Shown in pieces: positions 1 to 64,000 of a DNA stretch of 64,000 bases (position 1 is its first letter; each line of letters opens with the position of its first letter). The notes under the pieces were generated by a model, which saw nothing but the letters and a program-made list of their open reading frames with translations, was not told the DNA's origin and did no database searches. Location of the stretch: NCBI GenBank assembly GCA_024637195.1, contig JAGXFN010000002.1:186001-250000 (forward strand), read 5' to 3'. This DNA comes from Arcobacter sp. GTDB lineage: Bacteria > Campylobacterota > Campylobacteria > Campylobacterales > Sulfurimonadaceae. The translations under genes and the position numbers were made by a program.

Positions 1-1102
1 TACGACGATCAACGGTTTCCCTTTTAACTCACAAATAAACCTGCTTAAAAAACACATAGAGAGCATTGCCGAACTTGGTCCCGATGCGATCATCGTCGCG
101 ACGCCTGGCGTGCTCAAACTCGCTCACGAGATCGCACCGCATATCGATCTTCACCTTTCTACCCAGGCCAACGTCATGAACGTCCTAGACGCGCAGATCT
201 ATCATGACATGGGCGCCAAGCGCATCATTACGGCACGCGAGATCTCACTGAAAGATCTTCAAGAGATCAAAAAAGATCTGCCGACGCTTGAGCTGGAGGT
301 CTTTGTCCACGGCTCGATGTGTTTCGCCTATAGCGGACGCTGTCTGATATCGACGCTTCAAAGCGGGCGTGTTCCCAACCGCGGTTCATGCGCGAACGAC
401 TGCCGTTTTCCGTATGAGCTTTATGCCGCAAACCCCGAAACGGGAACGCTCTTCAGGCTCGAAGAGGACCCGGGCATCGGCACCTATATCATGAATTCCA
501 AAGATCTGAACCTTGCCTCGCATATGAAAGAGATTTTACAAAGCGGCTGTGTGGACTCCGTGAAGATAGAGGGGCGCACGAAGACCTCGTACTATGCGGC
601 GACAACGGCAAAGGCCTACCGCATGGCGATTGATGACTATTATGACAACACCTTTGTCCCCGAGCGTTATCAGGAGGAGTTGCAGAGCATGCAAAACCGC
701 GGTTTCACAGATGCCTATCTGATCAACCGCCCTTTCGAGAAGCATGACGGGCAGAGTCTTGATTTTACGATGCAGATGGGAACACATCAAGTCACAGGTA
801 TGGCAACTGAGTCTGGCGAGTACTATCTGTGCAAATATACGACCCGTCCAGGAGAGCGTCTTGAGATCATGGCCCCTTCGGAACAGGTGATAGAAGAGAT
901 GGAAAACGAGTACGGCTCTATCGTAAAAGAGGGTGAAAAAGCCTATCTGATCTTTAAAATACTCGAAGCTGAAAATAAAAAGATATGGGACGAGATACAT
1001 AGCGGGAATGTCAACCCGATCAAGTTGCCCGTAAAATTGCCTCCTTATACCTTCTTCAGAATCGAGGCGACAGACGAGATCAACCAGGCACCGAAGATAT
1101 AG
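1..1102 (+). CDS. Peptidase U32 family protein (TrhP/YegQ-like), 5' partial
   Basis: The reading frame is open from base 2, so the gene starts upstream of the window; about 366 codons are visible. It carries the U32 signature: a strand with STQANVMN, then HGSMCFAYSGRCL and a cysteine cluster (SCANDCRFPY). U32 proteins of this type are TrhP-like tRNA hydroxylation factors or collagenase-like peptidases. The cysteines are thought to bind a metal or Fe-S cluster in the TrhP/RlhA branch. I infer an RNA-modification role rather than proteolysis, but the sequence alone does not decide. It ends 90 bp before purE, with a likely promoter between, so purE need not depend on it. Confidence 0.85.
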   Translation, partial: TTINGFPFNSQINLLKKHIESIAELGPDAIIVATPGVLKLAHEIAPHIDLHLSTQANVMNVLDAQIYHDMGAKRIITAREISLKDLQEIKKDLPTLELEVFVHGSMCFAYSGRCLISTLQSGRVPNRGSCANDCRFPYELYAANPETGTLFRLEEDPGIGTYIMNSKDLNLASHMKEILQSGCVDSVKIEGRTKTSYYAATTAKAYRMAIDDYYDNTFVPERYQEELQSMQNRGFTDAYLINRPFEKHDGQSLDFTMQMGTHQVTGMATESGEYYLCKYTTRPGERLEIMAPSEQVIEEMENEYGSIVKEGEKAYLIFKILEAENKKIWDEIHSGNVNPIKLPVKLPPYTFFRIEATDEINQAPKI

Positions 1103-1131
1103 CTCCTTGTTTATGGGCAGAAAATTTAAGA

Positions 1132-1137
1132 TATAAT
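1132..1137 (+). promoter_or_regulatory. Candidate sigma70 -10 element for purE
   Basis: A perfect TATAAT lies 55 bases before the purE start, in a short AT-rich gap after the U32 gene. In Campylobacterota the -10 box is conserved while the -35 is usually weak, so only the -10 is marked. It would give a leader of roughly 50 nt. Confidence 0.55.
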
Positions 1138-1192
1138 AACAAAAATTTTTAGACTGCTTTTAAGGGGTCTATCTACAAAATAAAGGCTTGGA

Positions 1193-1687
1193 ATGAAATT
1201 TGTTTCTATAATTATGGGAAGTAAGAGTGATTATGATGTAATGAAGTCATGTTCGGATACCTTTGAAGCTTTTGGTGTTCACTATGAACTGATCATTTCT
1301 TCTGCACACAGAAGTCCCGAACGTACTAAAAAGTATATTAAAGAAGCTGAAACAAAGGGCGCTCACGTCTTTATCGCCGCTGCCGGTATGGCAGCTCATC
1401 TTGCGGGTGTTTTGGCGTCTCAGACGGTAAAACCTATTATAGGAGTACCGATGAGCGCTTCGGCACTTAGCGGTATCGACGCGCTTCTTTCAACTGTTCA
1501 GATGCCGGCAGGCATGCCGGTAGCGACAGTGGCAATCGGCAAGGCAGGCGCTATCAACTCTGCCTATCTGGCCATGCAGATATTGGCGCTGAATGATGAG
1601 GACCTTCGTATAAAACTCTTGGAAGACCGCATCGCGAAGGCTAAAAAAGTGGAGATGGACTCTTTAGAGATAGAGACGATCTTATAA
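1193..1687 (+). CDS. purE: N5-carboxyaminoimidazole ribonucleotide mutase PurE
   Basis: This is a 164-residue class I PurE, which moves the carboxylate of N5-CAIR to give 4-carboxy-AIR in de novo purine synthesis in the cytoplasm. The N-terminal MGSKSDYDVM motif and the SAHRSPERT segment, which holds the active-site histidine, are intact, followed by the AAGMAAHLAG phosphate-binding loop. Length is normal for a bacterial PurE. It is followed after 20 bp by a DUF3972 gene, probably cotranscribed; I recall the same pairing in Campylobacter and Helicobacter. Confidence 0.96.
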   Translation: MKFVSIIMGSKSDYDVMKSCSDTFEAFGVHYELIISSAHRSPERTKKYIKEAETKGAHVFIAAAGMAAHLAGVLASQTVKPIIGVPMSASALSGIDALLSTVQMPAGMPVATVAIGKAGAINSAYLAMQILALNDEDLRIKLLEDRIAKAKKVEMDSLEIETIL

Positions 1688-1707
1688 GCAATTACGAGGA
1701 GGATAAT

Positions 1708-2199
1708 GTGCTGGGAAACTGGATTACAATTCAAGAGTACTCGGATTTGACAGGTCTTAGTCCTGACGCCATTGACGATCTGATGGAACGCGGGAAACTC
1801 GAGTGTAAACAAGAGCGCGGAAAGATCTATATTGATCCTTCGCGCGGGATGAAGGCCATTATCCCAAACGAGATTTCAGATATCTCGGCCGGCAAATCAG
1901 GTATAACTGTAGCGCCGCAATTTATAGAAAAAACGATCGGCACGATTATCAATCTGCACGAAAAAGTCCTCTCCGCCAAAGATGAGACGATCGAGTCTAT
2001 CAAGAGTGAAAACCTTTTTCTAAAAGAAGCTCTGGCTTCGCTGCAGGAGCTTTATGAAGAAGACAGAAAAACAGTCGATACCCTGACCAAACAGCTCAAT
2101 ATCTCCCAAGACGAGGTAGAGTTTTTAAAACGAAAATACAAATTGATGTGGGGCAAGGTCGTCGAAGAGTATGCCGATAATGCTCCGACTTCACGCTAA
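1708..2199 (+). CDS. DUF3972 family protein (MerR-like N-terminus, coiled-coil C-terminus)
   Basis: A 163-residue protein beginning with GTG behind a strong GAGGAGG ribosome site; an overlapping ATG two bases earlier is out of frame. Residues 5-45 (ITIQEYSDLTGLSPDAI then DLMERGKL) look like a small helix-turn-helix of the kind used in MerR-like domains. Residues about 80-145 are a heptad-rich coiled coil. The family is known to me as DUF3972, restricted to Campylobacterota, with no assigned function. Its place after purE is conserved. A DNA-binding or scaffold role is only inference. Confidence 0.8.
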   Translation: MLGNWITIQEYSDLTGLSPDAIDDLMERGKLECKQERGKIYIDPSRGMKAIIPNEISDISAGKSGITVAPQFIEKTIGTIINLHEKVLSAKDETIESIKSENLFLKEALASLQELYEEDRKTVDTLTKQLNISQDEVEFLKRKYKLMWGKVVEEYADNAPTSR

Positions 2200-2206
2200 A
2201 CGCAAA

Positions 2207-2235
2207 GAGATAGCCCCTTATCTCCTCTCTCTTTT
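2207..2235 (+). terminator. Weak intrinsic terminator after the purE-DUF3972 pair
   Basis: GAGATA and TATCTC form a 6-bp stem around a 6-base loop, followed by a pyrimidine run with five T. The stem is short and AT-rich, so it may only partly stop transcription before the DUF89 gene. Confidence 0.4.
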
Positions 2236-2259
2236 TCCCTTACCGATGGAGTTTTTTAA

Positions 2260-3117
2260 ATGAAGATCGATCCCGCCTGCACAGAGTGCATTATCAACCA
2301 AAGCCGGCGCGTTGCCGAGGCGATCAAAGCGGATGCAAAGCTTACTCGCGAGATAGTACGCGCCGTCGAGGCAATGGCACCGGGCTTCTCTTTTGAGCAG
2401 AGCCCGCCCGAAGTCGCTTCGGCAGTGTATGAGAAGATGGCGCTGATCGCAGGCAAAGAGGACCTCTACGATGAGGTGAAAAGAGTCTCTACCCTCAAGG
2501 CAAAAGAGTTTGTTCCTTATTTGCAGCAGAAGATCTTGGCCTCGTCCGAGCCGCTTTTGACGGCTACAAAGATTGCCGTTGCGGGAAATGTGATCGATCT
2601 AGCGGCCGAATACACCTTTGATCTGAGCGAAGAGCTCGAAAAGATATTTCAGATGCCGTTTGCGGTGAATGACTTTGAGAAACTCCGCCAAAGGCTTTCT
2701 ACGGCATCGACGCTTTTGTACATCGCAGACAATGCCGGTGAGCATATCTTCGACAAGATCTATATTAAGACGATACGCTCTCTTTATCCCTCTGTCGAGG
2801 TCTACTACATGACGCGCGGCAATGCCATCATCAACGATGTTACCTATGAAGAAGCGAAAGAGGCGGGATTTGAACATCTCAGCCATCTGATCAACAGTGG
2901 TGTCAACACCCCCGGTTTTGTCTATGAGAGAGCAAATGCAGATGCTCAAAAACTTTTTGACAGTGCGGATATGATCATTACGAAAGGGATGGGAAATTAT
3001 GAGTGCCTGAGCGATGCAACGCGCAAGGATCTCTTCTTTTTACTGAAGGTGAAATGCAGCGTTGTGGCACGATCTTTGGGAAAAGAAGTGGGCGATATTA
3101 TCTGCAAAGCCTCTTAG
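2260..3117 (+). CDS. DUF89 (damage-control phosphatase, ARMT1-like) family protein
   Basis: A 285-residue protein with the small all-bacterial/archaeal DUF89 architecture. Residues 5-11 contain a CTEC pair typical of this subgroup. The core motif [12 protein letters not shown] around residue 150 supplies the conserved Asp-Asn and Glu-Asp metal ligands, and a later [10 protein letters not shown] segment matches the family. DUF89 enzymes are Mn- or Co-dependent phosphatases that remove harmful sugar or cofactor phosphates; the substrate here is unknown. The gene ends tail to tail with the chemoreceptor gene, their stop codons overlapping. Confidence 0.82.
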
Positions 3118-4568
3118 CGGCAGTCTCCGTCTATCCCGCAGGCTCTATCGGCTTCATCAAGCATCTCTTCCATAAGCAAGGCCAGTTTTTTGCCCTCTTC
3201 TTCTATATCTTTAAAATTCTTGATAATCTCCTCTTTGTTTTGGACAACAGTGTCTTTGTCTGTAATAAAGGAGATGTTTCTGTCCACAAGTGTATGTATT
3301 TTTCTGTGCGGTGCATCGAGTCTTGGATAGGTACTTGTGTGGGAGAACTTCTCTTTTGCCTCGCCCTCATACCATTGACCGAGATGGCACTCTGAGGGGC
3401 TTAGAAACTCTGTTCTTATCTCACGTCTGAAGACAGAGGAATAGGCATTGGACTTATAGATGGTATGGTCGATCTTTGCCAGGGTGACAAAGACCATATT
3501 GGAGATGGAGTGGGCATATCGGTTCGTCCCCTGCGCGTCCTTGCTGAAATCATCCAGGGTTGTTGTAAAGCTGTTGATTCTTTCGCTGGAGCTCTGGGCG
3601 ATGCTGTTCATACGGTTTGAGCGGTCTTGAAGATCGTTGGCATCTTGCTGTAGAGTCTGAATAGAGATGGCGATCTCGCTCGTTGCCTTTTGTGTACGCT
3701 CTGCGAGCTTGCGCACTTCATCCGCGACAACAGCAAAGCCGCGTCCGTGCTCGCCGGCTCTTGCTGCTTCGATCGCCGCGTTTAAAGCAAGAAGATTGGT
3801 CTGATCGGCGATGTCTTTGATCAGATCGACAACAGAGGTGATCTCGTCTGTTTTGTTTGAGAGCATCTGAATGCTTTGCGAAGAGTGATCGACCCCCTCT
3901 ATCAGTTCATGCAGCCCCGAAGAGATAACCTGCAGCTCTTTTGTACTGTTTTTGGCATTTGCCGACGTGCTTTCACTCGCGGTGACGATTTTCTCAATAC
4001 TGCTCAGCGATTTCTTGAGGTCGGTCTGCAGCAGTTCGAGTTCGCCGATGACGCCTGAACCGATCTCACTTAAGGCTTCGTTGACGTCTGTGCCTGCGAT
4101 ATGGACCGTATCGGCCTGCATATGCGAGATAGCCTCGTTTGTCTTTTGAGCATTTCTTTTGAACTCACCCTGGAACTCGGCGGTATCGATCTGAGGATAG
4201 GCTCTTTTTTGGCTAGCCTGATCGATGGAAGAGGAGACCTGTTTTGCAAAATTTTCAAGCTGAGACAAAAAAGTATTCATATTTTTTCCCAATTCGACCA
4301 TTTCGCCTCCGTCATTGATCTTTTCAAGTCGGTAGCTGAGTTCCCCGTTCTGTGCTTTCTGGATCGTCTCGGAGAGACTTCTGACGGTTGCTTGGACTTT
4401 TCGGATATTGATAAACATATACCAGGCCAGGGCAAAATTGGCGATATTTACAAGACGCATAAGATCAAAACCGTAATGGTAGATTTCTGTGATCAGAGCA
4501 AGGGTAAAGATGACCAAGGAGATGATGTTTGCGTACTGTATCTTTGACAAGGACGAGAGGGAGTTCAT
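3114..4568 (-). CDS. Methyl-accepting chemotaxis protein with C-terminal CZB domain
   Basis: A 484-residue chemoreceptor. Two adjacent hydrophobic segments (about residues 10-30 and 35-55) form a membrane hairpin with almost no periplasmic part, so the signal is probably sensed in the cytoplasm or membrane. A HAMP-like stretch follows, then the signalling hairpin with the hallmark [19 protein letters not shown] tip near residues 265-285. The C-terminus (residues about 380-480) is a CZB domain, with HxxxY, ECHLGQWY and APHRKIH supplying the zinc-binding Cys/His set. CZB receptors are linked to zinc or hypochlorous-acid sensing in other bacteria. It stands alone with no che genes nearby. Confidence 0.92.
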
Positions 4569-4681
4569 AGTTTTCCTTTATGGAAGAATTGTAGCGCAGA
4601 GAAGAAAGAGATAAATGATTTTTTGCGCGCTTGCGATGTAAAACAGAGCAATGTCACACTAAGTAGCAGTACAGAGCCGCG

Positions 4682-5245
4682 CTAGGAGAGAATGGGGGTA
4701 TCGCGCTCTTTTTCTATTTGAAAGCTGAAGATCTTTGGATGATGTCTCATCTGTTTTGCCTCAAGTCCCGCTTCTTGCAGAAGACGGGCCAGGTACTCTT
4801 CAAAACTGCTCGACTCCGACCAGACTTGGGGTAAAAAGTCAGTTTTATTGCCGCCTGCGGCAAAGATCAGCGCTTCTTTTCCCTGACTGAGTTTTTGGCG
4901 AAGCTCATCGATATCACGGTAGGTGATCTCTTTGGGTTCGATAAGCAGGGAGAGTTCGATGCTGCTACGAAGATACTCGGACGTTTTCAACGGCGAAAAA
5001 CGTGTATCCTCAAAGGCAGCCGCTTTCGCATTATGGATGATATCGTCTAAGAGAGAGTGTCGGGGAGTGATCGTTCCTCTTGAACCGCGAAGCTCATTGT
5101 CGAGATAAATCGACACAAAAGAGGAGATAGGTTCTTTAAGCAGAGGGTACTGTTCAAAAAGCGCTTCTTTATCGATACGGTTCTGCGCTTCCAAGACTTC
5201 AGTGATGGATTCTCTGGCTAGCTGTAAGAGCAGTGACTGAGACAT
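4682..5245 (-). CDS. AMMECR1 domain protein (AmmeMemoRadiSam system protein A-like)
   Basis: A 187-residue single-domain AMMECR1 protein. The fold is recognised from the ELRGSRGTI strand (residues about 50-60), the AAFEDTRFSPL segment and the LPQVWSESSSFEEYLARL helix. In most relatives the first motif is LRGCIG; here the Cys is Ser and the Ile is Arg. In many prokaryotes this protein occurs with a MEMO1-like protein and a radical SAM enzyme in an uncharacterised system. Neither partner is seen in this window. Function unknown; cytoplasmic. Confidence 0.78.
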   Translation of the reverse strand: MSQSLLLQLARESITEVLEAQNRIDKEALFEQYPLLKEPISSFVSIYLDNELRGSRGTITPRHSLLDDIIHNAKAAAFEDTRFSPLKTSEYLRSSIELSLLIEPKEITYRDIDELRQKLSQGKEALIFAAGGNKTDFLPQVWSESSSFEEYLARLLQEAGLEAKQMRHHPKIFSFQIEKERDTPILS

Positions 5246-5344
5246 GCGGCAGATCCTCTGTTCATTTTATAAGTCTGTTTAGAGATGCCATTTATTATAG
5301 CAAAATTATGTCATCAAACAAGTCACTGCTTTGGCGGGCTGTTT

Positions 5345-6250
5345 TTATGAGAGCGGAGCGTGCCCGATCAACCCATAATATTTGTATCGCTCAAGAATAG
5401 TCCCAGCCCAGGCGGAATGGGCAAACTTCTCTCCCATCCGGCCCTCCTGGACGATGATCGCCTTAGTCTGCGGATCCAGCATCTTCACAGCCATTTCATA
5501 CTCACTGCGGGTAACTCTGTAGGCTTCGTTGACCGGTTCTATCTGCTCTGGATGGATGATGGTCTTGCCGAGAAGACCCTGGCGGAGGTCATCTCGCACA
5601 TTTTGCTCAAAAAGCGCCGGGGTGTTGATGCAGTTGAAGACGGTGGCTGTGATGTTGAAGCCGAAGGGTTTAAACAAGGTGATAACGTCGGCGATGATCT
5701 TTGCGGGAGCGACCAGGGTGTAGATGCTCTCTTCGCAGTTGCGCTTCAGACCAAGGAGGTTCATCATATCTTCTCCGCCCAGACGAAGGCTCAAGGTTTT
5801 GAGTGTGCTAGAGAGCAAAAAGCTACGGATAGCCTCGAGTTTCTCTGTACTGAACAGATCCAGGCTCTCGAGCACGGGCATAACATAAAAAGAATACGGC
5901 GAAGCCTTCAGGAGCAGCTCGTAGTCATGCATCACTTTGGTGGAAAACTTTGGAAGCGAAAAGCCGTCAATCCTGTCGATGTTTTTTATGCGTAAGAGCG
6001 CTTTTAGCACAAGAGGATTTCGGGGCCGGATAAAGACACAGAGCTTTTCGGGTTTATACCGCAGGAGCATCTGCGTGATATTTTCCATCGCGTCCTCAAG
6101 CTCCTCCTCGCCTAGGGCATCTTCGGTGTCGATGATACATGAGCGCAGGTGAGGATACTTTTGGCCGCTGCAAATGGACTGGAGATCTTTGTGAATAGCC
6201 GGGATATAGAGGCTTCCGCCCAGCTGGACAGGAGAGAGATGGCGAATCAT
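5345..6250 (-). CDS. HpcH/HpaI aldolase/citrate lyase (CitE-like) family protein
   Basis: A 301-residue TIM-barrel protein of the CitE/HpcH superfamily. Visible are the IDTEDALGEEE segment (acidic metal-binding residues), the CVFIRPRN strand with the substrate arginine, VMPVLES, the LRLGGEDM turn, and GKTIIHPEQIEPV near the C-terminus, which is the classic CitE ending. Such enzymes cleave or condense CoA-linked or keto acids with Mg. The substrate cannot be read from the sequence; there are no citrate lyase partners. Some CitE-like proteins belong to tellurite (ter)-associated biosynthetic clusters, but no ter gene is present. It starts 12 bp after the upstream coiled-coil gene, so the two are likely one operon. 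Confidence 0.78.
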   Translation of the reverse strand: MIRHLSPVQLGGSLYIPAIHKDLQSICSGQKYPHLRSCIIDTEDALGEEELEDAMENITQMLLRYKPEKLCVFIRPRNPLVLKALLRIKNIDRIDGFSLPKFSTKVMHDYELLLKASPYSFYVMPVLESLDLFSTEKLEAIRSFLLSSTLKTLSLRLGGEDMMNLLGLKRNCEESIYTLVAPAKIIADVITLFKPFGFNITATVFNCINTPALFEQNVRDDLRQGLLGKTIIHPEQIEPVNEAYRVTRSEYEMAVKMLDPQTKAIIVQEGRMGEKFAHSAWAGTILERYKYYGLIGHAPLS

Positions 6251-6262
6251 AAAAGGGCCTTG

Positions 6263-7153
6263 CTAGTAGAGATCTATTCGTTCTTTTAAGTTTTTGCAGT
6301 ACTGTTTGGCTGCCAGCAGGTTCTCTTTTTTCTCTTTGTCCGCCAGCGCATCAGGGTTGACATTTTTGAGGTAATACTCAACATATTTGCATAAGTTTAG
6401 ATCACCGGTGATATGCGCATCTTTTTTGAACTTTTTGACCATCTCGGACTTTTCTGAATCAATAAAAAGTTTTTCATTGAACTCAAATCCGAAATAGCTC
6501 AGAGATTGGCAGTACTGGTACTCGAGCTTCTCCTTGACCGTTTTGAAAAAGTCCATAAAAATGGCCTTGTGTTCGTTCTCAAAGCTTGAGAGCAAGCCCA
6601 GTACAGCGTCAAGCTCGTTGCGGCGCTGCCCCAGGAAATGGACGGTATCGACATGCTCGCGGCGAAGCATCTTGATCTTGTCTACCTGCTCTTTAGGGAG
6701 GTCTTTTAACTGTCCCTTGCTCTTGAGATCTTTTATCTTTGCGTCTTCTAGTTTCAGCTGGGTATGAAGGGTCTGCTCGCTGGAGATCAGCATCTGCAGT
6801 TCGGCTTTGAGCGCGTCATATTTGTGCAGCTGAAGGATATACTCCTGCTGAGCAAACAAAAACTCTTTGTTGTAGACCTGCAGAGCATGCTTGCTTTTTG
6901 ATTTGAACTCGCTGAAGGATTGGTCAAGCGCCTGTATGACCTTGAAAGAGCTCAGCAGTTCGGCATTGTAGATGGCATGATCGATATCTTTCATCATCCC
7001 TGCAGCCGAAAAGATAAACTCTTTAAAAACAGAGTACTTGAAGTTCTCATCGAAGTCAAAGGAGATCATCATAAAGTATTTTTTGACCAGTTTGATGTCG
7101 TTTTGGAAAAATGAGAGGACAACATCTTTTTGCGACGTACTTAGGTTAATCAT
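6263..7153 (-). CDS. Hypothetical coiled-coil protein upstream of the CitE-like gene
   Basis: I do not recognise this 296-residue protein. The start was set at the ATG behind GGGGAAATT; a longer frame to 7219 would run through the likely promoter. It has no signal peptide or membrane segment. Residues about 95-215 are rich in E, K, L and Q with heptad spacing and hold a KDLPKEQVDKIKMLRREH stretch, suggesting a long coiled coil. The N- and C-terminal parts are helical-looking with many Phe, Tyr and Lys. Its tight link to the CitE-like gene suggests a shared role, which is inference. Confidence 0.7.
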   Translation of the reverse strand: MINLSTSQKDVVLSFFQNDIKLVKKYFMMISFDFDENFKYSVFKEFIFSAAGMMKDIDHAIYNAELLSSFKVIQALDQSFSEFKSKSKHALQVYNKEFLFAQQEYILQLHKYDALKAELQMLISSEQTLHTQLKLEDAKIKDLKSKGQLKDLPKEQVDKIKMLRREHVDTVHFLGQRRNELDAVLGLLSSFENEHKAIFMDFFKTVKEKLEYQYCQSLSYFGFEFNEKLFIDSEKSEMVKKFKKDAHITGDLNLCKYVEYYLKNVNPDALADKEKKENLLAAKQYCKNLKERIDLY

Positions 7154-7271
7154 AATTTCCCCGATTGAATTGTGCTGTATTTTATCATATAAACAAATAC
7201 ACTTGCCTGTATTTGGCACAAATTATTCCAAATATAAAGAGCAGAAGATTAGCTAATGATAAAAATTGGCG

Positions 7272-7277
7272 TATAAT
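7272..7277 (+). promoter_or_regulatory. -10 element directly in front of the methyltransferase start
   Basis: A perfect TATAAT ends seven bases before the ATG at 7284. The expected transcription start falls on or next to the A of that ATG, which would make a leaderless mRNA. No Shine-Dalgarno sequence lies between the box and the ATG. Confidence 0.5.
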
Positions 7278-7283
7278 TGCAGT

Positions 7284-7865
7284 ATGAGCCGAATTGATAA
7301 TGAAAAATTTTATACCGCTTCTATCGAAAAATATGGGGACACAGCCAAAGGAGCGCACTGGAACTCTGCGCAATCCCAAGAGAAACGATTTGAGATACTG
7401 CTCTCGTGTATTCAGGATAAGGCTTTTTCTATCGTGGATGCCGGATGCGGATTTGGCGACTTGCATACCTTTCTTAAGACAAAAAATATCTCCTTCTTAT
7501 CGTATAAGGGTCTGGACATAAGCCCAAGTATGGCAAAAATTGCCCGGGCAAAGACAGGATGCGAGATTATAGAGTGTGATATCTGCCGCGATATTCTGCC
7601 TACAGCGGACTACTATATCTGCAGCGGAGCCATGAATATTTTAAGCCGTTTTGAGACCTATCTCTTTATCCGAAACTGCTATAACGCCTGCACAAAAGGA
7701 TTCGTCTTTAACCTGCTGATGGGAGATGACGACTCTTTGGTCTATAATCACTTCTATCCTGATGAGTTGCAGGGGCTCTTTGACGAGCTGGGTGCGAAGG
7801 TAAAGATCGTCAAGGGATATGTAGCGCACGATTTTACGGTCTTTATGCAAAAGGTCGACGCTTAA
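7284..7865 (+). CDS. Class I SAM-dependent methyltransferase
   Basis: A 193-residue protein with methyltransferase motif I, IVDAGCGFGDLHTFL (about residues 50-64), the acidic GLDISPSM motif II and an ECDI motif. A small Rossmann fold fills the whole protein. The substrate is unknown. An in-frame TTG at 7266 exists but lies within the promoter, so the ATG is preferred. The gene ends one base before asnB and is surely in its operon. Related methyltransferases modify small molecules or lipids; the asnB link suggests amidated metabolites but proves nothing. Confidence 0.8.
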   Translation: MSRIDNEKFYTASIEKYGDTAKGAHWNSAQSQEKRFEILLSCIQDKAFSIVDAGCGFGDLHTFLKTKNISFLSYKGLDISPSMAKIARAKTGCEIIECDICRDILPTADYYICSGAMNILSRFETYLFIRNCYNACTKGFVFNLLMGDDDSLVYNHFYPDELQGLFDELGAKVKIVKGYVAHDFTVFMQKVDA

Positions 7866-7866
7866 G

Positions 7867-9666
7867 ATGTGTGCGATTTTCGGCATAGTGGGGGAGTATG
7901 ATGCAGCCTTGGCACGCAGGTCTGTTTCACTTCTTTCACACCGCGGCCCCGATTACTGCGGGATAGTAGAAAAAGAGGGGCTCTTTATCGCCCATAACCG
8001 GCTCAGCATCGTTGACCTGCGCGTCACTGCCTCTCAGCCGATGAGCAAAGCGGAGGTGATCCTCAGTTTTAACGGCGAGATATACAACTATAAAAAGCTA
8101 AAAAAAGAGTTGGATATCCCTTTTCAGACAGACAGTGATGCCGAAGTGGTCCTGGCAGCCTACCTGAAATGGGGGGTCAGCTTTGTCGATCATCTCGAAG
8201 GGATGTTTGCTATAGCGCTTTATGACAAGGGCAAACTCTATCTCTTCCGTGACCGTCTGGGAAAAAAACCGCTCTACTATATGTACACGGACAATCAACT
8301 GGTCTTTGCTTCGGAGATCAAAGGAATACTTCCACACCTGAAACAAAAAAAGATGAACAAGGATGCTCTGCACAGTTATCTGAGTTTTCTGGCCCCGACC
8401 CCTCCTCACACTTTTTATCAAGGGATAGAAAAGCTTGAATCCGGCCATTTTATCCGGTATGAAAGAGGGAGGCTGGAGATCAAGCCCTATTATGATCTTC
8501 TGCCGGCTTGTATTGAGATTAGTTCCGAAGAGGAAGCCTTAAGCACGATAGAGAGTGCCTTGAAAGAGAGCATACAAAAGCGTCTGATGGGAGATGTTGA
8601 GGTCGCGTCATTGCTCTCAGGCGGGGTTGACTCCTCGTTGATCGCGGCGATGGCGGCACAGATGGGCACGGGTCTGAAGACCTTCTCTTTGGGGTATAAG
8701 GGGTACAAGCAGTATGACGAACGCCGCTACGCCAAAGAAGCGGCGGCGCATATCGGAGTGGAAAACATTGATGTCGAGCTTACGAAAGAGGAGTTCTTTG
8801 AAAATCTTGATGCGGTCATAACTGCTTTGGACGAGCCGGTAAACGATCCCGCCGCAGTACCCTTGTATATGCTTTTTAAACGGATAAAAGAGGAGGGGAT
8901 CAAGGTCGTGCTAAGCGGCGAGGGTGCCGACGAGCTCTTCTTGGGGTACCGGCAGTATTTTGAGTATCTTGACATTGAAAAGGCGGGAAATCTTCAGCAT
9001 AAAAACTGGCTCAAAAAGTATTTCCGCTCCAACTTCTCCATGAACAGGGAGTGGGAATGGTACAAGCGGATCTTCAATGACGAGCTGCTCTTTCGAAGCA
9101 GCGGCGAAAAGTTTACCGACAGGCAGAAGAATCTTCTGATGCGCCAAAATGTAAAAGACGGTTTTTCAATGCAGTACCTGCAAAAGTACCGCGACCGGTA
9201 TGAAAAGCTGGGCAACAAGGACGAGAGCCAGTGGTACACCTACGTAGATCTCAAGCAGTTTCAAGCAGAGCATTTTCTCACTAAGCTTGACCGTGTCTCG
9301 ATGGCGCACGGGATCGAGGGGAGGACTCCGTTTCTAGACCATAAACTTGTCGAAAAAGTCTTTTCGATCGAGCCTTCTCTGCGCTATAGCACAGGAGTCA
9401 GCAAGGCACTTTTGAAAAAAGTGGCCGCGCCCTATCTGCCGCAAAACCTTATCAACAGAAAGAAAAAAGGTTTTTCCTCTCCTTATCTTGAGTGGCTTTT
9501 GGAAGAGGGGGAGTTGGCGTGCATTGCGCGGGTCAATGCCCAGACAGGGCTTTTCTATCCAGAGGTCCTAGACGAGTATATTAGCAGGGGCAGACAGGGA
9601 CAGTACAAACAGCATCTGTGGGGACTCTATCTTTTTTCCCGCTGGTATGAAAAAGAGTTTTTGTAA
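7867..9666 (+). CDS. asnB: Asparagine synthase (glutamine-hydrolysing) AsnB
   Basis: A 599-residue class B asparagine synthetase that makes asparagine from aspartate, ATP and glutamine. The N-terminal Cys2 (MCAIFGIVG) is the glutaminase nucleophile after Met removal, with the HNRLSIVD and SFNGEIYNY motifs of the Ntn domain. The synthetase domain has the PP-loop LLSGGVDSSLIAA near residue 254 and the KxxGEGADELFLGY-type segment near residue 350. Length is standard. AsnB-family proteins also amidate other acids in cell-surface or antibiotic pathways, so the adjacent methyltransferase leaves room for a non-standard role. Confidence 0.94.
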   Translation: MCAIFGIVGEYDAALARRSVSLLSHRGPDYCGIVEKEGLFIAHNRLSIVDLRVTASQPMSKAEVILSFNGEIYNYKKLKKELDIPFQTDSDAEVVLAAYLKWGVSFVDHLEGMFAIALYDKGKLYLFRDRLGKKPLYYMYTDNQLVFASEIKGILPHLKQKKMNKDALHSYLSFLAPTPPHTFYQGIEKLESGHFIRYERGRLEIKPYYDLLPACIEISSEEEALSTIESALKESIQKRLMGDVEVASLLSGGVDSSLIAAMAAQMGTGLKTFSLGYKGYKQYDERRYAKEAAAHIGVENIDVELTKEEFFENLDAVITALDEPVNDPAAVPLYMLFKRIKEEGIKVVLSGEGADELFLGYRQYFEYLDIEKAGNLQHKNWLKKYFRSNFSMNREWEWYKRIFNDELLFRSSGEKFTDRQKNLLMRQNVKDGFSMQYLQKYRDRYEKLGNKDESQWYTYVDLKQFQAEHFLTKLDRVSMAHGIEGRTPFLDHKLVEKVFSIEPSLRYSTGVSKALLKKVAAPYLPQNLINRKKKGFSSPYLEWLLEEGELACIARVNAQTGLFYPEVLDEYISRGRQGQYKQHLWGLYLFSRWYEKEFL

Positions 9667-9673
9667 GCAGGGG

Positions 9674-10174
9674 CTACTTCTCTTTCATCAGAAAAGAGAG
9701 TTCCAGTGTACCCGAGATATAGTTTGCGAAAAAAGTCAGCACTTTCAGGTCTTCTTCGAGAAAATTCCCGCCATTTTTATTGAGAAGCTGAAAGATCCCG
9801 ATCACCTTTCTTTGCGAATCAAAGATCGGAACGGTGATCATATTTCTCGTTTCGTAGCCGCTTTTTTTGTCAATCCCGGCTAAAAACCGTTTGTCTTCGT
9901 AGGGGGCATTGACAACCTGGGCCTCGCCTGTGGTAAAGGTGTCTCCTGCAATGCCCGAGGTCGTACTTATCGCGATCTTTCCGACCCCGTCGGCTAATTT
10001 TGTCCAGAGCATATCTGCCTCTTTGTCGTACATAAAAATAGAACAGCGGTCCGCATCCACAAGGTCTTTCGCCTGTTCGACGATAAGCGAGAGAGCATGA
10101 TCCAAGGAGCTGTCCTGAAGCAGCTGTTTTCCAAATTCTGCAATTTTTTTGTAAGAGTCTGCTTTGGCCGCCAT
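9674..10174 (-). CDS. GAF domain protein (first of a tandem pair)
   Basis: A 166-residue protein that is essentially one GAF domain: VDADRCSIFMYD, the LWTKLADGV strand, GIAGDTFTTGE and VPIFDSQRKVIGIFQLLNK. It has no output domain, membrane segment or signal peptide. GAF domains bind small ligands, haem or nucleotides. It shares strong similarity along its full length with the neighbouring gene at 10233-10739, showing a tandem duplication. It ends eight bases from the convergent asnB stop. It may act as a free-standing sensor that docks on another protein. Confidence 0.85.
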   Translation of the reverse strand: MAAKADSYKKIAEFGKQLLQDSSLDHALSLIVEQAKDLVDADRCSIFMYDKEADMLWTKLADGVGKIAISTTSGIAGDTFTTGEAQVVNAPYEDKRFLAGIDKKSGYETRNMITVPIFDSQRKVIGIFQLLNKNGGNFLEEDLKVLTFFANYISGTLELSFLMKEK

Positions 10175-10232
10175 AATATTCCTTTTTAATTATTAATTTG
10201 TTTTTTGATTATAGCGTAAAGAGGGTTGAATT

Positions 10233-10739
10233 TTAAGAATTTTCTTCTCTGAAAAGGTTGGCAAGTTCAACGTATCCGCTGATGTAATGATTGAAAAAAG
10301 TCAGTAGACGTTTGTCCTCTTTGTCAAAATCGCCTTCATATTTATTGAGCAGTTGCAAGATCCCGATCGCTTCATTAAAAGCGCCGATGATGGGGATAGC
10401 AATGATGTTTTTGGTGACATAACCCGTCTTTTGATCCACGGCAGAAGAAAATCTCGGATCCGAATAGGGGTCGTTGACGATAAGGGCTCTTTTTTCCGAA
10501 AAAGCGGTACCTGCTATTCCCTGGTCTGCAGCAATTATGATAGGCGCAACTCCGTCTGAAAGTTTTGTCCAGAGGCAGTTCTTACTCTTGTCATAAATGA
10601 AAACAGAGCAGCGGTCCGCCTCTAAGAGCTCTTTTGTGTACTCGGCAATTATGGGGATAGCCTCATCCAAAGAGGGGCGGCTTAGCAACTTTCTGCCAAA
10701 CTCGGCAAGTTTGGAAAATGATTTGATATTTTTATACAT
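10233..10739 (-). CDS. GAF domain protein (second of a tandem pair)
   Basis: A 168-residue single GAF domain, paralogous to the downstream gene: AEFGRKLLSRPSLDEA, EADRCSVFIYDK, LWTKLSDGV, GIAGTAFSEKRALIVND and GILQLLNKYEGDF align without gaps. Both copies keep the same DRCS core and the (Y/N)xLNK(N/Y) strand, so both are likely folded and under selection. No enzyme domain is attached. The two genes are separated by 58 bp and may be transcribed together. Confidence 0.85.
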   Translation of the reverse strand: MYKNIKSFSKLAEFGRKLLSRPSLDEAIPIIAEYTKELLEADRCSVFIYDKSKNCLWTKLSDGVAPIIIAADQGIAGTAFSEKRALIVNDPYSDPRFSSAVDQKTGYVTKNIIAIPIIGAFNEAIGILQLLNKYEGDFDKEDKRLLTFFNHYISGYVELANLFREENS

Positions 10740-10824
10740 GACAAGATACTACCCATTCATAACTAAAAGTAATTTTATACGATTGTCGGATTTCAAAATC
10801 TTCTTAACAAATTATAAAAATGAG

Positions 10825-10830
10825 TATAAT
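10825..10830 (+). promoter_or_regulatory. -10 element for the ArsC-like gene
   Basis: TATAAT lies 20 bases before the start at 10850, with a GGAGAG ribosome site between them. This argues against the longer reading frame that begins at 10820, ahead of the promoter. Confidence 0.5.
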
Positions 10831-10849
10831 TTTAAAAAGTGGAGAGAAA

Positions 10850-11197
10850 ATGAAAAAATACACTATCTGGCACAACCCGCGCTGCTCTAAATCCAGAGAA
10901 ACATTAAGTATCCTCGAAAGCAGGGGTGCAGACACGGCGGTCATCAAATATCTCGAAGAAAAGATTACGACAGAAATGATAAAAGAGCTGCTGAAAAAAC
11001 TGGGCATCTCTGCAAGAGAATTGATGCGCACCAAAGAGGCGGAGTACGCGAGTCTTGGCCTGAAAGACGAAACAAATGAGGAGAAGCTGATTGAAGCGAT
11101 GAGAGTGCATCCAAAGCTTATCGAGCGTCCTATCGTCATCAAAGGCGAGAAGGCTGTGCTTGGCAGACCGCCGGAAAAGGTGTTGGAGCTTTTTTAA
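10850..11197 (+). CDS. ArsC/Spx-family glutaredoxin-dependent reductase
   Basis: A 115-residue thioredoxin-fold protein of the ArsC family. The IWHNPRCSKSRETL motif near the N-terminus carries the single catalytic Cys and the CxxS arrangement. The C-terminus has HPKLIERPIVI and the GRPPEKVLE tail found in glutaredoxin-linked arsenate reductases such as the E. coli ArsC/YfgD type. It would reduce arsenate with glutaredoxin and glutathione or a substitute thiol; no ars efflux genes adjoin, so a general redox function is also possible. The start has a good GGAGAG site. Confidence 0.85.
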   Translation: MKKYTIWHNPRCSKSRETLSILESRGADTAVIKYLEEKITTEMIKELLKKLGISARELMRTKEAEYASLGLKDETNEEKLIEAMRVHPKLIERPIVIKGEKAVLGRPPEKVLELF

Positions 11198-11234
11198 AGT
11201 TAGAAATTTGGCTGACAAGCCTAAGAAGAAAAGC

Positions 11235-11248
11235 CCTGCCTAGGCAGG
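11235..11248. terminator. Hairpin between convergent ArsC-like and dcd genes
   Basis: CCTGCC-TA-GGCAGG is a perfect 6-bp stem in the gap between two convergent genes. There is no T run on either side, so it may be a weak bidirectional terminator or an mRNA 3' end structure. Confidence 0.3.
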
Positions 11249-11264
11249 CTGGGCGTGTGTTGAA

Positions 11265-11831
11265 TCAGTCGTTTTTTAGGATGCGGGGAAGGGTGATGCC
11301 CTCTTGTCCCTGGTATTTTCCTTTTTTGTCACGGTAGGAGGTCTCGCACATCTCGTCGCCTTGCAAGAAGAGGACCTGCGCGATGCCCTCGTTGGCGTAG
11401 ATCTTTGCCGGAAGGGGGGTGGTGTTGGAAATCTCTATCGTGATATGGCCTTCAAATTCCGGTTCAAAAGGGGTGACATTGACGATGATGCCGCAGCGGG
11501 CATAGGTCGATTTTCCAAGGCAGATCGCCAAAACATCGCGGGGGATCTTGAAGTACTCGACCGTACGTGCAAGGGCAAAAGAGTTCGGCGGAACGATACA
11601 GACATCACCGACAAAATCGACAACATTGGCATCATCAAAATGCTTCGGATCGACTACCGTCGAGTTGAGGTTTGTAAAGATCTTAAACTCATTGCTGACA
11701 CGGATATCATAGCCGTATGAACTCAGACCGTAGCTGACCACGCCTTTGCCGACCTGATCTTCACAAAAAGGAGAGATCATCCCCTCTTTTATAGCCATTT
11801 CTCGTATCCACGTGTCTGCTTTTAAACCCAT
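11265..11831 (-). CDS. dcd: dCTP deaminase Dcd
   Basis: A 188-residue trimeric-type dCTP deaminase, which converts dCTP to dUTP for thymidylate synthesis. The signatures are [14 protein letters not shown], the substrate strand [12 protein letters not shown] and [19 protein letters not shown], which holds the catalytic Glu. Size and motifs are complete. It is divergent from accBC. The order dcd, accB, accC, SurA-like, gltX is, as I recall, the same as Cj1292-Cj1288 in C. jejuni. Confidence 0.96.
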
Positions 11832-11930
11832 TACAGTCCTTTTTTATTGTTTATTACTAAAACTTAATTTTATTTTTGGTATTATACCACACTAATTTTT
11901 ACAAAATTTCGCCTCAGGAGAGATAATCCA

Positions 11931-12371
11931 ATGGATATGAAACAGATCAAATCACTTATGAATGAGTTTGACAGCAGCACGCTTAGCTCACTAAAAATAA
12001 ATAAAGAGGGCTTCTCGATTGAGCTAGAAAAAGCGACGATAGCACCAACCTATGCAGCTCCAGCAGCGACAGCCGCTGCACCAGTACAAGCAGTTGCAGC
12101 TCCGGCTGCTGCTGCAGTTGAAGAGCTCGTGGGTGATAAGATCTTGTCTCCAATGGTGGGAACGTATTATTCAGCTCCGTCTCCAGACTCTCCGGCCTTC
12201 GTCAAAGAGGGTGACATCGTTAAAAAAGGACAGCCTCTTGGTATCCTTGAAGCAATGAAGATCATGAATGAACTTGAAGCAGAGTTCGATTGTAAAATCC
12301 TTAAGATACTTGTTCAAGACGGAAGCCCGGTTGAGTACGACATGCCGCTATTCTTAGTAGAGAAAATGTAA
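11931..12371 (+). CDS. accB: Biotin carboxyl carrier protein of acetyl-CoA carboxylase AccB
   Basis: A 146-residue BCCP. The N-terminal about 35 residues are the AccC-interaction region, then an Ala/Pro-rich hinge (residues about 40-65), then the biotinyl domain with the EAMKIMNE motif whose Lys near residue 110 is biotinylated. It carries CO2 from biotin carboxylase to the carboxyltransferase in the first step of fatty acid synthesis. It is followed two bases later by accC, forming the usual accBC operon. Confidence 0.96.
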   Translation: MDMKQIKSLMNEFDSSTLSSLKINKEGFSIELEKATIAPTYAAPAATAAAPVQAVAAPAAAAVEELVGDKILSPMVGTYYSAPSPDSPAFVKEGDIVKKGQPLGILEAMKIMNELEAEFDCKILKILVQDGSPVEYDMPLFLVEKM

Positions 12372-12373
12372 TT

Positions 12374-13714
12374 ATGGCTGAGATAAAAAGAATCTTAGTT
12401 GCCAATCGCGGCGAGATTGCTCTTCGTGCCATCCGTACGATCAAAGAGATGGGAAAAGAAGCTGTTGCTGTTTATTCTAAAATGGATGCCGGCGCGCATT
12501 ACCTCGAACTTGCTGACGCAGCGATCTGCATCGGCGAAGGGCCGAGTTCACACTCTTACCTGAATATTCCTGCGATCATCGCAGCAGCGGAGATCACGCA
12601 TTGTGACGCGATCTTCCCAGGATACGGCTTTTTGTCTGAAAACCAGCATTTTGTCGAGATCTGTACTCACCACAACATCAAGTTTATCGGACCGACAGTT
12701 GAGGTCATGCAGCTGATGAGCGACAAGTCAAAAGCAAAAGATGTCATGGTCGCGGCGAAGGTTCCTGTTGTACCGGGTTCTGATGGAGCGATCTCTGACA
12801 TCGCCGACGCGGCTAAGCGCGCAAAAGAAGTGGGTTATCCCGTTATTTTGAAAGCAGCTCAGGGCGGCGGCGGACGCGGTATGCGTGTGGTCGAAGACGA
12901 GAGCTATCTTCAAAATGCATTCCTGGCAGCAGAATCAGAAGCCATCACAGCCTTTGGTGACGGCACGATCTATATGGAAAAGTTCATAAAAAATCCTCGC
13001 CATATCGAAGTACAGATCATGGCGGATGCGCACGGCAATGTTATCCATGTCGGAGAACGCGACTGTTCAATGCAAAGACGCCACCAGAAACTGATCGAAG
13101 AGTCTCCGGCTGTCGTTTTGACGCAAGAAGTGCGTGAACGCCTCCATGAGGCAGCGGTACGTGCGACAAAATTCATCAAGTATGAGGGGGCAGGTACATT
13201 TGAGTTCTTGCTTGATGCTAACCTCGACTTCTATTTTATGGAGATGAATACGCGTCTTCAGGTAGAGCATACGGTTTCTGAGATGGTATCCGGACTTGAC
13301 CTTATTGAGATGATGATCCGTATCGCAGAGGGTGACAAACTTCCTTCGCAGGAATCAGTAGTCCTCAAAGGCCACTCGATCGAGTGCCGCATCACAGCAG
13401 AAGATCCGATCAAATTCTTGCCGTGTCCAGGCAAGATCGGTGACTGGATGACGCCGGGCGGAAAAGATGTCCGTATCGATACGCATGCTCATGCAGGCTA
13501 TATCGTTCCGACGACCTATGACTCGATGATAGGAAAGTTGATCGTGTATGCTGAAGACCGCGACAAAGCGATTGCAAAGATGCACCGCGCGCTCTCAGAG
13601 TTTAAGATCACAGGGATCAAGACAACCGTCGCCTTCCATAAGAAGATGATGGAAAATGAAGACTTCATCACTAACAACTTCGACACCAAATACCTCGAGC
13701 GCTACAACGGATAG
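12374..13714 (+). CDS. accC: Biotin carboxylase subunit of acetyl-CoA carboxylase AccC
   Basis: A 446-residue ATP-grasp enzyme that carboxylates the biotin on AccB using ATP and bicarbonate. Visible are ILVANRGEIALRAIRT at the start, the glycine-rich KAAQGGGGRGMR loop, the catalytic MEMNTRLQVEHTVSE segment and the CRITAEDP region. Length is standard for a stand-alone AccC. The carboxyltransferase genes accA and accD are not in the window. Confidence 0.97.
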   Translation: MAEIKRILVANRGEIALRAIRTIKEMGKEAVAVYSKMDAGAHYLELADAAICIGEGPSSHSYLNIPAIIAAAEITHCDAIFPGYGFLSENQHFVEICTHHNIKFIGPTVEVMQLMSDKSKAKDVMVAAKVPVVPGSDGAISDIADAAKRAKEVGYPVILKAAQGGGGRGMRVVEDESYLQNAFLAAESEAITAFGDGTIYMEKFIKNPRHIEVQIMADAHGNVIHVGERDCSMQRRHQKLIEESPAVVLTQEVRERLHEAAVRATKFIKYEGAGTFEFLLDANLDFYFMEMNTRLQVEHTVSEMVSGLDLIEMMIRIAEGDKLPSQESVVLKGHSIECRITAEDPIKFLPCPGKIGDWMTPGGKDVRIDTHAHAGYIVPTTYDSMIGKLIVYAEDRDKAIAKMHRALSEFKITGIKTTVAFHKKMMENEDFITNNFDTKYLERYNG

Positions 13715-13766
13715 AGAGTGCATCTGCACCTCTTCCACACTCTCCTTCAAGACTCAAAACACTCTG

Positions 13767-14606
13767 TTATTTAGGCAATCTCAACACTTTGATGTCGGCA
13801 TTTACGCGCATACGCTGAAAATGTTCATTTAGGATCTGCTCACGTTTATCTTGCATGATCTTGTTTTCAACCTGTGCTCTGATTTGCTCAAGTTTTGGTG
13901 TAACTGTCTCGTTTTTTCTAAGCAGATAAAACGACATATAACCTGATTCACCCATCTGAGGAAGGATAGGCGTGAAGCTGCCGGTCTCTGTACTGACAAG
14001 TATCTCTGCCAAACGCGGATTGATCTTTGCGAGTTCAACTGTCATGTTTTCTGTGTTGACACCGGAAAAACTCATCATCGGATTTGCAATCTTCTCTTTA
14101 AGAAGGGTTTGGTCTTCGCTGCTGTAGAGAACGGTATCAATAGATTTTGGCAGTTGATACTCTTTGAGGTGCAGATTGTAGTACTCTTCGACCTCTTCTT
14201 CGGTAGGTTCGTCCATTTTTGACATGGCGATGGCATTAAAAAGCTTCTGTTTGAGCAGTTTTTCTTTGGTCTTCTCTTTGGTTTGGAATTCGCTCAAATG
14301 GCGTGTTGAACTCATCGCCTCATAGAACTGCGAAAGGCTCATATTGTTCTGCTCGGCCATATTTTTCAGCTCATCTAAGACCTCTTGGTTACTGACATCA
14401 ATCTGACGTTTTTTCGCTTCGATCTCTTCGAGTTTGGCGCGGATAAGCTGATCGACTGTTTCTTTTGTCGAAAGCTGAGTGATAGCCTGCTCCTGTTCGA
14501 TCTCATAAAGTGTGATCGTGTCGTTGTCAACAGTGACGGCAATGGCGTTGATGATCTCCGCACTAAGCAGCGGGGCGAGTAAAAGTGATAAAAAAAGTTT
14601 TTTCAT
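13767..14606 (-). CDS. SurA-like periplasmic chaperone / peptidyl-prolyl isomerase
   Basis: A 279-residue exported protein. A Sec signal peptide (MKKLFLSLLLAPLLSA) is followed by a SurA N-terminal helical domain (residues about 18-125, AIAVTVDNDTITLYEIE) and a short region resembling parvulin (residues about 145-245). It would help outer-membrane proteins fold in the periplasm. I recall the C. jejuni neighbour of accC, Cj1289, as a structurally characterised SurA-like protein, and this gene sits at the same place. Whether the isomerase site is active cannot be judged by eye. Confidence 0.83.
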   Translation of the reverse strand: MKKLFLSLLLAPLLSAEIINAIAVTVDNDTITLYEIEQEQAITQLSTKETVDQLIRAKLEEIEAKKRQIDVSNQEVLDELKNMAEQNNMSLSQFYEAMSSTRHLSEFQTKEKTKEKLLKQKLFNAIAMSKMDEPTEEEVEEYYNLHLKEYQLPKSIDTVLYSSEDQTLLKEKIANPMMSFSGVNTENMTVELAKINPRLAEILVSTETGSFTPILPQMGESGYMSFYLLRKNETVTPKLEQIRAQVENKIMQDKREQILNEHFQRMRVNADIKVLRLPK

Positions 14607-14703
14607 ATAGATCCATCCATGTAAAGCTGTGCAACTTTACCATCTTTTAACCAACTCTTCACTAAAATGGCAGACAGAAAAAAGCACGCAATCAGGAAAG
14701 CAG

Positions 14704-16089
14704 ATGATCGTAACACGTTTCGCACCGAGCCCAACAGGCTATCTTCATATTGGCGGGCTTAGAACAGCTCTTTTTAGTTATCTATGGGCTAAGAAAAACG
14801 GAGGCCGGTTTCTGCTTCGTATCGAAGATACGGACGTAAGCCGAAACAACGAAGAAGCGGCAAAAGCTATCGTCGATGCCTTCGAATGGGTGGGATTGAA
14901 ACATGACGGAGAGATCACCTACCAGTCAAAGCGTCTAGATATCTATAAAAAATATATCCAGCAGCTTCTTGATGAGGGAAAAGCATATGCGTGCTATATG
15001 TCCAAAGAGGAGCTTGATGCGCTACGCGAAACTCAGATGGCCGCCAAAGAGCGCACCCGCTATGACAGCCGCTACAGAGACTTTACCGGGGTTGCTCCTG
15101 AGGGTGTTAAGCCGGTAATACGCATCAAAGCGCCGACAAGCGGCAAGATTATTATCAATGACGGCATCAAAGGCGATGTGGTCTTTAATGCGGAGGATAT
15201 CCTGGACGACTTTATCATCGCACGCTCCGATGGGGCGCCGACTTACAACTTTGTTGTAGCCATAGATGATGCCTTGATGGGCGTTAACCAGGTCATCCGC
15301 GGTGATGACCACCTCTCAAATACGCCAAAACAGATGCTTGTATACGAAGCACTCGGCTTTGAGCTGCCGAAGTTTTACCATGTCCCTATGATTCACAATG
15401 CAGACGGGAAAAAACTCTCCAAACGTGACGGAGCGACAGACGTGATGGCCTATAAAGAAATGGGCTATCTGCCCGAGGCAATGACAAACTTTTTAGTGCG
15501 TCTTGGCTGGAGCCACGGGGATCAGGAGATCTTCTCAATGGAAGAGATGCTTGAGCTTTTCGACCCTTCCGACATCAATAAATCTGCTTCCATCTACAAC
15601 CATGAAAAACTCGACTGGCTCAATGCGCATTACATAAAAAACATGGACAATTCCGCATTGGCGGATGCCCTGGAGGCCTATGATCTGGTCATGACTAGCC
15701 ATGATAAAAAAGAGATCCTTCTCGACGCGGTCAAAGAGCGCGCAAAGACGCTAAAAGAGATGGCAGACCTGATCAAAGAGATCCTCTCAACCCCCAAAGA
15801 ATACGACGAAAAAGGGATGCAGAAGGCCTTTAAGGGCAACGCCGATGAGGTGCTGAAAAGTTTTTGCGAGAGACTCAACTGCGCTACGCAGCTGCACTTG
15901 CCGATAGACTACCACAAGGTCATGGAAGAGACGATCACCGCACTTGATGTCGGTTTTGGGAAGATAGGCCAGCCGCTGCGTATGGCGCTTTTGGGCAAGC
16001 TTTCGGGTCCGGGTCTGGACGAGGTAATGGCGATCATCGGCAAAGACGAGACCTTGAACCGGGTCGAGCTGATCCTCGAGAAGATATAA
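14704..16089 (+). CDS. gltX: Glutamate--tRNA ligase GltX
   Basis: A 461-residue class I aminoacyl-tRNA synthetase. The start is the ATG at 14704 behind an AGGAAAG site; the longer frame upstream encodes no conserved residues. The HIGH-like motif is in TRFAPSPTGYLHIGGLRTA and the KMSKS-like motif is KKLSKRDGA. The C-terminal anticodon-binding helices are present. Campylobacterota often carry two GltX copies, one specific for tRNA-Gln in the transamidation route. This sequence alone does not tell which one it is. Confidence 0.95.
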   Translation: MIVTRFAPSPTGYLHIGGLRTALFSYLWAKKNGGRFLLRIEDTDVSRNNEEAAKAIVDAFEWVGLKHDGEITYQSKRLDIYKKYIQQLLDEGKAYACYMSKEELDALRETQMAAKERTRYDSRYRDFTGVAPEGVKPVIRIKAPTSGKIIINDGIKGDVVFNAEDILDDFIIARSDGAPTYNFVVAIDDALMGVNQVIRGDDHLSNTPKQMLVYEALGFELPKFYHVPMIHNADGKKLSKRDGATDVMAYKEMGYLPEAMTNFLVRLGWSHGDQEIFSMEEMLELFDPSDINKSASIYNHEKLDWLNAHYIKNMDNSALADALEAYDLVMTSHDKKEILLDAVKERAKTLKEMADLIKEILSTPKEYDEKGMQKAFKGNADEVLKSFCERLNCATQLHLPIDYHKVMEETITALDVGFGKIGQPLRMALLGKLSGPGLDEVMAIIGKDETLNRVELILEKI

Positions 16090-16132
16090 AAGATAAAATT
16101 AACATTTCTTTAACGCACTAACTGCTACTCTG

Positions 16133-16154
16133 TATTATATTTTATAATAGGTGG
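16133..16154 (+). promoter_or_regulatory. Candidate promoter and ribosome site of the receiver-GGDEF-EAL gene
   Basis: TATTAT at 16133-16138 and TATAAT at 16143-16148 precede an AGGTGG ribosome site at 16149-16154 and the ATG at 16162. The first box leaves the ribosome site on the transcript, so it is the more likely -10. Confidence 0.4.
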
Positions 16155-16161
16155 CCTTGTC

Positions 16162-17859
16162 ATGAGTGATTTATATGAGTTTGCTGCAGAAAGTGAAAAG
16201 ATACAAACCTTGCCGACAGAGGCGTGGAAGATTTTAGTGGTCGATGATGATGAGTCGGTTCATCAGATCACGGCCAATGCGCTAAAGTCTATTGTCATCG
16301 AAGGGCGCCGCTTGGAGCTGATTTCGGCCACAAGTGCCAAAGAAGCAAAAGAGAGATTGGACAAACATCATGATATCGCGCTTGCGCTGATCGATGTTAT
16401 GATGGAGACACCGATGGCCGGGCTTGATCTTGTTGACTATATCCGCAAAGAGATGAACAACCATCTTATCCGACTGGTCATACGCACCGGTCAGCCCAAT
16501 GTAGCACCTGAGCGTGAAGTCATCGAACGTTATGATATCAATGACTACAAAGAGAAGACAGAACTCACTGTCGACAAGCTCTATACCTCGATACGTGCAT
16601 CGATTAAGCAGTATACTCAGCTTCTGGAACTTGAACACAAGTATGAAGACGTCTACAAACAGATGACAACCCACGCGCTGACAAAACTTCCCAACCGCCA
16701 AAAACTCAATGAAGCACTTGATACGCAAGGAATAAAAAACCTTGTACTGATCAACATTGACGGGTTCAGTATCGTCAATGAAACGCAGGGTTTTGATATC
16801 GGTGACGAACTTTTGATGCAGATGGGCGCATTTTTGTATAGCATGTATAGTGATGAGATGGAGGTTTTTCATCTTGAAGGAGATACTTTTGGCGTACTTT
16901 GTACGAACCATATGATGCGCGAAGAGAGACTTCTTTCAATTCAGACCGATGTGAACAAGGTCAACTTTTTGCTCGACGGGATTGAAAAACGCCTAAGCAT
17001 CACGATGGGACTGGCGATACATGAGGAGGGAAATCTGATCCAAAAAGCAGAGTTTGCTCTCAAAGAAGCCCGAAGTCTTGGCCGTAACCGCGCGAGCACC
17101 TACTCAAAAGATATTAAGATAATCAAGATGATTCACCACAACTCGATCTGGATACAACGAGTACGCGAGGCCTTGGAAGATAAGCGGATAAAGAGCTATT
17201 ACCAGCCGATAATTTCCCTGCAGAGCAAGGAGGTCATAAAATACGAGGCCTTGGTCCGTCTGGCCTATGAGGATGAGATCATCACGCCTATGAAATTTCT
17301 TGCTTGCGCAAAAAGCAGCGGTCAGCTCTATCAGATCTTCAAGATTATGTTTGAAGATGCCTGCCGTAAGACAAAAGAGTTCAGCGGACAGATCACGGTA
17401 AATATGACAGACCAGGACCTCCAAGAGCCCACGGTGATCGATTTTATCGAAGAGATGATAACGCGCTATGAGGTCAATCCTGAGCAGCTTGGTATTGAGA
17501 TCTTGGAAGAGAAGAGCATTATGAACAACGAGCTGATACAGAGGCGTATTTTTGACTTAGCCGACAGGGGGCTGTCTATTATTATTGATGATTTCGGTGC
17601 ACAGTGCTCCAATTTTGGCCAGCTGACAAACCTTCCGATCTCTGTTCTCAAGATCGACGGAAGTTTTATTAAGGATCTGGATATAAATCTCAAACACCAG
17701 ATCATTACCGAGTCGATTGTCGAGTTTGCACAAAAAATGCACATTCCTACAGTTGCGGAGTTTGTACACTCTAAGGAGATACTTGATATAGTTGGCAAAA
17801 TGGGTGTCAGCTATGCTCAGGGCTTTTATCTGGGCAAACCGCTTCCGGATCTGCTGTAG
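16162..17859 (+). CDS. Response regulator with receiver, degenerate GGDEF and EAL domains
   Basis: A 565-residue cytoplasmic c-di-GMP regulator. Residues about 22-145 are a receiver domain (LVVDDDESVH, phosphoacceptor in ALIDVMMET). Residues about 165-310 are a GGDEF domain whose active-site loop reads LEGDTF (near residue 239), so cyclase activity is unlikely. Residues about 325-560 are an EAL domain with YEALVR, the ExLEE helix, IIDDFGAQ, LKIDGSFIK, VAEF and AQGFYLGKP, all phosphodiesterase residues present. I infer a phosphorylation-controlled c-di-GMP phosphodiesterase. No partner kinase is adjacent; mqo follows 29 bp later. Confidence 0.92.
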   Translation: MSDLYEFAAESEKIQTLPTEAWKILVVDDDESVHQITANALKSIVIEGRRLELISATSAKEAKERLDKHHDIALALIDVMMETPMAGLDLVDYIRKEMNNHLIRLVIRTGQPNVAPEREVIERYDINDYKEKTELTVDKLYTSIRASIKQYTQLLELEHKYEDVYKQMTTHALTKLPNRQKLNEALDTQGIKNLVLINIDGFSIVNETQGFDIGDELLMQMGAFLYSMYSDEMEVFHLEGDTFGVLCTNHMMREERLLSIQTDVNKVNFLLDGIEKRLSITMGLAIHEEGNLIQKAEFALKEARSLGRNRASTYSKDIKIIKMIHHNSIWIQRVREALEDKRIKSYYQPIISLQSKEVIKYEALVRLAYEDEIITPMKFLACAKSSGQLYQIFKIMFEDACRKTKEFSGQITVNMTDQDLQEPTVIDFIEEMITRYEVNPEQLGIEILEEKSIMNNELIQRRIFDLADRGLSIIIDDFGAQCSNFGQLTNLPISVLKIDGSFIKDLDINLKHQIITESIVEFAQKMHIPTVAEFVHSKEILDIVGKMGVSYAQGFYLGKPLPDLL

Positions 17860-17888
17860 ACCTGATATCATTTAAAAAAGGAATAGAT

Positions 17889-19346
17889 GTGAGTTTTAAA
17901 GAGTATGAAGTCGTGATAGTCGGAGCCGGGATTTCAGGAGCAGCTCTGGCCTATGAACTTGCCCGATATACGGACATAAAATCCATAGCCATTATAGAAA
18001 AATATGAAGATGTAGCGACACTTAACAGTTCGGGGACGTCAAATTCGCAGACGATTCATGTGGGTGATATCGAGACAAATTATACCCTGGAGAAAGCAGC
18101 GATCACCAAGCGGACGGCAAAGATGGTGGAGAAGTACTGTCTTCAGTACCACTACCAAAACGAGATTATTTTTTCACACCAGAAGATGGCCCTGGGCGTG
18201 GGGGAAAAAGAGGTTGACTTTTTGCTGCACCGCTTTGAAGAGTTCTCAACACTTTTTCCTTATCTCGAGGTCTGGGACAAGGAAAAACTCAAAGAGCTTG
18301 AACCCCGTGTTGTTTTCGACGCGCAGGGAAAAGAAAGAGAAGAGACAATTGTCGGTATTGGAACAAGGCTCCAATGGACGACAGTTGACTTTGGAAAAAT
18401 GGCAAAATCCTTGATTTCTAATGCCAAAAACCAAGAAGGTAAAACGGTAGATGTTTTTTTCAATTCACAGGTCAAAAAGATTGAGAAGAGTGAAAATGGG
18501 AAGCATCTTATCTATACACAGAACGAAGAATATCGGGCAGATTTTGTGGTCGTCGATGCCGGAGCGCACAGTCTCTATCTTGCCCATCAGATGGGGTACG
18601 GACTGAATCTGGGCTGTTTGCCCATGGCCGGAAGTTTCTATATGACGAATGAGAAAATGCTCCAGGGTAAAGTCTATATGATACAAAATCCAAAGCTCCC
18701 CTTTGCCGCGCTCCATGGCGATCCGGATGTGCTTGCAGGCGAGAACACACGGTTTGGACCCACGGCGCTTGTCATGCCGAAGCTCGAAAGATACAAGCAG
18801 GGGACCTATCTGGATTTTTGGAAAACATTGCGCTTAGACAAAAATATTGCTATTGCATTGTGGAAACTGCTTAAAGAGAAAGATATCCGAAACTACATAC
18901 TCAGGAACTTTTTGTTTGAGCTTCCTTTTGTGAACAAATACCTCTTTTTAAAAGATGCCAGAAAAATTGTCCCCTCCCTGTCACTTGATGAGTTTAGCTA
19001 TGCCAAAGGATTTGGCGGTATCCGTCCTCAGGTTTTGAACAAGGATGAGCAAAAACTGATGCTTGGCGAAGCTTCCATCAATCCCGGAAATGGAATTTTA
19101 TTTAACATGACCCCTTCACCCGGTGCGACCTCATGTCTTGGCAATGCCGAGAGGGATCTGCGAACGATAGTCAAATATCTTGGAAAAAGTTTCAATGAGG
19201 ATCTTTTCAATGATGAGCTTACTGAAGGGGAGTATTGTGTACTTCCCGAGCCTTTGGAATCTCAAAAAGCGCGGGTCAATCTTATCCGAGCCGAGATTGC
19301 ACGAACACATGAGAAGTTCCATGAGGACTACACGCAGACGCGATAA
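17889..19346 (+). CDS. mqo: Malate:quinone oxidoreductase-type FAD enzyme (Mqo)
   Basis: A 485-residue FAD-dependent enzyme starting with GTG; the ATG two bases earlier is out of frame. The Rossmann FAD site VIVGAGISGAALAYELA opens the protein and is followed by the Mqo-like SSGTSNSQTIHVGDIETNY segment, a FGPTALVMPKLER strand and SPGATSCLGNAERD near the end. Mqo oxidises malate to oxaloacetate and passes electrons to menaquinone at the inner membrane face. H. pylori uses such an enzyme instead of soluble malate dehydrogenase. An oxidase for another 2-hydroxy acid is the alternative. Confidence 0.85.
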   Translation: MSFKEYEVVIVGAGISGAALAYELARYTDIKSIAIIEKYEDVATLNSSGTSNSQTIHVGDIETNYTLEKAAITKRTAKMVEKYCLQYHYQNEIIFSHQKMALGVGEKEVDFLLHRFEEFSTLFPYLEVWDKEKLKELEPRVVFDAQGKEREETIVGIGTRLQWTTVDFGKMAKSLISNAKNQEGKTVDVFFNSQVKKIEKSENGKHLIYTQNEEYRADFVVVDAGAHSLYLAHQMGYGLNLGCLPMAGSFYMTNEKMLQGKVYMIQNPKLPFAALHGDPDVLAGENTRFGPTALVMPKLERYKQGTYLDFWKTLRLDKNIAIALWKLLKEKDIRNYILRNFLFELPFVNKYLFLKDARKIVPSLSLDEFSYAKGFGGIRPQVLNKDEQKLMLGEASINPGNGILFNMTPSPGATSCLGNAERDLRTIVKYLGKSFNEDLFNDELTEGEYCVLPEPLESQKARVNLIRAEIARTHEKFHEDYTQTR

Positions 19347-19355
19347 ACATTTGAC

Positions 19356-22300
19356 TCAGATGGCCGAAGCCATCAGTTGGTTTATCGTAACGGTGATCTC
19401 TTTGAGACCGATAGTCTCATAATTTTCAAATTCATTGAGTTGTTCGCGCGTCACCTTGAACGACTCATTCTCGTTGGAGATAAATGATTGGAGGGCATCT
19501 TCTGGACTCTCGTCGATGCGCTGAAAACTTAAGACCTTGTGTGTGTAGTGCACGACAATAAAGTCAATAAAAAAGAGTAACTGCTGTTTCAGCACCCTAT
19601 CACTCTCAAGTGTGATTGCAATCTTGTCCAAAGCAGAGAGCAGCTCAATGATCTTGAACTCACTGACAATCCTGTAAAAAAGTGCGGCAACATCATTGAA
19701 GTTATGGTGCGTGCTCTCTTTGATACTGATCGCAGTGACGGCAAAACGGAGATATTCTATGTTGGCGAAGAAGCTGTTGAAGCTTTCGTTCCCCGGGATG
19801 ATCTCTGCGTGTTTTAAGCCGTTGATCTTGTCGAGCATCGCAAAAAGGACTTCTTTGTTTTCTAGGATATGATTTGCATCGATCTGGTCTCTTATCAGAT
19901 ATTTTATCATCCATTTCACACTGAAGTTAAGCGTATGTTCCATTTCAAAAAGAAGTGAGTACTGCTGTGTGCTGGGCATAATGAAATCCTGCCGGAAGAT
20001 CTCGTAGCGGATATCGTTGGCGCCGAAGAGCTGGTTGCAGATCAGATAAGATTTGATCTTGTTGACAAACTTCTCTTCTCCGATCTGCTCAAAATCGCTG
20101 ATAAAGCTCACTCCTTGGTAGTTGATGACCTTGTCGGCCAGAGCGGTCGCGATAAGTTCACGCTTGAGCGGATGCTGTGAGATCTCATGCTCATAGATAC
20201 CGACAAAAGACTTTGGAAAATATTTATAGAGATAGCCGAGTGCAAAGTTTTCATCGATGAGCGTTGATTTTATCAAAATATCTTTGACAAATATCTTTGC
20301 ATAAGAGAGCATTGAAGCCAGAACAGGCCGCACAATGGAGTTTTCTTTGTTGATGACCTCATGGATATTTTCGTCTTTTGGAATCTGAAAATCTTTACGT
20401 TTGAAGGCAGGAAGATTTTGCTCAAGTATCCTGAGTGCAGCAATAAAATCTTTGAGATAGGTACGGCTTAGGCGTTCATCTCTGGAGAGAGCAAGACTCT
20501 GGTTGTAATTATCCCACAAAACAAGTTTGACGACCTGCTCGGTCAGACTGCAGAGAGTTTTATTCTTCTCTTCTTCGCTCAAAAGCCCTTTTGCCTGGAT
20601 CATATTAAGGAGTATCTTCAGGTTGACCTCATGGTCAGAGATGTTGACCCCGGCGGAATTATCAATGCCGTCTAGGTTGATGTGTCCTCCTCCTTTGGCA
20701 TACTCGATACGTGCACGCTGCGTCAGACCGAGATTTCCGCCCTCGCAGATACAGAAGGCCTTGAGTTCATTGGCATCAACACGGACACTTTCGTTTTGCT
20801 TGTCGCCGATGTCGAGATCACTCTCATCCGAGCTCTTGACATAGGTACCCACACCTCCGTTGAAGAGCATGTCGACCTTCATGCAGAGTAGTTTTTTGGC
20901 CAGCTCTTCGCCGCTGAGAGTTTTACGGACAGTACCGACCATTTTTTGAATCTCGCTTGAGAGTTCGATCGACTTGTCTGCACGATAGAAGATGCCGCCA
21001 CCCTTGGAGATCAGGGTTTTGTCGTAGGCACTCCAGCTGCCATTTTTGGAGAGAAAAAGCCGCTTTCTTTCTTCGTGTGCGCTCTGCGGATCGGGATCAG
21101 GATCAACGAAGATCTCTTGGTGGCTGATGGCAGCGAGAAGTTTGAACGCCTTGGATTCGATCAGGCCGTTGCCAAAGACATCCCCGTTCATCGAACCAAT
21201 GCCGACAAGAGTGATGGACTCTTTGTAAAAGTCCACCCCTTTTTCTATAAAAAAACGCTGGCTGGAGATAAGTGACCCCTTGGCCGTTATGCCGAGTTCT
21301 TTGTGCCCGAAACCCTTGGAACCACCGCTTGCAAAGGCATCTTTGAGCCAGAAGTTGCGTTTGACGGAGATGGCGTTGGCCACATCGCTCATGTTCGCCG
21401 TTCCCTTGTCGGCTGCAACAACAAAGTAGGTGTCATCCTCATCGTAAGCAAGGATATTGTCATGTTTTACGACCTTGTTGTCGACCACATTGTCGACCAT
21501 GTCCAAAAGATTATTGATAAAAGCGGTGTAGATCTGCTCAAAATACTCTTTCGTGATCTCTGACTTCTCCTTACGGATAACAAAGCCGCCCTTTGCCCCG
21601 TCGGGTACGATAATTGAGTTTTTCCCCTCCTGAGTGATCATCAGGGATTTGATCTCGGTGCGGTAATCTTCATGCCGCTCACTCCATCTCAAGCCTCCGC
21701 GGCTGATCTTGCTCATACGCAGATGCATTCCGCTGTACTCGATATGGTAGACGAAGATCTCCAGTTTCGGCTGTATACCTTTGAGGTGTTCGCTGAAAAG
21801 CTCAGTATGTATCTTTATTGCAATAGCTTCATGGTAGAGGAAGTAGTTAGTCCGCAAGAGCGATTCGAGCAGGGTAAAGGTGAGCTTCAAGATCTTGTCT
21901 TCAAGAATGTTAGGAATGGACTTGATCTCTTTTTCTATCGCCTGAGTGATCGTCTTGAGTTTGCTCTCTCTTTGCTTGAGTTCGGGATCGAACCGGGTAA
22001 GAAAGTAATCCACAAAAAGCCTGGTGATCTGGTGATGGCGGTTGAGCGTGAGGATAATGGCACTGGTGTTAAAACTCAGTACGGCCTGATTGAGATATTC
22101 GATCAGCGCGCGCATCAGCTGTATCTGCCGAAGGCTTAGGTTCTCCAAGTAGACCAGGGAGTAGAGTTGGCATTTATCAAAATGTTTCCCCAGCAAGGCC
22201 AGGGTGATAATCTCCTCAATGTTCTCTTTGGCAGATTCTATTTTTTTGAAGTCTTGTATATCGAGGTTGAAACGGTTGATATGCACCGTCGTCTTGTTTT

Positions 22301-22544
22301 TAGGAAGCGTATAGGTGATCTCATCAATGATCAAAAATCCAAAATCGTGCAGAACAGGCGCGATAGAGGAGAGATAGAGCGCTTTGGTCGAGTAGATCTT
22401 GATGGATACGCTTTTTTTGCCAAGAGAGATCTTGGTGACAATCCCTTCTTTGCTGAGTTGTTCAAAAAGAACAGGTGCTATTTTAAGATCATCTGCATGC
22501 AAAAGCTGTGAACATACACTGTTTAAGTCGGGAGTTTCGGACAT
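19356..22544 (-). CDS. Large NAD-dependent glutamate dehydrogenase
   Basis: A 1062-residue protein of the large NAD-GDH class. The catalytic core is in the middle: GGLRWSERHEDYRTEI, VPDGAKGGFVIRK with the catalytic-type Lys, FVVAADKGTANMSD, GSKGFGHKELGITAKG and the NAD fold VGIGSMNGDVFGNG, ending FNGGVGTYVK. It oxidises glutamate to 2-oxoglutarate. The protein is much shorter than the about 1600-residue enzymes of Streptomyces, Caulobacter or Pseudomonas, with a reduced N-terminal region; an about 1000-residue form fits what I know of Campylobacterota. It converges on mqo with nine bases between stops. Confidence 0.9.
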   Translation of the reverse strand: MSETPDLNSVCSQLLHADDLKIAPVLFEQLSKEGIVTKISLGKKSVSIKIYSTKALYLSSIAPVLHDFGFLIIDEITYTLPKNKTTVHINRFNLDIQDFKKIESAKENIEEIITLALLGKHFDKCQLYSLVYLENLSLRQIQLMRALIEYLNQAVLSFNTSAIILTLNRHHQITRLFVDYFLTRFDPELKQRESKLKTITQAIEKEIKSIPNILEDKILKLTFTLLESLLRTNYFLYHEAIAIKIHTELFSEHLKGIQPKLEIFVYHIEYSGMHLRMSKISRGGLRWSERHEDYRTEIKSLMITQEGKNSIIVPDGAKGGFVIRKEKSEITKEYFEQIYTAFINNLLDMVDNVVDNKVVKHDNILAYDEDDTYFVVAADKGTANMSDVANAISVKRNFWLKDAFASGGSKGFGHKELGITAKGSLISSQRFFIEKGVDFYKESITLVGIGSMNGDVFGNGLIESKAFKLLAAISHQEIFVDPDPDPQSAHEERKRLFLSKNGSWSAYDKTLISKGGGIFYRADKSIELSSEIQKMVGTVRKTLSGEELAKKLLCMKVDMLFNGGVGTYVKSSDESDLDIGDKQNESVRVDANELKAFCICEGGNLGLTQRARIEYAKGGGHINLDGIDNSAGVNISDHEVNLKILLNMIQAKGLLSEEEKNKTLCSLTEQVVKLVLWDNYNQSLALSRDERLSRTYLKDFIAALRILEQNLPAFKRKDFQIPKDENIHEVINKENSIVRPVLASMLSYAKIFVKDILIKSTLIDENFALGYLYKYFPKSFVGIYEHEISQHPLKRELIATALADKVINYQGVSFISDFEQIGEEKFVNKIKSYLICNQLFGANDIRYEIFRQDFIMPSTQQYSLLFEMEHTLNFSVKWMIKYLIRDQIDANHILENKEVLFAMLDKINGLKHAEIIPGNESFNSFFANIEYLRFAVTAISIKESTHHNFNDVAALFYRIVSEFKIIELLSALDKIAITLESDRVLKQQLLFFIDFIVVHYTHKVLSFQRIDESPEDALQSFISNENESFKVTREQLNEFENYETIGLKEITVTINQLMASAI

Positions 22545-22588
22545 TATGATCTCCTTTGTGAGTTGCCTTCATTGTAGAGAAACTTCTC

Positions 22589-23266
22589 TTAGCGCGGCGT
22601 TAAAGTACGTTCTCTGCCCAAGGCATCGCTAAGACGCAAAAAACGCTTGAGACCGAGGAGGGCGTGGCGGTCAAGATCATATTCGACAAGTTTTAAATAT
22701 TCCCGTATCTCCTGGGGCGGTATCCCTGTTCTTTTGGAGGCCTTCTCAAGAAGGTAGTAGGGTATCTTGTGCGAAGAGCTCAAAAATCGTGCCGAAAGTT
22801 TTTGATAGGTTTTTGTCTTGCCGTGATAACAAAAACGGGCAAAAACAAAGGGGAGATGCTGGCGTTCATACCAGAGTTTGGCCAGGTCAATCGCATCATC
22901 TTCGTGGCCAAGATAGTGTTTGAGCGCCTTGTCGCCTATAAGTACCTGCCCTTCAAGCTGAAGGACTTTGGCAAGACGGTTGGAGGTGGCAGACTCATCA
23001 TCACTGATCGCTTTTCCCGGAAGCAGAAGTACGCTTTTTATTTCTTTTCGCGCCATGATACCCAGGTTCAGACACGTGCATCGGCGAGAAGCGATACTGG
23101 AGATAAAGGCTGCATCTACCCGCCGTGCTTTAAATGCTGTGTTAATGTGGGAGGGAACGCCACGCTTGTAGTGCAGGATCTGCTGTTGCTGTGAACCTTT
23201 GAGATAGCGCTTCATAAAAATATGAAAGGGCAAAAGGTTAAGATACTCTATTTTTCCAAAAATCAT
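22589..23266 (-). CDS. mqnA: Chorismate dehydratase MqnA (futalosine pathway)
   Basis: A 225-residue protein of the MqnA/MqnD periplasmic-binding-like fold. FGKIEYLNLLPFHIF is the typical start, followed by VPSHINTAFKARRVDAAFISS. MqnA makes 3-enolpyruvylbenzoate from chorismate, the first step of the futalosine route to menaquinone, which Campylobacterota use in place of the Men route. It is slightly shorter than many relatives but lacks no obvious segment. It lies 44 bp from the glutamate dehydrogenase start, on the same strand. Confidence 0.88.
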   Translation of the reverse strand: MIFGKIEYLNLLPFHIFMKRYLKGSQQQQILHYKRGVPSHINTAFKARRVDAAFISSIASRRCTCLNLGIMARKEIKSVLLLPGKAISDDESATSNRLAKVLQLEGQVLIGDKALKHYLGHEDDAIDLAKLWYERQHLPFVFARFCYHGKTKTYQKLSARFLSSSHKIPYYLLEKASKRTGIPPQEIREYLKLVEYDLDRHALLGLKRFLRLSDALGRERTLTPR

Positions 23267-23284
23267 ACGTCATTATAGCCCAAA

Positions 23285-24064
23285 CTATAAGAGAAATTCC
23301 ACATGCGTCGAGCGGCTTTTTTTCGCTTTTATCAGCGCATTGTTGGCCCGCTCTAGAAGTGTGTCAACGGTGTCTTCTTCTTTAGAGATGGTCACGCCGA
23401 AGTTGAACTCTATATCAAAACTGAAGCCATTGAAGTTCAAGGCTATCTGCTCGAAACGTTTGTCAAAGCGATTCAGATACTGCATCGCGCCGTGGGCATC
23501 CGTTTTGTAAAGAAGAACGACCAGCTTATCTCCTTTGTACCGCCCCGTTGCATCGGAGAGACGCGTGTTGCCCGTTACTGTTTTAGCGACCTCTTTTAAC
23601 ACATAGTCACCGGCAAGATAGCCAAACATCTCGTTTATGTTTTTAAGGTGCTTGATATCAATGATGAGTGTTGCCGAGCTGTTTTTGTCCCGAGCGGCGC
23701 GGTTTATCTCATGCTTGAGCAAAGAGAGTATGTTCTTTTCGTTGCGCAGTCCCGTCAGTTGGTCATAGATGTCGCATCCGCCTGCAGGATTGACGACAGA
23801 CCAGTCATCGGAGAGTAAAAAGAAGTGAAACTCAAAACTCTCTGAGAGATCCTTACGCTGATAACACAGATGGTGCTCCATGCCGTCAATGCTCAGTTTA
23901 TGCAAGAACTCTTCATTCAGCATCGAGTTTTGTGCAAGAAAAGTATTTAAGACACTCAGTTCGGTAATATTTTTGAAAAGAGTCTCAAAAACAGGATCGG
24001 ACTGAGTGATACGGTTTGAGTTCTTATCAAACACGACAGTTCTTATCTCTTGCAATACAGACAC
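23285..24064 (-). CDS. GGDEF domain protein with degenerate active site
   Basis: A 259-residue protein starting with GTG. Residues about 1-90 have no recognised domain but could be a PAS-like sensor. Residues about 95-255 form a GGDEF domain (DQLTGLRNEKNILSLL, IDIKHLKNINEMFGYLAGD). The signature loop reads YKGDK near residue 177 instead of GG(D/E)EF, so it should not make c-di-GMP; it may be a receptor or structural partner. No membrane segment. It is divergent from the molybdopterin operon and ends 19 bp ahead of mqnA. Confidence 0.85.
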   Translation of the reverse strand: MSVLQEIRTVVFDKNSNRITQSDPVFETLFKNITELSVLNTFLAQNSMLNEEFLHKLSIDGMEHHLCYQRKDLSESFEFHFFLLSDDWSVVNPAGGCDIYDQLTGLRNEKNILSLLKHEINRAARDKNSSATLIIDIKHLKNINEMFGYLAGDYVLKEVAKTVTGNTRLSDATGRYKGDKLVVLLYKTDAHGAMQYLNRFDKRFEQIALNFNGFSFDIEFNFGVTISKEEDTVDTLLERANNALIKAKKSRSTHVEFLL

Positions 24065-24097
24065 GGCACTCTCTTTTTTTGTATGATTATAGCAAGA

Positions 24098-24177
24098 GTC
24101 TTAAGTATGTCTTGCTTAAGAGGTATAAATTTCGTATTTCTGTATGTGAGCGGGGACGATTTTTCTTTAAAGTCCCC
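24098..24177. repeat. Two inverted repeats in the gap before moaD
   Basis: TCTTAAG/CTTAAGA (24098-24120 region) and GGGGAC/GTCCCC (24152-24157 with 24172-24177) both form short dyads between the divergent GGDEF gene and the moa operon. They lie upstream of the operon -10 box and could be operators or a terminator remnant; nothing more can be said. Confidence 0.35.
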
Positions 24178-24193
24178 TTTCTATTGAATTTGA

Positions 24194-24199
24194 TATAAT
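24194..24199 (+). promoter_or_regulatory. -10 element for moaD-moaE-moeA
   Basis: TATAAT 54 bases before the moaD start; the transcript would contain the GGAGG ribosome site at 24242-24246. Confidence 0.5.
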
Positions 24200-24252
24200 C
24201 GCATTTATTAAAAAGGGTGTGCGTGATGGCCCCCTTACAGTGGAGGTCGCTT

Positions 24253-24474
24253 ATGGTGACGATAGAATTTTTAGGACCTATACAAAAAGAGAAGATCAGC
24301 CTGAAGGCTTCATCTTTGAATGATGTTGCTGTGTACCTGAGCGCAGATGAAGAGCTAAAAAGCTGGCTAGAGAGCTGTGCTGTCGCCGTGAATGATACGA
24401 TGGTGACGGATTTAAACACAGTTCTTAAAAGCGGAGACCGAGTCTCTTTGCTTCCTCCTGTGTGCGGCGGCTGA
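24253..24474 (+). CDS. moaD: Molybdopterin synthase small subunit MoaD
   Basis: A 73-residue ubiquitin-like protein. The start is the ATG at 24253 behind GGAGG; the longer frame from a GTG at 24217 adds residues not typical of MoaD. The C-terminus is Val-Cys-Gly-Gly, with the GG tail that is thiocarboxylated and inserted into MoaE. The stop codon overlaps the moaE start (TGATG), giving equal dosage of the two subunits. Confidence 0.92.
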   Translation: MVTIEFLGPIQKEKISLKASSLNDVAVYLSADEELKSWLESCAVAVNDTMVTDLNTVLKSGDRVSLLPPVCGG

Positions 24475-24920
24475 TGTTAGAACTGTTTGACGGACCTGTT
24501 CCGGTAGAAGAGACACTTGCGCGCTGGTACAAGGAAGAAGCACAGAGCAACTACGGAGCATTTATTCCCTTTGTCGGGACGATAAGAGACGAAGCGGGTA
24601 TCTCGGGACTTAGTTTTGATATCTATGAGCCGATCTTAAACTCCTGGTTCGAGGCATGGCAAGATAAGGCAAAAGCCTCCGGAGCTGTTTTGAAAATGGC
24701 ACATTCACGTGGCGATGTTCCCCTCCATAAATCTTCCTATATTGCCGCCATATTTTCTCCAAAACGCCGTGTCGCCTTGGAAATGATCGATGAGTTTGTC
24801 GAGGATTTCAAAGCGAGTGCCCCGATCTGGAAGTACGATCTCAAAGACGGAATACGCATCTATGCGGCAGATCGTTCAACAAAAATAAAAGGCAGCGGAC
24901 TGCTAAAGGTGAAAAAATGA
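24474..24920 (+). CDS. moaE: Molybdopterin synthase catalytic subunit MoaE
   Basis: A 148-residue MoaE that adds two sulfurs to cyclic pyranopterin monophosphate to make molybdopterin. Recognised by the YGAFIPFVGTIRDE segment, the AHSRGDVPL motif and the WKYDLKDG strand (usual form WKKE). In many MoaE proteins the catalytic Lys lies in WKKE; here the corresponding run is WKYDLK, so the lysine is shifted or replaced. The start at 24474 uses the ATG overlapping the moaD stop. The gene overlaps moeA by four bases. Confidence 0.88.
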   Translation: MLELFDGPVPVEETLARWYKEEAQSNYGAFIPFVGTIRDEAGISGLSFDIYEPILNSWFEAWQDKAKASGAVLKMAHSRGDVPLHKSSYIAAIFSPKRRVALEMIDEFVEDFKASAPIWKYDLKDGIRIYAADRSTKIKGSGLLKVKK

Positions 24921-26122
24921 TCTCATACAAAGAGTCGATGCTGCAACTCAGTGCTTTGACAGTAAAGCATGGGGCGATTGAGCGGGTGTTTTTAAGCGAT
25001 GCACTGGGAAGGGTCCTGGCCGAAGATATCGTAGCACACGAGAATTCGCCGCTTTATCCGACCTCGGCGATGGACGGATACGCCATTATGGCAGAAGATC
25101 AGCAAATGGGCTATATTCAGGTCGCAGGGGACAATCCTGCGGGTGCAGAAAAGATCGATGAGGTCCTGCACGGTTTTTGCATCAAGACCTTTACCGGCTC
25201 CTTGATGCCGCGCGGCGCCGATACGCTTATTCCCATTGAAAACGTGAGCTTTGAAGAGGGGAAGATCATCATTAATGAAGATGTTCCTCAGGGCTTCAGT
25301 GTCCGTCCTGTGGGAGAGAACTTCAAAAAGGGCGATGTTTTGGTGAAAAAAGGCGTGAAGCTCGGCTATGCCGAGATAGGCGTTTTGGCAAGTTTGAATG
25401 TCGTAATGCCGCCTGTATTTGTCATGCCCCGTGTCGCGGTACTTTCAACAGGAAGCGAGATCCTTGATCTTGGCCAAAGCGCGACGCATGCATCGCAGAT
25501 ACGCTCCTCTAACAACTATACCCTGGCCGCTCTGGCCGAACAGTGCGGAGCAAAGGCCGTGCAGCTGGGTATCGTAAAAGACGATATCGCGTCGATCACC
25601 AAAGCTTTTGAGAATGCCCTGGACTCTGCGGACATTATCGTGACGACGGGAGGAGTGAGTGTCGGAGACTATGATTTTGTCAAAGACATCATTCCTGCTC
25701 TGGGTGCGGAAGTGATCTACCAGGGAGTCCGCATCAAGCCCGGACAGCATATTCTGCTGGCCAAAAAAGAGGAGAAGTTCATCGTTGCCCTGCCGGGCTT
25801 CGCCTTCTCCTCGACTGTGACATTTATGCTCTATGTCATCCCTCTGATCCGCCGCATGCTCTTGCAGGAGGCCAGACTTGAGACGGTCGAAGCAGTGCTG
25901 ATGCAAGACTTTGACAAACGGGCAAAAAAAACAGAGTTCACGCCTTGCAACCTGCTTTACAAAAACGGCCGCTACGAGGCAGACTTCAAAGACAAAAAAA
26001 TAGGTTCTTCGGCGATTCTGACCAATATGTTAGGGCCGTGTGCACTTGTGGTAACAGGGGAGCAGAGCGGTGTGTTCAAGAAGGGCGAACGTGTAGAGGT
26101 GATCAATCTGCTGAGCCTTTAA
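24917..26122 (+). CDS. moeA: Molybdopterin molybdenumtransferase MoeA
   Basis: A 401-residue MoeA, which inserts molybdate (or tungstate) into adenylated molybdopterin. Motifs include PTSAMDGYAI, GSLMPRGADTLIPIE, LSTGSEI and the TTGGVSVGDYDFV loop of the MogA-like domain, ending with the C-terminal domain IV. It is translationally coupled to moaE through an ATGA overlap. The product would supply Mo enzymes such as formate dehydrogenase or nitrate reductase, none of which are in the window. Confidence 0.95.
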   Translation: MISYKESMLQLSALTVKHGAIERVFLSDALGRVLAEDIVAHENSPLYPTSAMDGYAIMAEDQQMGYIQVAGDNPAGAEKIDEVLHGFCIKTFTGSLMPRGADTLIPIENVSFEEGKIIINEDVPQGFSVRPVGENFKKGDVLVKKGVKLGYAEIGVLASLNVVMPPVFVMPRVAVLSTGSEILDLGQSATHASQIRSSNNYTLAALAEQCGAKAVQLGIVKDDIASITKAFENALDSADIIVTTGGVSVGDYDFVKDIIPALGAEVIYQGVRIKPGQHILLAKKEEKFIVALPGFAFSSTVTFMLYVIPLIRRMLLQEARLETVEAVLMQDFDKRAKKTEFTPCNLLYKNGRYEADFKDKKIGSSAILTNMLGPCALVVTGEQSGVFKKGERVEVINLLSL

Positions 26123-26141
26123 CGGCTCAGCTTCTTCAACC

Positions 26142-26170
26142 AAAACAAGATCAGTGAATGATCTTGTTTT
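26142..26170. terminator. Bidirectional terminator shared by moeA and the MFS gene
   Basis: A perfect 12-bp stem (AAAACAAGATCA with TGATCTTGTTTT, five-base loop) followed by T on the plus strand and, because the left arm starts with AAAA, T on the minus strand too. It covers the MFS stop codon and the last few codons, so the transporter's C-terminal end (residues KNKIIH) is encoded inside the terminator. Confidence 0.8.
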
Positions 26171-27482
26171 TTAGGGCTTCTTCTTCAATCTCATCCTTGC
26201 GGTACTTGACCACGACAAGGTTTTCAGTCTCATTCACATACCACTCCGCAATCGCGTCATGCTCAAGCGCTTCGAGTTTTTTCATATCGACATGATCAGC
26301 AGAAACATACAAATGCGCGTGTTTTAGAGGGTTGGAGAGCTTGAGCGCCGTCCAGATGAGCCAGAGCAGACCCACCGCCGCGAGGCTGAGTCCAAGGGTC
26401 TCTCTGTCGGAGATGTCAAGCATCAGACCCGCAAAGGTTCCGCCGATAAAGGTCATGAAGTAGGCAAAAGAGTTTGACATCCCAAGAGCTGCGCCTTTTT
26501 GGTGGACCTTGGCGTATTTTGAGATCAAAGACTGCACCAGCGGTTCCATCATGTTAAAACCGATGAAGAAGCTCACTACGCCGAGGATAAAGAGCGTGGA
26601 GGAGTCGGTTGTTCCCATCAGTGTAAAGGCGACGACAAAGAGAACGATAGAGACCAGAAAGATCTGTTTCGCCTTGTTATGTTTTTCGCCAAAGACAGCG
26701 GCCGGTCCCATAGCGATCAGTCCGAAGATCATCGCCGGGAGGTAGACCTTCCACAGTTCAGCCTTTGCCCAGGCAAAGCCGCCGTCTTCAAGCGGAGCTG
26801 TCATGATGATAGGAATAAGAACGAAGGCGATCGTCATCAGACCTTTTTGCATACCGTTGATGATGAACATGCCCATAAGGTTCGTGTCTTTGAGGATGTC
26901 AGCGGTCTTGATCGTGTTGTGGTAGACGTGGCGGATGCGCGGCGGCGTCGGCACTTTGACAAAGACCAAAAAGATAGCGACAATAGCAAGGACCGCGGTG
27001 ATCCAAAAGAGTGAAGCCACACCGTAAGAAGCCCCCAAAACAGGACCAAGTCCCATAGCCAAAGCAAAGGCCAGAGCGATTGAGCCGCCCATCATCGCCA
27101 TCGCTTTGCCGCGAGACTCTTCAGAGACAAGGTCTGAGATCATAGCCGGAACAACGGCCCCTATAGCCCCCGCACCCTGCAAGAAACGCCCAAGCATCAA
27201 GATATAGATATCCGTGCTGAGCGCACAGACGACGGAACCTACAAAGAAGACAAGCAGACCGAAGACCAGTGTCGGCTTGCGCCCGATCTTGTCGCTGATC
27301 GTTCCGAAGGGAACCTGAAAGATCGCCTGAGTCAGCGCATATCCGCCGACGATAACACCGACGAGAAGAGCCGTAGCGTTTTCCATCTCCATTGCATAGA
27401 TCGAGAGTACCGGAAGAACTAGAAAAAGTCCGAGAAACCGCATGGATAAGATTGCCGAGAGTGGCCAGATCGTTTTAAACAT
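26151..27482 (-). CDS. MFS transporter
   Basis: A 443-residue major facilitator with about 12 membrane helices and a cytoplasmic C-terminal tail of about 60 residues. The helix 2-3 loop GTISDKIGRKPTLVFG is the MFS signature, and DLVSEESRGKAMAMMG with a helix-5 glycine-rich run suggests the drug/H+ antiporter group. The substrate is unknown. The hydrophilic tail (HVDMKKLEALEHDAIAEW) is unusual for a small MFS pump and may be a regulatory domain. The gene converges on moeA. Confidence 0.88.
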   Translation of the reverse strand: MFKTIWPLSAILSMRFLGLFLVLPVLSIYAMEMENATALLVGVIVGGYALTQAIFQVPFGTISDKIGRKPTLVFGLLVFFVGSVVCALSTDIYILMLGRFLQGAGAIGAVVPAMISDLVSEESRGKAMAMMGGSIALAFALAMGLGPVLGASYGVASLFWITAVLAIVAIFLVFVKVPTPPRIRHVYHNTIKTADILKDTNLMGMFIINGMQKGLMTIAFVLIPIIMTAPLEDGGFAWAKAELWKVYLPAMIFGLIAMGPAAVFGEKHNKAKQIFLVSIVLFVVAFTLMGTTDSSTLFILGVVSFFIGFNMMEPLVQSLISKYAKVHQKGAALGMSNSFAYFMTFIGGTFAGLMLDISDRETLGLSLAAVGLLWLIWTALKLSNPLKHAHLYVSADHVDMKKLEALEHDAIAEWYVNETENLVVVKYRKDEIEEEALKNKIIH

Positions 27483-27571
27483 ATAAATAACCTACCTTGG
27501 ATAGAATGACGCCATTATAATGAATTTATTTTAAGACAAGCTCTAATATAAATCTTAGTTGAGGATTAAAT

Positions 27572-28177
27572 ATGAAATTAGTTTTAGCAACATCAAATAA
27601 GGGTAAGGTAAGAGAGATCACGGCCATGTACAGCGATTTTGAAGTGATACCCTACAGCGACCTGATCGAGCCTTTTGAGATCGTTGAAGACGCGGCGGAT
27701 TTCAAGGGAAATGCTCTGATTAAGGCTCGAGCAGTCTACAAGGCTTTGGGCGATGAGGAGGCGATCGTCTTCTCTGATGACAGCGGTATCAGCGTGGAGG
27801 TCCTAGACGGTGCACCCGGGGTTTTCTCCGCGCGTTACGGCGGAGAAGAAGCGAGCGACAGGGACAACCTGGACAAACTGATGCGCGAGCTGAAAAAAAC
27901 AGGCCTTAAAAGCTCGCCCGCATTCTATACGGCGGCGATTGCCATCGTCTGCAAAGAGGGAGAGTACACGACCCACGGCTGGATGCACGGGAGTGTGCTG
28001 AGCGAGCCAAGAGGCGAAGCGGGATTTGGATACGATCCCTGTTTTGTTCCCCAGGGCTACGACAAGACTCTGGGTGAACTTGATGAGAGCGTCAAGTCAA
28101 AACTCTCACACCGCTCCCAGGCCCTTGCCAATGCCAAGCCGATTTTACGGGTGATACGAAAGATGCGGGAGAGATAA
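27572..28177 (+). CDS. rdgB: XTP/dITP diphosphatase RdgB (Ham1 family)
   Basis: A 201-residue house-cleaning pyrophosphatase that removes ITP, dITP and XTP from the nucleotide pool. Signatures are the N-terminal SNKGKVREI, FKGNALIKARA, FSDDSGISVEVLDGAPGVFSARY and GFGYDPCFVP; SHRSQALA is near the end. It is complete. Its last codons (VIRKMRER) are repeated at 32467-32493, beyond the Rhs locus, where the expected terminator is also found, so this gene's 3' end is the insertion point of the Rhs island. Confidence 0.95.
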   Translation: MKLVLATSNKGKVREITAMYSDFEVIPYSDLIEPFEIVEDAADFKGNALIKARAVYKALGDEEAIVFSDDSGISVEVLDGAPGVFSARYGGEEASDRDNLDKLMRELKKTGLKSSPAFYTAAIAIVCKEGEYTTHGWMHGSVLSEPRGEAGFGYDPCFVPQGYDKTLGELDESVKSKLSHRSQALANAKPILRVIRKMRER

Positions 28178-28184
28178 AGGAGAG
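28149..28184 (+). repeat. Direct repeat copy A: 3' end of rdgB
   Basis: The first 30 bases of this stretch, covering the rdgB last codons and stop, match 32467-32496 with only two differences (GGGTGATACGAAAGAT in both). The following bases (GGAGAG versus GAGGAG) are similar but shifted. The copies flank the Rhs locus. Confidence 0.85.
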
Positions 28185-28405
28185 TAAAACTCCGGCCCTG
28201 CTATTTAATATCGTAAATAAGATTTGATCAAATTGCCGTAAAAGTGGAGATTCATTCACGGAGATGTTGCTTTTTCTTCAGGGGTGAATGGCTACCTCTC
28301 GTCATTTGACCAAAGGGAATGCCTGTGGTGCCCTGATCTGTCAACACTTTATAGGACACAGAATTTCTAACGCTCCCTAATCTTTTGGCTTCAATCTGCC
28401 ATAGC
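28178..28405. other. Non-coding flank with possible insertion-sequence remnant
   Basis: No gene is supported between rdgB and the small membrane ORF. A piece of the lost terminator (GGCCCTG) remains near 28194. On the minus strand 28331-28380 contains TTCTGTGTCCTATAAAGTG, which resembles the ends of IS256-group insertion sequences as I remember them. Read on the minus strand, a short open stretch without a start codon runs from about 28380 to 28255. This is suggestive debris, not a gene. Confidence 0.35.
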
Positions 28406-28684
28406 CTAAAAATATTCAAAATATATTTTCAATAATGCAACAAAATTACATGATAATAAGAGTAAAAAAATTATGAATTCATAATTATAATAACTTATAT
28501 TAATTCCTTCTTCTTTAAGCAATTCATATCTTCTTTGATTAAAGTACAAAACTAGTAAAGGAAAAAACACTATAATCTCTTGATAATTACTAAATGTGAA
28601 TTGATTCCAAACGGTTATTATTATTAATATAATAAATAACATAACAAGAGGAAATTTTAATTTTAATAATAATGTTAAACTCAT
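28406..28684 (-). CDS. Small membrane protein behind the Rhs gene (possible immunity protein)
   Basis: A 92-residue protein with about three hydrophobic helices (LLLKLKFPLVMLFIILIIIT, EIIVFFPLLVLYF, FIIFLLLLSCNFVALL) and AT-rich codons unlike the flanking core genes. I do not recognise a family. The chosen ATG lies directly behind the Rhs stop codon; an ATG 15 bases earlier would overlap it. No clear ribosome site is seen for either. Position immediately after an Rhs protein is where immunity genes sit, but the Rhs tip here is short, so this is only a possibility. Confidence 0.5.
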   Translation of the reverse strand: MSLTLLLKLKFPLVMLFIILIIITVWNQFTFSNYQEIIVFFPLLVLYFNQRRYELLKEEGINISYYNYEFIIFLLLLSCNFVALLKIYFEYF

Positions 28685-28685
28685 T

Positions 28686-31600
28686 CTATTTACACGCATT
28701 CAACACATTTGCACTATTTGCTATTCCATCTAATGTTAATCCAAGTAATGGTCCTGATACTGCTAAAGCTGCGCCACCTAAAGCTCCAGCTAGTGCACCG
28801 GCAACCATATTCTGAAAATAATTACCGCCACTAGGAGTAGTTGCATACGCCGTAGCTCCTCCAACAAAAGCTCCAGCTACTAGACCTACACCAATCAATG
28901 GATTTAACCCCTCCGGATCCACAAAATTCACCGGATCCCCAAGCACATACCCATAAAGATTCGTATCCCCACCACTAAAACCTATAGGGTCTTTAGCAGT
29001 CCACTTTCCTGTTTGGGCATCATAGTCTCTATACCCAAACCTTGTGAGTTTGGTGTCTGTGTCGTAAAGACCTCCTGCAAACCCGAATGGAACTTTAAAA
29101 GTCTCATTACTATCACTAAGCACATTACCAAAAGTATCGTACTCAATAATTTTTATGATTGTACCGTCTTCCGAGCTAACTGCTTTTAGTGTTCCTACTT
29201 GATCATAATGCATATAATGCTTTTGACCATTATAAGTCATTTTATATGGCATACGCTGATCAGCATATTCAAATCTCTGAACAAGATTATCACTTCCGTC
29301 ATAAACAGCTAGAAGTGTAGTTAAGTCTGCCCATAGATATTTCTCTGTGATTACTCCATTGACTTTCTTAGCTACTCGTTGGTTATGAGCATTATGTAAA
29401 TACTCAATGGTAACTTCCTGTGTAACTACACTATGTAGCTCCCCTAATGTACCATAACTATAATGTGTTGTTCCAAGAGGTGTTACCTTACTTGCAAGAT
29501 ACCCATCTTCATCATATGCATATATCGTATCCCCAACTTGTTCTAGCTGATCTTCTATGGTGTAGCTGATATTATCGCTTATACGATTTCCGTTTACGTT
29601 GTATGTGTAAGATTCGGTTGCTACTCCGTTTTTGTCAACACTACTTAGACGACCCATCTCGTCATATCTATATGTATATACATCTTGATTTGAACCTATA
29701 TACTCTGTTTTTTGGATGATCTTCCCATTCATATCACGCTTGTCTATGTTATAACCATAAAGTGTGCTCATGTTTACCATATCATCGCTAGCAGAAATTT
29801 CTCCATATTCATTATGACTTCTGTTTTGAGTAAAACTACCTTCTCCAATCGACTCTACAAGTCCATTCCTGCTATTACGTGTAATAGATGCATTACCTCG
29901 TTGAACAAGTAAGCCATCATTGTCATACAATACACTTTCTTCACCATCTGCATATGCCATCGAAGAAACAAGGAAATCATTATTGTACATGTATGAAATA
30001 CTTTGATTTAATATTCCAGAATAGTGCATATTAGTTAATAGTTCACCATCATATGTGTAATCAATACTTTTACTTCCGATTGCAGCATTTATAGGTAGGT
30101 CTCCACATCCATATACATAGTTGGTTGTTCCTTCAGGACGTACAATAGAGTTTAAACGTCCATCACTGTAGATGTAGTCAATATTTTTACTGGAAGCTTT
30201 ATGGATATTAATCAAACGGCGTTTTTTATCGTAGTTATATTGTGTTTCATTTCCTAATGGGGATATATCAGATACCCTTTTATCTACTCCGTTATAAGTA
30301 AAGCTATAATCTGATGGAGTTGGTGTTGTAAGTTTTAACATATTGCCGTTGGCATCATACTCAAAAAGTGTACTATAACCATTTGGATGTGCAATACTAG
30401 TCATACGATTAAGTGTATCGTAGGCATAATTAGTAGTTTGACCCATAGAATTCGTATAGCTTGCAACATTTCCTCTTTCATCATATTGATAAACCTGAGT
30501 ACGCTCTCCTTGTTTTTGTGCTAAGAGGTTGCCTTCATTATTATAACTATATAGAATTGGTTCAATTCCTGATTGAACCAAAGAAACTGCTTGTTCAGAA
30601 ATAGGATCAAACTCTATCTCAATATTTCTATTTTCAGGTGAGGCAATAGTCTCTCTATGAGTTGTATAATCTTTTGTCAGTGTATGAGTATTTCCATTGA
30701 AGTTAATGGTGTCTATAACTTCTTCCGTAGATACTCCATTAAAAATATACTCTCTACTCATACTTCTAGTACTCGTTAAACCATTGGGAGTTGTAATAGT
30801 ATTTGATGCTAATCTTTTTTGAGTTGTAATATCATCATATGTATATACATTTTTAGTTGAAAGACCGCATGTGGTAGCTGTAACTTCAAGTTCATCATTA
30901 GTAGTTGTAACTGTCGTTATATCACCAGTAGGGGATATGCTTTTTGAGGTTTGCGTTCCATTAACAGGATAAAAGTTTTCAAAACTACTTGTTTCTCCCT
31001 CAGGATCAGTTAAGAGGATTAAACCTTTTGTACTATCTCCAGTATTATAAAATTCCCATGTCCCATCTACTGCATCAGTGAGTGAAGTAAGTCTTCCATA
31101 ACTGTCAAAATTATGTAAAAAACTATTACTGATCGGATCTTTCTCTTGAGACATTAAAGCACCAACATCATATTTAAAGGTATATGCTGATCGATCTTCG
31201 TATTGAACACTAAGTAGATTATTTTTTCTATCAACTTTTAATTTTGTCATTTCACCATGAGGGGCTATGATAGATAATGCTTTTCCTTGTTTACTACGTT
31301 TAATAGTAGTCGTTAGATTAAAACGATCTGTTATACCAAGAAGTAAACCATTAGAGTCATAGGAAAATGAAAATAATGTATTGCCTGTGATAGAATCAAA
31401 ACTTCTTACAATATTTCCATTTATATCAAACTGATGACCTATATGATTTTCATTATAAAGTATAATTTCATTATTTCCATTAACAGTATATTGTGACGCT
31501 TCTAATTTTACCACGCTACCATTTCCAAGATAAAGGTAAGGTGCTTTAAAATGATGGACATTTGATAGAGTCCAGCCATTAGCTATATCGGTAACAACAT

Positions 31601-32099
31601 AATCACCCATTCCATCTATATAATCAGCAGTTCTTGAACTCGCATAGTGAAGAGTATGTTTTACACCTGTTATTTCAATATCTTCGTGAAATTCACGAGT
31701 TTTTGGAATAACGAAAGAGTTAACACACATCGGTTCAGCTCCGGCATCTCCTTTTTCAGGTTCTCCTGGCTTAGAAACATTATTAAATTTTGGCAGTTTA
31801 GCAGTTTTTGGTTCAAGGCAAAAGTCACCATAATGATCAGTTCCTTTTGGACATGATGAAAATCCAGCATACTCAGTCCACCACTCAAATCTTTGCACAC
31901 CTGGTTGAAAATCCCAATATATTGCTCCATTATTAGAATCAAGGCATTGCCAAAACTGTCTCGTAGATTCATCAGGAAAATTAAAACCCTCTACTTTCTC
32001 TAGAGTAAAATAGTGTTCTCCTGGACAGATATCTAATGCAATTAAATTCGTTGACATTATTAGTGTTAATGCAACTGATGAAATTACTTTTTTTAACAT
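28686..32099 (-). CDS. Secreted Rhs/YD-repeat protein with very short C-terminal tip
   Basis: A 1137-residue protein. A Sec signal peptide (residues 1-22, ending LIALD) is followed by a Cys-containing N-terminal region (residues 23-140), then many YD repeats (for example YDERGNVASYTNSMGQ, YDTLNRMTS, FEYDANGNMLKL) to about residue 990, and the Rhs core ending RFGYRDYDAQTGKWTAKDPIGFSGG-type motif and VDPEGL at about residue 1065. Rhs proteins form a shell that encloses a variable C-terminal toxin. Here only 72 residues follow the core, Gly/Ala-rich and hydrophobic, so no recognisable toxin is attached. The gene is AT-rich against its neighbours, a sign of transfer. Confidence 0.88.
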   Translation of the reverse strand: MLKKVISSVALTLIMSTNLIALDICPGEHYFTLEKVEGFNFPDESTRQFWQCLDSNNGAIYWDFQPGVQRFEWWTEYAGFSSCPKGTDHYGDFCLEPKTAKLPKFNNVSKPGEPEKGDAGAEPMCVNSFVIPKTREFHEDIEITGVKHTLHYASSRTADYIDGMGDYVVTDIANGWTLSNVHHFKAPYLYLGNGSVVKLEASQYTVNGNNEIILYNENHIGHQFDINGNIVRSFDSITGNTLFSFSYDSNGLLLGITDRFNLTTTIKRSKQGKALSIIAPHGEMTKLKVDRKNNLLSVQYEDRSAYTFKYDVGALMSQEKDPISNSFLHNFDSYGRLTSLTDAVDGTWEFYNTGDSTKGLILLTDPEGETSSFENFYPVNGTQTSKSISPTGDITTVTTTNDELEVTATTCGLSTKNVYTYDDITTQKRLASNTITTPNGLTSTRSMSREYIFNGVSTEEVIDTINFNGNTHTLTKDYTTHRETIASPENRNIEIEFDPISEQAVSLVQSGIEPILYSYNNEGNLLAQKQGERTQVYQYDERGNVASYTNSMGQTTNYAYDTLNRMTSIAHPNGYSTLFEYDANGNMLKLTTPTPSDYSFTYNGVDKRVSDISPLGNETQYNYDKKRRLINIHKASSKNIDYIYSDGRLNSIVRPEGTTNYVYGCGDLPINAAIGSKSIDYTYDGELLTNMHYSGILNQSISYMYNNDFLVSSMAYADGEESVLYDNDGLLVQRGNASITRNSRNGLVESIGEGSFTQNRSHNEYGEISASDDMVNMSTLYGYNIDKRDMNGKIIQKTEYIGSNQDVYTYRYDEMGRLSSVDKNGVATESYTYNVNGNRISDNISYTIEDQLEQVGDTIYAYDEDGYLASKVTPLGTTHYSYGTLGELHSVVTQEVTIEYLHNAHNQRVAKKVNGVITEKYLWADLTTLLAVYDGSDNLVQRFEYADQRMPYKMTYNGQKHYMHYDQVGTLKAVSSEDGTIIKIIEYDTFGNVLSDSNETFKVPFGFAGGLYDTDTKLTRFGYRDYDAQTGKWTAKDPIGFSGGDTNLYGYVLGDPVNFVDPEGLNPLIGVGLVAGAFVGGATAYATTPSGGNYFQNMVAGALAGALGGAALAVSGPLLGLTLDGIANSANVLNACK

Positions 32100-32156
32100 T
32101 ATATTTCCTTACTTAGTATAGAAACCTATGATTACTTAATTTCATAATAAAAAATA

Positions 32157-32162
32157 ATTATA
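32157..32162 (-). promoter_or_regulatory. Candidate -10 element for the Rhs gene
   Basis: On the minus strand TATAAT lies about 58 bases before the Rhs start, which has an AAGGAAA ribosome site. Other AT-rich boxes (TATACT at 32115-32120, TATAAT at 32173-32178) are possible, so this choice is weak. Confidence 0.3.
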
Positions 32163-32262
32163 CATATTTAGTATTATAATTTTCTTAGGGTACCTCTAAA
32201 AACCCAAATAAATTTCCCATAAGTGCCAATCGGGTAAAAAAAAATAAAATTATAAATAAGTG

Positions 32263-32323
32263 GGAACTAGGGGTCTAGTGACAAGTATAGGAACTAGAAA
32301 GTTAGGGGTCAGGTGACAAGTAT
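32263..32323. repeat. Tandem imperfect repeat with GGGGTC...GTGACAAGTATA core
   Basis: Two 22-base blocks (32268-32289 and 32302-32323 region) share 20 positions, each with TAGGGGTC followed by GTGACAAGTATA, and each is preceded by GGAACTAG. The spacing is about 35 bases. Similar GGGGTCAGGT sequences border Y1-transposase (RAYT) elements in other bacteria as far as I remember. Confidence 0.6.
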
Positions 32324-32466
32324 AAATAAATGTCTCTTCCTTCGTCATCCTTGGGTTTTGCGTTACGAACAGAATGGTCTAACTGTTTTAAATCTATTAT
32401 AGCAAGAGGTTGATCCCCGGGTCGAGCCCGAGAGAAAAACTTTCTGTTTTCTAATGAAATAATGAG

Positions 32467-32502
32467 GGGTGATACGAAAGATACGGGAGTGATAAAGAGG
32501 AG
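32467..32502 (+). repeat. Direct repeat copy B: displaced rdgB 3' end
   Basis: This fragment encodes GVIRKIRE-stop, matching the RdgB C-terminus RVIRKMRER, with no gene in front of it. It is followed after a few bases by a good terminator, as would be expected behind an intact rdgB. Two base differences from copy A in 30. Confidence 0.85.
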
Positions 32503-32505
32503 GCA

Positions 32506-32540
32506 AGCCCTGAACTTTGTACTTTCAGGGCTCTTTTTTT
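32506..32540 (+). terminator. Intrinsic terminator behind the displaced rdgB end
   Basis: AGCCCTGAA (32506-32514) pairs with TTCAGGGCT (32524-32532) around a nine-base loop and is followed by seven T in a row. It is probably the original rdgB terminator, now separated from the gene by the Rhs island. Confidence 0.8.
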
Positions 32541-32691
32541 ATAGTATTTTTTTGCTCAACGAACATAAAAATGATTCAAGTGATTCGCTCAAGCGGTCAA
32601 TGAGATGAAGTGCTTTTAATGTCATCTTAAAATCCTTATGCGGGCTCGATATGAGTTGTCCGCAAGAACTAAAGCAAAATGTATTCCAGTC

Positions 32692-33462
32692 TTAAAGCTC
32701 TACCCCGAAGATGCCGAAGAGGATTCCCGAAGCGATCAGATAGATGCCAAAGGGGGTGAAGTTGTACTTTGCAACGATGGCCAAAAAACTCTTGACGGCC
32801 AGCCATCCGACGACGAAAGAGACAGAAAAGCCCATCAAAAGCATAGACGCTCCGTCGAAGGTGAGGCTGCTGTACTCTTTAAACAGGGTGTAGCCCGAGG
32901 CTGCGGTCATCGTCGGTATCGCCAGCAAAAATGAAAAACTCATCGACACCTCACGTTTCATTCCCAGAAGCATTCCTCCTAAAATCGTACTTCCCGAACG
33001 CGATATTCCCGGAATCAAGGAGAGGGCCTGGAAAAATCCGACGAAGATAGCCTGCTTGTAGCTGACCTCTTCAAGCTCAAAGGTGTGATGCCCCCTTCGG
33101 GTGTAGACAAACTCCAGGATCAAAAAGAAGACACCCGTTGCGATCATCCACAAAACGATACTGTTGGCCGAGAACATTACCTCGATCTGTTTATGAAAAA
33201 GAAGGCCGATGACACCGGTCGGGATAAAGGCGACGATGAGTTTTTTCCAGATCTCAAGACTCTGTAAGAGCGTGCTATAGTAGATGATCATGATCGAAAA
33301 GATAGGTGCGATCTGTATGATGATGTTAAAGGCGTTCATAAACTCGTCTTGAGCTATCCCCATCATCTGCGACGTCAGTGCGATATGCGCCGTGGAAGAG
33401 ACTGGTAAAAACTCAGTAATCCCTTCAACCACGCCCAGGATAGCCGCTTCATAAAGTGTCAT
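32692..33462 (-). CDS. uppP: Undecaprenyl-diphosphatase UppP (BacA)
   Basis: A 256-residue membrane enzyme with about eight helices that recycles undecaprenyl pyrophosphate to the phosphate for peptidoglycan synthesis. The first conserved region GVVEGITEFLPVSSTAH with the catalytic Glu/Ser-Thr pair and the second region QALSLIPGISRSGSTI with the catalytic Arg are both intact. Length is a little under the family average, as in other Campylobacterota. It also gives bacitracin tolerance in other bacteria. Confidence 0.96.
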   Translation of the reverse strand: MTLYEAAILGVVEGITEFLPVSSTAHIALTSQMMGIAQDEFMNAFNIIIQIAPIFSIMIIYYSTLLQSLEIWKKLIVAFIPTGVIGLLFHKQIEVMFSANSIVLWMIATGVFFLILEFVYTRRGHHTFELEEVSYKQAIFVGFFQALSLIPGISRSGSTILGGMLLGMKREVSMSFSFLLAIPTMTAASGYTLFKEYSSLTFDGASMLLMGFSVSFVVGWLAVKSFLAIVAKYNFTPFGIYLIASGILFGIFGVEL

Positions 33463-33762
33463 AGTTGTCCTTGATATTTTATCGGATTTCCTGCTTCACT
33501 TTTCAACGGTAAAGCTGAACAAGAAGTCTATTGACGTAAGTATAGTTAAATTTTTGCACAGACCGATATTTAAAATCGACAGAAGGCTTTTTTTGCAGAA
33601 GCTTCTGAACTCGGTCTGAGAAGTTTTGCTAAGGGGTCGTTACTTTTAGAAGTGCCCTTTATTGTCTTCTAACTATCTTTTAGATAGAATTGCGCCCGTA
33701 TGTTTAAAGAATGAGTGCTGCTGAACTTCTGTTTTAAGTATACTATTTATCAAAGGAGCTTT
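33463..33762. promoter_or_regulatory. Divergent intergenic region uppP / aminotransferase
   Basis: About 300 bases without a gene. CAGACCGA at 33559-33566 pairs with TCGGTCTG at 33611-33618, enclosing the palindrome CAGAAGCTTCTG near 33596-33607. A -10 candidate TAGAAT at 33685-33690 precedes the aminotransferase. The dyads lie upstream of that promoter and could be an operator; nothing else is apparent. Confidence 0.35.
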
Positions 33763-34889
33763 ATGCTACTTTTTACACCCGGACCTACACCCGTACCAGA
33801 ATCCATCCGTTTAGCAATGGCAGAACCGACAATTCACCACCGCACCCCGGAATTTGAGGCGATTTTCAAAGAAACAAGAGAAGAGCTTTTCAAGCTTTTC
33901 GGTACCGACGAAGTGGTTATGCTCGCTTCAAGCGGAACAGGTGCAATGGAATCGGCAGTGATAAACCTTTGCCACCACACGCTTCTCAACATCAACTCCG
34001 GCAAATTTGGCGAGCGTTTCGGTAAGATCGCCCAGGCAAATGCTCTGGGCAGCGTCGAGCTTAAGTATGAATGGAATACTCCGGCAAATATCGAGGATGT
34101 GCTTGAGGCCCTGGCAAAAAATCCTGCGATAGACGCCCTTGCGATTCAGATCTCCGAGTCTGCGGGCGGACTTCGCCATCCGGTAGAAGCCATCGCCGCC
34201 GCCGTGAAAAAAGTTCGTCCCGATATCATGGTCATCGCCGACGGGATCACGGCCATCGGCGTAGAGAAGATCGATGTGAGCAACATCGACGCGGTACTGG
34301 CGGGAAGCCAAAAAGCCTTGATGCTTCCTCCCGGTCTGTCTATCCTGGGACTGAGTAACGCGGCCATCGAGAAGATCGGCAAAGGCAAAGGCTACTACTT
34401 CAACCTTGCCACCGAGATCAAAAACCAGCGTGCCAATACGACGGCATGGACAGCCGCGACAACCTTGACGATCGGTCTGCTTGCCGTGCTCAAGCAGATC
34501 GATGCAGAGGGAGGACTCGAGCAGCTTTATGCGGATACACAAAAACGTGCGGCTGCGGTGCTTGGCGCTTTGGAGGCCCTTGGCCTGAATTCTTACCCGC
34601 AAACGCCTGCGCGATCTATGACGACGATCATTGACGATGACGCCTCAAAGATCAGAAATATCCTCAATAGCGATTTCGGCGTGAACGTCGCCGGCGGGCA
34701 GGATCATCTCAAGGGTAAGATCTTCCGCATCAACCAGATGGGTCTGATCAAGCCTTATGAGATCTCCTGGGTCGTCAATGCAGTAGAGCTTGCCTTGGAC
34801 AAAATGGGGCGCAGAGTCTATGACGGGACAGCCAATAAGATTTTTAATGAACTCTACTTTTCATTGACAAATCAGGAAGATATAAAATA

Positions 34890-34890
<1 letters not shown>
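33763..34890 (+). CDS. Class V PLP aminotransferase (alanine-glyoxylate/serine-pyruvate type)
   Basis: A 375-residue PLP enzyme. The start is the ATG behind AAAGGAGC; a longer frame from 33715 adds non-conserved residues. LFTPGPTPVPESI, HHRTPEF, the SSGTGAMES cofactor loop, ADGITAIGVEKID and GSQKALMLPPG with the Schiff-base Lys near residue 188 mark the AGXT/serine-pyruvate family. The reaction is probably transamination of a small amino acid with glyoxylate or hydroxypyruvate; a cysteine-desulfurase-like or 2-aminoethylphosphonate role is less likely. Its stop overlaps the next start (TAATG). Confidence 0.87.
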
Positions 34891-37006
<2,116 letters not shown>

Positions 37007-37079
37007 ACCAAGAGGAGCGCAGATGTTTGTTCGAATTCACTCCTTTAGCGCTTCTCTCTTCTTCAAAAGTGTCTTCTAG

Positions 37080-37505
37080 ATGAAGACCCAATACACCTCC
37101 TTGGTAAAACTCAAAAAAGATCGTCTTGATATGATGGAAAAAGCGGTACAGTCCTGCCATCACACCATCTATCAGATACAAGAGAAGATCAAAACTGCGA
37201 CAGAAGAACTGCGTGCTATGGCGCTGCCGCAAAAAGGTGACTTCTCGCTTTATCGGCAGATACAGCTCTTGAAGCAACGAGTCATAGATGAGATCGCTTT
37301 TAATAAATACAATCTCAGTGCGGCGGAAAATGCACTGATGAAAGCAATGCAACAGCTCAAAACTGCTAATATCGAATACGAAAAATTCATGTATCTTGAA
37401 ACAACAGAGATAGAAAAAGTGATAAGAGCGGAAAAAATAAAAGATGCAAAAGAGCTTGACGAGATTGCTTTGATGGGTTTTAACAAGAGGAAAAATGATG
37501 CATAG
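37080..37505 (+). CDS. FliJ-like flagellar export/coiled-coil protein
   Basis: A 141-residue, almost entirely helical protein with Lys/Glu/Gln heptads. Size, composition and the long N-terminal coiled coil (KLKKDRLDMMEKAVQS) fit FliJ, the ATPase-linked escort protein of flagellar type III export. Sequence identity in FliJ is always low, so the call rests on shape and on its place between purA and a MotE-like gene in Campylobacterota. It overlaps the next gene by a few bases. Confidence 0.6.
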   Translation: MKTQYTSLVKLKKDRLDMMEKAVQSCHHTIYQIQEKIKTATEELRAMALPQKGDFSLYRQIQLLKQRVIDEIAFNKYNLSAAENALMKAMQQLKTANIEYEKFMYLETTEIEKVIRAEKIKDAKELDEIALMGFNKRKNDA

Positions 37506-38019
37506 AGTTTTGATGATTTGTCTTTATCTTTGTATGGCAAGTCTGAATATAGAAGCAAAAAGTGAACTTTACGACTGTACCAAAATCTTTGAAGAGCGCA
37601 AACAGGAGCTGATTTTGGAGCTTGAGCGCATCGACGAGCAGGAACAGGCGCTCAATGCGCTCAAAGAGGCGACGGAAGAGCTGCTGAAAAAGAAAGAGGC
37701 AAACCTCTCGCAAAAAGAGCAGACCCTGAATGCACAAGAAGCAGACCTGAAAGCGCGCGAGGAAGAAGTCTCTAAAATGTTGCAGAAAAACGAAGAGACG
37801 CTCCAAGAGCTCAAAGAGCAGAAGATGAACAAGGTGTCGCAGACCTATTCCAAGATGAAAGCCTCCTCGGCTGCTGAAGTCTTAAGCAAGATGGACGCGA
37901 AAGAGGCAAGCGCGATCCTTACAACGCTCACGCCGACGACTATGGCAAAGATTTTTGGCAAGATGGAGCCTATAAAAGCATCTGAAATAACACAACTTAT
38001 GACTAAGGTGGAAAAATGA
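37498..38019 (+). CDS. MotE-like periplasmic coiled-coil protein (MgtE N-domain-like)
   Basis: A 173-residue exported protein. A signal sequence (residues 1-20, ending NIEAKSEL) is followed by a long coiled coil (residues about 30-110) and a small helical domain, SSAAEVLSKMDAKEASAIL, resembling the MgtE N-domain and ending KMEPIKASEITQL. This is the layout of MotE, which stabilises the motor protein MotC in other bacteria. The ATG at 37498 was chosen over 37495 because its AAGAGG site is better spaced. It overlaps the globin start by four bases. Confidence 0.72.
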   Translation: MHRVLMICLYLCMASLNIEAKSELYDCTKIFEERKQELILELERIDEQEQALNALKEATEELLKKKEANLSQKEQTLNAQEADLKAREEEVSKMLQKNEETLQELKEQKMNKVSQTYSKMKASSAAEVLSKMDAKEASAILTTLTPTTMAKIFGKMEPIKASEITQLMTKVEK

Positions 38020-38468
38020 GTTTAAATTTAGAGATTACAAAAGGAACATGGGGGGAGCGACCTGATGTGACAGTGCCGCATCCGGGTTTTTATGACGAGG
38101 TGGGTGAGGAGCGTTTCAGGGAGTTGGTCTATACCCATTACGAGCTGATCCGTGTCAGCGACATCGCGTTTTTGTTTCCGATCAACGATGAGGACGATTT
38201 TGAGCAGGCAAAGATCAACGCCGCCGATTACCTGATCCAGATCTCAGGCGGCCCCGACTACTTCAACCAGCACCGCGGAGAACCTCAAATCGTCGGTCGT
38301 CATTCCCCTTTTAGAATAGACGAGTTTTCCCGCCGCAAATGGCTGGAACTGTATACTATCATACTGCCGGGGCTATTAGACGAGGGGATAACCGAAGAAT
38401 ACATACAGTCCTTTTGGGGCTATCTCAACATTCATTCCATGTGGATGGTCAATACACCAAGCCGATAG
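38016..38468 (+). CDS. Truncated haemoglobin (group II-like globin)
   Basis: A 150-residue globin. VPHPGFYDEVGEERFRELVYTHYE is the helix A-B start, DYLIQISGGPDYF the middle, and GRHSPFRIDEFSRRKWLELY holds the proximal His (RHSPF) and the invariant Trp region. The two short helices fit a truncated fold. Such globins bind O2 or NO and protect the cbb3-type oxidase or handle nitrosative stress. Joined by an ATGA overlap to the MotE-like gene, it is clearly in this operon, an odd partner for flagellar genes. Confidence 0.85.
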   Translation: MSLNLEITKGTWGERPDVTVPHPGFYDEVGEERFRELVYTHYELIRVSDIAFLFPINDEDDFEQAKINAADYLIQISGGPDYFNQHRGEPQIVGRHSPFRIDEFSRRKWLELYTIILPGLLDEGITEEYIQSFWGYLNIHSMWMVNTPSR

Positions 38469-38509
38469 AATTTTTATCCCTAGTATTAGCTGTCAGTGGT
38501 TTTTACAGG

Positions 38510-38730
38510 TCAAAACGCCAAGTTCCCCAAAGAACTATAGATTTTGCTTTCAAGCACAAAAGATATTTTTGCGTTAATACGGAAGGAGACAAATTTTATT
38601 TTATCTACCTTGGCTTCCATGTAGATCGATTTAATGTTTTTGACCGTTTTTGACGCCTCTTTATCAGCTTATCATGCTGCGTCTTCCCAACTTTTATCAG
38701 ACTATGTCATTTGCGATACTTATAATAAAC
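38510..38730 (-). pseudogene. Decayed dodecin gene
   Basis: On the minus strand the frame reads SDKSWEDAA, then two adjacent stops (TGA, TAA at 38673-38668), then ADKEASKTVKNIKSIYMEA and KVDKIKF...RINAKISFVLE. This is the dodecin pattern: a (S)xSWEDA helix, the EASKTVxNIxSIYV helix-strand and the final strand ending in FVLE. The start region VYYKYRK is in another frame, so there is at least one frameshift plus the stops, and the middle is a few residues short. Dodecins are 70-residue flavin-storing dodecamers. I count it as an inactivated copy. Confidence 0.72.
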
Positions 38731-38767
38731 ACAATACAAATTGTTAACAAGTTCTTTGCTGAAGGCT

Positions 38768-39898
38768 TTATACCAGATCCCGATAAGCGGGAAGGACAAT
38801 GGTAAACCGCGCGCCGTTCTCGACATTTTCCACGCTTATCTCTCCCTCCATCCGCTTCAAGATCTTTTTTACGATGTAAAGCCCGATGCCAGTTCCCTTG
38901 TCGGCTTTGGTACTGAAGTTGTTTTCAAAGATCTTCTCTATCGGCGATGAGGGAATGCCGCCTGCGTTGTCTGTGATCTTTATCTCAAGGTGGGCCTCTT
39001 TGCAAAGCGTTGAAAATTTTATCTCTCGTTCTGTGCTGCTCTCTTTGGCATTGAAGGCGTCTCTTGCGTTTGTCAGGAGGTTTAAAAGCACTTGCTTGAA
39101 CTCGTTTTCACTCCCTTTTATAGAGATATCTGCTGTTTCGAGTGCGCAGGAGACCTTGATGCGGTTGACAGAGAGGTCGTCTTTGACAAGGGTCAATATC
39201 TCATCAATGGCGCGCGAAAGAGAAAAGGAAGTATTCAGATCAGCCGGACGCAAAAAGTTTTGAAATGAGGTGACGGTAGTGTTCATAAACTTCGTCTGTT
39301 TGATAATGCCAGAGATCTTCTCTTCAAGTTTAGCCTTGTCAAGGTTTCTTGCGAGGCTCATCTGCATATATTGCGCCGCGAGAGAGATGGCGCTGAGCGG
39401 CTGTTTCCATTGGTGGGCAATGGAGTTCATCAGCTCTCCGATAGAGGCGAGCTTGCTCTGGTAGATCATCAGCTCTTCGTTTCTTCTTTGCAGCTCTTTT
39501 TGCAGGGTGATATCTTTTTGAAAGGAGACAAAATACTTTATCTTACCCTCATGTGCGAAGATAGGCGAGATGTTCCACTCGACATCATAGGCCGAACCGT
39601 CTTTTTTGTAGTTGACCGTAGAACCGTGAAAATATTTTCCTGTGTTCAGGCACTCTTTGAGGCGCGCGATCTCATTGAAGTCTGTTTTTGGCCCCTGCAG
39701 TATCTTTGGATTTTTCCCGACGATATCTTCCCGGGAGTAGCCCGTCATTTCACAAAAGGCAGTATTGACATAGACAAAGATCGGATCTTTGACATCTCCC
39801 GTTGTGATGATTACCGCATTAAAACTGTGCTCCAAGGCCAAAAGCGAGAGCTGGTCCAGAGATTCGCCAATGTCCGCCAATATGTTTTTATCATTCAT
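38768..39898 (-). CDS. PAS-domain sensor histidine kinase
   Basis: A 376-residue soluble kinase. The start is the ATG behind AGGAA, 19 bases after the diguanylate cyclase stop; a longer frame to 39976 overlaps that gene. Residues about 20-135 are a PAS domain (NAVIITTGDVKDPIFVYVN, GKNPKILQGPKT, like LOV/PAS redox sensors but without the LOV Cys context NCRFLQ). The phospho-acceptor is in AHQWKQPLSAI near residue 163, and the ATP site has NLLTNARDAF, DNAGGI and KGTGIGLYIVK. The partner regulator is not adjacent. It ends the operon YfiR-like, GGDEF, kinase. Confidence 0.9.
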   Translation of the reverse strand: MNDKNILADIGESLDQLSLLALEHSFNAVIITTGDVKDPIFVYVNTAFCEMTGYSREDIVGKNPKILQGPKTDFNEIARLKECLNTGKYFHGSTVNYKKDGSAYDVEWNISPIFAHEGKIKYFVSFQKDITLQKELQRRNEELMIYQSKLASIGELMNSIAHQWKQPLSAISLAAQYMQMSLARNLDKAKLEEKISGIIKQTKFMNTTVTSFQNFLRPADLNTSFSLSRAIDEILTLVKDDLSVNRIKVSCALETADISIKGSENEFKQVLLNLLTNARDAFNAKESSTEREIKFSTLCKEAHLEIKITDNAGGIPSSPIEKIFENNFSTKADKGTGIGLYIVKKILKRMEGEISVENVENGARFTIVLPAYRDLV

Positions 39899-39917
39899 GT
39901 ATTTCCTTGCAGTAGTT

Positions 39918-41210
39918 TTAGCCAATGCGTGGCTGTGCTCTATTTTCAAGGTATATTTCGATGCAATTTCTGTCATTATTCTTAGCCTGGTACAAGGCTA
40001 TATCGGCTGTGCGCACAGCGTCATCAGAACTGTTGTCTATGTCCGGTATCATGCTGCTGATACCGAAACTCAAGGTGACTGGGCCTGTTTTCTTACCGTT
40101 TAATTCAAAACCGTGAACCTTGCCGAGACTGCTCTGTATCCGCTCGCAGAGTATTTTTGCCTGATCAGTCTTTGTGTCGTAGAGGATGATCACAAATTCT
40201 TCGCCGCCAAACCTTGCAACGAAGTCTGTGCTTCTGAGCAATGAATCTTTCATGATCTTGGCAATGCGCTTAAGCACTTCATCTCCCATGGTGTGCCCGT
40301 AGGTATCGTTAACATCTTTGAAATGGTCTATATCGCACATAATGACAGAGACAACAGCATTTTTACGTTTGGCGAGTTCCCAGATCTCTTTCATATGTGT
40401 TGTGAAATGGCGCCTGTTGGCGACTTGTGTCAACTCGTCGGTAATGGCGAGATCTTTTAATTTGGAGTTGGCATCTTCGAGCTGCTGTGTTCTCTCTTTG
40501 ATCTTCTGTTCCAAAGAGATATTGATATCATCGAGGAGCTTTGCGTGTGAATTTATTTTCTCAACCATCGAAACGATGGCATTGTGTATGATGCCTACCT
40601 CGTCTGTTCGGGGAGAGTGTTTCAGGTTAAAATTGTTCTCTTTGGGGTCATAAGAGAGGACACTTCGACTGAGTTTTTTGAGGTGGCGAAACTCTCTTTT
40701 GACAAAGGCTACAAAGATGAGCAGCAACACAAAGGTGAGCAGAAACATTTTGACGGTAGTCTCTTTGTTCTTTTCGACTACCTGCTGATACTCATGATCG
40801 AAAAAATACAGTTGAACAGATCCCAGGTTTTCCGCTGTGACAGGATCGAGTATGTTTTTGTTGAAAAAATTCATATCGTTTGGATCTTTTGTAAGGATCT
40901 GCTCAGAGACTTTTGAGCTGCTATAGAGAGTCTTTCCGCTTGGGTCTAGCACTTTGATGGAAGAGAGGTCAGCATTTTGTTTCATGATCTGATCCAGATA
41001 CTCTTTGTTTGCGCTCCGTAAGCCCAAAGAGAGGTTCAAGCCTATAATAGGGGAAATCGTCTCTTTAAGAAGCGTGTGTTTTGATTTTTTGGACGCGACA
41101 AACTGCGCTATGATGTTTTCAGAGATCTGGTATCGTTCCAGTGAGACAATAAAGATCGTAAACACGATAATACTGACTACTATCTTCAGCTCAATACTAA
41201 TACTGCGCAT
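39918..41210 (-). CDS. Membrane-bound diguanylate cyclase
   Basis: A 430-residue inner-membrane protein. Helix 1 (residues about 8-25) and helix 2 (about 153-170, KMFLLTFVLLLIFVAFV) bracket a periplasmic sensor of about 130 residues; a HAMP-like linker and short coiled coil follow, then a GGDEF domain with ITDELTQVANRRHF, DIDHFKDVNDTYGH and an intact RFGGEEFVIIL site. It should make c-di-GMP. The gene upstream encodes a YfiR-like periplasmic protein and overlaps it by one base, recalling the YfiR-YfiN pair in which the periplasmic protein represses the cyclase. Confidence 0.9.
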   Translation of the reverse strand: MRSISIELKIVVSIIVFTIFIVSLERYQISENIIAQFVASKKSKHTLLKETISPIIGLNLSLGLRSANKEYLDQIMKQNADLSSIKVLDPSGKTLYSSSKVSEQILTKDPNDMNFFNKNILDPVTAENLGSVQLYFFDHEYQQVVEKNKETTVKMFLLTFVLLLIFVAFVKREFRHLKKLSRSVLSYDPKENNFNLKHSPRTDEVGIIHNAIVSMVEKINSHAKLLDDINISLEQKIKERTQQLEDANSKLKDLAITDELTQVANRRHFTTHMKEIWELAKRKNAVVSVIMCDIDHFKDVNDTYGHTMGDEVLKRIAKIMKDSLLRSTDFVARFGGEEFVIILYDTKTDQAKILCERIQSSLGKVHGFELNGKKTGPVTLSFGISSMIPDIDNSSDDAVRTADIALYQAKNNDRNCIEIYLENRAQPRIG

Positions 41211-41776
41211 CAGTTGATTTCTCCTTCATAGATTTTTGAAATTCTCAAGAGGACATTGTCCATCTCTACTTTGTTTCTGTGCAGGGCTTTGACATTGAAA
41301 TAGGGGCTTACTTTTCTGCCCAGAAACAAAGAGATTCCCACTCCTTTTTCAAGGAGTCTTTTGTCATACGCGACCGTCATTAAAGAGTGCTTGGCCGAGA
41401 ACTCGAGGGCTTTTTTGATAGTTGTATCCTCCGCATTGAACATAAAGATCAGTTGGCTCTGCTTGCAGGGCTCCATATCCGAGTAGCTACTTGTCACAAG
41501 TTTTATCGGGCGCTTGTTTATACCGTGGGGATAGTTGCTGTTTATCTTCTCGACCAGGGCCAAAGCAGATCTCTCGTCGACTGTCTCGTACAACAAACAT
41601 ATCTCAAGGCTGTTTTTTACCTTTTCTTTTTGGCTGCTCATCAAGATGAGACGCGGCAGGGTTTTTGAGAAGATATCCAAAACATCATTATCATAGACAA
41701 AGGCATTAAGATTGCCTGAGCTGCAGAACACGCAGATGAGAAGCAATAAACGAAACAGATTATGTTTTGGATACAT
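41210..41776 (-). CDS. YfiR-like (DUF4154) periplasmic protein
   Basis: A 188-residue exported protein. A signal sequence (residues about 8-25) precedes a compact domain with ICLLYETVDERSALALVEKIN, SQLIFMFNAEDTTIKKALEFS and the C-terminal ISLFLGRKVSPYFNVKALHRNKV followed by LLRISKI, the strand-helix ending that I associate with DUF4154/YfiR. YfiR represses a membrane diguanylate cyclase under reducing or unstressed conditions. Here it is next to a membrane GGDEF protein and divergent from a TonB receptor. The family call is from pattern only. Confidence 0.68.
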   Translation of the reverse strand: MYPKHNLFRLLLLICVFCSSGNLNAFVYDNDVLDIFSKTLPRLILMSSQKEKVKNSLEICLLYETVDERSALALVEKINSNYPHGINKRPIKLVTSSYSDMEPCKQSQLIFMFNAEDTTIKKALEFSAKHSLMTVAYDKRLLEKGVGISLFLGRKVSPYFNVKALHRNKVEMDNVLLRISKIYEGEIN

Positions 41777-41908
41777 TTCACCTCTCTTCTTTTGAAATTG
41801 TTTATTTATTGGGTTGAATTTGCTTTTTTACTCAGACAGCCTATAAATGATGGATTATTAAACCTTATGTAATATAAAATATCTTAATATTGTCTATAAG
41901 TTTAATAA

Positions 41909-41914
41909 TATAAT
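41909..41914 (+). promoter_or_regulatory. -10 element for the TonB receptor gene
   Basis: TATAAT about 39 bases before the GTG start, which follows an AAGGCGA ribosome site. The surrounding gap is very AT-rich, so other boxes (TATAAA) are possible. Confidence 0.4.
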
Positions 41915-41952
41915 TTTTCTACTTAATATAAAGATATTGTAAGGCGATAACA

Positions 41953-44088
41953 GTGAAAAAAGTCATACTTTCGTCTATCATGCTTCTATCCATTGCCTCT
42001 GCTCTGAATGCCGAGGATATTGATGATTTTGAGTCTCTGCTGGACAATGTCAGCGAGATCGCGACCAAAAAATCTCTCAATGTTGATTATCTGCCCTCTG
42101 TCGTGACGGTCATCAATGCGCAGACCTATATTGATGGGGGGATTCAAAATATCGGCGAAGCCCTGGCGATGCTTCCGGGCATCCAGATGCAGCTCTCTCC
42201 TATGGGTTACAACATCACCACTGTCAGGGGTTTTAAAAACCCCAATGCCTATCTCTCCGACAAGATCAAGATCCTGATAGACGGTGTCGCGATAAACAAC
42301 GAGATTCAGGGAAGCAGCAGCTTCTACATGGATTTTCCTATGCAGCTTGTGGAGAAGATAGAAGTCCTTCGCGGTCCCGGCTCAACGCTTTACGGAGCAG
42401 GTGCTTTTTACGCCACCGTCAATGTCATCACCAAACTCGGGAGCGAAAAAAATGAGAACCAGGTCTATGTCGCAACGGGAAGCTACAAAGACCGAACCGT
42501 AGGCGGAAGTTTCTCTGCTACTGCGGGTGACTGGAAAATCTTTACCGACAGCTATTACAAACAAAATGACAAACATATAGAGCTGCCGGCGGACTTTTCG
42601 AATTATGGCACACAGACCGACGAGGCAATGCAGGACTTTACCCTCGGTTTCAAGGCCGTAAACGGCGGCTTTGAGTTTTTGGCCCGCTACAAGGAGAACA
42701 CCTACGGCAACTTCTACGGTTTCGAAGAGGATCTTGATCCCATAGGCGATCAGGAGAAGGAGCATATGAACTCCTACTTCTTCTCCCAGCTCTCCTACAA
42801 GAGCGTGTGTGATGGCTACACACTGCAGACAAAGGCCAACTTTTCGCACAGAGAGCTGGATGTCGGAGCGAATATCTACAGTGTTGCCGATACGGCCGGT
42901 GATATAAATGGAGACAAGTTTCTCAGTGTCGGCATCGATATGCAGGAGGGGTTTTTCTACCACGAGAACTCCCAGGAGCAGAACTACGAGGCAGAAACGA
43001 TTTTGACGCTGCCGGAGATAAGCTCAAACGATATCTTGGTCGGTGCGGGAGCACGCAGAGTAGAAGTCGTCAAAGACGACTTCTACAGCAGCGTGGAAAA
43101 TGCCATCACAGCAAATAAAACGGCGATAGAGAATCACCCAAATTTTCCTAATTTCAGATATCGTCCCGAAAGAGAATCGGCCTTTTGGGCCAACCCGACG
43201 ACCACTCTTTTGAGAAATGACCTAAGCCGAAACATCCTCTACGGTTATCTTCAGGACCTTATCTCGCTTAACGAGGATCTTGACCTCTCTCTGGGGCTGC
43301 GTGCGGATAACTACTCTGACTTCGGGACAAAGTTAAGCAAAAGAGCAGCCCTTGTCTACCGCGCCAGTGACGAAATGGTTTTAAAGCTTCTCTACGGCTC
43401 CGCTTTCCGCGCTCCGACACTGATAGAGGCCTATCAAAACGGCCACATCAACTTCCGCGCGGGAGATGAGAACATCCGGCCCGAGGAGAGCGATACCTAT
43501 GAGATAGCCGCCATCTATTCGCCCAACTTCTACAACAAGTTCTCGCTGAATCTCTTCTACTCGCAGCTGAGCAATGTCATCGACCTCGAAGAGTACCCTG
43601 ATACGGACCCGGGATACAGGAACTATGAAGACAGGGTGAGTAAGGGTGCCGAGTTCGAGTATTTCTTCCGCACAGCAACGGCCCACAACCTCTACTTCAA
43701 TGCGACCTATCTCAATACGGAATACACAATCCCTCCTGAGTATTCTGACCCCTCCTGGGACCAGCGTATGCCGGACATCTCAAAGATCATGCTAAAGGCG
43801 ATGTACATCTACCGTCCGACAAACGCCCTCTCTTTTGGCACAACCTGGCATTATAACTCCGCGACAACGGCGACGGAACTGACCTGGCCAGATGAGCCCG
43901 TTGCACCCTCATACCATGTCTTTGACGAGACGATAACCTACAGGTTCTCCCCATCAAGCGAGGTACGGGTAACGGTCAAAAATATTTTCGATGAAGAGGT
44001 CTTTATGCCGAGCTACTATTACGGCCATGACGGAGGAGTCTTGCGAGAAGGACGACATTTTTTTGCGAGCTATGTCCAAAGGTTCTGA
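41953..44088 (+). CDS. TonB-dependent outer-membrane receptor
   Basis: A 711-residue receptor starting with GTG. A signal peptide (MKKVILSSIMLLSIASALNA) is followed by a plug domain with LPSVVTVINAQTYIDGG, NIGEALAMLPGIQ, IKILIDGVAINN and the typical VEKIEVLRGPGSTLYGAGAF, then a beta barrel of about 530 residues ending in a C-terminal aromatic (SYVQRF). It imports a scarce nutrient across the outer membrane with TonB energy. The plug resembles siderophore/vitamin B12 receptors, but the ligand cannot be read. It diverges from the YfiR-like/GGDEF/kinase operon. Confidence 0.95.
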   Translation: MKKVILSSIMLLSIASALNAEDIDDFESLLDNVSEIATKKSLNVDYLPSVVTVINAQTYIDGGIQNIGEALAMLPGIQMQLSPMGYNITTVRGFKNPNAYLSDKIKILIDGVAINNEIQGSSSFYMDFPMQLVEKIEVLRGPGSTLYGAGAFYATVNVITKLGSEKNENQVYVATGSYKDRTVGGSFSATAGDWKIFTDSYYKQNDKHIELPADFSNYGTQTDEAMQDFTLGFKAVNGGFEFLARYKENTYGNFYGFEEDLDPIGDQEKEHMNSYFFSQLSYKSVCDGYTLQTKANFSHRELDVGANIYSVADTAGDINGDKFLSVGIDMQEGFFYHENSQEQNYEAETILTLPEISSNDILVGAGARRVEVVKDDFYSSVENAITANKTAIENHPNFPNFRYRPERESAFWANPTTTLLRNDLSRNILYGYLQDLISLNEDLDLSLGLRADNYSDFGTKLSKRAALVYRASDEMVLKLLYGSAFRAPTLIEAYQNGHINFRAGDENIRPEESDTYEIAAIYSPNFYNKFSLNLFYSQLSNVIDLEEYPDTDPGYRNYEDRVSKGAEFEYFFRTATAHNLYFNATYLNTEYTIPPEYSDPSWDQRMPDISKIMLKAMYIYRPTNALSFGTTWHYNSATTATELTWPDEPVAPSYHVFDETITYRFSPSSEVRVTVKNIFDEEVFMPSYYYGHDGGVLREGRHFFASYVQRF

Positions 44089-44136
44089 CAATAAAGCTTT
44101 TTTGTTATTACGATCAAAGATATAGCAAGCGGTTAA

Positions 44137-44158
44137 GAGAGGCGGAATAACACCTCTC
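44137..44158. terminator. Hairpin between the convergent TonB receptor and OmpA-like genes
   Basis: GAGAGG (44137-44142) pairs with CCTCTC (44153-44158) in the convergent gap. No T run follows, so terminator function is uncertain. Confidence 0.3.
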
Positions 44159-44170
44159 CTGTGTATGTGC

Positions 44171-45634
44171 TTACTCTTTGTTGATGATAAGAATCTCAAT
44201 GCGCCTGTTTTTCGCGCGCCCCTCTTTGGTGTCATTAGTGGCAACCGGACGGGACTCTCCGTATCCTTCATGCGTCACTCGTTCAGTAGACATCTTTCCG
44301 ACTTTTTTCAAGAAAGAGGCGACAGTCTCGGCACGTTTTATGGAGAGGGCTTTGTTGCTCTCCTCGTTGCCGGTCGAATCGGTGTGTCCCATTACGATGA
44401 CATAAGGGCTCTCAAAGGTATTGATCGCTTCTACGATCTTGTTCAGAAGATCAAAGTTGTCAGACTTGATCTCGCTTTCGCCAGGTAGAAAATCGAATCC
44501 GTATGTTGTCAGCAGTACGTTATGCCCCTGGCGATAGACTTCAGCTTCGGCCAGTGAGAACATGTTCTGAACTTTTTCATAACGGTCCTGCGCCTTTTTA
44601 TTGGCCATTTCTATCTCTTCGACACGACCTTTATAGCTCTGTGAGACTGCAATGTTTTCCTCTCTTAGTGCAGCGACCACATTCAGAAGAAGCTGGTTTT
44701 TCTCCTCTGTGAGCTGCAATTCGTTACGAGCTGCAGCTTCTGCTGTAAGAACACCTTTGATATCGTTTTCAAACTCGGTGACGACCTCATAATTGCTCTT
44801 TGTAAAGACTAGCGGTGTAGGCAGCGGTCGGTGTATGCTTGCAAGCTGTTCTTGATACCACAGGACAATATCCTCATTGGTGAAGTCGCGCTGGTTGAAG
44901 AGCTTGATGATGTCCGAGATATAGATACTGCGTGCTGCCAAAGCTTTTGAGCGGGCTACATGTTCGGAAGCTTTATCTTGTTCTGACCGTTCGGCCCGCA
45001 GTATGCTGATCGCAAGCGAGAGCTCTTTTTTGGAGAGTGCCAGGGTTTTTGCAGCCAGGTCATCTGCATCCGACTCTTCGGCCTTACTGATCATCTCCTG
45101 AGCTGGAGTGACGGTCGCACGCTCAAGGGCCATAAGCTCAAGCGCACTGTAATTAGTGATCAGCTCCCCTCGCGCTTCTCTGGCCTCCTCCTCTTTTCCT
45201 TTTTCAACCAGACGCATATTGTCCTGCAGCCTGGCATCAAGATCTGCAAACTTTTTGGGCAGAATCTCATGCGCACGCGCTTTAATAGCCTGCTCGCGGA
45301 CAGTTAGTGCCTCACGCATAAGCGTTTTACTTTCCTGCGCATTTTTTTCGGCTTTTTTCAAGGCACTCATTCCACTCTCTACGTTTTCGCTGTAAGCGTC
45401 GCCATCGACTGCATTTTCAAGGGCGGCATCAAACTCTTTTTGGGCATGTTTGAAGCCATCGGGCGCTAAAAAATCCACTTCATTAGCACGTGCACTTTCC
45501 AGACTGCTCTGAAATGCAGAGAGCTCTTGGTTTTGGCTTAGCACTTGTGCTTTGGAAGGCTTGGGCGTCGAGGCACATCCGACTACCATAAGGGAAAGAA
45601 GCAGTCCTGTCGCTAGATTTATCATTATTTTCAT
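44171..45634 (-). CDS. OmpA-family lipoprotein with DUF4398-like helical region
   Basis: A 487-residue lipoprotein. The start at 45634 is behind AAGGAG; a lipobox VVGC near residue 18 gives a lipidated Cys. Residues about 30-340 are long helices with KAQVLSQNQELSAFQSSLESARANEVDFLAPDGFKHA, a DUF4398-like tract. The C-terminal about 120 residues are the OmpA peptidoglycan-binding domain: LLNKIVEAINTF, VMGHTDSTG, NKALSIKRAETVASFL and GYGESRPVATN. It probably ties the outer membrane to the cell wall. Alone in its transcription unit. Confidence 0.9.
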   Translation of the reverse strand: MKIMINLATGLLLSLMVVGCASTPKPSKAQVLSQNQELSAFQSSLESARANEVDFLAPDGFKHAQKEFDAALENAVDGDAYSENVESGMSALKKAEKNAQESKTLMREALTVREQAIKARAHEILPKKFADLDARLQDNMRLVEKGKEEEAREARGELITNYSALELMALERATVTPAQEMISKAEESDADDLAAKTLALSKKELSLAISILRAERSEQDKASEHVARSKALAARSIYISDIIKLFNQRDFTNEDIVLWYQEQLASIHRPLPTPLVFTKSNYEVVTEFENDIKGVLTAEAAARNELQLTEEKNQLLLNVVAALREENIAVSQSYKGRVEEIEMANKKAQDRYEKVQNMFSLAEAEVYRQGHNVLLTTYGFDFLPGESEIKSDNFDLLNKIVEAINTFESPYVIVMGHTDSTGNEESNKALSIKRAETVASFLKKVGKMSTERVTHEGYGESRPVATNDTKEGRAKNRRIEILIINKE

Positions 45635-45823
45635 GTTAATACTCCTTGTTTTATTATCGTATGAAGACTGGGCTTTTAGTATTACATACAGATACAAGGA
45701 GTATACAATTAAGAATATAATATTTTCATTTATTATTGTTTTAAAATATTATTTAAGGTTTCGTTAAGGCAGAAAGAGGTTTTTTTATCTGTTGTGGGCA
45801 ACACCATACAAGGCGAAGAGCAT

Positions 45824-46111
45824 TTACTGTCCGCCGCCGGTATCTGCTCCAAGATCCATAATGTGAGGTTGTTGGTGGGGAAGAATATCACATACTTTGC
45901 GAGCATCATGAAGCGCCTTTATAAGTTCGTCGAGATTTTCATAAGGGATATGCACTTTCCAATCCTCTTTTTTTCCTTCCATGGAAACAACAATGCTCAC
46001 AACCGGATTGCTGTGCTCCCCGTAAGGTTTTTCTATGTGGCATATACTGATCTTTCCCTCTTTTGAATGTGCTAAGCTCAGTGTTTTTATATCAATCGTT
46101 TTTTTTGGCAT
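45824..46111 (-). CDS. Small hypothetical protein
   Basis: A 95-residue soluble protein. The ATG behind AAGGAG at 46111 was preferred to a longer frame. I recognise no family. It has alternating beta-like stretches (KISICHIEKPYG, VVSIVVSMEGKKEDWKVHIPY) followed by a helix ENLDELIKALHDARKVCDIL, and ends in HIMDLGADTGGGQ with a flexible Gly tail. It lies between the OmpA-like gene and the copper ATPase and has its own promoter region. Confidence 0.5.
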   Translation of the reverse strand: MPKKTIDIKTLSLAHSKEGKISICHIEKPYGEHSNPVVSIVVSMEGKKEDWKVHIPYENLDELIKALHDARKVCDILPHQQPHIMDLGADTGGGQ

Positions 46112-46286
46112 CTTAGGCTCCTTGTTTTTAGCAGATCTAAGCACGGTTTGGTTTCGCACTCGCTACGCAGTGTAAATGGTATAGGCAGACACCTTAAATG
46201 TTAATAATTAATAATATATAAAGTGTTTTTACGTTCTTAAAATGAAGTAAGGAAACAAGAAGCAGAGTGCTTAGCTCGCCCTACTA

Positions 46287-48563
46287 TCAGAGCTTGCTGT
46301 TTTTCAGTCGCAGCGCATTGGCGATCACCGAGACCGAACTGAAACTCATAGCGGCGGCGGCGATGACGGGGGAAAGCAGAAGCCCGAAAAATGGGTAGAG
46401 AAGTCCTGCGGCAATGGGAATTCCTGCACTGTTATAGACAAAGGCAAAAAAGAGGTTCTGCCGGATGTTTCTCATGGTGGCGCGGCTGAGCTTTCGCACC
46501 TTTACGATGCCAAGGAGGTCTCCTTTTATCAGTGTGATACCGGCGCTCTCTATGGCAACATCGGTGCCCGTCCCCATTGCAATCCCCACATCCGCTTGCG
46601 CCAGGGCCGGCGCGTCGTTAATACCGTCGCCTGTCATGGCAACTATGGCTCCGGCTTTTTGCAGACTTTTGACAAGGTCTGCTTTTGCATCAGGCAGGAC
46701 ATTGGCATGGACCTCGGTAATATTGAGCTTCTTCGCCACAGCATTAGCCGTCGTCTCATTGTCACCGCTGAGCATCACGACATGGATACCCTCTTTTTTC
46801 AATGCAGTGACAGCCTCTGCGGATGTAATTTTCACGGGGTCTTCGATTCCGAAAATACAGCTGAATTTAGATTCAAGCGCCATAAAGACAACGCTCTGGC
46901 CTTCACGACGCAGTACAGCGGCTTGCTCAGAGAGTTCTTGCGTGCTTATGCCCAGACTTTCAAGATAGTTCTCGCTTCCCAGCAATACACTTTTATTTTC
47001 TATTTTACCTTCTATTCCTTTGCCGGTAAGGGCCTTGAAATTTTGTACATCTACAAGGGTGAGCTCCTCTTTTTTGGCGCGCTCGATGAGGGCTTCTGCC
47101 AAAGGATGCTCGCTCGCGCGTTCCAGACTTGCCGCATAGCGAAGGAGCTCTTTTTCATCTGTGTTCTGTACGCTCTTCATGCTGGTCACTGTCGGTTTTC
47201 CCTGTGTCAATGTTCCTGTTTTGTCCACGACCAGGGTGTCTACTTTTTCCATAGTCTCCAGGGTCCGCGCATCTTTTATCAAGATTCCCATAAGCGCGGC
47301 CCGTCCTGTTCCTACCATGATGGAGATGGGTGTTGCCAGCCCAAGAGCACAGGGACAGGCGATGATAAGCACCGCAACAGCGGCAACGACAGCATAAGCT
47401 AAGCGGGGCTCCGGTCCTAAAAACCACCAGCCGAAAAAAGCAGCAACGGCGCAGAGCACCACGGTGGGCACAAAATAGCTTGCCACGGTATCGGCTAGTT
47501 TCTGAATTGGCGCACGCGAACGCTGGGCCTGTGCTACCATCTGGACGATCTGCGAGAGCATCGTGTCGCTTCCTACACGCTCTGCGCGCATGAGAAGGGT
47601 TCCATTTTTGTTGAGTGTTGCGCCGATGAGAGGATCGTTGAGTGATTTGGATACGGCTACGGGTTCGCCTGTAATCATCGATTCGTCTACGTTACTCTGG
47701 CCCTGAATGACGACACCGTCGACCGGGATCTTCTCGCCGGGTCTGATGCGCAGGCGGTCTGCGACCTTCACCTGTTCAAGAGAAATATCTTCTTCATTGC
47801 CCTCATCGTCAATGCGGTGCGCCTGTTTTGGTGAGAGTTCAAGTAACGTTCTGATCGCGCTGTTGGTCTTGCTGCGTGCCTTCAGCTCCAAGACCTGCCC
47901 CAAAAGCACCAGAGTAACAATGACGGCGGCCGCCTCAAAATAGACATGTACCAGTCCCTCTTCTGTCTGCATCAGCGGCGGAAAAACAGAGGGTGCAAAG
48001 AGTGCGGTGATACTGTAGATCCATGCCGTTGCGACGCCGATAGAGATGAGGGTGAACATGTTGAGGTTCCATGTCCGCACCGAGTTCCAGCCTCGTACGA
48101 AAAAGGGCCATCCGCCCCAAAGAACCACAGGTGCAGAGAGGACGAAGAGAAACCATTGGATGCTCTTCATGGAAATCCCCTCAGGGAGATATTGCGGAGC
48201 AAGATCGTTGAGCATAGAAACAATGAAAACAGGCAAAGAGAGAAGCGCACTGATCCAAAAGCGCCGGCTCATATCATCGAGCTCGGCAGTGTCTTGCGTC
48301 GATTCTACTGTAACAGGCTCAAGCGCCATGCCGCATTTGGGACAGCTGCCGGGTTCATCTTTGATGATCTGCGGATGCATAGGGCAGGTGTATTGTGTCG
48401 TGACGGTGAGCGATGCTTCGACCTCTTTTTCCAAAGCCATGCCGCACTTTGGACATGCTCCAGGATGTTCCTGATGAATCTCCGGATGCATGGGGCAGGT
48501 GTAAAAATCGTGGCCGATATCGCACCTGTCATCTTCGCAATACGGATTCGCTTCAGCGCTCAT
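46287..48563 (-). CDS. Copper-translocating P1B-type ATPase with two heavy-metal-binding motifs
   Basis: A 758-residue P-type ATPase. The N-terminus has two copies of the short His/Cys motif [18 protein letters not shown] with CPKCGMALE, as in SilP/CopP-like pumps, instead of the HMA domain of typical CopA. Eight membrane helices carry the [13 protein letters not shown] metal site. The cytoplasmic parts show [17 protein letters not shown] (the HP motif) and [18 protein letters not shown]. It exports Cu(I) or Ag(I). It overlaps the SHOCT gene by four bases and probably forms an operon with it. Named copA by function, but the N-terminal type differs. Confidence 0.9.
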
Positions 48564-48793
48564 GACTCGCCTTCTTCTTTATCTTCAAGGAGGCTTTTTC
48601 TTCTTTTATACTCCTGCTCATCGATCTCGCCCTTGGCATACCGCTTGTCAAGGAGCTCTTTAGCCGAGAGCCCTTCGTTTTTATTGCTTTTACTGCTGTT
48701 GATATAATAGAGCAAGACGCCGATCAACAGCAGCGGTATTAGCCAGCCCAGCCCCATTCCAAATCCCCATCCATGCATTCCATATCCGTTCAC
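48560..48793 (-). CDS. Small SHOCT-domain membrane protein
   Basis: A 77-residue protein. A glycine-methionine-rich start ([17 protein letters not shown]) leads into one membrane helix ([14 protein letters not shown]), then a SHOCT domain: [32 protein letters not shown] is a 30-residue oligomerisation motif. Such proteins often neighbour copper and heavy-metal pumps; the Met-rich start could bind Cu(I). It is translationally coupled to the ATPase. The role is inferred from position. Confidence 0.82.
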
Positions 48794-48973
48794 AATAGAC
48801 TCCTTTTATAACAGATCAGCTGTGCTTTATCTGTGCGCTTTTACTCTTCAAAACCAAAACAGGGTAACAATGTTCGTCTTGTGTTTGTCCTGTGTGTTCC
48901 TTGAGGTCAAGAACAGACAAATGACATCCATTCTATCATTTAATATTTATAATGTTCTTTAATTGTTTATTGT

Positions 48974-48999
48974 TAATAATTCATGAGCTATAATTATTA
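48974..48999. repeat. AT-rich dyad around a TATAAT box
   Basis: TAATAATT (48974-48981) and AATTATTA (48992-48999) form an inverted repeat with ten bases between, enclosing TATAAT at 48989-48994. It lies in the 555-bp gap between the SHOCT gene and DUF507 and might be a promoter with operator. Confidence 0.35.
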
Positions 49000-49035
49000 G
49001 GAGCAGCTCTAGGACAAAAAAGATTTACCGATGTG

Positions 49036-49248
49036 ATGTTTGACAGTAGGAAGAAAAAATTGACAGCTTTCGAGATTGCAGTCAAGACTCTTGCGCTGCG
49101 TGAGACTCCCCTAGAGTTTTGCCAAAATTGCCGCCGCTTAGAGCGAGAAGAGCGCCCCTGGCAGATACAGCCATACAAAAGCCGGAGCCTTCGGAGAGTT
49201 GTATCTTTACATAAGTCTATTATGAAAGTTCACATTTTTGAAGCATAA
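49036..49248 (+). CDS. Possible small protein with CxxC motif
   Basis: An open frame of about 70 codons in the long gap before DUF507. It has Lys/Arg-rich ends and one pair of cysteines (FCQNCRRLER). A TATAAT box lies 47 bases upstream (48989-48994). No ribosome site is clear, no family is recognised, and the reading frame also lies opposite another open frame, so it may be a chance ORF. Confidence 0.25.
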   Translation: MFDSRKKKLTAFEIAVKTLALRETPLEFCQNCRRLEREERPWQIQPYKSRSLRRVVSLHKSIMKVHIFEA

Positions 49249-49348
49249 TCAAATTTTTACCTTAGGTAGGGTAAAATCACGAAAATAAAACTAAAGTGGC
49301 CGGTTTTGGCCGATGTCTCTTTAGTCAAATCATATTGAAGGCGCTTGA

Positions 49349-49900
49349 ATGAAGGTAAAACTGCAACACACCCCCCACATTGCACAAAAAGTAGCGATTG
49401 AACTGAATAAAAGCGGCCTTGTCAGAATGACAAAGGGCCTAGAGCCTGTTGCAGCAGAAGCCAAAAAAGTGCTTGACGAGAGTGTCAAACAAGAAGCTGC
49501 TCTTGAAGAAAAAGTGCACGAGATACTTGAAGCGAACGAAGATGCTATAGATGAGCAAAATGTTGACGACAGACAGCTTTTCTTTATGATCAAAAAGAAG
49601 ATCGCGGCTGAGTTCGGTGTCATTCTCTCCTATGAAGACCGTTTTTCCGATCTTGCGCACAAGATTCTGGACGAGCTTTACGAAGAGGACCTTATCCATT
49701 ACGATATCGAAGAGATCCGCATTAAAAATATTATTTTCAATGCGATGACTTCATTTATTAAAGACAATGACACGATAGAAGATGCGGTATACGAGAAGAT
49801 CAAGTCTTTCAAGCGCGAAATCATACCGGGAACGGATGATTATGAGATCTTGCATGAAAAACTTTACAAAGAAGAGTTAATTAAAAGAGGAATGGCGTAA
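49349..49900 (+). CDS. DUF507 family protein
   Basis: A 183-residue helical, Glu/Lys-rich protein with KLQHTPHIAQKVAIELNKSG at the start, then NVDDRQLFFMIKKKIAAEFG and DRFSDLAHKILDELYEEDLIHYDIEE. I recall this family as DUF507, present in Campylobacterota and Aquificae, function unknown. Its place directly before carA (two bases away) is conserved, as I recall, in C. jejuni. It may need to be made with the arginine/pyrimidine carbamoyl-phosphate enzyme, but no mechanism is known. Confidence 0.83.
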   Translation: MKVKLQHTPHIAQKVAIELNKSGLVRMTKGLEPVAAEAKKVLDESVKQEAALEEKVHEILEANEDAIDEQNVDDRQLFFMIKKKIAAEFGVILSYEDRFSDLAHKILDELYEEDLIHYDIEEIRIKNIIFNAMTSFIKDNDTIEDAVYEKIKSFKREIIPGTDDYEILHEKLYKEELIKRGMA

Positions 49901-49901
49901 G

Positions 49902-51029
49902 ATGCAAAAGGTATATATCTATCTTGAAAACGGGACTTATTTGGAAGCGGACAGCTTTGGTGCGCAGACGACATCAGTTGGCGAGATCGTATTTAACACC
50001 TCGTTGACAGGGTATCAAGAGATTACCTCCGATCCCTCATATGCCGGGCAGTTTGTCACCTTTACGATGCCCGAGATCGGAAATGTCGGCGTGAACAGCG
50101 AAGACATGGAGAGCAAAAGTGCTTTTACAAAGGGGATCATTGTCCGTTCTTATCAGGATCGATACTCCAACTTCCGCGCTGAAGGCTCTTTGGAAAACTT
50201 TTTGAAAGAGCACGGTGTCATGGGGATCTGTAACATCGACACGCGCTATTTGACGAAGATGCTGCGTTCTGAGGGTGCGATGATGATGATCGCGTCGACA
50301 GAGATCTCCGAGAAGGCAGAGCTTAAAAAACTGCTTGAGTCCTCGCCGCGCATCGAAGATGTAAACTACATCGAAGAGGTGAGCACCAAAAAAGCCTATA
50401 CGCACACAAGCGGTACCTATAACGGGGTCAGGTTCGAGTACAATGAAGCGCCGACGCGAAAAGCGAAGATCGCCGCCATTGATTTTGGAATAAAACGAAA
50501 TATCCTGAACGAGCTCACCCAAGCCGGTATGGAGGTAGAAGTAATGCCTAATGATTTCGATGCGGATGCGCTGATAGCGCGTGTTGCGGCGAAAGAGCTT
50601 GACGGCGTCTTCCTCTCAAACGGACCGGGAGACCCTTTGATGCTTAAAAAAGAGCAGGAGCAGATCAAGAAGCTTATTTTGGCAAAGGTTCCGATGTTCG
50701 GTATCTGTCTGGGGCATCAGCTTCTCTCCATCTCGCACGGATATGACACCTATAAATTAAAATTCGGCCACCACGGTGGAAACCATCCGGTAAAAAATGT
50801 TAAAACGGGCATGGTAGAGATCACGGCACAAAACCACAACTACAATGTGCCTGAAAATATCACTGAGATCGCCGATGTAACGCATATCAACCTCTTTGAC
50901 AACACGATCGAAGGGCTTAAATATAAAAACAGTCCGATCTTCTCTGTTCAACACCACCCCGAAGCCAGCCCGGGACCAAAAGAGAGTGCTTATATCTTCT
51001 CCCAGTTTCTCTCCATAATGGGTAAATAG
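49902..51029 (+). CDS. carA: Carbamoyl-phosphate synthase small subunit CarA
   Basis: A 375-residue glutaminase subunit that feeds ammonia to CarB for arginine and pyrimidine synthesis. It begins with YLENGTYLEADSFG, then TSVGEIVFNTSLTGYQEITSDPSYAGQ; the class I amidotransferase site is FGICLGHQLL, followed by HHGGNHPV and the His-Glu end QHHPEASPGP. All triad residues are present. The large subunit carB is not in the window. Confidence 0.97.
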   Translation: MQKVYIYLENGTYLEADSFGAQTTSVGEIVFNTSLTGYQEITSDPSYAGQFVTFTMPEIGNVGVNSEDMESKSAFTKGIIVRSYQDRYSNFRAEGSLENFLKEHGVMGICNIDTRYLTKMLRSEGAMMMIASTEISEKAELKKLLESSPRIEDVNYIEEVSTKKAYTHTSGTYNGVRFEYNEAPTRKAKIAAIDFGIKRNILNELTQAGMEVEVMPNDFDADALIARVAAKELDGVFLSNGPGDPLMLKKEQEQIKKLILAKVPMFGICLGHQLLSISHGYDTYKLKFGHHGGNHPVKNVKTGMVEITAQNHNYNVPENITEIADVTHINLFDNTIEGLKYKNSPIFSVQHHPEASPGPKESAYIFSQFLSIMGK

Positions 51030-51084
51030 AGCCTGCTCTTAGGCCGCAAGGCCGAGGATTAACACTTCTTTAACACTGCAGCGC

Positions 51085-51108
51085 TATACTTTTTAAAAAC
51101 TTTATACT
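51085..51108 (+). promoter_or_regulatory. Candidate -10 elements before the UreH/SafE-like gene
   Basis: Two TATACT boxes (51085-51090 and 51103-51108) lie 30-50 bases before the TTG start at 51139. The second leaves the AAGGA ribosome site inside a short leader. Confidence 0.4.
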
Positions 51109-51138
51109 GAACTCTCCACAATATATCAAGGAATCAAT

Positions 51139-51891
51139 TTGAACTTCTATGAATACGGCTCCTTAGAACTTTTAGCGATTTTGGCCTTTGGATTTTTCGG
51201 AAGTCTTGGCCATTGTATCGGCATGTGCGGGGGTTTTATTGTTTCCTATACGACGGCAAAGATGGATCCCGCGACGACAAAGAGCTCGCAGATCAGCGGA
51301 CATGCCTTCTACAATCTCGGACGCGTCAGTGCTTATACTCTTTTGGGGGCACTTTTCGGCTTTTTCGGTTCGCTCTGGGATGCGACACCTATGATGCGTA
51401 TGATCATGTTTTCCTTTGCCGGGGTAATGATGATTATTATGGGACTTTCGCTCTCGGGACGGTTAAAGTTCCTGAGCTATATAGAGTATCCGATCTCACA
51501 AAAGCTATGGTTTAAAAAGCTCTTTTTCTCCCAGCTCAACTCACGATCAAAATTCAGCTTCTACGTACTGGGCGCATTGAACGGGCTTCTGCCCTGCGGC
51601 TTGGTCTACGCAATGCTGATTACTGCTATAGCAACAAAATCTGCTCTTATGGGTGCGGGGGTGATGTTACTTTTTGGACTTTCCACGATTCCCACACTTT
51701 TTAGCCTCGGATTTTTGGTCGGTTTTATTTCTCAAAATCGATTCCGTCACATAATGCTTGAAATATCATCTTTAATTATAGTGATTTATGGTGGCTGGAC
51801 GCTCTATAAAGCCTATGCAAACTATAACGTCTATATGCATCCTCAAGAGAAGTCTCCGATGAAATGCGAAAGCGGAAAGTGCGGCGCATAA
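51139..51891 (+). CDS. UreH/SafE-like membrane protein near the cbb3 oxidase genes
   Basis: A 250-residue inner-membrane protein with about six helices, starting with TTG behind AAGGA. LAFGFFGSLGHCIGMCGGF with two Cys near the N-terminus and the second GALNGLLPCGLVYAML repeat mark the DsbD/UreH-type fold, often annotated sulfite exporter TauE/SafE. The C-terminus ends CESGKCGA, a further Cys pair. Genes of this type precede ccoN in Campylobacterota and may move metal or reducing power for oxidase assembly. Sulfite export is not supported by anything visible. Confidence 0.75.
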   Translation: MNFYEYGSLELLAILAFGFFGSLGHCIGMCGGFIVSYTTAKMDPATTKSSQISGHAFYNLGRVSAYTLLGALFGFFGSLWDATPMMRMIMFSFAGVMMIIMGLSLSGRLKFLSYIEYPISQKLWFKKLFFSQLNSRSKFSFYVLGALNGLLPCGLVYAMLITAIATKSALMGAGVMLLFGLSTIPTLFSLGFLVGFISQNRFRHIMLEISSLIIVIYGGWTLYKAYANYNVYMHPQEKSPMKCESGKCGA

Positions 51892-52014
51892 GAAATATTT
51901 ATCTTAACTAAATATTAAGAAAATAATCTACTTCTGTTAGCAATATTTTTTTTCAATTGTTAAGCTTTTTTAAGAATGAATTATGATACCATGCTTCTGA
52001 TTTAGGTTATTTTT

Positions 52015-52062
52015 GTGCCCTGTCGCCTTTGTTCTGTGAGTATAATTGAGACGACAAGGCAC
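52015..52062. promoter_or_regulatory. Interrupted inverted repeat bracketing the ccoN promoter
   Basis: GTGCCCTGTCG (52015-52025) and CGACAAGGCAC (52052-52062) are inverted copies with one mismatch and a 26-base gap. A TATAAT at 52041-52046 sits between the arms, so an operator or looping site for a regulator of the oxidase operon is plausible. A second box TATGAT at 51982-51987 lies further up. Confidence 0.55.
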
Positions 52063-52103
52063 GAGAATACTTAGGCTTTGAATTTAAAAAAAGGGAGCTA
52101 TGT

Positions 52104-53579
52104 ATGGAAAATCGTCCATTAGAATACGATTATACAGTCGCTAAGATGTTTTTGTTTACGACGATGTTATTCGGATTTATCGGTATGTTGTTGGGTGTTG
52201 TTCTTGCCTTGCAGATGGCGTGGCCAGAGTTTAACACTATCCTAGGGGACACAATGGCGGAGTATATCAACTTCAGCCGTATTAGACCTATCCACACTTC
52301 GGGTGTGATCTTTGGATTTACGTTTAGCGGGATATTCGCCGCTTGGTACTATATAGGACAGCGTGTTCTTAAGGTATCGATGGCGGAGTCAAAGTTCTTG
52401 ATGATTGTTGGCAAGCTTCACTTTTGGATCTACTTTTTAGCGATCTTGCTTGCTGTTGTCAGCCTTTTTGCTGGATTTTCTCAGTCAAATGAGTATTCTG
52501 AGCTCGAGTGGCCTCTTGATATCGTCGTCGTAGTTTTCTGGGTGCTATGGGGACTCAGTATTGCAGGACTCGTAGGAATACGCCGCGAAAAAGCGCTTTA
52601 TATCTCGATCTGGTACTTCATGGCTGCTTTCTTGGCGGTTGCGATGCTCTTTATCATGAACAACATCGTTATCCCTACCTACTTCGTGTCTGGTGCGGGT
52701 TCTATTATGCATGGTGTCTCTGCCTATGCCGGTACAAACAGTGCGATGGTTCAATGGTGGTTTGGCCACAACGCAGTAGGATTTGTTCTAACAGTTCCTC
52801 TTGTCGGAATGATCTACTACTTCTTGCCAAAAGAGTCTGGACAGGCAGTCTATTCCTATAAGCTTTCACTCCTGTCATTTTGGGCATTGATGTTCGTTTA
52901 TGTATGGGCGGGCGGTCACCACCTTATCTACTCAACTGTTCCTGACTGGATGCAGACGATGGGGTCGATCTTCTCAGTTATCCTTATTCTTCCGTCATGG
53001 GGTTCAGCGATCAATATGCTGCTTACTATGAAGGGCGAGTGGAAACAGGTTGCAGAAAACCCAGTGATCAAGTTTATGATCCTTTCATCGACTTTCTATA
53101 TGTTTGCAACGATTGAAGGCCCTATACAGGCGATCAAATCTGTCAATGCGATCGCGCACTTTACAGAATGGATAGTCGGACACGTGCATGACGGTGCTCT
53201 TGGCTGGGTAGGCTTTATTGTCATGGCCTCACTCTATCACATGGCACCGCGCATTTTCAAGCGCGAGATCTACTCTAAAGCATTGATGAACACACAGTTT
53301 TGGATGCAGACACTGGGTGTAATCCTGTACTTCACTTCTATGTGGATCGCAGGGATTACTCAGGGGATGATGTGGCGTGCGGCAGATGAGTTCGGCAATC
53401 TTGCCTACTCGTTTATCGATTCGGTCGATGCGCTTCATGTTTATTACATTATCCGTGCTGTCGGTGGTACCTTGTATCTTGTAGGTTTTATGATCTTCAT
53501 CTACAACATCCTCAAAACAATGTCGGCTCGCCCTGTAGAGGAACGAGAACTTCAAAACGCTACGCCTATGGCAGCGTAA
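52104..53579 (+). CDS. ccoN: cbb3-type cytochrome c oxidase subunit I CcoN
   Basis: A 491-residue haem-copper oxidase subunit with about 12 membrane helices. The metal-binding histidines are in IRPIHTSGVIFGF, WWFGHNAVGFVL, GGHHLIYSTVP and AHFTEWIVGHVHDGALGW. It reduces O2 to water with high affinity and pumps protons. It is the only terminal oxidase in the window and fits a microaerophile. Confidence 0.97.
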   Translation: MENRPLEYDYTVAKMFLFTTMLFGFIGMLLGVVLALQMAWPEFNTILGDTMAEYINFSRIRPIHTSGVIFGFTFSGIFAAWYYIGQRVLKVSMAESKFLMIVGKLHFWIYFLAILLAVVSLFAGFSQSNEYSELEWPLDIVVVVFWVLWGLSIAGLVGIRREKALYISIWYFMAAFLAVAMLFIMNNIVIPTYFVSGAGSIMHGVSAYAGTNSAMVQWWFGHNAVGFVLTVPLVGMIYYFLPKESGQAVYSYKLSLLSFWALMFVYVWAGGHHLIYSTVPDWMQTMGSIFSVILILPSWGSAINMLLTMKGEWKQVAENPVIKFMILSSTFYMFATIEGPIQAIKSVNAIAHFTEWIVGHVHDGALGWVGFIVMASLYHMAPRIFKREIYSKALMNTQFWMQTLGVILYFTSMWIAGITQGMMWRAADEFGNLAYSFIDSVDALHVYYIIRAVGGTLYLVGFMIFIYNILKTMSARPVEERELQNATPMAA

Positions 53580-53594
53580 GGAAAGGGAGATAAT

Positions 53595-54287
53595 ATGTTT
53601 CATTGGTTAGAAAAACGCCCATTCTTTTTTGGAGTCGGCATATTTGTAGTAATCGCTTTTGCGGGTCTGGTTATGATCATTCCGCATTTCGTAAAGCAGG
53701 CGCGTCCGGTTGTCGGTACTAAGCCTTACACCACCTTAGAGTTGACAGGTCGTCAGTTGTACATCAGTAATAACTGTGTGGCCTGCCATTCGCAGCTTAT
53801 CCGTCCGTTTAAAAATGAGACGGACCGTTATGGTTCATACTCATTAAGCGGTGAATATGCTTACGACCGTCCTTTCCTTTGGGGCTCTAAGCGTACAGGA
53901 CCGGATCTTATGCGTGTAGGAAACTACCGTACAACAGACTGGCACGAGAACCACATGATGGATCCTCCTGCTGTTGTCCCGGGCTCGATCATGCCAGCAT
54001 ATCCGTGGATGTTTACGAACACAGCGGATGTCGACACCGGCTGGGCAGAAGCGGAGACAGTACGTGTGGTCTTCAATGTTCCTTATAACAAAGACATTCC
54101 TTTGATGGACGGCTCAATCGTTCAGGTTCCATTGGCATCAACTGTTGAAGGTGGCCGTGCTGAAGCATTGCTCCAAGCACAGACAGTCGCTGCAGAGATG
54201 AAAAATCAGGATGTCAAAGATGCTGTCGCTGCAGGAAAAATTCCTGAGATCGTCGCATTGATCGCATATCTGAACGCATTGAAATAA
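53595..54287 (+). CDS. ccoO: cbb3-type oxidase mono-haem subunit CcoO
   Basis: A 230-residue membrane-anchored c-type cytochrome. One N-terminal helix (residues about 10-32) leads to a periplasmic domain with the haem motif NNCVACHSQ and the distal ligand Met in GSIMPAYPW. It passes electrons from CcoP to CcoN. Starts 15 bases after ccoN. Confidence 0.96.
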   Translation: MFHWLEKRPFFFGVGIFVVIAFAGLVMIIPHFVKQARPVVGTKPYTTLELTGRQLYISNNCVACHSQLIRPFKNETDRYGSYSLSGEYAYDRPFLWGSKRTGPDLMRVGNYRTTDWHENHMMDPPAVVPGSIMPAYPWMFTNTADVDTGWAEAETVRVVFNVPYNKDIPLMDGSIVQVPLASTVEGGRAEALLQAQTVAAEMKNQDVKDAVAAGKIPEIVALIAYLNALK

Positions 54288-54288
54288 A

Positions 54289-54522
54289 ATGTTTGGATTG
54301 ACTTTGGGAGAATTTCAGGCATACGGCTATTTCGCTTTGACGGCCTTTCTTGTCGTGATGCTGTACTGGTATATCTACCACCTCTACAGCTCCGAGAAAA
54401 AAGGAACAAAAGACTACGAAAAGTATGCTAACATGGCTCTACATGATGAGATTACGGATGAGTTGGTTGAAAAAAAAGAGGATTCAAAGACTGAAGACTC
54501 TAAACAAGATAGGGAGACATAA
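54289..54522 (+). CDS. ccoQ: cbb3-type oxidase small subunit CcoQ
   Basis: A 77-residue protein with one membrane helix (YFALTAFLVVMLYWYIYHLYS) and a charged tail full of Glu, Asp and Lys. It matches CcoQ in position and shape; CcoQ stabilises the oxidase complex. Abuts ccoP with no gap. The tail is longer than in many CcoQ proteins. Confidence 0.82.
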   Translation: MFGLTLGEFQAYGYFALTAFLVVMLYWYIYHLYSSEKKGTKDYEKYANMALHDEITDELVEKKEDSKTEDSKQDRET

Positions 54523-55566
54523 ATGAATAAGTTAGTCATTTTTGGTATCGTACTTGTACTTGTTCTGACACTGGGTACATACTCGGTCGTTGGTGAGATG
54601 ATGGGTGGCGATATTGTTAACATGCTGGCACTTGCAGGTGCAGCAGCTATTGCAATTATTACGGTGTTTGTTGTATTAAAATACATCAAACAGATTAAAA
54701 ACGAAGTGCCAACCGGTGAATTTCTTGAAGAAGACTGGGGCGGTATCCGCGAGCGCAAGAATGAACTTCCTACCGGATGGGCGATCTCTATGATCCTTGT
54801 CATGGTCTGGGGCATGTGGTATATGACCATGGGCTATCCTGTGCAGTCATATTCGCAAATTGGCGAGTATAATAAAGACGTCGCCGTTGCCAATAAAAAA
54901 GCAAAAGAAAAGTTTTCAACGATGACAGAGACTCAAAAGCTTAATATGGGAAGCGGAGTCTTTAGTATTCAGTGTGCTCCCTGTCACGGTCCTCAGGGCA
55001 CTGGGCAAGAGAATTATGCGACCGGACAGCTTACGGCTGAGGATTTGACCTCACGCAAGATGAGCAAGACCTATGTCGAGAAGGTGATCCGCGAAGGTTC
55101 AACCCAGCTTGGATATGAGGGTGGTATGCCGCCTTTTATGCTTAGTGATGATGCCGAGATCGCTGCTGTTTCTGCCTATGTAAATGCAGGCTTTAAAGAC
55201 GCAGAGGGTTCGACTGCGGGCAGAGACCTTTTTGCTGCTTCATGTTCATCATGCCACGGGGCACCTCTTGAAGAGGGTATCAAAGGCTATAAGAGCTACG
55301 GCGAAAAACCTGAGTCTGACACAACAGGTGTAGAGGGCTACTCTGAGATGTGCGAAGGCGAAGATTGTATCGGAAGAGGCGTTTCGGGTGTTGGTCCGAG
55401 TCTAAAAGGTTACAACTCTTGTCTGGTAGAAAATCTTCTTAAAAATGGAATGAAAAAAGGCGAGATCGGTGTTATGCCAGCCTTTAAAGGGTTGTTGACG
55501 CCTGCTCAGATCGAAGCACTAGGCCTCTTTGTCGAACATGGCACAGCTACAGAAATTACAGAGTAG
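54523..55566 (+). CDS. ccoP: cbb3-type oxidase di-haem subunit CcoP
   Basis: A 347-residue di-haem cytochrome c. Two N-terminal membrane helices (residues about 3-22 and 25-45; then WAISMILVMVWGMWYMTMG near 87) precede two haem sites, CAPCHGPQGTG and CSSCHGAP. The second domain has a 40-residue insertion with a Cys (MCEGEDCIGRG) before the ligand Met near GVMPAFKGLL. It takes electrons from cytochrome c or the bc1 complex and passes them to CcoO. Confidence 0.96.
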   Translation: MNKLVIFGIVLVLVLTLGTYSVVGEMMGGDIVNMLALAGAAAIAIITVFVVLKYIKQIKNEVPTGEFLEEDWGGIRERKNELPTGWAISMILVMVWGMWYMTMGYPVQSYSQIGEYNKDVAVANKKAKEKFSTMTETQKLNMGSGVFSIQCAPCHGPQGTGQENYATGQLTAEDLTSRKMSKTYVEKVIREGSTQLGYEGGMPPFMLSDDAEIAAVSAYVNAGFKDAEGSTAGRDLFAASCSSCHGAPLEEGIKGYKSYGEKPESDTTGVEGYSEMCEGEDCIGRGVSGVGPSLKGYNSCLVENLLKNGMKKGEIGVMPAFKGLLTPAQIEALGLFVEHGTATEITE

Positions 55567-55575
55567 GGGGAAGAT

Positions 55576-55791
55576 ATGGAAAACAGAAGTATTTTTGCAC
55601 TAAACGGTATCACAGGTATGTTGATTGCAACGGTCTTGCTCCTTGCCGTTGAAGGGACCCTTGTATTCTTGGCGATAGGTGCTCAGCATAATGAAGCTCA
55701 GGAGTACTACTACATTGAAGATGCAAAAAGCATCGAAATGTTCAGTACAGAAAGCGGATCTCACATGAAGCTACTGAAGGACAAACAATGA
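55576..55791 (+). CDS. DUF4006 family small membrane protein
   Basis: A 71-residue protein with a helix (GMLIATVLLLAVEGTLVFLAI) and a short charged tail. I recall this family, DUF4006, as found only in Campylobacterota immediately after ccoP, so it probably helps oxidase assembly or stability. It overlaps the next small ORF by four bases. Confidence 0.78.
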   Translation: MENRSIFALNGITGMLIATVLLLAVEGTLVFLAIGAQHNEAQEYYYIEDAKSIEMFSTESGSHMKLLKDKQ

Positions 55792-55883
55792 AATTAGACG
55801 TCATCATTACCATAGGTCTTATTCTTATGGCTGCCTATACCCTATATGTAGTGACCATCGGTGGTCACCTCTTTGTCGGTTAA
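55788..55883 (+). CDS. 31-residue single-helix protein in the cco operon
   Basis: Start ATG overlaps the DUF4006 stop (ATGA). The product is MKLDVIITIGLILMAAYTLY followed by VVTIGGHLFVG: one membrane helix. The coupling, codon use and position argue for a real microprotein of the oxidase complex, like CcoM/CcoS-type helpers. No known family is assigned. Confidence 0.6.
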   Translation: MKLDVIITIGLILMAAYTLYVVTIGGHLFVG

Positions 55884-55893
55884 GGTGCTCTTT

Positions 55894-56529
55894 TTGAAGA
55901 TCTTAAGAGGGCTTTTGGCCCTCACACTCTTTTTTACACTTTCGCTTCAGGCTGACTTTATTGTTGTCGATGAAGTGGTAAAATTAGAGGCTTTTAATCA
56001 ACAAGTCGAACCTATGGGCGAAGAGCTATCGCAAAAGACAGGGATCAATCTCTATATGAGCCTTATCAAAGATCTTGAGAACAACCAAAGTATAGTCGAG
56101 TATCAAAAGAGTCTGATGCAGTCGTTGAAACAGCCCGCTGTTCTGCTCAGCTTTGTCGAGAATGATAAACAGATACAGATTTATGCCGAAGACAAACTTC
56201 TTTATGAGACCTTTGATAAAGATCAGATTATGGACCCTCTGGCGATATGGCCCTTTTTTAATGGGGCAATAATCCCGATACTGGGCGCAAAGTTAAAAGA
56301 TATGCCTGCAAATGAAAAGTATGCAGCAGCTATGTTTAACGGATATGCAGAGATATCCGAGCAGATCGCCGCGTCAAAAGGTGTTGAGCTAAAGACGGCG
56401 GTCGGCAACACCAACAAAAATATCTACAAGTTAATGATCTCTCTTCTGTTCTTTGTCTCGGTATTTACCGTGATAAAACTGATCTATGACTACAAAAAAA
56501 GAAAGCGGGAAAAGAATGAATCTCTCTAG
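55894..56529 (+). CDS. Exported membrane-anchored protein of the cco operon (TPM-like)
   Basis: A 211-residue protein. The start used here is TTG at 55894, 6 bases after an AAGGTG site, so that the signal sequence KILRGLLALTLFFTLSLQADF begins the protein; an upstream GTG start at 55861 is possible but overlaps the 31-residue ORF. A periplasmic domain follows (residues 22-170) and one C-terminal helix (YKLMISLLFFVSVFTVIKLIY) with a Lys-rich tail inside. The domain recalls TPM-like modules, though similarity is weak. In C. jejuni a gene of unknown role sits here. Probably oxidase assembly. Confidence 0.6.
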   Translation: MKILRGLLALTLFFTLSLQADFIVVDEVVKLEAFNQQVEPMGEELSQKTGINLYMSLIKDLENNQSIVEYQKSLMQSLKQPAVLLSFVENDKQIQIYAEDKLLYETFDKDQIMDPLAIWPFFNGAIIPILGAKLKDMPANEKYAAAMFNGYAEISEQIAASKGVELKTAVGNTNKNIYKLMISLLFFVSVFTVIKLIYDYKKRKREKNESL

Positions 56530-57073
56530 CGGAAAACAGTGGCCAGTCGGTGTTTCGGCAGCTATCATCGTTATTGTCATCGCCTGTGCCGTAACGGTCT
56601 ATATTGCACTTCTTCAGCCTGTGCAGGAAAACGGCGATATGATGCGCGATTATCATAGTCTTGATGCAAATATCAATGAGCTGATCGCCAACAAGATCTC
56701 TTTTGACAAGAAGTACAGACTCAGTTATATCGGCGAAGGAGTGTCACAAGAGGGAAGCCGCCTGGCCTACCGTATTGAAGACAGCGAAGGCCATGCTGTC
56801 AACAATGGCGAAATAAAACTTGTCCTCACCCGTCCGGCAAATCTCAACAGCAATATTGATCTAGACACCGCACGTGTCGAAGATGGGAACTACTACTTCG
56901 ATGATGCGAAAGTGCCCTTTGCGGGGCGCTGGAATATTTTGGCCAAGGTCTGCGTTGAAGATGAGTGCCGCCACATGAACCTTCAGTCCGATACGCTTCA
57001 GAAAAATGTTTTTGAATACGGCTTGGACAAACCGATGCGAAATGCAAAAGCTAACGGCGGCCGCTCGCTATAA
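56516..57073 (+). CDS. FixH/CcoH-like protein
   Basis: A 185-residue protein. The start is the ATG at 56516 behind CGGGAAAAG, overlapping the previous gene by 14 bases. One N-terminal helix (VGVSAAIIVIVIACAVTVYIALLQPV) is followed by the periplasmic domain in which YHSLDANINELIANKISFDKKYRLSYIG, GEIKLVLTRP and FAGRWNILAKVCV fit FixH. FixH/CcoH helps build cbb3 oxidase. It closes the oxidase operon; addB follows 41 bases later. Confidence 0.75.
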   Translation: MNLSSGKQWPVGVSAAIIVIVIACAVTVYIALLQPVQENGDMMRDYHSLDANINELIANKISFDKKYRLSYIGEGVSQEGSRLAYRIEDSEGHAVNNGEIKLVLTRPANLNSNIDLDTARVEDGNYYFDDAKVPFAGRWNILAKVCVEDECRHMNLQSDTLQKNVFEYGLDKPMRNAKANGGRSL

Positions 57074-57114
57074 GACTTCATGCGTCAGCTCTTTTTAGTT
57101 CGCAGGAATAATAA

Positions 57115-59448
57115 ATGACCATTCTCCCCACTTCGCGTGCGATACGCGAACGTTTATTGAAAGACAAATCTGCTAATGGTTTTTTGCCCTCGTATATCAC
57201 GATGTCTGAGTTCTTGCAGCGTGCGCTCATCGTAGAGGGCTATGTCCGCGTTGATGATGATACCCGCACACTTCTGCTCTTGGAAGCTTCGGACTTCAAA
57301 CAGTTTTCCTCACTTCAGATAGAGCGCAACTTCTTTACCTTTACCCAAAACTCCTCCTATATTTTCCGTTTTTTTGAGGAGCTAAGCGGCGAACTGCTTG
57401 AGATCGATGCTCTTGGTATGGCAGATACCTATGGGGATTATGAGGAGCATATCGAGATACTCAAAGAGCTATATGTACGCTACGAGAAACTCTGTGAAGA
57501 GAAAAAGATCCTCGATCCTATCTTTTTGGCTAAAAAATACAGACTGAATGAAGCTTATGTCGGTTCCTTGGAGAAGATAGAACTTTTTGCCGAAGGGTAT
57601 CTGACAAATTTTGAGCTCAAGATACTCCAGGAGTGCGCGCAGATCGTACCTTTGCGGCTGCACTTTTATGCCAACCGCTTCAATATAAAGATGCAGGAAA
57701 AATTAAAAAGTCTTTCTATCGCCGTAGTACCTGATAAAAATCAGACCATAAACCTTAGCACGCTTCGTGTCGAAAGCACGGCCGATTTAAAAAAAGAGTA
57801 TAAGATCAGCTGCGAGAGTTTCTCGCAAAGACTTTTGCAGGTCGCCTTTATCAAACAGAAGGTTTTTGAGTTCACCGAAAAAGGGATAGCGGCAGAGAAG
57901 ATTGCCGTGATTCTGCCTGATGAGAGTTTTGCCCAGCATCTGCGCCGCTTTGATACTAAGTGCAATTTCAACTTCGCAATGGGCGAGAGCCTTTCCTCTT
58001 CGACGTTTGTCCACGCTCTCAATGCCATCACGGAGTATCTTGATACCCCAAGTGTTCAAAACAGGAGCCGCATCAAACGTATCGGTACGGACCTGCTTGA
58101 TACGTTTTCGGGTCTTTACAAGGCGGATGTTGCAGGGCTTGATTTTAGATCGCTTCTTTTACCTTTTATGGAAAAAGAGAGGAACAAAGCGGTCTTAAAG
58201 ATCATTGATGAAGAGCTTTTCTATTTTGAGAAGCTACTTGGGATACTGCAGGGTAGCTCTTTTAAATCGGCCCTTCATCTTTTTGTTAACCGCTTGAAGA
58301 GCCGAAGTACAGATGATGTACGCGGGGGAAAGGTAACCGTGATGGGAGTATTGGAAACCCGTTCTGTAAGTTACGAGGGGGTCATCGTTGTGGATTTCAA
58401 CGAAGGCACAGTTCCGCGAAAAAGTGAGAAAGATCTTTTTTTAAACTCCTCAACGCGGATAAAATCAGGACTTCCGGGCGCGCATGACAGAGAAGCGCTG
58501 CAGAAGCTCTACTACAGCAACCTTTTTTTACGTGCGCAAGAGGTTGCTATCTCTTATGTCAATTCGGCCGAGAGTCTGCCGTCGCGTTTTTTGACGCAGC
58601 TGGGCATCACAACAGACCCTGGGTATGAGGAGGAGCAGTGGGCGCAGATTCTGTTCGAGCAGGCAACACGCGAAAAGCTGTGTGAAGAGAAGATAGAGTG
58701 CGCTTATGACTTCACCGAGCACGTCTTGTCGGCTACGGGTCTGAAAAGTTTTCTTACCTGCAAACGCAAGTTCTATCACCGCTATATCGACGCCCTGCAG
58801 GAGCATCAGATCGAAAAAGATCTGCCCCAGGAGCATGAGATAGGAACAGCCCTGCATGAGGCATTGAAAAAGGTTTATGAAAAGCAGAACCGTTTTACAG
58901 ATGCGCAGGAACTCAAAAAAGCAATCGCAGCAGCCCTGAAAGAGAGCTCAGATGAGACTGTTTTGGACAGGTATCTGCAAAAGATGTGGATACAGCGGCT
59001 TGAGCCCTTTATCATCTCTGAGATAGAACGCTTCAAAGAAGCACAGGTCCTTTCTTGCGAAAAGACGCTCTCGGCCGAGGTCTGCGGCATCCGTCTAAGT
59101 GGACAGATCGACCGCATAGACCAGACGCTTGGCGGCCTTGAGGTTCTTGACTACAAAAGCGGTGCCTATCCTGTCTACACCGCGCGTACGGTTGACAAGG
59201 CGACGGATTTTCAGCTGGAGTTTTACTACCTGCTGGCGAAAAATGAGGGAGAGATTGAAACCTGCGGCTATTATGATCTCAAGAACGGCAAGATCATCAC
59301 CGAGGATCTTTTGGAGAAAAAACTGGAGCTTCTTTATGAACATCTGCATCAGCTTCGTGAAACGAAAGTGTTTGATTTTGAAAAAACTGACGAGATCAAA
59401 GCGTGCCGTTTCTGTCCCTATATCCACCTTTGCGGAAGGGAGTTGTAA
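57115..59448 (+). CDS. addB: AddB-like exonuclease/helicase subunit
   Basis: A 777-residue AddB-type protein. The N-terminal two-thirds resembles an inactivated helicase with no Walker A motif. A Cys near residue 548 (FLTCKRKFYHRYIDAL) and three Cys at the end (ACRFCPYIHLCGREL) are the Fe-S ligands of the AddB nuclease domain, with GTALHEALKKVYE, LSGQIDRID and VLDYKSGA as nuclease motifs. Together with AddA it processes double-strand breaks for recombination. The stop overlaps the addA start (TAATG). Confidence 0.9.
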   Translation: MTILPTSRAIRERLLKDKSANGFLPSYITMSEFLQRALIVEGYVRVDDDTRTLLLLEASDFKQFSSLQIERNFFTFTQNSSYIFRFFEELSGELLEIDALGMADTYGDYEEHIEILKELYVRYEKLCEEKKILDPIFLAKKYRLNEAYVGSLEKIELFAEGYLTNFELKILQECAQIVPLRLHFYANRFNIKMQEKLKSLSIAVVPDKNQTINLSTLRVESTADLKKEYKISCESFSQRLLQVAFIKQKVFEFTEKGIAAEKIAVILPDESFAQHLRRFDTKCNFNFAMGESLSSSTFVHALNAITEYLDTPSVQNRSRIKRIGTDLLDTFSGLYKADVAGLDFRSLLLPFMEKERNKAVLKIIDEELFYFEKLLGILQGSSFKSALHLFVNRLKSRSTDDVRGGKVTVMGVLETRSVSYEGVIVVDFNEGTVPRKSEKDLFLNSSTRIKSGLPGAHDREALQKLYYSNLFLRAQEVAISYVNSAESLPSRFLTQLGITTDPGYEEEQWAQILFEQATREKLCEEKIECAYDFTEHVLSATGLKSFLTCKRKFYHRYIDALQEHQIEKDLPQEHEIGTALHEALKKVYEKQNRFTDAQELKKAIAAALKESSDETVLDRYLQKMWIQRLEPFIISEIERFKEAQVLSCEKTLSAEVCGIRLSGQIDRIDQTLGGLEVLDYKSGAYPVYTARTVDKATDFQLEFYYLLAKNEGEIETCGYYDLKNGKIITEDLLEKKLELLYEHLHQLRETKVFDFEKTDEIKACRFCPYIHLCGREL

Positions 59449-62153
59449 TGTTTATCGATTTTCACGCCTACGAGGCAAGTGCGGGAAGCGGCAAGACTTT
59501 TTCTCTGGTCGTACGCTATCTGAGCCTGCTCTTTAGCGGGGAAAAAGCCGAGAAGATTTTAGCTCTTACCTTCACCAACAAGGCCGCCAACGAGATGCAA
59601 GAGCGCATACTCAACACCCTCATCGATCTTGAAAAAAAAGGCGAGCTTGCAGAGATAGCAAAGGTGTTGGAGCGCTCCGAGGAAGAGATACTCAGCGAGC
59701 GTGATGCGGTATTAAGCGCACTTTTGAACGCAGACACGAAGGTGATGACGCTGGACAAGTTCTTTGCCAGGATACTTCGAAAATTCTCTTTGCATGCGGG
59801 CTTGATGCCTAACTTCTCCACCTTCGAGTCCCAGCATGAGCTCAAAGTGATGGCACGGTTTTTAAACCTGGTGGATGTACAGGGAAAAGAGGATGCGCTG
59901 ATCAAGCTCTCTCTTCTGGCCACCAAGCGCCTCGCCGACATCTTCAGTCTCTTCGATGAACTCTATGCCAAAAAGAAGGAGATGGCCCATCTGAGCTATA
60001 GCGCACAGGAGTTCATCCCCTACGAACAGAGAGTGATGGCGAGTTTTAAAGAGCTTCAGGGCCTCCTCTTTGCCACGCAGATAGGGCCGCGCGCCAAAGC
60101 GACAATGGAACTAGAAACCATCGAAGAGCTTATCGAAAAATCATGGATAGAAAAAGAGAGCCTGGAGTATTGGGATTATAAAAAATATTTTCAGCCGCGT
60201 ATGGATGAACTTCTTACTGAGATAAAAGAGGGGCTGAGGACCTATATGCAGGCCAAAGAGCAGCATCTTCTGGGTGAACTGTTCTCGCTTTTGGACACCT
60301 ATATCGAAGCGAAGATGCGGGTAGCGAAAGAGGATGACGAGCTCAGTTTTGATGATATTACCTACCTGGTTTTTTATCTTCTCAAAGAGCGCATCGACAG
60401 CGAGTTCTTGTACTTCAGACTGGATGCGAAGATCAACCACCTGCTTCTAGACGAGTTCCAAGATACCTCCGTCATTCAGTTTGAGATCCTGCGCCCCATC
60501 ATCGAAGAGATGATCTCAGGCAAGGGAAGCAAGGAGAGAAGCAGTCTCTTTCTCGTCGGCGACGTCAAGCAGTCGATCTACCGCTTCAGAGGCGGTAAAA
60601 AAGAGCTCTTTTACGCCGTAACGGACCATTTTGATGTGAAAGTCGATCAGCTTCTCACCAACTACCGCAGCGAAAAAGAGGTCGTCGAGTTTGTCAACGA
60701 GGTCTTTAGCGGCAAGATCAAAGGTTATTTGCCCCAAGCGGTCAAATCGGGGGCTGTAGGAGGTCATGTCGAGGTCGTGATGGACGACGCGGTACTTTCG
60801 AGAATGGTATCTGTCGTCAAAGAGCTGCTTGAAAACGGAGCGGATATGAACCAGATAGCGGTGCTGACGGCCACTAACGCGGACGGTTCCAAAGTCGAGG
60901 AGATCTTAAAAAGCGAAAACATCGAGGTCGTGACAGAGACGACCTCGAAGCTGATCAACCAGAAAAATGTACGCGCTCTGATCGAATATCTCAAATACAG
61001 CTACTTCAACAAGGCGATCTATGCGCGGAACTTTTTTGCTCTGATCGCACAGAAGCCGGGCAGACTCTTTCCCTGCGACACCAACAGTAAAGATCTCAGT
61101 ACTGAACTGAAAAAAATCATCATGAAGTACAGGCTCTATGACGGGGATATGAATATCTTCAGTTTTTTAGACAAGCTTAGCCGTTACAAAGATATCGAGG
61201 CCTTTTTGTTTGAGTATGAGCGTCTTGACGCCGGTGCAGCACAAAAAGAGCTGAACGGGGTTCGGGTATTGACGGTACACAAATCCAAGGGACTCGAGTA
61301 TGAGCATGTCATCGTACTTGACCGTCTGGGAAGAGGAAGTGCAGACACGAGTCCTATCATCTACGAGTATGAGGGGATCCACCTGCGCAACATCTACCTG
61401 CGGATGACAAAGCGCGCAAGTCTGGACGCGGAGTATGCGAAGGCGATAGAAAAAGAGAAGCTTTTGACTAAAGAGGACGAGCTCAATGCCCTTTATGTCG
61501 CCTTTACCCGCGCAAAAGAGAGCCTCTTTGTCATCCATAAGTCCAAGGAGTCGAAGTTTGAAGTGCTACAACTGAAGGAGACTCTGCGCGGAAAAGCAGA
61601 GTTCCATGAAAAACCAAATGCGCAACCAAGTCAGAGCAGGGAAATTTCTTATAGCGAACGCTATTACGGCACCCAAAGCGACCTTCTGAGTCAGGCCAAA
61701 GAAGAGATGCAAGATCATAGGGCCATACAGTTCGGCGTGGCGATGCACTATACTTTGGAGATGATGCAGACATTTGAACCAAGCTCTCTTAGTGCTGCAC
61801 TGCATACGGCAAAAAACCGTTTTGGCGCGATGCTGAGCGAAGAAGAGTTCGGCTCGATCGAAAAGCGGATCGGATTTTTGCTTCTTGACGAGATTTTTTT
61901 ACAACTGATACGGGGCAGAGTATACAAAGAAAAAGCGATCTCTTTTGAAAAAGAGCTGCGCTACATCGATCTGCTGGTTGAAAAAGAGCAGGAGTGGGCC
62001 GTCATCGACTACAAATCGGCGATGACGTACACGCAGTCGCACCAAAAACAGGTGCATTTTTACAAAAAAGCGATCAGAGAGATCACCGGGCAAAAGGTAA
62101 AGGGATACATCTGTTATCTGCTTGAAGATGGGGTCCGGCTGGTCGAAGTGTGA
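59448..62153 (+). CDS. addA: AddA-like helicase/nuclease (RecB-type UvrD-fold)
   Basis: A 901-residue protein starting at the ATG overlapping the addB stop; the longer frame from 59403 lies inside addB. Walker A is ASAGSGKTFSL, Walker B is LDEFQDTS, motif III is VGDVKQSIYRFRGG and motif V is LTVHKSKGLEYEHVI. The C-terminal nuclease domain keeps WAVIDYKSAMTY and QVHFYKKAI. With AddB it forms the AddAB enzyme used in place of RecBCD in Campylobacterota. Shorter than the 1200-residue Gram-positive AddA, as expected here. Confidence 0.92.
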   Translation: MFIDFHAYEASAGSGKTFSLVVRYLSLLFSGEKAEKILALTFTNKAANEMQERILNTLIDLEKKGELAEIAKVLERSEEEILSERDAVLSALLNADTKVMTLDKFFARILRKFSLHAGLMPNFSTFESQHELKVMARFLNLVDVQGKEDALIKLSLLATKRLADIFSLFDELYAKKKEMAHLSYSAQEFIPYEQRVMASFKELQGLLFATQIGPRAKATMELETIEELIEKSWIEKESLEYWDYKKYFQPRMDELLTEIKEGLRTYMQAKEQHLLGELFSLLDTYIEAKMRVAKEDDELSFDDITYLVFYLLKERIDSEFLYFRLDAKINHLLLDEFQDTSVIQFEILRPIIEEMISGKGSKERSSLFLVGDVKQSIYRFRGGKKELFYAVTDHFDVKVDQLLTNYRSEKEVVEFVNEVFSGKIKGYLPQAVKSGAVGGHVEVVMDDAVLSRMVSVVKELLENGADMNQIAVLTATNADGSKVEEILKSENIEVVTETTSKLINQKNVRALIEYLKYSYFNKAIYARNFFALIAQKPGRLFPCDTNSKDLSTELKKIIMKYRLYDGDMNIFSFLDKLSRYKDIEAFLFEYERLDAGAAQKELNGVRVLTVHKSKGLEYEHVIVLDRLGRGSADTSPIIYEYEGIHLRNIYLRMTKRASLDAEYAKAIEKEKLLTKEDELNALYVAFTRAKESLFVIHKSKESKFEVLQLKETLRGKAEFHEKPNAQPSQSREISYSERYYGTQSDLLSQAKEEMQDHRAIQFGVAMHYTLEMMQTFEPSSLSAALHTAKNRFGAMLSEEEFGSIEKRIGFLLLDEIFLQLIRGRVYKEKAISFEKELRYIDLLVEKEQEWAVIDYKSAMTYTQSHQKQVHFYKKAIREITGQKVKGYICYLLEDGVRLVEV

Positions 62154-62232
62154 TGGTATTACAGAGCAAATGCAGAAGCCGTTTAAAAGCTTACCCGAAT
62201 CTTAATCTAAGCTACTTGTAAGCTTATAACTG

Positions 62233-62238
62233 TATACT
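62233..62238 (+). promoter_or_regulatory. -10 element for rplM-rpsI
   Basis: TATACT about 63 bases before rplM, in the 147-base gap after addA. It gives a leader of roughly 55 bases that could hold a ribosomal protein control site; none is evident by eye. Confidence 0.45.
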
Positions 62239-62300
62239 TTCGCCACTAATTAAGAGAACAGTTGTCTGCTCTCCATTATAAAACTCACTAAGGACATAGG

Positions 62301-62723
62301 ATGAAATTTACTAAAATTGCATCTCCTGAGCAGATCGAACAGAAGTGGATTCTTGTCGATGCTGAAGGAAAAACTTTCGGTCGTCTTATCACAGAAGTAG
62401 CTACTAGCCTTCGTGGTAAAAACAAGCCGTATTATACGCCAAACATAGACTGTGGTGATTATGTTGTCATCATCAATGCTTCTAAAGCTAAGTTTAACGG
62501 TGCCGGAAAAATCGCTAACAAAGAGTATTTCTCACACTCAGGCTACTTTGGTAGTACAAAAAGCGTTAAAATGACAGAACTTCTTGGTAACAACCCTGAA
62601 AAACTGTTCAAACTTGCAACTCGCGGTATGCTTCCAAAAACAAAGCTTGGCCGTGCAATGCTTAAAAAATTAAAAGTATATGCAGGTGCAGAACACCCTC
62701 ACTCTGCACAGCTTTCTAAGTAA
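62301..62723 (+). CDS. rplM: 50S ribosomal protein L13
   Basis: A 140-residue L13, one of the early assembly proteins of the large subunit. WILVDAEGKTFGRLITEVATSLRGK is the classic start, and DYVVIINASKAKFNGAG and ATRGMLPKTKLGRAMLKKLKVYAG are conserved. It is followed ten bases later by rpsI, the usual pair. Confidence 0.98.
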   Translation: MKFTKIASPEQIEQKWILVDAEGKTFGRLITEVATSLRGKNKPYYTPNIDCGDYVVIINASKAKFNGAGKIANKEYFSHSGYFGSTKSVKMTELLGNNPEKLFKLATRGMLPKTKLGRAMLKKLKVYAGAEHPHSAQLSK

Positions 62724-62732
62724 GGATAGAAA

Positions 62733-63122
62733 ATGGCAAAAACTTATGCAACTGGTAGACGTAAAGCGTCTGTCGCTAAAGTATGGTTAACTCCAGGTTC
62801 TGGAAAAATCACGATCAATGGTCTTTCTATTGATGCATGGCTAGGTGGACTTGAAGCGAAGAAACTTCGTGTAATGCAACCACTTAACCTAACAAAACAA
62901 GCGGAGTCTGTAGACATCGTTGCTCAAACACTTGGCGGCGGTTTTTCTGGCCAAGCGGACGCACTTCGCCACGGGATCTCTCGTGCGCTTGTAAAATACG
63001 ATGAAAGCTTCCGTGCTGTTCTTAAGCCTGAGGGCATGATGACACGTGACTCACGTGTTGTTGAACGTAAGAAGCCAGGTAAGCGTAAAGCCCGTCGTTC
63101 TCGTCAGTTCTCTAAACGTTAA
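62733..63122 (+). CDS. rpsI: 30S ribosomal protein S9
   Basis: A 129-residue S9. [19 protein letters not shown] opens it, [19 protein letters not shown] is in the middle and the basic end [17 protein letters not shown] touches the P-site tRNA. Complete. Confidence 0.98.
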
Positions 63123-63132
63123 TATCTCCACC

Positions 63133-63169
63133 TTCAAAGATGCGTACGCATCTTTGAATCCTTTTTTTT
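63133..63169 (+). terminator. Strong intrinsic terminator after rpsI
   Basis: A perfectly self-complementary 26-base palindrome (63133-63158, centre GCGTACGC) is followed by TCC and eight T. It should end the rplM-rpsI transcript. Confidence 0.85.
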
Positions 63170-63324
63170 CACACTTCTTATACGATCATCTGCCCTTATT
63201 TCTCATAAACGCAACACGTTCATATTTTGTTGATAAAGTTAACAATATATTCAATAATTTATATATGTGCATAGGAATTCATTTAAGATAAACTATGAAT
63301 AGTATTTATATTATGGAGAAGTCA

Positions 63325-63903
63325 ATGAAAAAAACGGTAAATAAAATAGCAGCTGCCAGTCTTGTGCTGGCCTCTTTAAGCTTCAGTGCCAATGCACAGT
63401 CTCACAGTTCCAAGCTGGCAACACACACCGGGCCCTATTTTGAGCCAAAGATCATTATGAACCTGGGCGAAAAGATTTCACATGGTGAGTCAACTCTAGA
63501 GGGCGATACGGGATACGGTCTCGGTTTTGATCTGGGCTACTCTATTAATGAATATTTTGCGCTTGAGCTGGACGGAACATATTCTGAGTCCGATGTGACA
63601 GAGACACTTTCTACGGGAGAAATCGAGAAGGCAGATGCCTCATTTTACACCTATGGAACAAATGCCGTATTGACTTATCCTGTGTCAGAGCACTTTATTT
63701 TGCTGGGCAAGGTGGGTTACGGGTATGAGCATGAAGACCTTGGAAGTTTAGGGATAAAAGGCTCTGAGCATGGTGCGAATTGGGCAGTTGGAGCTGAATA
63801 CTCATTTAACCCTCATATTGAGCTTTCGTTAGAGTATGAGGCGGCGGACATCAGAAGTGCACGCGGAGACTCGCTGCAGCTCGGTCTAATCTATAAACTA
63901 TAA
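63325..63903 (+). CDS. Outer-membrane beta-barrel protein (OmpA N-domain/porin-like)
   Basis: A 192-residue exported barrel. Start at 63325 behind GGAGAAG gives a signal peptide (KKTVNKIAAASLVLASLSFSANA). The mature part has an eight-strand pattern (GYGLGFDLGYSINEYFALELDGTYSESDVT, LLGKVGYGYEHEDLG, WAVGAEYSFNPHIELSLEYE) ending LQLGLIYKL with a C-terminal hydrophobic-aromatic end. No OmpA cell-wall domain follows. It takes the position where C. jejuni has the OmpA-like adhesin cadF, as I recall, but is shorter. Function unknown. Confidence 0.8.
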   Translation: MKKTVNKIAAASLVLASLSFSANAQSHSSKLATHTGPYFEPKIIMNLGEKISHGESTLEGDTGYGLGFDLGYSINEYFALELDGTYSESDVTETLSTGEIEKADASFYTYGTNAVLTYPVSEHFILLGKVGYGYEHEDLGSLGIKGSEHGANWAVGAEYSFNPHIELSLEYEAADIRSARGDSLQLGLIYKL

Positions 63904-63965
63904 GAATAGTGCTAGACTTTACATGAAATAAGACTAGAAGAATTAAAATCGCAGAGGATCACTAA

Positions 63966-64000
63966 ATGCATAGTTATGTAAAAACAGTGTTTGCACTGAG
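63966..64000 (+). CDS. Start of a further gene, 3' partial
   Basis: An ATG behind AGAGGA begins MHSYVKTVFAL and runs off the window. Eleven codons are too few to assign a function, although the hydrophobic pattern could be the start of a membrane or exported protein. Confidence 0.4.
   Translation, partial: MHSYVKTVFAL

What the first reader, a model, noticed from the sequence alone, without database searches (positions are those of the whole stretch)
28149..32540. Rhs island inserted at the rdgB 3' end with duplication of that end and displacement of its terminator
The last codons and stop of rdgB (28149-28178) recur as an orphan at 32467-32496 with 28 of 30 identical bases. The orphan copy is the one followed by a good terminator (AGCCCTGAA/TTCAGGGCT plus T run), whereas rdgB itself is followed by only a fragment (GGCCCTG). 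The 4.3-kb DNA between is AT-rich and holds an Rhs protein, a small membrane ORF and insertion-sequence debris. That geometry is what site-specific integration at a gene 3' end produces (attL/attR), yet no integrase is in the segment. Either an integrase was lost, or the element uses recombination in trans, or rdgB ends are a hotspot for Rhs cassette exchange.
Basis: partly seen in the sequence, partly recalled or inferred. Interest (0 to 1): 0.78.

Follow-up and report, generated by a model that had tools for sequence, protein, structure and literature searches.

The report
Old DNA insertion at rdgB's end
A 4.3-kb block of acquired DNA carrying a candidate inter-bacterial toxin sits between two copies of the tail of the housekeeping gene rdgB; a sister species shares both edges but carries different genes inside, so this is an old insertion site whose contents were swapped and whose inserting enzyme is gone.

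Summary
The last bases and stop codon of rdgB (28149-28184) recur as an orphan at 32467-32502 (32 of 36 identical). It is the only gene-end duplication found on the 337-kb contig. Four relatives of the same genus have the predicted empty site: rdgB, a short spacer, a conserved micro-ORF, uppP. The closest relative, Kmv12, is occupied. It shares both junctions (30/31 and 30/32 identical bases), but where it is assembled it holds other genes: a ParE-type toxin pair, an HNH ORF and a diverged extra copy of the uppP end. So one insertion predates the split of the two species, and the contents then turned over. The Rhs gene, with a small overlapping membrane ORF that looks like its immunity gene, is later cargo and does not define the element. 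No integrase is recognised in the segment, near rdgB in any surveyed relative, or in the assembled Kmv12 sequence. An attL/attR relic is the best reading but is not proven. rdgB ends are not a general hotspot: about 150 other rdgB loci gave one further case, a perfect 44-bp duplication in Candidatus Thiovulum stygium. Incidentally, 20 of 32 rdgB-uppP intervals carry a sigma-54-like motif (0.05 expected), mostly followed by a micro-ORF.

The parts
27572..28177 (+). rdgB (non-canonical purine NTP pyrophosphatase), intact 201 codons; its last codons form the proximal repeat copy
   Evidence: ORF; 89% identical orthologue in Kmv12 and 76-80% in four congeners
28149..28184 (+). proximal repeat copy (attL-like): last codons and stop of rdgB plus about 7 nt
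28185..28225 (+). left junction of the insertion; 28180-28211 matches the Kmv12 rdgB contig end at 30/32 bases
   Evidence: alignment
28294..28333 (.). 40-nt dispersed repeat, 40/40 identical in the Kmv12 islet (other orientation); 34 nt also present once on contig C15 of the own genome
28406..28699 (-). 97-aa hydrophobic ORF overlapping the end of the rhs gene by 14 nt; candidate immunity protein
   Evidence: weak homologue in the same position directly after an Rhs C-terminus in G024 contig C70
28686..32099 (-). Rhs/YD-repeat protein, 1137 aa, signal-peptide-like N-terminus, Rhs-associated core to residue 1065, short glycine-rich tip 1066-1137 (28689-28904)
   Evidence: Pfam TEN_YD-shell 1.4e-37, RHS_repeat 5e-23; NCBIfam TIGR03696 3e-20
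32268..32330 (+). two copies of a dispersed AGGGGTCAGGTGACAAGTATAAATAA-type repeat
32436..32466 (+). right junction of the insertion, 30/31 identical to Kmv12
32467..32502 (+). orphan (distal, attR-like) copy of the rdgB 3' end
32506..32540 (+). native rdgB-side terminator, displaced 4.3 kb from rdgB
   Evidence: -16.7 kcal/mol, z -2.6
32539..32625 (-). conserved 28-codon micro-ORF MTLKALHLIDRLSESLESFLCSLSKKIL, part of the native right flank
32672..32688 (-). sigma-54-like promoter motif TGGAATACATTTTGCTT upstream of the micro-ORF
32692..33462 (-). uppP (bacA-type undecaprenyl-diphosphatase), right-hand flanking gene

Best explanation
This is the relic of one insertion event at the 3' end of rdgB in the common ancestor of the window genome and Campylobacterales bacterium Kmv12. 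The repeats mark its ends and behave like attL and attR: the copy that completes rdgB came with, or was remade by, the element, and the displaced original end still adjoins the native terminator, micro-ORF and uppP. Most likely a site-specific recombinase with a core of about 30 bp inside the last codons of rdgB did this and was later deleted, as the two copies have each drifted. The inside then turned over independently, leaving an Rhs gene with its probable immunity gene in the window genome, and a ParE-type toxin pair, an HNH ORF and a foreign uppP end in Kmv12. Shown: empty sites, shared junctions, different cargo. Inferred: the recombinase, and which copy is original.
For: Empty site in G001, G002, G003, G005: rdgB to uppP 255-406 bp, no orphan in those whole genomes. 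Kmv12: rdgB with the same right-hand junction (30/32), and an orphan rdgB end with the same left flank (30/31), its own hairpin, micro-ORF and uppP. Within each genome the two copies differ at 3-4 of about 30 positions, comparable with the 9-11% divergence of the two species over this region, so the event dates to about the split or slightly before. The duplication is exceptional: the only gene-end duplication on the 337-kb contig and none at other genes in about 2.1 Mb of neighbourhoods of other genomes, apart from repeats internal to coding sequence. Geometry matches the published signature of integrase islands, a regenerated target plus a displaced fragment (PMC4383910).
Against: No integrase in the segment, near rdgB in any surveyed relative, or in the assembled Kmv12 sequence at the locus. 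No attP-like copy in IMG/VR by exact pattern. No plasmid or phage resembles the island. The repeat has no obvious recombinase arm symmetry (by eye). Kmv12 also has a partial duplication of the uppP end, which integration at rdgB alone does not explain.
Confidence: 0.5

Rival explanations
1. No integrase was involved. DNA from a related species was taken up and joined by recombination at the conserved flanking genes on one side and illegitimately on the other, leaving partial extra copies of flanking gene ends (rdgB end in both species, uppP end in Kmv12).
For: Kmv12 carries a second, diverged copy of terminator, sigma-54-like motif, micro-ORF and uppP end (80% DNA identity over 281 bp), with differences mostly at third codon positions (15 of 20), which suggests import of a functional allele from an unsampled relative. 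Short dispersed repeats in the islets could offer further homology.
Against: If this were the usual route, gene-end duplications should be seen elsewhere; none was found at other genes on the contig or in 2.1 Mb of other neighbourhoods. The uppP fragment could post-date the rdgB duplication. The third-position bias rests on 20 differences and cannot exclude an old in-place copy.
Confidence: 0.3
2. An ancestral tandem duplication of the stretch from the rdgB end to the uppP end (rdgB, spacer, uppP end, rdgB end, spacer, uppP), later filled and eroded by cargo.
For: Kmv12's order (uppP-end fragment to the left, rdgB end to the right, then the intact set) is what such a duplication would leave.
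Against: The extra copy is 81% identical to both species in the uppP end while they are 95% identical to each other, so the duplication would have to be much older than the rdgB-end repeat, whose copies are about 90% identical. The window genome has no trace of the uppP fragment. The orphan's left flank does not occur elsewhere in the compared flanks or on the contig beyond 12-bp chance matches.
Confidence: 0.12
3. The insertion is an Rhs cassette exchanged between rdgB ends.
For: Rhs with a linked small membrane gene is the main cargo in the window genome.
Against: Kmv12 uses the same junctions without Rhs in the assembled parts; its Rhs homologues lie on contigs C19 and C29; Rhs relatives occur in 34 of 200 family genomes, and where rdgB positions are known they are not at rdgB.
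Confidence: 0.04
4. Assembly artefact (chimeric join) in the window genome.
For: Both genomes are metagenome-style drafts and dispersed repeats are present.
Against: Both junctions recur in an independent assembly of another species.
Confidence: 0.03

Closest known systems
Integrase islands at tRNA/tmRNA gene ends (Islander set, PMC4383910)
   Same: Regenerated target gene plus displaced 3' fragment bounding foreign DNA
   Different: Target is a protein gene; no integrase present; copies have drifted
Islands at protein-gene 3' ends, e.g. SGI1 at trmE (PMC8409611, abstract)
   Same: Insertion at the 3' end of a conserved housekeeping gene that stays intact
   Different: 4.3 kb, no integrase or mobilisation genes; rdgB not found as a target in the open-access papers searched
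Rhs pore-forming toxins such as Tse5 (PMC10684867, PMC9637101)
   Same: YD-repeat shell with Rhs-associated core and short hydrophobic tip; here followed by a small membrane gene as a candidate immunity gene
   Different: Signal-peptide-like N-terminus rather than a type VI delivery domain (no such domain found); activity untested

Membership tests
Site-specific integrative genomic island at a gene 3' end | Direct repeats, one completing the target gene and the other displaced | tested here: met
Site-specific integrative genomic island at a gene 3' end | Empty attB-like site in close relatives | tested here: met
   four congeners; but the 30-bp sequence itself is not conserved in them
Site-specific integrative genomic island at a gene 3' end | Integrase gene inside the element | tested here: not met
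   none in 28185-32466; none near rdgB in relatives; the unassembled Kmv12 gap is not excluded
Site-specific integrative genomic island at a gene 3' end | Excision to a circle | not testable with these tools
   needs PCR or reads across 28184/32467
Rhs polymorphic toxin | YD/RHS repeats plus Rhs-associated core domain | tested here: met
Rhs polymorphic toxin | Variable toxic tip with adjacent cognate immunity gene | tested here: inconclusive
   72-aa tip and overlapping 97-aa ORF; distant homologue in the same arrangement in G024; toxicity untested

The most novel reading that the evidence does not exclude
The rdgB 3' end is a genuine, previously unreported attachment site used independently in distant Campylobacterota: the ancestor of the window genome and Kmv12, and Candidatus Thiovulum stygium, where the last 44 bp of rdgB are perfectly duplicated around 224 bp that resemble, by eye, a fragment of the KilA-N-like gene next door. 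The integrases have been lost or act from elsewhere in the genome.
Probability: 0.25. Interest if true: 0.5.

Novelty: new member of a known kind. Interest (0 to 1): 0.36.

Why it matters
It gives a clean before-and-after case: empty congeners and two occupied sister species sharing one insertion event but carrying different toxin-type cargo. That shows an integration scar can outlive its element and remain a place where competition or defence genes are swapped. It also places rdgB among protein genes whose ends may serve as targets. The conserved sigma-54-like motif and micro-ORF found beside it may deserve more attention than the islet.

Tried and rejected
Chance match: rejected. tRNA, tmRNA or known RNA at the site: none. 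Phage or plasmid origin of the island DNA: no match. attP-like copy of the repeat in IMG/VR, and rdgB-bearing viral contigs: none. General hotspot at rdgB: rejected by 80 further genomes. A genome-wide process making gene-end duplications: no sign of it on this contig. Literature with rdgB or HAM1 as integration target: hits were irrelevant, a phage DNA-binding protein called RdgB, a hamster isolate named Ham1, and a virulence-gene table.

Full report
Observation. The repeat exists as described. The last codons and stop of rdgB (28149-28184) recur at 32467-32502 with 32 of 36 identical bases, and the 30-mer pattern occurs only at these two places in the 2.18-Mb assembly (shuffle expectation 0). 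The orphan copy is followed by a strong hairpin with a T run (-16.7 kcal/mol, z -2.6), and rdgB by no better than shuffled sequence (-5.2, z -0.1). The segment between is AT-rich (0.34 against 0.457).

How unusual is it? I read the whole 337,722-bp contig and looked for direct repeats of 24-400 bp, at least 85% identical, 0.1-25 kb apart. Two pairs exist; only this one touches a gene 3' end (289 ORFs examined). In 944 kb of rdgB neighbourhoods from other Campylobacterota (813 ORFs, some genomes represented twice) the only gene-end duplication was again at rdgB, in Candidatus Thiovulum stygium. In 1.2 Mb from 80 more Campylobacterales genomes (1008 ORFs) the only repeat touching a gene end was one with both copies inside coding sequence (L223), and no rdgB end was duplicated. 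So gene-end duplication is rare, and rdgB ends are not a general hotspot. Because the window case is how the question arose, only the Thiovulum case is independent evidence for the site, and one case in about 150 rdgB loci is weak.

Empty sites. In four congeners (G001, G002, G003, G005; by contig number and length, G002, G003 and G005 match the records named NORP14, Sulfurimonas sp. UWMA-0129 and MAG313) rdgB is followed after 255-406 bp by uppP, with a terminator-like spacer and a micro-ORF between, and no second rdgB end. A search of their whole genomes with the orphan and its flank finds nothing.

Occupied sister. The closest relative, Campylobacterales bacterium Kmv12 (G004; rdgB 89%, uppP 96% protein identity), is split over two contigs at this locus. 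Contig C9 ends 98 bp after rdgB; the first 32 of those bases match the window's left junction at 30/32. Contig C57 carries, left to right, a two-gene unit whose second product matches ParE toxin (1.2e-13), a diverged copy of terminator, sigma-54-like motif, micro-ORF and truncated uppP end, an ORF with an HNH domain (1.9e-8), dispersed repeats, then an orphan rdgB end whose left flank matches the window's at 30/31, then its own hairpin, micro-ORF and intact uppP. The contig break lies at a sequence also present, with one mismatch, at the end of another Kmv12 contig, so the two halves probably flank a repeat, but their adjacency is inferred. Both junctions are therefore shared by two species in independent assemblies, while the cargo differs. 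This excludes a chimeric assembly and a purely Rhs-defined element.

Age and direction. Within each genome the two copies differ at 3-4 of about 30 positions, comparable with the 9-11% nucleotide difference between the species over this region. The insertion thus happened around or somewhat before the split. The orphan adjoins the native terminator, micro-ORF and uppP, so it is probably the original end and the copy now completing rdgB came with the element or was remade by it (inference).

Mechanism. The geometry is that of an integrase island (regenerated target plus displaced fragment, PMC4383910). Supporting: exceptional repeat, empty sites, foreign composition, shared junctions. Missing: an integrase. 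None is in the segment; of the integrases listed for 60 relatives none lies within 20 kb of rdgB by coordinates (list truncated); and two integrases of the family used as queries hit none of the rdgB neighbourhoods. The Kmv12 gap could hide one. A second feature is not explained by integration at rdgB: Kmv12's extra uppP end, 81% identical to both species in its last 35 codons with 15 of 20 differences at third codon positions. That looks like DNA from another relative brought in by recombination, so later turnover of the islet probably used homologous or illegitimate recombination. I give integrase origin about 0.5 and recombination with relatives' DNA about 0.3.

Cargo. The Rhs protein (1137 aa) has the YD shell and Rhs-associated core, a signal-peptide-like start and a 72-aa glycine-rich hydrophobic tip. 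A 97-aa hydrophobic ORF overlaps its end by 14 nt. In G024 (another genus of the family) an Rhs C-terminus 57% identical to this one ends in a different glycine-rich tip and is overlapped in the same way by a 100-aa distant homologue (E 4.5e-4) of the 97-aa ORF. This conserved arrangement supports a toxin-immunity pair, perhaps membrane-acting like Tse5 (PMC10684867, PMC9637101; titles and abstracts); activity is untested. Because rhs is on the minus strand and rdgB has lost its terminator, read-through from rdgB would run antisense into this pair (inference).

Thiovulum. In Candidatus Thiovulum stygium the last 44 bp of rdgB recur perfectly 224 bp downstream; the DNA between resembles, by eye, part of the KilA-N-like gene next door (the family name is from memory, not a profile search). 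This is compatible with the same kind of event but could be a local duplication.

Side finding. Twenty of 32 rdgB-uppP intervals carry a sigma-54-like motif (GGAAY-N6/7-TGCT) downstream of uppP, against 0.05 expected in mononucleotide shuffles, mostly followed by a 28-34-codon ORF with a similar C-terminus (for example SKKIL, SQKFL, SRKFL). C. jejuni is known to have an RpoN-dependent sRNA, CJnc230, at a different place, downstream of flgE (PMC11187230). Whether this unit encodes a microprotein or an RNA is open.

Noticed in passing
window 32539-32688, minus strand: Sigma-54-like promoter motif (TGGAATACATTTTGCTT) followed by a 28-codon micro-ORF downstream of uppP; motif present in 20 of 32 rdgB-uppP intervals across the family (0.05 expected by shuffling), mostly with a similar 28-34-codon ORF. 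Candidate RpoN-controlled microprotein or small RNA.
   Followed up: partly
L085 (Kmv12 contig C57) 1111-1387: Second, diverged copy of terminator, sigma-54-like motif, micro-ORF and truncated uppP end, probably imported from another species.
   Followed up: partly
L077 (Candidatus Thiovulum stygium) 7557-7600 and 7825-7868: Perfect 44-bp duplication of the rdgB 3' end around 224 bp resembling part of a neighbouring KilA-N-like gene; further on, an ORF that looks by eye like a diversity-generating retroelement reverse transcriptase end fused to a DUF1566-like target (names from memory).
   Followed up: partly
window 28294-28333 and 32268-32330; L143-L155: Two short dispersed repeats (GGTGACAAGTATAAATAA type: 8 copies in the own genome, 5 in Kmv12, none for the reversed control; and a 40-mer ending CCTGTGGTGCCC) mark segment boundaries in both islets.
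   Followed up: partly
G296 contig C1, 1126432 and 1237449: Two rdgB copies with identical scores about 111 kb apart in one Campylobacterales genome, suggesting a large duplication or an assembly repeat.
   Followed up: no
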